IMG/VR virus record: IMGVR_UViG_3300023223_000023
Coordinates: 1 to 27,622 of that record
Strand: one strand, 5' to 3'
Length of the DNA: 27,622 nt
From: a virus
Part shown: piece by piece, positions 1-27,622 of the stretch
How the letters are laid out: each line of letters begins with the position of its first letter
Position numbering within the stretch: the first letter of the stretch is position 1
Notes under the pieces: model-generated
Told to the model about the DNA's origin: nothing
Database searches by the model: none
Seen by the model: the letters and a program-made list of their open reading frames with translations, nothing else
Position numbers and translations under genes: made by a program

Positions 1-1236
1 AGAAGCTTCTTCAGCAGTAATCTCAGTAAGATCTACATCAAGTCTTGCAGCAGCATCATCAATCTCAGCTTGGAATATGTCTTTAACTTTAACGTTAACA
101 TCCTCTATTCTAGTAGCTCTGATCTCATTTAAAGCGTCATTTAGCTCAGGTCTTTCAGAAGCAAACTTTTGAGTGATTGTTTCGATACCTGCATCATCAA
201 GAGCTTCAGCAGTTGTTAATCCAGGAGAGGCTGTTTGAAGTCTTTCAATAGCTTCTTGTACATCACCTCTCACATTCTCTTTAAGAACAGATCCTACAGC
301 CTTTTCAGCAGCAGCTGTTCTACCAGCCGAACCAAATGCAGGAAGTACTTTTGTAACTAGTGTTGCTATAGGCCCTCTAGTAACTGCTGTTGGAGCTAAT
401 GTACCAGCAATTGTACCAGCTATCTCAGCTCCTACAGACCCAGGAGAGATCTCTTGTGCAATACCTGCACCAACACCACCTGTAGCAGCTAGCCCAGTCT
501 CTAATTTAATGAACCTAGCAGGATTCTGACCAATTCTTTGTAGGAGTGTTCTTTTAGCAACTTCATCACCTAATAGTCTTAGGCCTCTAGCAGCTTGCAC
601 ACCTTTAGCAGCTATAGCTACACTTGGTATAGCAGCTCCAGCAATCTCTTCGACACCTCTTTCAAATATTCTTCCACCAGGGGTTCTAGGCTCTACTATG
701 AGATCTAATTGTCTAGCTACATCTTTAAATTCTTCTGATCCAGCTAAGAATGTATCAAACTCTTCACTAACTCCTAAAGCTCTTAATCCAGCACCCATTA
801 TAGTAATTGCTAATCCTGGGCCAGCTAGTGTTAAAGGTACTGGTACACCAGCCTCTAAAAGACCTTCTTGAGTAACCTGAGACAGCCCTCTAATAGCTCC
901 CTCTAGTACATCAGCAGGCAATCCTAAGAGATTCGCTAGACCTTTAGCAGTACCACTTGCAGTAAGTTCTGCTATAGAAAATTCTTCATCAGCAATATCT
1001 CTATCAGTAGCTTCAGCGAATGCTGTGGGATCTGATTGTGAAATAAATTCATCAGTGTCAGCAACTCCTACAGCTTCTAGAAAGTCTTCGTCAGATAGTC
1101 CACCTAGTTCTTCAAAGGCAGCTTCCATAGCCACATCACCATCTTCTTCAGGGCTAGTAAAGGCCTCTGCTAGGTCTTCTTCAGTAATAGAAGAAAATAT
1201 ATCTTCTAAATCGTTAGTAGCAATTCCATTAACCAT
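1..1236 (-). CDS. Large internal virion / ejection-type protein, C-terminus cut by window edge
   Basis: The frame is open from the ATG at 1236 to the left edge: 412 codons with no stop, so the C-terminal part is missing. I read it by hand; it begins MVNGIATNDL. The first ~90 residues are very acidic. After them come Ala/Gly-rich hydrophobic stretches (around residues 200-225 and 255-290, e.g. GGVGAGIAQEI and AGTIAGTLAPT) and then charged helices. The segment around VEPRTPGGRIFERGVEEIAGAA resembles the N-terminal part of very large phage proteins thought to be ejected with DNA. That is recalled family knowledge, not a search. A Shine-Dalgarno AAGAAGGAA lies upstream, and the gene begins 3 bases after the previous stop. 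Last in the late operon within the window. An enzymatic domain such as a transglycosylase could lie in the missing part, but none is visible. Confidence 0.72.
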   Translation of the reverse strand, partial: MVNGIATNDLEDIFSSITEEDLAEAFTSPEEDGDVAMEAAFEELGGLSDEDFLEAVGVADTDEFISQSDPTAFAEATDRDIADEEFSIAELTASGTAKGLANLLGLPADVLEGAIRGLSQVTQEGLLEAGVPVPLTLAGPGLAITIMGAGLRALGVSEEFDTFLAGSEEFKDVARQLDLIVEPRTPGGRIFERGVEEIAGAAIPSVAIAAKGVQAARGLRLLGDEVAKRTLLQRIGQNPARFIKLETGLAATGGVGAGIAQEISPGSVGAEIAGTIAGTLAPTAVTRGPIATLVTKVLPAFGSAGRTAAAEKAVGSVLKENVRGDVQEAIERLQTASPGLTTAEALDDAGIETITQKFASERPELNDALNEIRATRIEDVNVKVKDIFQAEIDDAAARLDVDLTEITAEEAS

Positions 1237-1239
1237 CTA

Positions 1240-2436
1240 TTATATTCCTTCTTCAAACCTTCTAATTAAGAGTTCTTCAGCTTGACTAGCTGTGAACCCT
1301 CTCTCTATTAGTTTCTTGAATATCTTACTATCTTTATTAATGCCTTTACGCCTAGCTATGATCTTTTTAACTCTAGGAGATAACTGTATCAATCCTTTCT
1401 TACCGCCCTCATCAAGACGTTTCTTATTGCGGAGTATGTTAGATAATAGTCCACCTTTAGCAACTTCTAATCTAGTATTTATAGATTCTGCACCTGCTAG
1501 GAACTTATTAACTCCTATTTCAGATCTAGCTTCATCAATCATCTGATTGGTTAATCTTCCATTATTTCTTGCTCTAGCCATGCTATAAGCTAATGCTGTT
1601 CCTAGAGCTTGTACAGCGTCAATATTAGGGTCTGTTAACTCTGATATAACACGATCTTTAGTATTAGACTCCATAAGACCATCTTGACTGACCTTCCTAG
1701 TTATCCCATTTGCCCAGTTACCTAATGCATCTACCTGTTGGAATAAGTTTTGAGCAGTGCCTCTTAGACCTCCTACAATACCAACAGTGTTGTCAGCTAG
1801 AACTTTCTGAAGTCTAACTACATCATCTATAGCATCTTCTGATGCAAATACTGTTTTAGTAGCTTCAGTAGTAGTTGTAGGATCTAATGTACGAGAGTCT
1901 AATTCTCTTTCAAATTGATCATTAAGTCTATCAAATTCAAATTTAGTCCTGTCTATAGTTGCATCATCACCTATTTCAAGAGCTTTACGATGAGCATTAG
2001 TAGCCATCTCAAGTTTTCTTCGTGTGCTAGGGGCAGATACAAAACCTGTATCATCTCCTCCTAGTGACTTGTTAAGATTCTCTATAATTTCTTTACTAGC
2101 ACCTGATCTTCTAGCCTTCTTAATGGTATTAGCAATTCCAGCTGAAATACCAAAAGTACCCTCAGCTAGCTTTTTATCGACTTCTGATCTATTAGGATCA
2201 TCCAATACCTTTAAGAAATTACTGAAGTTATCTTGCTTCTGTTTCTGATCAAACGTCTTTAACGCTTTTTCCTTCTCTAACTGGAATCCATATGATTTCT
2301 CAGCTTTCTTTATATCTAAAAGGAACTTACTTCTTTCTTTAGTAGCCTCAGCTTCAGCATTCCTTCTAGCTTCTCTAATTTCTATATCCTTCTCTGCAAA
2401 TCCTGAAAAGAAGGCTAGGAAGTTTCTATTTACCAT
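1240..2436 (-). CDS. Alpha-helical putative internal virion protein
   Basis: 398 residues, predominantly helical and highly charged. Residues about 15-75 are Lys/Glu-rich and look like a coiled coil (EARRNAEAEATKERSKF). A more hydrophobic centre around 215-245 follows, then a helical segment ALGTALAYSMARARNNGR and a basic C-terminus (KKIIARRKGINKDSKIFKK). The start at 2436 has AAAGGT upstream. It lies 12 bases after the preceding gene and 3 bases before the large edge-truncated protein, in the block where podoviruses commonly keep proteins that leave the capsid during DNA ejection. No enzymatic motif is seen. A structural/ejection role is inferred from helical content and position only. Confidence 0.7.
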   Translation of the reverse strand: MVNRNFLAFFSGFAEKDIEIREARRNAEAEATKERSKFLLDIKKAEKSYGFQLEKEKALKTFDQKQKQDNFSNFLKVLDDPNRSEVDKKLAEGTFGISAGIANTIKKARRSGASKEIIENLNKSLGGDDTGFVSAPSTRRKLEMATNAHRKALEIGDDATIDRTKFEFDRLNDQFERELDSRTLDPTTTTEATKTVFASEDAIDDVVRLQKVLADNTVGIVGGLRGTAQNLFQQVDALGNWANGITRKVSQDGLMESNTKDRVISELTDPNIDAVQALGTALAYSMARARNNGRLTNQMIDEARSEIGVNKFLAGAESINTRLEVAKGGLLSNILRNKKRLDEGGKKGLIQLSPRVKKIIARRKGINKDSKIFKKLIERGFTASQAEELLIRRFEEGI

Positions 2437-2448
2437 ATCATTATACCT

Positions 2449-3045
2449 TTATTGTACTACAGGGAGTTCTTCTTCAACGGGAGCTGACGTGAAGTCTTCT
2501 GCCATAGCTCTTTCACCGCCTACATCACTTGGAGTAGACAGTATGCCTCTAAATTCTTCAGTGGGGACTTCTTCTTCAGGAGATACTTCTACAGGTAATC
2601 CAGTACGATCTTCACCCATTTCCAGAGCTTCATCTACAGGTAATTCTTCTGAAACTCCTGAAGCAATGAATCTAGTAGTCTCTTTATCAGCCCATACAGG
2701 GTTATTTCTTAAAGGATCTTCTAAACCTTGTAACTTACCTATAGCAGCAATCTGATAGCCTACAATAGGTTCTAACATAAGGCCTACATCAGGTGTCCAA
2801 GCACCCTCCGAAAAGCCACCAAAAACAATAGTTCTAGCTAGAGCTTCTACAGGAGCACCCCTTTCTAATAGAGACTTAATCTTTAGAGCTTGTCTAGGAT
2901 CTTTTAATCTCTCCCAGACATCTTCTGCAGCTTGGTCAACATCAGTATATTTAGGTGGAGATTCGTAATTAGCGCTTTTAGGTGCTCTTGTTAAAGACTG
3001 TCCTGGTACAGGAGCGTCGAATAGCTGTTCTATTGTTCTAACCAT
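2449..3045 (-). CDS. Hypothetical virion-associated protein with acidic C-terminus
   Basis: 198 residues. The N-terminal segment DAPVPGQSLTRAPKSANYE reads like an opening I associate with structural proteins of marine phages, but I cannot name the family. A central helical region (about 35-110) contains ALKIKSLLERGAPVEALARTIVFGG. The last ~70 residues are rich in Glu and Pro and probably disordered (EEEVPTEE near 155). AAGGAT precedes the ATG at 3045. It is sandwiched between a 121-residue protein and the helical 398-residue protein, and so shares the internal/structural block. No catalytic residues are evident. Confidence 0.65.
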   Translation of the reverse strand: MVRTIEQLFDAPVPGQSLTRAPKSANYESPPKYTDVDQAAEDVWERLKDPRQALKIKSLLERGAPVEALARTIVFGGFSEGAWTPDVGLMLEPIVGYQIAAIGKLQGLEDPLRNNPVWADKETTRFIASGVSEELPVDEALEMGEDRTGLPVEVSPEEEVPTEEFRGILSTPSDVGGERAMAEDFTSAPVEEELPVVQ

Positions 3046-3062
3046 ATTATATCCTTATCAGC

Positions 3063-3428
3063 TTATTTAGTTCTGCTAGTAATCTTTGCTATATTGTCTA
3101 GTCTAGCTACCCATGCAGCTTCAATAGCTCTTGGATCAACTGATGCTACAGGAGTAGTTTCACCAGTTCTTCTAGCTCTCCCAGGAGAAGTAGTTATAAG
3201 TCCTTCTGTAAGGGATGTAGTAGTCCTTGCGGATCGTCCTGATATAGCAGCACCTCCACCACTATCTCTTAAAGATCCAAATACTCTTGATGATAGGCTT
3301 TCTTCTCCATCACCTCCAAGATCAGGTAAGAAGTCTCCTAGAAACTCATCTGCAGCCTCGTAACCAGACTCAAAGAAATCACCAACATCGTTGACAAGTC
3401 CTCTTATTCCGTCCCAAAATCCAGCCAT
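3063..3428 (-). CDS. Small hypothetical protein, amphipathic N-terminus
   Basis: 121 residues, not recognised. The first ~38 residues are aromatic and acidic (GFWDGIRGLVNDVGDFFESG, then DEFLGDFLPDLGGDG) and could form an amphipathic helix able to touch a membrane. The middle is Ser/Gly/Thr/Arg-rich and looks flexible. The C-terminus is a short helix (IEAAWVARLDNIAKI). A GAGGT Shine-Dalgarno lies 8 bases before the ATG at 3428. It follows the Gln/Asn-rich ejection-type protein by 44 AT-rich bases. A minor virion or ejection-apparatus protein is plausible from location only. Confidence 0.6.
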   Translation of the reverse strand: MAGFWDGIRGLVNDVGDFFESGYEAADEFLGDFLPDLGGDGEESLSSRVFGSLRDSGGGAAISGRSARTTTSLTEGLITTSPGRARRTGETTPVASVDPRAIEAAWVARLDNIAKITSRTK

Positions 3429-3472
3429 ATTATTATACCTCAGTTTTATTCTTTTTTAAACATCTTTTTAAA

Positions 3473-4882
3473 TTAAAAACCTATTAAGTCACTTACAAGA
3501 GATCTACCCCAAGTACCTATGGAAGACCAGAAATCTGCATCATCATTTCTTGATGAGAATTCTCTATTACCAGCTGACATAGCTAAGTTATAGTCTCTGT
3601 TTGCTTGATTCTCAGAAGCTTCAAATAACCATGCTGCTTCATCTCTCCATTGTTGCCATAAGTTATTCTGTGCTACTTGTGACATATTGAATCTATTTTG
3701 TACATTAACCTGATTAGCAGCGTTAGCAGAAGCTGTATTAGCAGTATTAACATTCCTTCTCCAAGAAACATTAGACTGATCTACAGCAAATCTCATTTGA
3801 GAGTTAAATTGATCCCTATTATTCTGTAATTCTGAATTAAATTGATCTATTTGTGTGTCTAATTGTCTATTGAATTTTTGAGCTGCGAGTTCATTGCCAG
3901 CATTTTGAGCAGCTATTGCATTCTCTTGTGAAGCATTGAACTGTTCAACATTATTTATTAAACTAGCATTCGTGGTTTGTATCTGATTTATCATTGTAGA
4001 TACAAATTGCTGAGTTTGCTGTTTACTAGATGCATTAAATTGTTCAGCAGCATTATCTATAGCAACATCTGTAAGCATGTTCTGCTGTCTAGCTTGAAAA
4101 TTAACTAGTCTAGATTGTTGATCTGCTTGGAAATTCTGTAAGTCTGCTTGGAAAAATGTCTGAGCATCTTGAGCAGCAATTGGCAGAGCTGACTGCATCA
4201 ATGCTAATGCTATAGCACCTGCTCCAATAGATGATGCACCAATACCTCTAGCAGCTAACTGTTCTTGAGCTGTATTATGTGCTGCTTTAGCCCATGGTGG
4301 GACTACACCTGATTCAATGTCTGCAAATAGACCTGCTAAACGGTTTTCCACAAGAGCATCGTCAGATACATTTAGACGAGCTGGATCAAGTGTTTCTACA
4401 GGGGATGTTAGAGTTGGAGCTATAGTCTGAGCCTGCACACCACCTACTACATCTGCCTGTGATACTTGTGCTGCTGCAGCTGCTTGTGCAGCTTGTATTT
4501 GCTGGGCTGTTACATCTGGTTGAGCAGAAACAACTTGTCCTTGTCCTAAAGGAGTAAATGCTTGTACTTCTCCTGCCTGAACCTGCTGTGTGATAGGTTG
4601 TAAGGCTGTACCGCCTGCTAACTGAGGATTTAGTACTTGTTGTTGTGCAAGTTCTGTAATAGGGATATTTGCAGGTACTAACTGTCCTTGTTCATTAATT
4701 TCTAGGCCACGTTCCTCTCTAAACTGTGAAGCTCTACCGCCTCCAAAGGCTCCTTGAAAGCCTGCCAAACGAGTTTGTGCTTCTCTAGTAGATAAACCAC
4801 CTGAGACAAGTTCTTGGAAAGATAATCCTTCACCACCGCCTTCAGTTCTTAATTGCTCTCTTGTAGGAGTTCCATTTACCAT
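3473..4882 (-). CDS. Gln/Asn-rich helical internal virion (DNA-ejection-type) protein
   Basis: 469 residues. Residues 1-165 are Gln/Ala-rich and of low complexity, including a run of five Ala near 133. Residues 194-245 (VPPWAKAAHNTAQEQLAARG, then an Ala-rich helix ending LPIAAQDAQTFF) match my memory of a family of podovirus internal virion proteins. Residues 245-415 consist of repeated QFNAS/QFNSQ-type units (NFQADLQNFQADQQ, EQFNASSKQQ, EQFNASQEN, QFNSELQNN), typical of a long helical bundle. The start at 4882 directly follows the upstream TAG stop with no gap and has AAGGGGAGA as Shine-Dalgarno. Such proteins are stored in the capsid and released with DNA. The role is inferred from composition and family resemblance. 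Confidence 0.72.
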   Translation of the reverse strand: MVNGTPTREQLRTEGGGEGLSFQELVSGGLSTREAQTRLAGFQGAFGGGRASQFREERGLEINEQGQLVPANIPITELAQQQVLNPQLAGGTALQPITQQVQAGEVQAFTPLGQGQVVSAQPDVTAQQIQAAQAAAAAQVSQADVVGGVQAQTIAPTLTSPVETLDPARLNVSDDALVENRLAGLFADIESGVVPPWAKAAHNTAQEQLAARGIGASSIGAGAIALALMQSALPIAAQDAQTFFQADLQNFQADQQSRLVNFQARQQNMLTDVAIDNAAEQFNASSKQQTQQFVSTMINQIQTTNASLINNVEQFNASQENAIAAQNAGNELAAQKFNRQLDTQIDQFNSELQNNRDQFNSQMRFAVDQSNVSWRRNVNTANTASANAANQVNVQNRFNMSQVAQNNLWQQWRDEAAWLFEASENQANRDYNLAMSAGNREFSSRNDDADFWSSIGTWGRSLVSDLIGF

Positions 4883-5230
4883 CTATTTATCTCCCCTTGA
4901 GTTCATGAATTCTTTAAAATCAGTTCCCAATTCTTTAACTAGTGTGCGTACTTCTCTTAGCTCTGATAAGAAATCACTCTTGAATACATTTAGATCTTCT
5001 TTAGTCACATAGTTAGTTGGTAACTCTATACGGACATCATTAATATTGTCCTCTGCGTCATCTACTCTAGCCTGTAAGTATCCCACTTTTTCAGCGGTTG
5101 TCTCACGTAGCTGTTTCATTTCTTCTCTCTGTTCTGTAACCATTTCGTTCACTCTACCGTACATCCACCTTAGTAGAAGAACAAAGAGAACTGTAAACAA
5201 TCCTAATATAAGATTTTCTAAGCCAATCAT
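4883..5230 (-). CDS. Single-TM coiled-coil protein (i-spanin- or holin-like candidate)
   Basis: 115 residues. One clear membrane segment at residues 4-21 (LENLILGLFTVLFVLLLRWM), then a charged coiled coil (about 28-65) and a second helical segment (80-110) after the motif LPTNYVTKEDL. This N-in, C-out topology with a periplasm-length coiled coil fits an inner-membrane spanin (Rz-like). Small proteins of this kind also occur beside holins, or as virion membrane proteins near fibre genes. No nested Rz1-like lipobox ORF was noticed. AAAGGT precedes the ATG. It lies between the tail-fibre-assembly-like gene and the ejection protein. Transmembrane nature is well supported; a lysis function is only a suggestion. 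Confidence 0.75.
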   Translation of the reverse strand: MIGLENLILGLFTVLFVLLLRWMYGRVNEMVTEQREEMKQLRETTAEKVGYLQARVDDAEDNINDVRIELPTNYVTKEDLNVFKSDFLSELREVRTLVKELGTDFKEFMNSRGDK

Positions 5231-5247
5231 TGATTAATACCTTTATG

Positions 5248-5736
5248 TTAAGCATTCGGTGTATTAGGGAATAAAACATCCTTTGGATGAGTCCCATTTA
5301 AGTTATTTGGAAGATCTCTAAGTGTAGCTCTATACTCTTTCCAAGTTGTTTTAGAATAAGTATTTAAAGGAGAATCAGATAAAACAGTCCAATCAGAGGC
5401 TGATAATAACTGATTACGTTTCTCTCTCAAGTCTAACATAGAAGCTGCGTTTGCATTATCTACTACAGATCTTGATAGAGCTTTAGTAGTGTATGTACGT
5501 GTTACGGAAGTGTCATTAATCTTATAAACTGGGTCTGATAAAGTCTCTGTCCTAGCTTCATAATCAGGAGCTACTTGAGTAATGGGGAGAATATCCTTCT
5601 CTTCTAGCATTTCATCTGTATAGAGCTGTACAGAACCTGTACTAGTACCATCAGTAAAAATATAACCACCGTATAAATTAGCTATTACTAATGTTACTTC
5701 AGTTCTCTCTGTGTTTAATTGTGCATATCTAGTCAT
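5248..5736 (-). CDS. Tail fibre assembly chaperone-like protein
   Basis: 162 residues. The C-terminal part (about 100-150) carries MLDLREKRNQLLSASDWTVL followed by SPL, a Trp-Lys-x-Tyr-Arg segment and LRDLP. This is the recognisable pattern 'RDxLLxxxDWTxLxDSPL...WxxYRxxLRDLP' of phage tail-assembly chaperone-like domains (Phage_tail_APC / tail fibre assembly group). Residues 1-95 are beta-rich with no identified domain. It sits 4 bases after the beta-propeller gene, as expected for a chaperone that folds or attaches the fibre encoded just upstream. Some family members are virion components rather than chaperones. Confidence 0.72.
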   Translation of the reverse strand: MTRYAQLNTERTEVTLVIANLYGGYIFTDGTSTGSVQLYTDEMLEEKDILPITQVAPDYEARTETLSDPVYKINDTSVTRTYTTKALSRSVVDNANAASMLDLREKRNQLLSASDWTVLSDSPLNTYSKTTWKEYRATLRDLPNNLNGTHPKDVLFPNTPNA

Positions 5737-5740
5737 ATTA

Positions 5741-6862
5741 TTACTCTACTCTTTGTATATTTCCTTGAGGGTCTGCAAATCCTATAGTAGCTAAAGTTGA
5801 CGTACTAACTGCTATTGCTATATTACGCGTAACTGTGTTTGTTACATCTGTTGTTGTGAAACCAAACTCAGTACCTAATACTGGAGATGTAGTTAGAGCA
5901 GTTACGTCAACTGTCCTTCCGTTATTAGGGGCAGCAACATTAACTCTCCATGCAAAAATAGCAGATGTTGGAGTTAACTTATCTATAGCAGTATTAATGA
6001 TTGTGCCAGTATCTATTGTGAAAGGAGTACTTTCATTAGGAGATGTGGTTAAATCAGTAAGTGTCACTGTTTCTAAATCTCCTGAGCCACCAGAATCTAC
6101 AAAAACTACAACTCCAGAAGTACTTCCCAATCCAGCGGCAGCTAAATGAGTTATACTTGTGGAATTAAATGTATTTTCAGAGCCAACGCTAGGAGATCCA
6201 TCTAGGCTTGTTATAACAACATACCTTCCTGTAGAAGACGCCTCACCCCAACATACAACAGCTACAGTGCTTGATAATTTAAAAGCACCTATAGAACCAT
6301 TAGAATTTAATACAGTGCCAGTTCTGAAAGTTTGTATTGAACCTACGCTAGGAGTACCATCAAGACTTGATAATACAACGAATTCTCCATCTGAATCTAT
6401 ATCAGATCTATAAAAAACTACAGCAGTACTTGAAGTAAGTGCCACCATTTCATTATATCTAGGATTGTTAGCTGTGATAAGGAACTGTGAACCCACAGAA
6501 GGAGTGCCGTCTAAACTAGTCAACACATTACCGTTACCATCATCACTACTTGTACCATCACGATATATAACAACTGCCGTTGTCTCAGATAAAGCATCTA
6601 CAGAAATAAAGTCACTATCACTACCACCATCTATACTGACTGGTGTAGTAAGTGTAGGAGTGCCATCTAGGTTTCTAGCAACAACTACTTTAGGCTGACC
6701 GTCTGCTCCATCTCTGTAACATATAACTACAGAAGAAGCACTCAATTTAGCCATAGAAATCTGTGTTGTAGCTCCTGCTTCAAACTCAAGAGCAGAACCT
6801 TTTAAGATTCCCTCATATTCGGCTCCAGCAGAGGCTGCTTGAAATAGTCTATCTGATAACAT
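5741..6862 (-). CDS. Probable seven-bladed beta-propeller tail/fibre protein
   Basis: 373 residues from the ATG at 6862. Residues 37-349 are six consecutive repeats of 49-57 residues (37-87, 88-138, 139-193, 194-242, 243-292, 293-349). Each has the form 'L(S/T)x(S/T)xxVVxYR...VxxxSLDGTPSVGS'. The best copies read SLDGTPSVGSQ, SLDGTPSVGSI and SLDGSPSVGSE. A half repeat, 350-373, closes the C-terminus and its missing outer strands look supplied by residues 14-36, the classic velcro closure of a propeller. I prefer 6862 (TAA-T-ATG after the preceding stop) to an in-frame ATG at 6913, which would overlap the upstream gene by 50 bases. Role: probably receptor binding or fibre tip, inferred from position beside the tail fibre and chaperone-like genes. 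Confidence 0.78.
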   Translation of the reverse strand: MLSDRLFQAASAGAEYEGILKGSALEFEAGATTQISMAKLSASSVVICYRDGADGQPKVVVARNLDGTPTLTTPVSIDGGSDSDFISVDALSETTAVVIYRDGTSSDDGNGNVLTSLDGTPSVGSQFLITANNPRYNEMVALTSSTAVVFYRSDIDSDGEFVVLSSLDGTPSVGSIQTFRTGTVLNSNGSIGAFKLSSTVAVVCWGEASSTGRYVVITSLDGSPSVGSENTFNSTSITHLAAAGLGSTSGVVVFVDSGGSGDLETVTLTDLTTSPNESTPFTIDTGTIINTAIDKLTPTSAIFAWRVNVAAPNNGRTVDVTALTTSPVLGTEFGFTTTDVTNTVTRNIAIAVSTSTLATIGFADPQGNIQRVE

Positions 6863-6863
6863 A

Positions 6864-7901
6864 TTATGACATATCCAGTCCAGCAGGGAATCCGTAAATC
6901 CTAGTTCCTGCATCTGTTGTTGTAAATACTAACACATCTACAGCATTAGCTGCTGTGCTTAGTGTGGGAGCAACACCGCCAGCCCAATCTATAGAAGCTG
7001 GGAAAGCAAATGTGAAACCACCTGTACCATCCTGTTTAAGGATCAATGTAAAAGAACCTGCATCACCTGTAGCAGGGGGATTACTGATAGTCCATGTAGT
7101 CACATTCTCTGTAAGAGTAACTTCAAAAACATTACCATTCTCTATGTCAGTTGTTAAAACACCTGAAGAAGAGGCTGGAGTAGTTTGTTCTTCTGAATAA
7201 TCTAGTAACTTAGGTCTGATTACATCTTGGTCAGCAAACGTTTGAGCTGCACTGTATGTATTAGTTTCATCAGTTTTAACTACAGCAGCTTCTAAAGTAA
7301 CGTCACCAGAAGCTACGACAAAATCTGCTACATTAAAACTAGCTATACCTTTGTTAGAGGATGTAGCATCTTCAGCAGCTATTGTTATGGTAGTTCCTGA
7401 GCCAGAAGTATCAATACCTTCTCCACCAGTAAATGTAAGAGCATTAGCTGTAGGAGTGGCTGTACCGGAGTCAGTAGGGAATGAAGCAGCAAGATCTACT
7501 GTAGCTTCAAGAGTAATTGTGCCAGCACCTTCTGTAATAGTTATGAAAGTACCGTCTGTTAGAGTAGCTAGTACAGGATCTACACCAGTAGAGCCTATAA
7601 GGAGTTGCCCGTTAGTGGGCTGTGCCGTTGCTGTGAAAGCTCCTGTACCACTACCTAATAGGATACCACCATCTGTCGCTGTTGTCAAGCCTGTTCCACC
7701 ATTAGGAACTGTTAAAGATCCAGTTACACCTGTTGCTAAAGGTACTTGAGCACCACCACCTACAGTACCATCATGGTCATGGCCTGTGGAAGCGTCAAAG
7801 GCTGACTGAAGGGCATTGTATTCGTTATTAAAGTGTGAAGCTTGGATGGTATTGCCTGTAACAATATTTCCAGCCTCTTGTCTAGTATATCCTGTAGCCA
7901 T
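6864..7901 (-). CDS. Tail fibre protein with Gly/Thr-rich beta repeats
   Basis: 345 residues. The N-terminus (MATGYTRQEAGNIVTGNTIQ...) is followed by ASTGHDHDG and then VPNGGTGLTTATDGGILLGS, GTGAFTATAQPTNGQLLIGS. These are signature phrases of trimeric phage tail fibres that fold as beta-spirals. Residues about 235-345 form a compact beta domain (ENGNVFEVTLTENVTTWTI ... KQDGTGGFTFAFPASIDWAGG) recurring at fibre C-termini. TAGGT precedes the ATG at 7901. The stop is one base from the start of the propeller gene, suggesting coupled synthesis of two parts of one fibre assembly. Host receptor binding is inferred from family and order. Confidence 0.82.
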   Translation of the reverse strand: MATGYTRQEAGNIVTGNTIQASHFNNEYNALQSAFDASTGHDHDGTVGGGAQVPLATGVTGSLTVPNGGTGLTTATDGGILLGSGTGAFTATAQPTNGQLLIGSTGVDPVLATLTDGTFITITEGAGTITLEATVDLAASFPTDSGTATPTANALTFTGGEGIDTSGSGTTITIAAEDATSSNKGIASFNVADFVVASGDVTLEAAVVKTDETNTYSAAQTFADQDVIRPKLLDYSEEQTTPASSSGVLTTDIENGNVFEVTLTENVTTWTISNPPATGDAGSFTLILKQDGTGGFTFAFPASIDWAGGVAPTLSTAANAVDVLVFTTTDAGTRIYGFPAGLDMS

Positions 7902-7935
7902 ATTGTATTACCTATTTATAAAATTAATCCCATTA

Positions 7936-8598
7936 TTATCCTGCTTTAATGCTATTCGGTATTGGTGGTTCTTCTGATACTGTTGCTCCATTGACCGTCA
8001 TATCAGCAACGCCTACAATACCAAGCTCAGGGCTTTGCCCGTTGAGAGACCAATATTCCACCAAATCACCCCTTCTTATTTGCAAGGGGTTTATGCCAGA
8101 AGCCAATGATTCTATCTCACCAGCAGTTAGGGGCTTGTCCCATATAGCACAATGACCAATATCACCATCGAATGGATTTTCAGTTCCAGAGCCACCTGAC
8201 CCTGCGCCAATCCTAACGGGTGCTGTTGTTGATGACATATTTCCTGTTGCCGCAGTTGAATCTTCCTCTACTCCATTACAATAAACCTTCACATTCGCGC
8301 CGTCATAAGTTCCCGCCAAGTGAAACCACGTACCTGTAACCAGAGTTGTTGTTCCAAGAGCAATTCTAGTGACGCCAGGGAAGACAGCAAACTGACACAT
8401 ATCACCGCCATCCGTTGACAAGAGGTATTGGAAAGCACCGGCAGCATCCGACCATTTAGCGATTATCTTCCCCTCTGTAGCAGTAGATTCTATCCTTATC
8501 CACGCTGACACTGTTACTTCGTCACCTGTAAGGTCTAAGGCTGTTGGATTGCCTGCATCTAAAAAATCGTTATTTGAACTCTCAAAATCCCTAGCCAT
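7936..8598 (-). CDS. LamG / concanavalin A-like lectin-domain adhesion protein
   Basis: 220 residues forming one LamG_3-type jelly roll. Recognisable pieces are DEVTVSAWIRIES (about 25-38), GKIIAKWSDAAGAFQYLLS, WFHLAGTYDGANVKVYCNG (about 90-110), VRIGAGSG and DGDIGHCAIWDKPLTAGEI (about 145-165). These are the core strands and the closing 'D-x-x-I/V-x-x-x-x-I/V-x-x-x-x-L-s-x-x-E-I' element. Such domains bind carbohydrate and in phages usually decorate fibres. The gene is richer in G+C (about 47-55% in 60-base samples) than its neighbours (about 35-38%), pointing to recent acquisition. It starts one base after the upstream stop. A ligand cannot be predicted. Confidence 0.83.
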   Translation of the reverse strand: MARDFESSNNDFLDAGNPTALDLTGDEVTVSAWIRIESTATEGKIIAKWSDAAGAFQYLLSTDGGDMCQFAVFPGVTRIALGTTTLVTGTWFHLAGTYDGANVKVYCNGVEEDSTAATGNMSSTTAPVRIGAGSGGSGTENPFDGDIGHCAIWDKPLTAGEIESLASGINPLQIRRGDLVEYWSLNGQSPELGIVGVADMTVNGATVSEEPPIPNSIKAG

Positions 8599-8599
8599 C

Positions 8600-9286
8600 T
8601 TATTGATCCAAACTTATTTGTAAAATCTGAGCATCATCAGTCATAGTGTCGCCCCCATTGTTAGCATCTCTGGATATTCTCATTCTAAACGCATCACCTG
8701 CTACCATTCCATCTGCTTCAGCACTGGTAAGAGTAATAGTTGTTCTAGTTATAACGCCCGACGTGCCAGCAGTTGTATCAGTTTCCGTCTGTATAGCAGC
8801 GAAGCTATCAGAATCTATATCTGAGCCACCAGCATTTAACCTTTCAAATTCTACTCCCCAAACTACATCCCCAGTAATCGCTGTCTCTGCAGCCCAATCA
8901 ATATTAACATTGATATTAGAACCAGTATAATCTGTAGACATAACACTACTAAACACAACAAATTCATCTGTAGCATCATCAAAGGCTAGGATAGGATGGG
9001 CATTCCTTGAAGAAGCAACGGCTGGGGCACTTGATGGGAAGGTGGCATCATTAGCATCAAAACTACCTAGGAAACTTCCACCACTAGGAAGAGTTCCAGT
9101 TATTAAAGCCCAAGTTGGGGTTATAGCAGTTAATATATAAAATGAATTATTATCCAACTGCCTAGCAACCTTACCTAGATCAGCACTAACAAAACCTGTT
9201 GATGCCAATCTTGCTGTTTCGTCTGCAAACTCATAATTCTGGAGTATGTGTATACTACCTGCTACTTCTTCCGTATGAAAGGTCAT
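8600..9286 (-). CDS. Putative tail fibre/appendage beta protein
   Basis: 228 residues. The first ~70 residues (FADETARLASTGFVSADLGK ... YILTAITPTWALIT) match a short module frequent at the N-terminus of phage fibre and appendage proteins ('ADxTARLAxTGFxxxDLGKVARQxDxxxFYxLT'). The rest (about 75-228) is a beta-sandwich-like domain ending TITLTSAEADGMVAGDAFRM, ILQISLDQ. The start ATG at 9286 overlaps the upstream stop as ATGA, so translation is probably coupled. It belongs to the cluster of small beta proteins between the tailspike and the LamG gene. No enzyme motif is seen. Confidence 0.72.
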   Translation of the reverse strand: MTFHTEEVAGSIHILQNYEFADETARLASTGFVSADLGKVARQLDNNSFYILTAITPTWALITGTLPSGGSFLGSFDANDATFPSSAPAVASSRNAHPILAFDDATDEFVVFSSVMSTDYTGSNINVNIDWAAETAITGDVVWGVEFERLNAGGSDIDSDSFAAIQTETDTTAGTSGVITRTTITLTSAEADGMVAGDAFRMRISRDANNGGDTMTDDAQILQISLDQ

Positions 9287-9723
9287 TGTGCTGCTCCTGT
9301 TATTAATATATTTCCTGTATTCTGACTTACAAGAACTTGACCTGTGTTCCTGCTGGTTAGCACTATACTGACATCAAATGAATCATTCATGACAGTCCAA
9401 ACCTTATTAACAAGCTCTAAGATAACAACGGCGTTGTCTACAAATATGGTAAAAGATGATTCCCCATCAATTGTAGTGCCATCACTTCCATTAGGTTTAA
9501 CCGTAACACTATTAGTTCCTATATCACCAGTACTATCATATAACCAAACTCTTTTAGTGGTATTAATGCCAGTGGTATCTGTCAGTGTAAGCTCGAAAGA
9601 GCCTCCAGAAGCATCTAAAGCGATGATCTCCTGTAAAGATGTTAATGTAGTATTTGATGAGACAGTGAAGTCTGCTCTCCCCTCGTACCAATCGGCCAAG
9701 AATGAAGACTCTACTAATGACAT
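9283..9723 (-). CDS. Small beta-rich tail appendage protein
   Basis: 146 residues, all-beta by inspection. Residues 35-120 (ALDASGGSFELTLTD ... NSVTVKPNGSDGTTI ... FTIFVDNAVVILELVNKVWT) read like the small beta-barrel units found at the ends of phage fibres. The C-terminus repeats VLTSRNTGQVLVSQNTGNIL. A strong Shine-Dalgarno AAAGGGGAA precedes the ATG at 9723. It lies 13 bases after the tailspike gene and overlaps the next gene by four bases. It could be a tailspike-attached accessory or adaptor; no specific family was recognised. Confidence 0.7.
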   Translation of the reverse strand: MSLVESSFLADWYEGRADFTVSSNTTLTSLQEIIALDASGGSFELTLTDTTGINTTKRVWLYDSTGDIGTNSVTVKPNGSDGTTIDGESSFTIFVDNAVVILELVNKVWTVMNDSFDVSIVLTSRNTGQVLVSQNTGNILITGAAQ

Positions 9724-9736
9724 TTATTTTTCCCCT

Positions 9737-11461
9737 TTATACAATGAGTTTTGAACTAGTTACTGTTATGTTTGTGCTGTCGGATCGGTTTTCAATAAAT
9801 AGCTTTATCGTATCCCCATTGGATAATATTAAATTATCTACCGCGATAAATTCTGGTGATGTTGGGGTCTGGAATACAGAAGATACATTCTGATCTATTA
9901 TTGTACTAGCTACTATAGTATCATTAACAGCTATGTAGAATGCTATGTTCTTGTCTTCTAGCGAAGGCTCTATTTTAATTGTGGCTCTACCCTCAACGCG
10001 GAGAGTTATATCCCTCCCACCTATGTATGTAAGAGTTCCGTCTGTATTGTGTGTAAATCTTTCAAGCTCTCCAGCTGTCGTAGTTCCTGTAACTTTAACT
10101 GGTGTGTTGACTGTTGTAATTACTGTAGGAGTGGCATTACCATTGAAGAATGCAGAACCTTTAACAGCACTATCGGCAAGTTGACCATTTAAGTCAAAAC
10201 GCCAATCTGGATCTGTTTGAGTTTTACTTCCAGCCTCAAAGAAGGTACCGCCTGTAGGAATCACGTATGCACTCCCATTAACAACACCCTGACAAATCAT
10301 TGTGGTGATTGGATCAATATTCATTGCGTGTGCATTGTCTGAGGTTGTGAACCTGCAAGAACTCATATTAACAACTTCCATTGTCCCTTTAAATTCTATA
10401 TCTGTAGTTCCAGAAGTGTTACGACTATCCCAACCATTAGAAACAATGAAAGATACCTCATTAGTATCGAGAGTAAGGCCGTCATCAAATATTGCAAATG
10501 TGGTATTAGTTATTACAACATCTCGGAAACCTTTTATTTGTCCAAGACTAGCAAAATTAGTAAAACGGCAGTTGTTTATAATTAGAGATGAATTTTCTTC
10601 ACTATCTACTTGCGTTATATCAAACAAGGTTTCGGTTCCATTCTCACCGCGCATAATTATATTATCTAGGAACAATCCACCGGCATTTGTACCCTTAATG
10701 GCTGTGCCAGTACCTATGTCGAAGGTTAAATCATTATTGTCTGGGTTTTCTGAAAAGAAAGAGACTGGCGCACCATCGGTAGGTAATATAAACCCATCAG
10801 TTAGTGTTGAGTTGTTATCTATAGCATATGACCTAAATCTCTCTGCTGGTATCTCTCCTAAAATAGGGGTAGGCAGTTGAGATTGATCTCTTACCTGAAC
10901 AACCCTAGTTGCGCCAGCTCTATCTCCCTCCCATCTAATATCTTGCAGACCTGATTCAAAGATCATGCGAGGAAGAGCATCTTCTGTAAAATCACTAACA
11001 GGAGTTGCTTGTATTGTGATTATCCTCTCATTATCCGCGCCCCTTATTTCTTGTGGCAAAAAATGAAAGGTTGTATGGCTCCTCATTCTTGACCTTTCAA
11101 AATAAGGAGTGTTTGATCTGCGCCACGTATTGCCAGTAAAGTTAATATGTCTACCAGCTTGGTTTCCATTTAGACCTGTAGGTTTTGTCTTATCAACTCT
11201 ATTGTCCGTCAATACGGTAGATGTATATTGATTGGAGTTACTGAAGCCTCCGTTTTGAATCTCTGTTAGCTTCGCTTCTGTTAGGTCAATATCTTCTTCA
11301 ATTATCTTTTCAAAACGTGCCGTTCTAATGCTAGAAAAGCCTCTATTACCTTCTGGCGATAGCATTAACCATGAGAAGTCGTCATCACTCTGATCACCAC
11401 CAGACACGTATAATTCTCTGTTTGGGTCGTTTACATTTCTTGGGTTTTGCTGTATTGTCAT
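9737..11461 (-). CDS. Tailspike-like protein with right-handed beta-helix and C-terminal beta-sandwich
   Basis: 574 residues. Residues about 1-110 form the N-terminal, probably virion-attaching, region. From about 250 to 400 there are stacked short beta rungs with Asn ladders (FLDNIIMRGENG, LIINNCRFTNF, VVITNTTFAIFDDGL, VVNMSSCRFTT), the pattern of a parallel beta-helix as in pectate-lyase-fold tailspikes. Residues about 440-574 are a jelly-roll-like cap (FFNGNATPTVI ... LSNGDTIKLFIENRSD ... ITVTSSKLIV) resembling TNF/C1q-type trimerisation domains. The ATG at 11461 overlaps the upstream TAA (TAATG). Many such proteins degrade host surface polysaccharide; catalytic residues cannot be assigned by eye. 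Confidence 0.8.
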   Translation of the reverse strand: MTIQQNPRNVNDPNRELYVSGGDQSDDDFSWLMLSPEGNRGFSSIRTARFEKIIEEDIDLTEAKLTEIQNGGFSNSNQYTSTVLTDNRVDKTKPTGLNGNQAGRHINFTGNTWRRSNTPYFERSRMRSHTTFHFLPQEIRGADNERIITIQATPVSDFTEDALPRMIFESGLQDIRWEGDRAGATRVVQVRDQSQLPTPILGEIPAERFRSYAIDNNSTLTDGFILPTDGAPVSFFSENPDNNDLTFDIGTGTAIKGTNAGGLFLDNIIMRGENGTETLFDITQVDSEENSSLIINNCRFTNFASLGQIKGFRDVVITNTTFAIFDDGLTLDTNEVSFIVSNGWDSRNTSGTTDIEFKGTMEVVNMSSCRFTTSDNAHAMNIDPITTMICQGVVNGSAYVIPTGGTFFEAGSKTQTDPDWRFDLNGQLADSAVKGSAFFNGNATPTVITTVNTPVKVTGTTTAGELERFTHNTDGTLTYIGGRDITLRVEGRATIKIEPSLEDKNIAFYIAVNDTIVASTIIDQNVSSVFQTPTSPEFIAVDNLILSNGDTIKLFIENRSDSTNITVTSSKLIV

Positions 11462-11796
11462 TATATTATCTTCCAGCCTCCTCCTGGTCTGACCTGTAAT
11501 GTGTAAGATTCAGCATCAAATACTGTTATGCTTGTGACATCTGTCGGGATGCCTGGTAAATTTATGGTCTGAGAATCCGATGTTTGTAGTGTTGTGCTGC
11601 TTCCAGATACGTTAGAATAGACTAATATACGCCCCACTTGAAAACTTGATGTGTTAGGTAATGTGTCAGTAGTCCCTGATGTCTGCTGTTCTACATGATA
11701 ATCTATAGTATTAAAAGTGAAGGCACTTGTTTCAGCTCTATAGTTCTTAACAAGAAAACCTGCTTCTGTAGGATCTGGTATTACTCTTATAGGCAT
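11461..11796 (-). CDS. Small beta-rich tail protein
   Basis: 111 residues, probably a single small beta domain. The middle (HVEQQTSGTTDTLPNTSSFQ, VGRILVYSNVSGSSTTLQTS, QTINLPGIPTDVTS) alternates hydrophobic and polar residues, and the end is GGGWKII. AGGTGG lies before the ATG at 11796. Its stop overlaps the tailspike start as TAATG, so the two are likely translated together. That makes an adaptor or neck role for the tailspike reasonable. Not assigned to a named family. Confidence 0.68.
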   Translation of the reverse strand: MPIRVIPDPTEAGFLVKNYRAETSAFTFNTIDYHVEQQTSGTTDTLPNTSSFQVGRILVYSNVSGSSTTLQTSDSQTINLPGIPTDVTSITVFDAESYTLQVRPGGGWKII

Positions 11797-11808
11797 CTAT
11801 AATACCAC

Positions 11809-12174
11809 CTAATTAGCTGCGTTTTCTTCGCCGTACACCGTAAATGTTATAGCACTAGCTGTTCCAGAAGCTACACCTACGTTTGCAGATGAACTGTTTA
11901 ATGTTAAAGGTTTAGCATCAAACTCTACTAGGATAGTTGAATTAGCCGCTATTGGAGTATCAAAGAATATGGCTGTGGTCTCATCGAAAGTTGTACCATC
12001 ATTATCCATAAATATTCTGAATGTTGCAACTAAAGCAGTCACATTAGCTATTAATATTCCTGATATATTAGCCACTTTGATCGCGGTATCAGGACTATAA
12101 ATAGAGGCTGCTGAAGTGTTGGTTGGCCTAGACTGCCCTAAAATTTTACCATCAAACTGGGTTCCGTTAACCAT
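11809..12174 (-). CDS. Putative minor virion protein, beta-sandwich
   Basis: 121 residues with the layout GQSRPTNTSAASIYSPDTAI then GILIANVTALVATFRIFMDN, DGTTFDE, and ITFTVYGEE at the end. It resembles short virion proteins I recall beside head-tail connector genes ('...ATSIYSP...I..I.VAN.T..AA..RIF.D.DGTTYDE...'). It starts two bases after the 515-residue tail protein and shares the ATGGTTAAYGG start seen in three other virion genes. Shine-Dalgarno AAAGGAAGAAG. Probably a tail-surface or head-surface component; the exact location is unknown. Confidence 0.68.
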   Translation of the reverse strand: MVNGTQFDGKILGQSRPTNTSAASIYSPDTAIKVANISGILIANVTALVATFRIFMDNDGTTFDETTAIFFDTPIAANSTILVEFDAKPLTLNSSSANVGVASGTASAITFTVYGEENAAN

Positions 12175-12176
12175 AA

Positions 12177-13724
12177 CTATCTTCTTCCTTTTATAGTATA
12201 TTGTATAGTAAATGAATCAATTCTGTGAGGTGGATTGCTATCAGTGCTTGAGTAAGCAAATGAAGTTGTAAATCCAGACCCTATAAGATTCCTTCTAAAT
12301 GTAGGGAATGTTAAAGCCCCATAATCATCTGTGCCATAGACAGCTGTACCATATGTAGGTACTTCTCCTGACTGGGCAATAGTAATAGGTAAGGGCTGTT
12401 TAGTATCGTCTGCGTCGTTATCGAAGGTAGCTTGTAGCTCTATGTCTAAATTACCTGATAACTGCATGTTTAAAGCTAACTTATATATGACCTTTCTATT
12501 ATCGGGCTGATTGAATGTTAAATCTGGAGACTCGTAGAGTGCAAATACAGGAGTACCATCAAAATCATTACCTGCTTCAAGTCTAAATACAAACCCACTA
12601 GTAGGATGTCCTATTACAGATATTTCTGTAGCTCCTTCGTAAGAGGATGCAGCACTAAATGCGTTAATACCTTGTAAAGTAGCCCATTCATAGCCTATAC
12701 CAGCCTGTGTGCCAGATAACTTACCTAAGAACCCTCTAGAAGTAGCGTCAGGCTGTCCTTCATTGAGGAATAGCCTATACTGAGATTTCTTTCTAATAAC
12801 TATAGCAGAATAAGCATCAGCAGTTAAAGACCCTATAACAGGCCTTACTACTGGCTGTATAGCTTTTGATAATAGTCCTAATTCAGTATCTCCAATACGT
12901 TCTGTTGCAGCTACACTTCTAAAACCATCTGGAGCTAGGAATACTAAATCACCGCCTAGTTCCTGTACAGAGTCTCCTGATATACAACCAATAGATCTTG
13001 TTACAGGCTGTAATTGGAAAGTTGTATTAGTATTACCTATTAACTTAAATATAGAATTTTCACAGAATATGTATAACTGATCTCTAAATCTCTTTATTCC
13101 TACTACAACATCACCGACATTAATTTCTACAGCACCATTCGTCCCGTCAAAATCAGTATCTGATATAGCTGAACTGATAGCTATAGAAGAGGTATTTGTA
13201 GCTGGAGCTAATACAAGCCTATTAACAAATAACTCTGCAAACTTAGGTGCGGTAGGTGCTCCTGTGCCATTTATAAGAGTATCTGTAGTACCATTATATT
13301 TAAGAGCGGGAGCAACACCATCTGTAAATACTATTACAGGTTCCGTTATGGAATATTCTACAGATCTATACTTACTAGCTGCGGTAGATCTATTAGCAGT
13401 ATTAATCTTAGAACCCCATCCAGATCCTGAACTAAAGTATATATCAATACTTGTAGCAGCAACATTCTTTCTGGCTGCAAAGACACCCCCTAAAGAGACA
13501 CCGACACCAAGAATGGGTGAACCTACTTCTCCAGGAACTGTAGTAGAGTCAAATTTCTGGAAGCCTTCAATACGCTGATACCCGCCTTCTAAAGCTGGTT
13601 CATAATTGATTAGCGAAGTAGCTGTGCCTGTTAATGTAGTACCCTGCAGCAAACCTGCTTGGTCTAGTACCAATCCACCATCACATACTACAGCTTCTGT
13701 TGTCCACCTATCTGTGAGTGCCAT
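12177..13724 (-). CDS. Tail hub / stabilisation-type protein (P22 gp10-like or tail-tubular-B-like)
   Basis: 515 residues, beta-rich throughout. The phrase INYEPALEGGYQRIEGFQKF (about 38-57) corresponds to the 'N..P..GG.R.R.G...' opening of podovirus stabilisation/tail-tube proteins. Downstream come repeated propeller-like phrases: RFRDQLYIFCENSIFKL, DLVFLAPDGFRSVAATERIG and SQYRLFLNEGQPDA. These proteins close the portal channel and attach the spike or needle. AGGAGAT precedes the ATG at 13724. Its position just after the connector gene and before tailspike genes is that of P22 gp10 and relatives. The assignment is by pattern and synteny; sequence identity to P22 cannot be judged here. Confidence 0.72.
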   Translation of the reverse strand: MALTDRWTTEAVVCDGGLVLDQAGLLQGTTLTGTATSLINYEPALEGGYQRIEGFQKFDSTTVPGEVGSPILGVGVSLGGVFAARKNVAATSIDIYFSSGSGWGSKINTANRSTAASKYRSVEYSITEPVIVFTDGVAPALKYNGTTDTLINGTGAPTAPKFAELFVNRLVLAPATNTSSIAISSAISDTDFDGTNGAVEINVGDVVVGIKRFRDQLYIFCENSIFKLIGNTNTTFQLQPVTRSIGCISGDSVQELGGDLVFLAPDGFRSVAATERIGDTELGLLSKAIQPVVRPVIGSLTADAYSAIVIRKKSQYRLFLNEGQPDATSRGFLGKLSGTQAGIGYEWATLQGINAFSAASSYEGATEISVIGHPTSGFVFRLEAGNDFDGTPVFALYESPDLTFNQPDNRKVIYKLALNMQLSGNLDIELQATFDNDADDTKQPLPITIAQSGEVPTYGTAVYGTDDYGALTFPTFRRNLIGSGFTTSFAYSSTDSNPPHRIDSFTIQYTIKGRR

Positions 13725-13741
13725 GTATTAAGGATCTCCTA

Positions 13742-14674
13742 TTAAGGCTCATATCTCATTGTATCGGATTGAGGGATTAAATTTCTTCTCATTTGATTAA
13801 TGCCATCGTCGAACATGTTCTCAAAGAAGGCAGCTAATTCTACATTATCTCTAAACTCATTACCTTTCTTCTTAGTACCATCTAGAATTATTTTCTCATA
13901 GCGTTGTGGTATAGTAGGAACATCTGTAGCCGCAGATAGTTCTGTGAATGAGTCGAAGTATTCATATCTAATCAAGTAAGTCTGATCTGGTTTTAGAGGG
14001 CTAGTCGTAAAGGTATTGTCAGTGTTTCTTACTATTGCGTCTGGTTTACCAAAGCTCTCAGGCTCTCTGACATTACGAGCATTCTCTAGATAATTATTTC
14101 TATATGTGTCCCGATTCATTAAAGCTAACTTACGAGCGTCAGGAGCATTAAAAGCATTTGTTACAGTGAACTCTGTATCAGGAGTTGTTATAGTAGTTAC
14201 AGTCTCATCAACAGTCATTACAGTAGCTGTGAGAGTATTAATTGTAACGTCAGCATCTGTATTAGCAGATAAGTCAGTCCATCTAACCTTCATACCTACA
14301 GCAAAGCCCTCAGTAATAAAACTTCCACCAGCTATAGTGAAAGTCTTCGTACCTGAATCTGCTGTAACACTAGTGAAGTCGGTTTCATCAGCGAATACTT
14401 TATCAATAAAGAATGAATCCCAATCTACATTAGACCTATCAGCAGGTGTGGAGTAATCTGTTGTACCTACTGTTACTACTTGTGTTGTAGCAGTAAGCTG
14501 GAAAGGCCATTCATTATCTTCTCTAGAGTGAATCTCAGATAAGATTTCATTTACAGCTTCTTTAATATATTTTTGAAATCCCGTAGCAGCAGTAAATTCT
14601 GTAGCATCTGCAAAAGTTACTTCATTAAATGCTTGAAGAACTTTATTAGATATTCCTATATAGTCATATGCCAT
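13742..14674 (-). CDS. Head-tail connector / adaptor protein with inserted beta domain
   Basis: 310 residues. The helical start IGISNKVLQAFNEVTFADAT, the YIKEAVNEILSEIHSREDNEWPF segment (36-58) and VGTTDYSTPADRSNVDWDSF (69-88) match a family of podovirus connector proteins (gp4-like / tail-tubular-A-like role) recalled from related genomes. Residues about 100-172 are an extra beta module (TKTFTIAGGSFITEGFAVGM ... TATVMTVDETV) of a type also found in unrelated phage tail proteins. The C-terminus returns to helices (RYEKIILDGTKKKGNEFRDN). It lies after the capsid block and its hairpin, and immediately before the tail hub gene. Confidence 0.75.
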   Translation of the reverse strand: MAYDYIGISNKVLQAFNEVTFADATEFTAATGFQKYIKEAVNEILSEIHSREDNEWPFQLTATTQVVTVGTTDYSTPADRSNVDWDSFFIDKVFADETDFTSVTADSGTKTFTIAGGSFITEGFAVGMKVRWTDLSANTDADVTINTLTATVMTVDETVTTITTPDTEFTVTNAFNAPDARKLALMNRDTYRNNYLENARNVREPESFGKPDAIVRNTDNTFTTSPLKPDQTYLIRYEYFDSFTELSAATDVPTIPQRYEKIILDGTKKKGNEFRDNVELAAFFENMFDDGINQMRRNLIPQSDTMRYEP

Positions 14675-14727
14675 ATTATATTACCGATGTAGAAGATTTA
14701 AAAAAGATATTAATAAGTAAAATGGAA

Positions 14728-14753
14728 GAGAGGAGACCAATTAGCCTCCCCTC
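14728..14753 (-). terminator. Terminator- or attenuator-like hairpin after the capsid genes
   Basis: On the minus strand GAGGGGAG (14753-14746) can pair with CTCCTCTC (14735-14728), with one G-U pair. Two further pairs can form at the top of the ten-base spacer. The RNA then runs into TTCCATTTTACTT and an AT-rich tail with a run of T. It lies 13 bases beyond the putative decoration gene and 53 bases before the connector gene start. This suggests partial termination that lets capsid mRNA accumulate above tail mRNA, or a processed 3' end. It is not a textbook terminator because the T run is interrupted. Confidence 0.5.
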
Positions 14754-14766
14754 AATCCTTCCCTAA

Positions 14767-15252
14767 TTAGTTAGGGTATGTACGTGGTTCCATACGATCT
14801 GTAGCGAGTTTAGCTGGTTTAGTCAGCTTGACGCGCCATGCAAGTTTACCAGTAGCAGCACCACTGAATGTACCTGTTAGACGAAGTGCAATGAATCCGT
14901 CAGCAGATAGTACAGTAGTAGCTACAGCAGCTGCTTCATAAGACGTTAAACGTCCTATAGCAGTGGCTGTGCTATTGTTTACATAATCATCAGGGTCAGT
15001 AGCTGAAGAGATAGTGTTACCAAAATCTACCGCAGTTACGTTTACCAATGTATCAGTGATCTCGATGTCAGTCCACTCGAATACAGTACCTTGCTCAAAC
15101 TTAACTAGACGAAGTACATCTAGAGAAGCGTAGGCAGTGTCTGCGTCAAGTTTTACAACATCAACAACACCAGCGTAAACTTGTGAGTTGATCTTACCTA
15201 ATGCATAATTATCTGCATCAGTTCCTTGTACGTAAAAGTCTATATTAGCCAT
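14767..15252 (-). CDS. Putative capsid decoration / head protein
   Basis: 161 residues, beta-rich (IDFYVQGTDADNYALGKI ... DVLRLVKFEQGTVFEWTDIE ... GFIALRLTGTFSGAATG). It starts 21 bases after the major capsid gene and has one of the strongest Shine-Dalgarno sequences of the window, AAAGGAGG, predicting high expression as needed for a stoichiometric head protein. A terminator-like hairpin follows. It is larger than the lambda-gpD type and I do not recognise the family. Alternatives are a head fibre or a minor tail protein; decoration is inferred from location and expression signals. Confidence 0.68.
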   Translation of the reverse strand: MANIDFYVQGTDADNYALGKINSQVYAGVVDVVKLDADTAYASLDVLRLVKFEQGTVFEWTDIEITDTLVNVTAVDFGNTISSATDPDDYVNNSTATAIGRLTSYEAAAVATTVLSADGFIALRLTGTFSGAATGKLAWRVKLTKPAKLATDRMEPRTYPN

Positions 15253-15273
15253 TAGTTAATTCCTCCTTTAGGA

Positions 15274-16176
15274 TTACAAGCTTGCGTGACCGATGAATAA
15301 AGCTTCATCACGTATTACTTTACGTCCGTAAGCAATAACACCCATCATACGTTCACCGAAGGTTTGTTGTACGTCTTGCGTCTTAGTTTTAATAAGAGCA
15401 GTAGCCGTTGAAGTAGAAGATATATGACCGAACATGACCAAAGCATCACCAGCAGCCGAAGTAGGCATGTTGGTAGTTTTGAACATTTGGAAGCCATGCA
15501 ACATTCTGCTAGTAGCTAAGTTAGGATTCAAGATAACTGATTGAGTACCAATTACAGAAGCATCTACAAGAGAGCTTTCTTCTTGAGCTAGAGCGTTATA
15601 GAAAGCAGGTGTAGCTGCTACCCAACGATCTGACTCAGGTACGTCATTTTCATCAAGAATCTGAGCGCCTTTAGCGATGTAGTTCAATGGAGTAAAGTCA
15701 TCACCAGCGTCAAAACCAATAGTCTTAGCGGCACCATTAGTACCTAAGTCTGAATTGGTAGATCCGTTGTCTCTCATGATTTCAAGAATGTCTGTATCAA
15801 CAGCCTTTCTTAAATCGAAGGATGCTCTGTCCATTTGAGCACCAGCCCAATCAACGTGAGATAGTCTACGCTCAATATCATCTAAAGTGAAGCTGAATGC
15901 TTTACCTTGGTCAATAAGAAGCTGGATCTCTTCATCATCCATGTCTTGGTCTGGAATGATTGATCCGCGAGAATAGTCACTAATAGTAACGATATTCTCT
16001 TTAAGAATACGAACAGTATCACCGAATTCAGCGATATCGCCCTCATACTTTGTGTTAGTAATGGCCGAAGCAACTAAGTTTTCCTTAAAGTTTTCAATGA
16101 GTTGATCCGCAAAAATCTGAGGAAACGCATTACCGTTAGGAAAGTTACCATGTCCACTTGAAGTAGGAAAAGTCAT
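15274..16176 (-). CDS. Major capsid protein, probably HK97 fold
   Basis: 300 residues. The N-terminal arm is followed by FADQLIENFKENLVASAITN, KYEGDIAEFGDTVRILKENI and VTISDYSRGSIIPDQDMDDE. This is the N-arm/E-loop/P-domain pattern of podovirus coat proteins. The helix RLSHVDWAGAQMDRASFDLR and the phrase RWVAATPAFYNALAQEESSL also fit coat proteins that contact one another as capsomers. It has AAAGGG before the ATG. The scaffold gene lies immediately upstream and the putative decoration gene downstream, the standard head order. Size is usual for a coat protein without an accessory domain. The fold itself is inferred. Confidence 0.85.
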   Translation of the reverse strand: MTFPTSSGHGNFPNGNAFPQIFADQLIENFKENLVASAITNTKYEGDIAEFGDTVRILKENIVTISDYSRGSIIPDQDMDDEEIQLLIDQGKAFSFTLDDIERRLSHVDWAGAQMDRASFDLRKAVDTDILEIMRDNGSTNSDLGTNGAAKTIGFDAGDDFTPLNYIAKGAQILDENDVPESDRWVAATPAFYNALAQEESSLVDASVIGTQSVILNPNLATSRMLHGFQMFKTTNMPTSAAGDALVMFGHISSTSTATALIKTKTQDVQQTFGERMMGVIAYGRKVIRDEALFIGHASL

Positions 16177-16217
16177 AGTATTACCCTTTCTTTTAGTTAT
16201 TGTTAATTAAAGTTAGT

Positions 16218-17042
16218 TTACATAATAAGCTGTTTGTTGGCAGCTAACTCTCTGATCTTATCCCAATCAGGTTTGCCGTATTTAGGGCTTTTCTTATCTT
16301 TAATAGTAAACTTTTTCAAAGCCTCTGCATAAAGAATAGCATCGTTGCCAGTCCCCACATCAACATTACTACCAGATTTAACGGATTTAGAATTATCAAT
16401 ACTAGTTTGCTTAGATGCTTGTTTAGCACTTTCAGCATTAGATTGAGATCCTAAATCAGCTTTATAGTTATCTATTAGTAAGCTAATCATTTGAGGTGAA
16501 GCAAGATTATTAAATGGGATAGATCTGACATCATCAGGTTGTGAATCTAACCAAGCTCTAAAATCAGCAGAATCCCTAATGGTTTTAGCATCAGGGTGCT
16601 TCTCTAGTACTTGTTTAAATCCTTCTTCAAGCTGAAGCTGTCGTTGCAAATCCTTAACTTGGTCTAAGTCTTTCTGAAGATCAGCTCTAGTAGAGAGTGT
16701 ATTCTCTTGAGCGATTCTCATCATGGCTTCAACAAGTTTGGGATTCTCTTGAGCTAAGGCATCTATATCTGCTTGACTAGAAGGAAGTTTAGCTTTCTCC
16801 TTTTCAAATAGTTTGGCCTCAAGCTCTTTTAGCTTGGCATCTTTCTCATTGAGTTGCTTCTGTGTGTGCGATCTTAGGTTGCTATAGCGATCAGCCCAGG
16901 GATCATTACTAGAAGGGTCAGTGTTATTCGTTGCCGTATCAGAGTTAGCTTCTCCTTGAGTAGCTGTTAGTACAGGGTCAGTAGAAGAAGTATCTTTCTC
17001 GTCAGGTGCTAATGAAGCAGGGTTAGTACGTGTATTAGTCAT
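16218..17042 (-). CDS. Capsid scaffolding protein
   Basis: 274 residues. Residues 1-45 are polar and disordered (Thr/Asn/Ser/Asp-rich). DPWADRYSNLRSHTQKQLNE begins a coiled coil (about 55-85), with a second at about 118-148 (RADLQKDLDQVKDLQRQLQL). The C-terminus is basic (KKFTIKDKKSPKYGKPDWDK), as expected of the coat-binding end of scaffolds. Directly upstream of the capsid gene (41 bases) and with AAAGGA before the ATG at 17042. Scaffolds copolymerise with coat and then leave the procapsid. The call rests on composition plus position and is quite secure. Confidence 0.85.
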   Translation of the reverse strand: MTNTRTNPASLAPDEKDTSSTDPVLTATQGEANSDTATNNTDPSSNDPWADRYSNLRSHTQKQLNEKDAKLKELEAKLFEKEKAKLPSSQADIDALAQENPKLVEAMMRIAQENTLSTRADLQKDLDQVKDLQRQLQLEEGFKQVLEKHPDAKTIRDSADFRAWLDSQPDDVRSIPFNNLASPQMISLLIDNYKADLGSQSNAESAKQASKQTSIDNSKSVKSGSNVDVGTGNDAILYAEALKKFTIKDKKSPKYGKPDWDKIRELAANKQLIM

Positions 17043-17177
17043 ATTATAGTCCTTTGTTTTATTAGGGATTCTAGCGGAATTGCTAAAAGTGGCCTAATCT
17101 CTCCAAAGAAGTCTTATGTAGTCATGTTAAATATGACTTTAAAGCTCCAAAGGGGCCTTCTAAGTGAAGGGTGGCCT
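17043..17177 (-). promoter_or_regulatory. Structured leader upstream of the scaffold gene
   Basis: The largest gap inside the late operon, without a credible ORF. On the plus strand AGTCAT (17120-17125) and ATGACT (17133-17138) form a 6-bp stem with a 7-base loop. CCTTC-TAAGT-GAAGG (17157-17171) forms a second hairpin, flanked by AAAGG...CCTTT. CTCCAAAG is repeated directly at 17101-17108 and 17145-17152. Together these could be an RNA-processing or translation-tuning leader for scaffold and capsid. No sigma-70 promoter was convincing here. Function is inferred. Confidence 0.45.
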
Positions 17178-17618
17178 TTATTGAGGTAGGGGTTGTCCAA
17201 AGGCTGTATTAGCCTCTTCAGGAGTAATCTCTCCCTCAATGGTTTCAGGAGCTTCAGCAGTTGCCTGCTCCTGCGCTTCTACAGATGTACCTAGTACCGC
17301 ATCTAACTCTTCTCTAGGAAGTGCTACAATTGTTAAACTAGGGTCTGAGAACTGTGTAAAGAAGTCTCCTACTTCAGGGCTTAATAACATGCCCATCAGT
17401 TCGCCAAATTCAGGAGCTATAGCAAAAGTAGCTAGGGCCTCCTTTATATCATCTGGCAATTGTGCAAGACCTTCTTCAATTTGTGATGTAATATCTCCGG
17501 TAGCCTGTGCTATATCTGCTTGTTCAAGAGCTTGTCCAGGTACTTGGGCAGTAGCTTGTACGGGAGGTTGTTGTTGCTGTTGTGCTTGTATATCTTGTTG
17601 TGGTACGCCATTTACCAT
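17178..17618 (-). CDS. Hypothetical acidic protein between portal and scaffold
   Basis: 146 residues. The N-terminus is Gln-rich (QAQQQQQPPVQATAQV), the centre helical (ITSQIEEGLAQLPDDIKEAL, PEFGELMGMLLSPEVGDFF), and the C-terminus Glu/Thr/Ala-rich and probably disordered. It begins with the ATGGTAAATGG start shared by other virion genes and has AAGGAA upstream. Genes in this place in other phages encode head maturation proteases, portal-associated or scaffold-assisting proteins. I see no Ser-His-Asp protease pattern, so an assembly cofactor or virion protein is more likely. Function unknown. Confidence 0.65.
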   Translation of the reverse strand: MVNGVPQQDIQAQQQQQPPVQATAQVPGQALEQADIAQATGDITSQIEEGLAQLPDDIKEALATFAIAPEFGELMGMLLSPEVGDFFTQFSDPSLTIVALPREELDAVLGTSVEAQEQATAEAPETIEGEITPEEANTAFGQPLPQ

Positions 17619-17638
17619 TATCTAAATTCCTTATCTAT

Positions 17639-19063
17639 TTAAGATGCGACTGTAATATCAAAATCATCATCATCGGGTCTTGGAGCAGGTTGTTCAATGG
17701 GTCTACGGGGAGAGGGTGCAACTTGTTCTGTTGCAGGTGCTCTGGGAAGACCTTGTGTAGTAGTAGTAGTAGCTGGCTGTCTTAGGCTTCTAACGAAATC
17801 TCCGAAAGAAGTACCTCCTCTAGCTACTGTGGGAACACCTTCAGCAGATCTTCTAACGCCTCTCTGTTCCTGTCTTCTTTTAATTTCCTGAACAAATGGT
17901 GTTTCACCAGCTGTAGTAGTTCCTGTTAAAGTAGAAGCTCTACCTTCAAAAGTAGCTGGTACATTCTCTCCTTGGAGGAATCTTCGAGACATTTCTAAAG
18001 CTTCTTGTTTAGATCTCTCTGCTAGTTCTGCTGTCCTGGGAGCTGCTTCAGCCAATTCAGGATCTAAGTTTATGAAGCTAAATCTCTTAGTGAGTCCTTG
18101 TGGCCCAGTAACTTCAAGAAATCCTACTCCAGGCTCTAATTCTCCAGATCTAGTTAGACCTATTTGTGGATTGCCTCTAGCTAATACTCTCTCTTTATTA
18201 GCAGCTAAAACTCTATCTCTAGATAGTCTTGTCATAGCGCTATTAAATTCATTTAGAATATCTTCACTGTCTTGAGGACTAGCAGCGAACTTACTAACTA
18301 ATGCTGCTTGACCTGCACTCCCTCTATCGGCACCTTGGAATCCAGTGGCGAAGTTAAATCCTGTTAGATCTACATTATTAGCTCTTAAATCATCTACCAT
18401 TGCAGTTAATTCTGGTAGTATTTTATCTATAGTTATAGTGGAGAATTCTTGAGGAACACGTAAATTTTTGGTATCTCCAGTTATTAATCCAGTATCTCCG
18501 ATAGTATGTGTTGTAGAGATCTCTTTAGCGCTACTTTTATTAAGAAGACTTAATCCTTGTGCAACTAACATAGCAGGGCCTAAAGCTCCTATAGCACTAG
18601 CTAGACCTGATAAAGCGCCTGTGACACCACCAGTTCCGACAGCTAATTCAGTAGCCGCTGTTGTAGCTGCTGCTCCAGCATCTGCACCGATACTAGCTCC
18701 TAATGTGCTTGTAAAGCCTGTCTCAATAGCTAAAGGAGCACCAAATTGAACACCTGATCCAAGTGCTGTAGCTCCGGTAGTTCCTGCTACACCTCCTAGT
18801 CCAGCGGCTTCGATAAGTGATGCAGTAGCTGCTTCTGACAGTCCTCCACCAAGACCTAAGCCAGATAATACTTGTTCCTTGAAAGCATCTGGTACAACAT
18901 CTAAAATTTTACCAATATCTATTCCGGTAGGTGGTGTAGGAGGCAATTCAGGGCCTCTTGTAGTTCCTCCACCAGCTGCAAATCCATTTATAGCAGAAGG
19001 AATAGTACTCGCTGGTAGGGTAAAACCAAATGTATTAAACTGTTGTCCTGGGGTTAAAACCAT
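17639..19063 (-). CDS. Hypothetical virion protein with Gly/Ala-rich hydrophobic centre
   Basis: 474 residues. Residues about 62-170 are Gly/Ala/Thr-rich and hydrophobic (SGLGLGGGLSEAATASLIEA, TGATALGSGV, GALSGLASAIGALGPAMLVA), a composition shared by phage ejection and pore proteins. Residues 190-350 are a helical, charged domain (EFSTITIDKILPELTAMVDD ... PQDSEDILNEFNSAMTRLS). The C-terminus is a Pro/Arg/Thr-rich disordered tail ending DDDDFDITVAS. The start overlaps the stop of the small upstream frame as TAATG and there is only a weak Shine-Dalgarno, suggesting translational coupling. An internal virion protein is my best guess. Confidence 0.62.
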   Translation of the reverse strand: MVLTPGQQFNTFGFTLPASTIPSAINGFAAGGGTTRGPELPPTPPTGIDIGKILDVVPDAFKEQVLSGLGLGGGLSEAATASLIEAAGLGGVAGTTGATALGSGVQFGAPLAIETGFTSTLGASIGADAGAAATTAATELAVGTGGVTGALSGLASAIGALGPAMLVAQGLSLLNKSSAKEISTTHTIGDTGLITGDTKNLRVPQEFSTITIDKILPELTAMVDDLRANNVDLTGFNFATGFQGADRGSAGQAALVSKFAASPQDSEDILNEFNSAMTRLSRDRVLAANKERVLARGNPQIGLTRSGELEPGVGFLEVTGPQGLTKRFSFINLDPELAEAAPRTAELAERSKQEALEMSRRFLQGENVPATFEGRASTLTGTTTAGETPFVQEIKRRQEQRGVRRSAEGVPTVARGGTSFGDFVRSLRQPATTTTTQGLPRAPATEQVAPSPRRPIEQPAPRPDDDDFDITVAS

Positions 19064-19159
19064 TAGATATACTTATCTGAGTTATGTTGAGATTCTTCTT
19101 TATGTAATTTTAGGGAGTCTTTCATTCTTTGTTGTAGCTGTTTAAGTTCAACCACTAAA
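19063..19159 (-). CDS. Possible small coupled ORF overlapping the portal stop
   Basis: The portal gene stops at 19148 and the next gene starts at 19063. The 84-base gap is open in the +1 frame relative to portal. A GTG at 19159-19157, just before and out of frame with the portal stop, would give about 31 residues beginning VVELKQLQQRMKDSL and ending NSDKYI, charged and helical. AGGGG lies about 12 bases upstream. Its TAA overlaps the next ATG (TAATG). The same frame stays open back to an ATG at 19329, inside the portal tail. The overlapping-stop architecture supports real translation, but the short length makes this tentative. Confidence 0.35.
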
Positions 19160-21313
19160 GCCAGCTTCCCCTGGTTGTGGAATACTTCCGACACCGATCT
19201 GGCCTCCACCAGCTGCTCCACCAACTTCTGCTCCTGTTCCTCCAGGTGCGCCTGTAGCGCCTCCCAGTGCTTGTCCTCCAGCCTGTCCAGCTGCCTCGCC
19301 ACCTTGTAGTCCACCTTGTTGACCTCCACCTTGTTGCATCTGTATTAACTCAGCCATTAGGCGAGCTTTAACAGGGTCATTTATAATTTTCTCTGGATCT
19401 AAATCTTGAGTCTTAGCTAGTTCTTTCAAGATATATTCAAAGTCTACTAGAGGAGCCATTACAGGATTAGATCCTGCCACTTGAGCAAACGCTAATAGAC
19501 GTTGTGATAGTACTTCTTTCTGTAAAAGTGAACCAGCACCTTTAGCATCAATCTCGTAGTCACCTCTAATCTCTGGTAAATCAGTATTAAACTGCATATT
19601 CCACTGGAAATAGCCATCTCCAAGAGGTTTTAGAAGATAATGATCCCAGTTCTTTATGACTGTTCTAATAGTCATTGCAGAACCTTGTAGAAGCATTGAA
19701 GTCTGACTAGATGTTCTAATTCCTGAAGGTAATGATGCAGTTCCTTGTCCGAAACTTAATATACCAGTAGACTCATCAGCTAAACCGCGTGCTTTATCAA
19801 AAGCTACCATGTGTGATTGTGAAGTATCTGCAAATCTAATTGAATAGATGCTTTGTCCAGGTGCTCCACCTTGCTTTCTCCAGATTTTACCTGGCATTAC
19901 TCGCATATCTTGTCCTGGTACGAGCTGATTCTCGTTAACCTCTAACATAACGTTACCAGCAAGATTCAAGTTGTCAATGGCAGCTCTCCAATGAGCATTC
20001 ATTAACTGTTGGCTGTCTGTCATGTTTTCTGGAAGACCTACTCCCCATATTTGATAGATAAGTTCTTCATAAGGGACTAGATTATAAGGAATCCTCTGCG
20101 GAACGAAAGGATTAAGAGCTACTTTAAGCACTTCACTGTTACTAATGAACGCATTTATTTGTATACTTGTATCTTGATTATACTCTAAACCGAGCCTATT
20201 CGCAAGTCCCTCATCCAAGAAACCCCAATATTCACGCACTTCGTAGCGGTTTGTATTGTCTGTAACATCATTATCTCTAAGATCCGTTTCCCAGTGCTCA
20301 GGAGCGTATTGTGGCTCTGTCTGAAGCAGCCTATCAATAGCTTCTTTATCAAATCCTGGACGACGTTTAAAGTCTCTTAACTCAGCTCTATTTAAAAGAT
20401 GTCTCTCAATGATAAATTCAGCATCTTCTTTCTTAGTGGCTCTAGGATCAGGGTATACGTTCCAGATTGATGGAGCAGATATTTCAGGGAATAGTTTAAT
20501 TTCTGGAGAATAGAATACTTCACCAGTCTCTTCATCCTGAATCCACTTATTAACTGTCTTCTCAATTGTGAAAGGCCCCTTAACACAGCCTGTACCAAGA
20601 TGTACACACTCCCAAGCAGCTCTTCTTAAAGCAAACTCAGCATCTGTCTCTGTAAGCTGATCTTGAATAAGCTTGTCAAGTTTCATCGCTGATTCTTGTG
20701 CGGGATGAACTTCTATACCATCAGGAGTTATAGCTTGGCCTTTTACAGCTTTCTTACCTCTAAGTAATTCTTTTATATTATGGAAAGCACCACCTAATAT
20801 AGATTGTTCTGTAGCTCCTGGTGCAATATCTCTACCATCACCATCGAATCCGATAGGATCTTCTAGCATCTGAGCTTCTAAACTATCTTCATCAATAAGA
20901 TGTGCAATATCTGCAGCACCTTCTGGGATAGGTGTAGGAATAACAGTTATAGGGACTTTACCATCTGCAAATAGAATATCAGTTACTTGTCCATATGCTG
21001 CTGTAGCTTTAGTTTTAGAGATCTTAATGAAGGCTGAAGAAGCTTGCGGCTGAGTGAGCTGAAGTTTAGTTATTAAAGCTCTTTGTCTTCCGTTATATTC
21101 ACCTCTAATATCTCTGTATGCTTGTAGCCATTTTTCTTCAGTAACTCTACGATCTTCTCTAGCTATTGTATACTGGCTATTGATAAATTCTACTAACTCA
21201 GTATTGGCTAAAGATTCCTCTAGACTTGCTAGATCTTTCTCATCTAGACTATCTACAAGGGCCTCTGTAATGTCCATCTCTAGTTCTTCAAGAGATTCAG
21301 GTGTATCTACCAT
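19148..21313 (-). CDS. Portal protein (podovirus type)
   Basis: 721 residues, the size of large podovirus portals. Segments fitting a portal are QYTIAREDRRVTEEKWLQAY with RDIRGEYNG (N-terminal wing), SSAFIKISKTKATAAYGQVT and DILFADGKVPITVIPTP (about 95-135), the mid region EFALRRAAWECVHLGTGCVK with WNVYPDPRATKKEDAEFIIE, and NAHWRAAIDNLNLAGNVMLE near the stem. The last ~64 residues are almost only Gly, Ala, Gln and Thr, encoded by DNA of about 60-65% G+C. The portal is the dodecameric channel for DNA packaging and ejection. It lies 33 bases after TerL, the expected partner. The identification rests on length, internal phrases and synteny. Confidence 0.82.
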   Translation of the reverse strand: MVDTPESLEELEMDITEALVDSLDEKDLASLEESLANTELVEFINSQYTIAREDRRVTEEKWLQAYRDIRGEYNGRQRALITKLQLTQPQASSAFIKISKTKATAAYGQVTDILFADGKVPITVIPTPIPEGAADIAHLIDEDSLEAQMLEDPIGFDGDGRDIAPGATEQSILGGAFHNIKELLRGKKAVKGQAITPDGIEVHPAQESAMKLDKLIQDQLTETDAEFALRRAAWECVHLGTGCVKGPFTIEKTVNKWIQDEETGEVFYSPEIKLFPEISAPSIWNVYPDPRATKKEDAEFIIERHLLNRAELRDFKRRPGFDKEAIDRLLQTEPQYAPEHWETDLRDNDVTDNTNRYEVREYWGFLDEGLANRLGLEYNQDTSIQINAFISNSEVLKVALNPFVPQRIPYNLVPYEELIYQIWGVGLPENMTDSQQLMNAHWRAAIDNLNLAGNVMLEVNENQLVPGQDMRVMPGKIWRKQGGAPGQSIYSIRFADTSQSHMVAFDKARGLADESTGILSFGQGTASLPSGIRTSSQTSMLLQGSAMTIRTVIKNWDHYLLKPLGDGYFQWNMQFNTDLPEIRGDYEIDAKGAGSLLQKEVLSQRLLAFAQVAGSNPVMAPLVDFEYILKELAKTQDLDPEKIINDPVKARLMAELIQMQQGGGQQGGLQGGEAAGQAGGQALGGATGAPGGTGAEVGGAAGGGQIGVGSIPQPGEAGFSG
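19151..19342 (-). repeat. GC-rich Gly-rich low-complexity tail of portal, open in two frames
   Basis: This segment encodes residues 658-721 of portal, a run of GG/GA/QG units (GGQQGGLQGGEAAGQAGGQA, LGGATGAPGGTGAEVGGAAG). Two sampled 60-base blocks are 60% and 65% G+C against about 37% around it. The +1 frame is open from an ATG at 19329 and encodes a charged helical sequence (ARQLDRLEDKHWEALQAHLE). Codon choice in the portal frame (GGT, GGA, GCA, GCT) resembles the rest of the genome, while the alternative frame uses GTG, CTG and GAG heavily. The alternative frame within this segment may therefore be incidental. Confidence 0.7.
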
Positions 21314-21346
21314 AATATAAAACTCGTTACTTTATCTTAATTTTAT

Positions 21347-23041
21347 TTATATTCCAATACCAGGAAATATAGGCTCATAACTCTGATCTTTTTCGACAAA
21401 TGAGTCTAGGAATGGATCAGGTACTTTAATAGCTGTCTCTGGCATGGCCTGAACACCATATCTTAAAGCGTCATATGCGTGATCTGGTAAACTAGCTTTT
21501 CTACTTCTATCTATATCTTCTGGATCATGGGGATCTGATTGTAATGTAGAAAGCTCTTTAATCAATTCTGTACAGCTCGATAAGATCTTTAATCTAGGCT
21601 GTTCTGTATCTTCATTCTGTTTTAGGTACTTGTGGATTAGAAGTTTACTAGATTTACGAGATCCTGGACTTCTATCAGCTGGTGTCCACCTAACGCCTAT
21701 CCTCATCATGGTATCAGCAGGGGCTTCACCAATCTCTCCTCGTCTACTCCACAAAGATCCATCTAAGTAACCTATAGAAACTGTTTCGTTGTATTCAGCT
21801 TCTTTAACTCTTATAGCAAAGTCTTCGACATTTACTAGTGTAGTAGCTAGTTCTCTATAGACATAAATATTATTGTCCCAATCAGAGGCAAGCCATAAAC
21901 ACACACCCATAGAAGAATATCCATAATCACATGCTCTCCATCTATACCAGTTTTGAGGTATTTGAAAGTCATCTACTACATGAATCTCTTTACGGAACTC
22001 AGGGAAGGCTTGTCCTTCTACAGCATCCCAAGAACCATCTAATTCCTGTTTTCTAACAGTCTCATTGCTATGTGAAGCTAGTGAAGCTATGTAGTTAGGA
22101 TTAGCTGCTAGTAGAGCTTTATTATCTCTTACAGTACTATGAAACCAAGTACGTGTAATGTTAAATGTGCCAAGGTCTGTCTCGAAGTATTCTGTTACAA
22201 GTTCTTCTGGTTCACCCTTATCAACCCACCGCTCTTTAACCCATCCTCTACCAGAGCCTAAAGGGTTACAAGTACATCTAAGTTGAATAGGTAATGAAGG
22301 ATCAGTACTCCTCATAGAAGCTTTAATACGGTCTATTATCCAAGACCCAGGATATTGAGCTACTTCATCAATACCTACCCAAGTATATTCTTGGCCACGG
22401 TATCTTTCCAAATCTTCTAAAGATTCACAGTAACCAAACTCTATCTTGGCTCCTGAAGGAAATACAAATATCTTTTCTGCAGCTTTGAAAACAGTACCTG
22501 GATAAGCTCTCCTATACATCTCCTTACAACGAGCTATTAACTCTCGTAAATCTGGCATAGCCTTACGAATAATCAAGCCCCTGAAGTTCTTATTACCACA
22601 GAATCTTAGAGGATCCATTATAAAGGCTGTAGACTTACCTGAACCACGGCCACCTGAGAATAATACTTCATCGGCACTGTTCATTAAGAATCTAGCTTGT
22701 AGACCAGGATTCTTTAATACATTCTCTTGATTCTCTTCTACAGTTATATTAGGATCAAAATCAGGTATAAATGTGACATCTTCAGGTGATAATAAAGGCT
22801 TACTATTTTCAGCTACTTCTTCAGATGACTCTCTAAACTTCATAGGGAGAGCTACTTCTTCGCCAGCTTTTCTAGCTTTAACTACTTCAGCAGCTTGTGC
22901 AAGACTCTTTAAGACTCTTTCCTGTTCTAAGATCTTAGGGGATTCAGCTTTAACAGCCTCTTTAGCTTTATCATTAGCAAGAGAGACCTTCTTAACCTTA
23001 CCTTTCTTAGATTTAGTCTTAGTTGGTATCTTTCTAGTCAT
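21347..23041 (-). CDS. terL: Terminase large subunit (TerL)
   Basis: 564 residues. After a Lys-rich, variable N-terminus of ~100 residues comes the ATPase. Walker A SGGRGSGKST is at 129-138, Walker B WVGIDEVAQ at 221-229 with catalytic Asp225-Glu226, and a coupling motif TCNPLGSGRGWVKERW lies at about 257-272. The C-terminal nuclease shows CDYGYSS (Asp372), YLDGS (Asp427) and LPDHAYDALRYG (Asp520, Asp524), the acidic residues of the RNase-H-like fold. It cuts concatemers and pumps DNA through the portal encoded next. AGGAT precedes the ATG. The N-terminal extension is longer than in many TerL proteins. Packaging strategy (cos, pac or repeats) cannot be told from this. Confidence 0.95.
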   Translation of the reverse strand: MTRKIPTKTKSKKGKVKKVSLANDKAKEAVKAESPKILEQERVLKSLAQAAEVVKARKAGEEVALPMKFRESSEEVAENSKPLLSPEDVTFIPDFDPNITVEENQENVLKNPGLQARFLMNSADEVLFSGGRGSGKSTAFIMDPLRFCGNKNFRGLIIRKAMPDLRELIARCKEMYRRAYPGTVFKAAEKIFVFPSGAKIEFGYCESLEDLERYRGQEYTWVGIDEVAQYPGSWIIDRIKASMRSTDPSLPIQLRCTCNPLGSGRGWVKERWVDKGEPEELVTEYFETDLGTFNITRTWFHSTVRDNKALLAANPNYIASLASHSNETVRKQELDGSWDAVEGQAFPEFRKEIHVVDDFQIPQNWYRWRACDYGYSSMGVCLWLASDWDNNIYVYRELATTLVNVEDFAIRVKEAEYNETVSIGYLDGSLWSRRGEIGEAPADTMMRIGVRWTPADRSPGSRKSSKLLIHKYLKQNEDTEQPRLKILSSCTELIKELSTLQSDPHDPEDIDRSRKASLPDHAYDALRYGVQAMPETAIKVPDPFLDSFVEKDQSYEPIFPGIGI

Positions 23042-23044
23042 GGA

Positions 23045-23419
23045 TTATCCTAAAGTACACATCAACAGTTTCTCTCTTTCCTCTCTAGGAAGAGCAGCCT
23101 CATCAAAAGGCATACGTTCTGTGTATAATTGCTGAATAGCTTGGTGAGAGATTCTTCTCCCACTATGTACTGTAAGCCAGTCAGATATATCTCTATAAGA
23201 CGCTGAAGCAAGCTGTTTCTTAGCTTCTATCAACATCTGAAACTGTTCGTCTATCGGCTCTAACATGCTTGCGTCAGTATCGCTAACACGGTATCCAAAA
23301 GGAACTCCTCTAGACTTCTTTCGGATTGGAAGACCTAGACGCATTCTTCTATGTCGATCTAGATCCACCAGTCTTCTATAGACTAGACATGAGTCCCCTC
23401 TATTTCTTGGAATAGCCAT
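23045..23419 (-). CDS. Small HTH-like DNA-binding protein next to TerL
   Basis: 124 residues. The first ~40 are very basic (RRLVDLDRHRRMRLGLPIRK), followed by KSRGVPFGYRVSDTDASMLE. A helix-turn-helix-like unit follows at about 70-105 (SYRDISDWLTVHSGRRISHQ AIQQLYTERM). The 'PFGY ... L.PI ... SYRDIS.WL....GR.ISH.AI' layout resembles the DNA-binding end of serine recombinases and phage genes that sit just upstream of TerL. It ends 3 bases before the TerL start, so it may be a packaging or recognition accessory. The better TerS match is the gene at 24223-24630. It lacks any resolvase catalytic domain. Confidence 0.75.
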   Translation of the reverse strand: MAIPRNRGDSCLVYRRLVDLDRHRRMRLGLPIRKKSRGVPFGYRVSDTDASMLEPIDEQFQMLIEAKKQLASASYRDISDWLTVHSGRRISHQAIQQLYTERMPFDEAALPREEREKLLMCTLG

Positions 23420-23424
23420 TAAAG

Positions 23425-23676
23425 CTAGACGGCACTTACGAAGCCATTGTACCCTTTCCAGTGATTCATAGGTTTATCATCTGAATAGATAGCGACTTCT
23501 GTGTTACCAAACCACTTTAAAAGTAGCTCATAAATATTATCTTTAGTAATCTTAATTTGCCCTAGAATCTTCTGAGGCTGGCAGCAGCAACGCACATTAA
23601 GTGTTTCCCCGATATGTAGTTCATTATCTACACCAATCTTCTTCCAAGTCTTACCTTTACGTTTCTTATGTGGCAT
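23425..23676 (-). CDS. Small Cys-rich hypothetical protein
   Basis: 83 residues. A basic N-terminus (PHKKRKGKTWKKIG) is followed by GETLNVRCCCQPQKILGQIK with three consecutive cysteines at 30-32, then a helix (IYELLLKWFGNTEV) and an aromatic end (HWKGYNGFVSAV). The 'VRCCC.P.K.LG' phrase is one I recall from small conserved phage proteins without known function. The Cys cluster could bind a metal or form disulfides, but only three Cys are present. GGAGAT precedes the ATG, and the gene ends 5 bases before the HTH-like gene, inside the packaging block. Confidence 0.7.
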   Translation of the reverse strand: MPHKKRKGKTWKKIGVDNELHIGETLNVRCCCQPQKILGQIKITKDNIYELLLKWFGNTEVAIYSDDKPMNHWKGYNGFVSAV

Positions 23677-23714
23677 TTATATATCTCCAGTTACATTTGA
23701 ACAGTATGTCTATT

Positions 23715-24179
23715 CTAGGATAGAGCTACAGAACCGATGTTAACAAGTATAGCACCATCACCATTACTATCAAAATAAACTACCAGAGTTTCGTCTGGAG
23801 CGTTAAAGGTAGCAACGTTATTACCAGCAGCATTAAATGTACCAACAGTAAGAGTTACTGTGTGAGCAGCAGTACCAGAAGCACTAGTGTCTTTGAACTG
23901 TACTATACCTTGCATGTTAACCGCAGTAGCAACTGTAGTTACAACAGGAGTAGAAATGTGATTTAACTCAACATTCTGTACACCTGCGGTAATAGCACCA
24001 GAAACTAAAAGTTCCTGAGTACGAGCTGAAACGTCAGCAGCATTGTTTAGTTCTGTAGTAGTACATGTAGCACCGTCTAGAATATCTATTTCAGTTGTAG
24101 TTAAATTGTTTAAAGAATCAACTTGTGCATCAGTCAGTCCTAAATGTCTTTGGGTTTGTTTTACTTGTCTAGTAGCCAT
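23715..24179 (-). CDS. Putative head surface / fibre protein with ELN-type repeats
   Basis: 154 residues. The N-terminal half contains LTDAQVDSLNNLTTTEIDIL with DGATCTTTELNNAADVS, the 'T..EIDILDGAT.T..ELN' repeat that phage fibre and head-fibre proteins use as a trimeric beta-spiral. The C-terminal half is a beta domain (GIVQFKDTSASGTAAHTVTL ... LVVYFDSNGDGAILVNI). AAAGGA precedes the ATG. It is unusual to find such a protein between TerS and TerL; a capsid-decorating fibre is likely, but a tail location is possible. Confidence 0.68.
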   Translation of the reverse strand: MATRQVKQTQRHLGLTDAQVDSLNNLTTTEIDILDGATCTTTELNNAADVSARTQELLVSGAITAGVQNVELNHISTPVVTTVATAVNMQGIVQFKDTSASGTAAHTVTLTVGTFNAAGNNVATFNAPDETLVVYFDSNGDGAILVNIGSVALS

Positions 24180-24222
24180 GGTTTTAGTCCTTTTATTAGT
24201 TATTATAAGTTTTTAGTAGTTG

Positions 24223-24630
24223 TTATTCTTCATCAGAATCTAGATCTGCCTTAGCAGGTAAGATAAATATTGTAGATGGAGCTTCATGCTTCACTTCTAC
24301 TTGTGACTTCTTAACTACACCAGCCCTATCTAAAAGACTATCTGCAGCTTTAAGCTTATTAGCAGCTCCTATTTGAGAGGGGTCATCCCGAATCTCAACA
24401 ATGGCTGTAACAGATTTAATTGATTCTGTAAGAATTTGTGTATTAGCTGCCTCTATAAGGGCATCTCCAAGACCATCTAATACTTCAGAGGCCTTAGTAT
24501 TGGGTGAATAGCCAGCTGCATTTTTAGCTTTTATAATATCTCCGAAAGCTGGTGATTCAGGATCTGTTAGAATATCTAGGAAAGCTTGTTGCTTCTCACT
24601 TATCTTTCTACCGCTACTAGTTTTTTCCAT
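24223..24630 (-). CDS. terS: Terminase small subunit-like protein
   Basis: 135 residues. The N-terminal segment KISEKQQAFLDILTD (9-23), followed by IIKAKNAAGYSPNTKASEVL (32-51), is the characteristic helix-turn-helix opening of small terminases ('...KQ..FL......N...A...AGYS...A.....'). A helical oligomerisation region follows, with AANKLKAADSLLDRAGVVKK (89-108), another recurrent TerS element. The C-terminal tail (STIFILPAKADLDSDEE) is the probable TerL-contacting part. TerS recognises packaging sites and stimulates TerL. It lies three genes ahead of TerL instead of next to it. Function is inferred from these motifs and position. Confidence 0.8.
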   Translation of the reverse strand: MEKTSSGRKISEKQQAFLDILTDPESPAFGDIIKAKNAAGYSPNTKASEVLDGLGDALIEAANTQILTESIKSVTAIVEIRDDPSQIGAANKLKAADSLLDRAGVVKKSQVEVKHEAPSTIFILPAKADLDSDEE

Positions 24631-24646
24631 AATATTTATTCTCTAA

Positions 24647-25315
24647 TTAAGCTTTAATTGCTATTGTGTATGTTAACCAACGTGTAGAACTAGATAAATC
24701 AAAGAGAGCAATTCCTGTAGAACCAGCTGCAATTTGTCTTTCATCTCCTACCCATTGGTCATGACCTGATGTATCTTCATGAGTAGATTCTGTAACGCCT
24801 ACTGGTGCAAGAACTAAAGTTTTAGATTGATCCCAAATAGCTGCTCTTATAACTAGAGTATCTGCTACAGTTGTAGTTACTGAAGGAGCTTCTGCTGGGT
24901 CTGCACCTGTATTAGTATCTTCATCATTAACATCGAATGGGGTAGATGTATTAGCTCCAGAAATCCTAGCTATAGAAGCTGCTGTTAAGATAGATGCAGT
25001 TTCAGTAGTAGAATAATTACCACTCTCACTAGAAGCTATCTTATAAAAGACTTGACCTGATACTCCTGCTGCACCACTATTAACTCTTGTATATGTGGTT
25101 AATGCACTAAAGCCAGCTGGAGCAGTATAAACAGTATCTCCAGAACCTGAATGGTCTGAGCTAACTATTAATAAGAGTAAGTCATCATCCTGAATACCTG
25201 TTGGTGCAGTAACTGTAATTGTGCCAGTAGCAGAATTTGCTGAGTCTGAACTCTCTAGCGTTAAAGCACTAGGAGCTACTGCTGAAATCTCTTCTAGTAG
25301 TGTAAATAAAGACAT
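24647..25315 (-). CDS. Putative beta-sandwich virion protein
   Basis: 222 residues, beta-rich. ATGTITVTAPTGIQDDDLLL, LIVSSDHSGSGDTVYTAPAG and FSALTTYTRVN fit a recurrent phage domain ('P.G.Q.GDLLLL....D......T.PAGFT.......'). These appear as single-domain proteins on heads or in fibres. The start at 25315 is 6 bases after the previous stop and has no obvious Shine-Dalgarno of its own, so it may depend on read-through translation. Position among packaging genes suggests a head-associated product; a fibre role cannot be excluded. Confidence 0.68.
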   Translation of the reverse strand: MSLFTLLEEISAVAPSALTLESSDSANSATGTITVTAPTGIQDDDLLLLIVSSDHSGSGDTVYTAPAGFSALTTYTRVNSGAAGVSGQVFYKIASSESGNYSTTETASILTAASIARISGANTSTPFDVNDEDTNTGADPAEAPSVTTTVADTLVIRAAIWDQSKTLVLAPVGVTESTHEDTSGHDQWVGDERQIAAGSTGIALFDLSSSTRWLTYTIAIKA

Positions 25316-25321
25316 ATAAGC

Positions 25322-25684
25322 TTAACTCAAAGGTCTAGTTACTAGAATAAATGTTTTAGCAGTTTCAGAAGATCCTGCTTCAACCTGAACAAATCTAACA
25401 CCAGCAAATGTAGATGGAGTTAAAACATATTGTGTAGAAGTAGTATCTACAACAACTGCAATAGCTGAATTAGCAGTATCTGTTAAAGTTCTAAATGTAG
25501 AATTATCATCTGATACATTGAATGTTAGGCCTGTAGAAGATAATGATGCAGGTGTTATAATACCTACTAAAGTTTTACCTACTAGATCTACAGTGGCTGA
25601 AGTAGTACCTGTACCTGCAATAGCTATATCTACAAATACTAGAGATACGCTCTTAGCTTGTAGCTGTTTACTTGTTGTACTCAT
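25322..25684 (-). CDS. Small beta-rich putative head/fibre protein
   Basis: 120 residues (LVGKTLVGIITPASLSSTGL TFNVSDDNSTFRTLTD, then an AVVVDTTSTQYVLTPSTFAG unit and VRFVQVEAGSSE). This fits a small jelly-roll-like virion protein I recall next to phage packaging genes ('LVGI..PA...G..L.F..S.DG..F......'). It is the third gene of the late operon, 20 bases after the 63-residue gene. It resembles in style the 121-residue protein at 11809-12174 without visible identity. Likely a minor structural component. Confidence 0.65.
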   Translation of the reverse strand: MSTTSKQLQAKSVSLVFVDIAIAGTGTTSATVDLVGKTLVGIITPASLSSTGLTFNVSDDNSTFRTLTDTANSAIAVVVDTTSTQYVLTPSTFAGVRFVQVEAGSSETAKTFILVTRPLS

Positions 25685-25704
25685 GTTAGAGTTTCCCTAT
25701 TAAG

Positions 25705-25896
25705 TTAATTAGTGATGGATGAGGATGTGGCAGCTTGTATAGTGCCTGCTTTAAGTCTTTCTTCAAAGAATTCATCTTTAGCTTTCTGAGCAACTTGTAT
25801 CGCTTCTAGCTTATTCATGAATACGCCTAAAGAAGTTCCATTAGGGGCTACAGCCATCCATTTATTAGTAGTGCCAAGTTTCTTTATAAGTTTCAT
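25705..25896 (-). CDS. Small hypothetical protein
   Basis: 63 residues, starting LIKKLGTTNKWMAVAPNGTS LGVF, then a helix NKLEAIQVAQKAKDEFFEER and a polar end. Not recognised. It begins one base after the stop of the basic 55-residue gene (TAA-A-ATG), so the two are almost certainly co-translated. Near-promoter position in the late operon suggests high expression. Function unknown. Confidence 0.65.
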   Translation of the reverse strand: MKLIKKLGTTNKWMAVAPNGTSLGVFMNKLEAIQVAQKAKDEFFEERLKAGTIQAATSSSITN

Positions 25897-25897
25897 T

Positions 25898-26065
25898 TTA
25901 CTTTTTCCGTTTAGTAGGTTTTCTAACCTTTGAAGCAGCTATTGCAAAAGCTTGAGCTTTAGAGAGGCCTTCTTCTTTCCGAATTTTAGCTGCCTTTCTA
26001 CCAGCTTTTGCAGCTTGCATCTTAGTCAAAGGTTTTCTTACAGGTTTCTTTTTAGAGGTAGCCAT
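25898..26065 (-). CDS. Small very basic protein, first gene of the late operon
   Basis: 55 residues, read by hand: it begins ATSKKKPVRKPLTKMQAAKA, continues GRKAAKIRKEEGLSKAQAFA, and ends SKVRKPTKRKK. About one residue in three is Lys or Arg. The 'K..EGL.KAQAFAIA.SK.RK' part recalls small phage proteins with an 'SRKQAIAIALS.AR' motif, but that link is weak. Taken with the acidic-poor composition it could bind DNA or RNA or fill the head. TAAGG precedes the ATG at 26065, and the transcript start from the late promoter would be about 95 bases upstream. Confidence 0.72.
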   Translation of the reverse strand: MATSKKKPVRKPLTKMQAAKAGRKAAKIRKEEGLSKAQAFAIAASKVRKPTKRKK

Positions 26066-26167
26066 AGAGAGCCTTATATAGAGAGAATGTGGAAGTGTGT
26101 GGGAGTGTGTTTGTAAAGAGATAGCTAGTACAAGAGAATTGCACAGCTTTATGTCATTATACTATAG

Positions 26168-26197
26168 AGTATATCATAGACTTATATAGACTGTCAA
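26168..26197 (-). promoter_or_regulatory. Sigma-70-like promoter for the late operon
   Basis: On the minus strand TTGACA (26197-26192, perfect -35) is followed by an 18-base spacer and TATACT (26173-26168, 5 of 6 to the -10 consensus). Transcription would start near 26161, about 95 bases before the first late gene, and read leftward through the whole structural operon. The AT-rich spacer and upstream context (AAAGAAATGTC) fit. It is the best promoter match in the window. Host polymerase use is implied unless a phage factor is required. Confidence 0.72.
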
Positions 26198-26291
26198 GAC
26201 ATTTCTTTAAGGTGCAGCACTTTTATAGGGTTTTCATATCACTTTTGAGAGGATTAGAGAGGGATTATGATAGGAATAGATCTGTGCAAGT

Positions 26292-26332
26292 AACCTTGTA
26301 AATCTTACTGTAAATGTACAAATTACAAGGTT
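26292..26332. repeat. 10-bp perfect inverted repeat (operator-like dyad)
   Basis: AACCTTGTAA at 26292-26301 and TTACAAGGTT at 26323-26332 are exact reverse complements separated by 21 bases, centred at 26312. Arm centres are 31 bases apart, about three helical turns, as for two operator half-sites on one DNA face. The loop contains TGTACA at 26315-26320. It lies about 95 bases upstream of the late -35 box, so it could be a regulator site for the switch. As an RNA hairpin it has no T tract and is not a terminator. Confidence 0.55.
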
Positions 26333-26487
26333 GTTGGAGAATTGGGGCAGATTGGTGTAGGCTGGCGTAGGTATGTTAAAGTGGTTGCCAAGGTATTTTA
26401 CCAATTTTTGTGAAAGCACGTATACGCATACCCGTACACCCCCTATGTCCCTTTCCCCTTCTACAGACTCGTACACAGTCCTACTAG

Positions 26488-26560
26488 ACAGCTCCTTACA
26501 CAGTTACTTATACAGCTCCTCGTACAGCTCTACTCCTCCAGCTCACTGCAACAGCTCCTA
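26488..26560 (+). repeat. Cluster of ACAGCTC repeats
   Basis: Five copies of a CAGCTC core on the plus strand: ACAGCTCCT (26488-26496), ACAGCTCCT (26512-26520), ACAGCTC (26524-26530), CCAGCTC (26538-26544) and ACAGCTCCT (26551-26559). Start spacings are 24, 12, 14 and 13, mostly near one helical turn. A protein-binding array or iteron set is plausible. Confidence 0.55.
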
Positions 26561-26579
26561 TCTAAGCTACTGTAACAAC

Positions 26580-26636
26580 ACTTGTACAGCATATACCCAG
26601 TACTTGTACAGCCCATTGTACAGTTGACTTGTACAT
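26580..26636 (+). repeat. ACTTGTACA direct repeats (TGTACA palindromes)
   Basis: The 9-mer ACTTGTACA occurs three times, at 26580, 26602 and 26627, with a fourth, ATTGTACAG, at 26615. Each contains the palindrome TGTACA (26583, 26605, 26617, 26630; spacings 22, 12, 13). Further TGTACA copies lie at 26860, 26897 and 26918. The spacing pattern and copy number are typical of regulator or initiator sites. Confidence 0.6.
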
Positions 26637-26662
26637 GTCTTGCCCAACCCATTATAAAGACC

Positions 26663-26746
26663 TGTTACATACCTATTACCGCATTGTTACATGTAGATTA
26701 GGTAGTACTGTTGCATATATGTTACAGATTGTTACGGATGTGTTAT
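26663..26746 (+). repeat. TGTTAC repeat cluster
   Basis: TGTTAC occurs at 26663, 26685, 26720 and 26730, with a near copy TGTTAT at 26741. Intervals are 22, 35, 10 and 11 bases, near multiples of a helical turn apart from the 35. The first two copies are identical over eight bases (TGTTACAT). The AT-rich setting would also suit a DNA-unwinding element. Interpretation is tentative. Confidence 0.45.
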
Positions 26747-26963
26747 AGTTTATAGCACAAGTCTAGTAAAAGTTCTGGGCGAGGACTGGTTGAGGTGTTT
26801 CTTGTATACGTATGAGCAGTAAACCTATACAGAGCCTCACACAGCCACTACAGCAGCACTGTACACACTGACCTACCTAAGCTATGTGCAAGCTCTTGTA
26901 CAGGTCTCCCACAGTCTTGTACACTCCTGAACAAATTAATTTAATAAATATGCGTAATCGTCC

Positions 26964-26991
26964 TTGACATGGTGCTATGATAGTGTAGAGT
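26964..26991 (+). promoter_or_regulatory. Sigma-70-like promoter for the rightward genes
   Basis: Perfect TTGACA at 26964-26969, a 16-base spacer, and TAGAGT at 26986-26991 (4 of 6 to TATAAT). The first rightward gene begins at 27040, giving a leader of about 40 bases that includes AAGGA (27026-27030) as Shine-Dalgarno. It points away from the late promoter. The weak -10 could mean that an activator helps. Confidence 0.6.
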
Positions 26992-27039
26992 AAGGATATG
27001 AACAACAACTATAACAATACTATATAAGGAACTAATATA

Positions 27040-27282
27040 ATGGATATGGATAGGACAGAAGTAAACTATGGGCCAAGCTGCCATGGTGGTGGAGCGACAC
27101 AAAATATTAAAGAACATATAAATAATATTACCATAGTTATAAATATAGGGGATGAAACAGCAGTAACATACAATAGAGTAAGAGGAATACTAGCTTCTGC
27201 ATTGAGAGCACTAAAGATACCTGTTAATGGAGATAACGAAATAGAATTTAAAATGGTAGAAAAAGGTAAAGACAATGACTAA
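27040..27282 (+). CDS. Small hypothetical early protein
   Basis: 80 residues: an opening MDMDRTEVNYGPSCHGGG, then QNIKEHINNITIVINIGDET, a helix YNRVRGILASALRALKIPV and an acidic/basic end. Not recognised. AAGGA lies 9 bases before the ATG. The end overlaps the following gene by 8 bases, marking a rightward operon. As first gene behind the rightward promoter it is probably expressed early; small phage proteins here are often host-takeover or regulatory, but nothing in the sequence shows that. Confidence 0.68.
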   Translation: MDMDRTEVNYGPSCHGGGATQNIKEHINNITIVINIGDETAVTYNRVRGILASALRALKIPVNGDNEIEFKMVEKGKDND

Positions 27283-27553
27283 TACATACGTAAACAACAT
27301 GACTTCAACAGCCGGTAACAGTGTACCTAACCAGTTCATTATAAGCTCACCTAACAGCACTACATTCCAGAGCTACAAGACTACCATAGCTATAATGGGT
27401 ACAGATGGACTGACACTAGATACTAATGCAATGAACTATAGTAGAACTACATCTAAGTACTTGTATCAGTTCACTCACATGACTCGTAAAGAACTTGAGC
27501 AAGACATTGCAGATGGTACTATTAAAGTAGCTAACTTAAATGATAAAGGATAA
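27275..27553 (+). CDS. Small early protein, DUF8033-like
   Basis: 92 residues. The core FIISSPNSTTFQSYKTTIAI, LDTNAMNYSRTTSKYLYQFT and HMTRKELEQDIADGTIKVANLN fits a family I recall from small early phage proteins ('F.SY.T.IA........LD...W.YS.TT.KY...FL......I..G......LN', possibly DUF8033). Function of the family is unknown. It overlaps the previous gene by 8 bases, with a potential Shine-Dalgarno inside that gene (AAAAAGGTAAAG). The family name is from memory. Confidence 0.7.
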   Translation: MTNTYVNNMTSTAGNSVPNQFIISSPNSTTFQSYKTTIAIMGTDGLTLDTNAMNYSRTTSKYLYQFTHMTRKELEQDIADGTIKVANLNDKG

Positions 27554-27559
27554 CACAGC

Positions 27560-27622
27560 ATGACTAATAATACTATAACAATAGATAAAGATATTAATGA
27601 AGGTGATACAATCACTATAAAC
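27560..27622 (+). CDS. Third rightward gene, cut by the window edge
   Basis: The frame is open from the ATG at 27560 to the right edge (21 codons, beginning MTNNTITIDKDINEGD). AAAGGA at 27545-27550 is the Shine-Dalgarno, 9 bases upstream. It starts 6 bases after the preceding stop. Like its neighbour it begins MTN. Too little is present to assign a function. Confidence 0.5.
   Translation, partial: MTNNTITIDKDINEGDTITIN

What the first reader, a model, noticed from the sequence alone, without database searches (positions are those of the whole stretch)
26066..27039. Divergent intergenic hub dense in short repeats
Almost 1 kb of gene-free DNA separates two opposed transcription units in an otherwise gene-packed phage. 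It contains two divergent sigma-70-like promoters, an inverted repeat and three repeat families, with GTACA 11 times in about 620 bases (about 0.6 expected by chance per strand). This combination suggests a phage-encoded switch protein, a replication origin, or both.
Basis: partly seen in the sequence, partly recalled or inferred. Interest (0 to 1): 0.72.

Follow-up and report, generated by a model that had tools for sequence, protein, structure and literature searches.

The report
Marine phage control hub, likely origin
The 1-kb gene-free gap is the control region from which this marine virus reads its early and late genes in opposite directions, and it holds an apparently undescribed ~80-letter DNA element, shared across a whole group of abundant ocean phages, that is most likely where copying of the viral DNA starts.

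Summary
In detail: 26066-27039 is gene-free, has divergent promoter-like sites, a hairpin and dense short repeats (GTACA 12 vs 3.1 expected; TTGTACA 6 vs 0.3). The window is a 27.6-kb IMG/VR fragment of an HMO-2011-type marine podovirus; relatives share the late<-hub->early layout. The repeats are not the conserved part: they differ between lineages (TTGTACA here; TTGTAAA, TGTGATCACA, CAGTTGC elsewhere) and are absent from a relative that keeps the promoters. Conserved instead are the leftward late promoter and an ~80-bp element, GTGGTTAACA...GTATATACGTA..CACCCCC..TGGCCC, at 26381-26461. A profile built without the window hits the window once (E 3e-9). Over 100 related sequences carry it, with late genes on the opposite strand (28/28) and early genes on the same strand (7/7). 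It shows no RNA pairing, and sits also in three phages whose gap is not divergent. Best explanation: core of a replication origin embedded in the early/late control region, with lineage-specific iteron-like arrays and an A+T run on its early side (origin role inferred, about 0.5). Rivals: purely regulatory region; packaging site. By-catch: a new covarying structured RNA starting the late transcript in over 100 related contigs, not found in this window.

The parts
26381..26461 (+). Conserved hub element (core): GTGGTTGCCAAGGTATTTTACCAATTTTTGTGAAAGCACGTATACGCATACCCGTACACCCCCTATGTCCC
   Evidence: Profile from 17 other phages hits the window only here: cmsearch E 2.9e-9, nhmmer E 3.4e-8; same orientation relative to late/early genes as in relatives
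26168..26197 (-). Leftward (late) sigma70-type promoter TTGACA-18-TATACT, extended -10
   Evidence: 11/12; 77 of 124 relatives' elements have a >=11/12 promoter in this place and direction, vs 4.2% of random intervals; flank similar to a promoter of HTVC115P
26245..26271 (+). Candidate early promoter TTGAGA-15-TATGAT, back to back with the late promoter (47-nt gap)
   Evidence: 10/12; 136 nt upstream of the element, relatives' early promoters 105-167 nt upstream; weak by sequence alone
26292..26332 (+). Inverted repeat / hairpin AACCTTGTAAATCTTAC..GTACAAATTACAAGGTT
   Evidence: Arms 82% complementary, 7-nt loop; RNA fold -14.8 kcal/mol, z -3.1
26488..26640 (+). TTGTACA-type array (26582, 26604, 26616, 26629 exact; degenerate 12-bp units before)
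   Evidence: 6 TTGTACA in hub vs 0.28 expected, 0/2000 shuffles
26663..26747 (+). TGTTAC-like units every 10-13 bp (mostly 11), roughly one helical turn
   Evidence: Positions 26663, 26674, 26685, 26696, 26709, 26720, 26730, 26741
26823..26935 (+). Second TTGTACA-type cluster (26896, 26917 exact)
26933..26951 (.). Only A+T-only run of >=18 bp in the whole window; candidate unwinding stretch
26964..26991 (+). Second rightward promoter-like site TTGACA-16-TAGAGT, just upstream of the first early gene
   Evidence: 10/12; a similarly placed site in HMO-2011, otherwise not tested in relatives
25898..26065 (-). First gene of the late (leftward) unit, small basic protein
   Evidence: codon score +0.28
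27040..27282 (+). First gene of the early (rightward) unit
   Evidence: codon score +0.24

Best explanation
The gap is the early/late control region of an HMO-2011-type phage, and its conserved ~80-bp element is most likely the core of the phage's replication origin. SHOWN (by sequence comparison): host-type promoter sites point apart (late promoter 26197; early candidate 26245 by position); the element is essentially single-copy and orientation-fixed; lineage-specific repeat arrays and, here, an A+T run lie on its early side. INFERRED: host RNA polymerase reads early genes through or next to the element; a phage DNA-binding protein whose specificity changes between lineages binds the arrays; together they open the A+T run so that the phage helicase, primase and polymerase (encoded by the early unit in relatives) start replication, and the same binding sets the balance between early and late transcription.
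For: Unique, highly significant profile hit at 26381-26461. One hub hit per relative apart from a few weak secondary hits; in the 80 pattern-scan loci examined, late genes opposite strand 28/28, early genes same strand 7/7, and the 24 pattern hits that fail the profile carry no HMO-type gene. blastn with the CRP-1 copy matches only HMO-2011-type phages among 50,697 records. No RNA pairing in the alignment, so a DNA signal. In CRP-3, CRP-212 and CRP-235 the element sits in a 750-860 bp gene-free gap flanked by - strand genes on both sides, so it is not tied to divergent transcription. Lineage-specific repeats, mostly on the early side of the element, in several phages. The only long A+T-only run of the window lies beside the second TTGTACA cluster. 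Constrained promoter-element spacing.
Against: GC skew does not settle it: the minimum follows the gene-strand switch, 0.4-4 kb from the element. No initiator protein identified. The window's rightward promoters are both imperfect. No experiment on any HMO-2011-type origin was found.
Confidence: 0.5

Rival explanations
1. Purely regulatory region: the element and the repeats are binding sites for a phage repressor/activator that switches between early and late promoters; replication starts elsewhere.
For: Promoters flank the element at constrained distances; L104 has four TTGTAAA packed between its divergent promoters; CRP phages have TGTGATCACA palindromes, in three of them a pair 74-75 bp apart, between element and early genes.
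Against: The element persists in CRP-3/212/235 where the gap is not divergent; it is far more conserved than the operator-like repeats, which turn over.
Confidence: 0.28
2. DNA packaging signal (pac or cos): terminase recognises or cuts at the element.
For: Essentially single copy, fixed orientation, always on the terminase side of the genome; contig ends are enriched within 500 bp on its early side (21 of 88 vs 3.7 expected).
Against: The ends lie at different sequences, several of them in tandem or palindromic repeats, and look like assembly breaks; in 12 contigs over 45 kb the element lies at many different positions; in HMO-2011 the terminase gene is 8 kb away.
Confidence: 0.15
3. Coincidence: an A+T-rich spacer with chance repeats and no function.
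For: Promoter-like site count equals the shuffled expectation.
Against: Repeat excess beyond 2000 shuffles and element hit at E 3e-9.
Confidence: 0.02

Closest known systems
Divergent hubs of HMO-2011-type phages (HMO-2011, CRP-1/2/9/13/207/345/603, HTVC033P/103P/104P/115P)
   Same: Late genes left on -, early genes right on +, long gene-free gap (882-1480 bp in HMO-2011 and these CRP phages), strong leftward sigma70 promoter in many, the same conserved element
   Different: Repeat families are different; the late-leader RNA present in HTVC033P and many uncultured relatives is not found in the window
Iteron/A+T-rich phage and plasmid origins (lambda ori type; from general knowledge)
   Same: Arrays of short direct repeats near helical spacing beside an A+T-only stretch, within a control region
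   Different: No initiator gene identified; the conserved core is a non-repeated 80-bp element rather than the iterons
Transcription-activated phage origins (T7 primary origin, T4 oriF/oriG; from general knowledge)
   Same: In a subset of relatives an early promoter points into the element 105-167 nt downstream
   Different: Promoters are host sigma70 type; no R-loop or primer evidence

Membership tests
HMO-2011-type phages | TerL, portal and coat protein related to HMO-2011-type phages | tested here: met
   TerL 36-43% to HTVC033P, CRP and HMO-2011 phages, the top hits among 50,697 records; portal 40-42%; coat protein 35-42% to HTVC033P/HTVC104P
HMO-2011-type phages | Late module on one strand diverging from early module at a hub beyond the terminase genes | tested here: met
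HMO-2011-type phages | PolA with DnaJ-like insertion, primase, helicase in the early module | not testable with these tools
   The contig ends at 27622, 0.6 kb into the early unit
Hub element family defined here (profile R2) | 94-position sequence profile, orientation towards early genes | tested here: met
   E 2.9e-9, + strand, late genes on -
Phage replication origin | Conserved cis core plus repeats and A+T-rich stretch | tested here: met
Phage replication origin | GC skew change at the site independent of gene strand | tested here: inconclusive
Phage replication origin | Replication initiates there | not testable with these tools
   needs infected cells
cos/DTR terminus | Fixed physical genome end at the site | tested here: not met
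   Element internal at varied positions in contigs over 45 kb; ends at varied sequences
pac site | Terminase cut and headful series start near the element | not testable with these tools
   needs virion end mapping
Known RNA families (Rfam 15) | Match in the hub | tested here: not met
   No match up to E 1

The most novel reading that the evidence does not exclude
HMO-2011-type phages share an undescribed origin core whose partner repeats change between lineages, implying an initiator or regulator whose DNA specificity evolves quickly around a fixed core, coupled to back-to-back early/late promoters.
Probability: 0.4. Interest if true: 0.65.

Novelty: new member of a known kind. Interest (0 to 1): 0.52.

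Why it matters
[quoted passage not shown] A single conserved element with a searchable profile gives a direct target for origin, packaging and promoter assays in cultured members (HMO-2011, CRP and HTVC phages), and marks the start of the early module in fragmentary metagenome contigs.

Tried and rejected
Hub as coding DNA: rejected by codon scores. Hub homologous at DNA level to known phages: blastn finds nothing, and the window's own element finds only chance hits. Close relatives through the first early gene, first late gene or single-sequence TerL: none. Repeat motif conserved across the group: rejected; TTGTAMA is enriched in the window, L104 and weakly HTVC103P only, and L103 lacks it. 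DnaA boxes: TTWTNCACA (<=1 mismatch) absent from the hub, TTRTNCACA 4 vs 1.4 expected, not convincing. ACCCCCTA as a motif of its own: superseded, it is part of the element in several hubs but also occurs elsewhere, e.g. in hairpins. G-quadruplex pattern on the - strand of the C-rich part: seen by eye, not evident in all relatives, not pursued. GC skew as origin test: inconclusive. Contig-end enrichment as evidence of a cut site: weakened, ends lie at varied places, several in repeats. Late-leader RNA in the window: not found.

Full report
OBSERVATION. The gap 26066-27039 lies between the first leftward gene (25898-26065) and the first rightward gene (27040-27282). ORFs inside it score as non-coding (-0.31 to -0.54 per codon, real small neighbours +0.19 to +0.43). 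GTACA occurs 12 times (dinucleotide-shuffle mean 3.1, 0/2000), TTGTACA 6 (0.28); this is the densest stretch of the window. TGTTAC-like units recur every 10-13 bp, mostly 11, in 26663-26747; a 12/24-bp period in 26460-26640 is only marginal. The hairpin 26292-26332 is real (z -3.1). The number of promoter-like sites is not above chance, so conservation had to decide.

IDENTITY. The window is an entire 27.6-kb IMG/VR linear fragment. TerL, portal and coat protein place it with the HMO-2011-type marine podoviruses, at 36-43% amino-acid identity to isolates for TerL and portal. No close relative was found: the best IMG/VR TerL match is about 50% over 426 residues, GTDB genomes give no closer portal, and phage records give no DNA match to the hub.

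ARCHITECTURE IN RELATIVES. HMO-2011 and CRP-1/2/9/13/207/345/603 have 882-1480 bp gene-free gaps at the same place. About 40 related loci carry back-to-back near-consensus sigma70 promoters, -35 boxes mostly within about 110 nt of each other. The repeats do not persist: L104 has nine TTGTAAA in two clusters (0/1000 shuffles), while L103, its relative at 69-77% DNA identity around the hub, keeps both promoters and has none. CRP-603/13/345/1 carry TGTGATCACA, CRP-207 CGAATCA, HMO-2011 CACTTAA and CAGTTGC.

THE CONSERVED ELEMENT. Comparing hubs showed a shared composite, GTGGTTAACA - variable - TGTGTAT - GTATATACGTA - CACCCCC - TGGCCC. A sequence-only profile was built from 17 non-window copies (alignment, model); no base pairs are predicted for it. 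It hits the window once, 26391-26460, E 2.9e-9, next best 0.06; nhmmer agrees (26383-26457, E 3.4e-8). Across 99 loci the good hits lie in the early-ward orientation, with a few weak secondary hits. Of 80 examined in detail, 56 fit, with late genes on the opposite strand in 28/28 and early genes on the same strand in 7/7; the 24 that do not fit carry no HMO-type gene. The training copies were found with a related motif search, so the pattern scan tests placement and specificity rather than discovery. Of 124 elements, 77 have a >=11/12 promoter pointing away within 420 bp (4.2% of random intervals), and 20 have a >=11/12 early promoter 105-167 nt upstream. The window has the late promoter at 184 nt and TTGAGA-15-TATGAT at 136 nt. 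So the early promoter corresponding to relatives is probably 26245, and 26964 may be an additional start.

FUNCTION. Since the element lacks RNA pairing, is far more conserved than the repeats, stays in CRP-3/212/235 where both flanks are - strand, and is accompanied on its early side by repeat arrays and here by the window's only long A+T run (26933-26951), a replication origin core is the best single explanation. GC skew cannot separate origin from gene-strand bias. A packaging site remains possible: contig ends are enriched on the early side (21 of 88 vs 3.7), but they end at diverse sequences, several in repeats, and near-complete contigs place the element anywhere. A purely regulatory role is the strongest rival.

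LITERATURE. Searches for origins, promoters or intergenic elements in this group found none described; only open-licence papers are held and supplements were not read.

BY-CATCH. In relatives the late transcript begins with a structured RNA: an 11-bp outer stem, an AAAG/AUCAC internal loop, a 3-bp stem and an ACAC-rich loop. Covariance model R1 finds it in 73 of 74 pattern-selected loci tested. A promoter of >=10/12 lies upstream in 111 of 115 loci, 18-20 nt away in 110 of these, and late genes are on the same strand in 104/104. Both-sided changes: 180 cells vs 80 shuffled, 0/500, although two of the five measures do not exceed the shuffles in this larger set; on the first ten sequences 11 of 14 pairs change on both sides. 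No Rfam family matches. The window lacks it. A role in antitermination of the long late operon is a guess.

Noticed in passing
L330:4956-5027(-), L007:31437-31508(-), L126:2544-2614, L121:212-283 and over 100 other IMG/VR contigs: Undescribed covarying structured RNA starting almost at +1 of the late transcript in many HMO-2011-type phages (model R1); no Rfam match. L104/L108-type relatives appear to have a diverged version. Absent from the window.
   Followed up: partly
L018, L023, L035, L075, L103, L104, L109, L126 and about 30 others: Back-to-back near-consensus sigma70 promoters (late and early) with short spacers are a group-wide feature.
   Followed up: partly
L007:31584 onward, L104, L109, L126 early leaders: Early transcripts in many relatives begin with a C-run/GGGGG element followed by TATATA within about 30 nt of the start; not analysed.
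   Followed up: no
L183, L185, L187, L188 (CRP-1, CRP-13, CRP-345, CRP-603 hubs): TGTGATCACA palindromes between element and early genes; in CRP-1, CRP-345 and CRP-13 a pair 74-75 bp apart.
   Followed up: partly
L272, L307, L313, L298: Repeated TAGTTTAACGTTAAACTA-like palindromes directly downstream of the element; several contigs end inside repeat arrays.
   Followed up: no
window 27275-27553: Second early gene belongs to a small unknown family (phrog_21575) also found in Pelagibacter autographiviruses, Acinetobacter and Edwardsiella phages.
   Followed up: no
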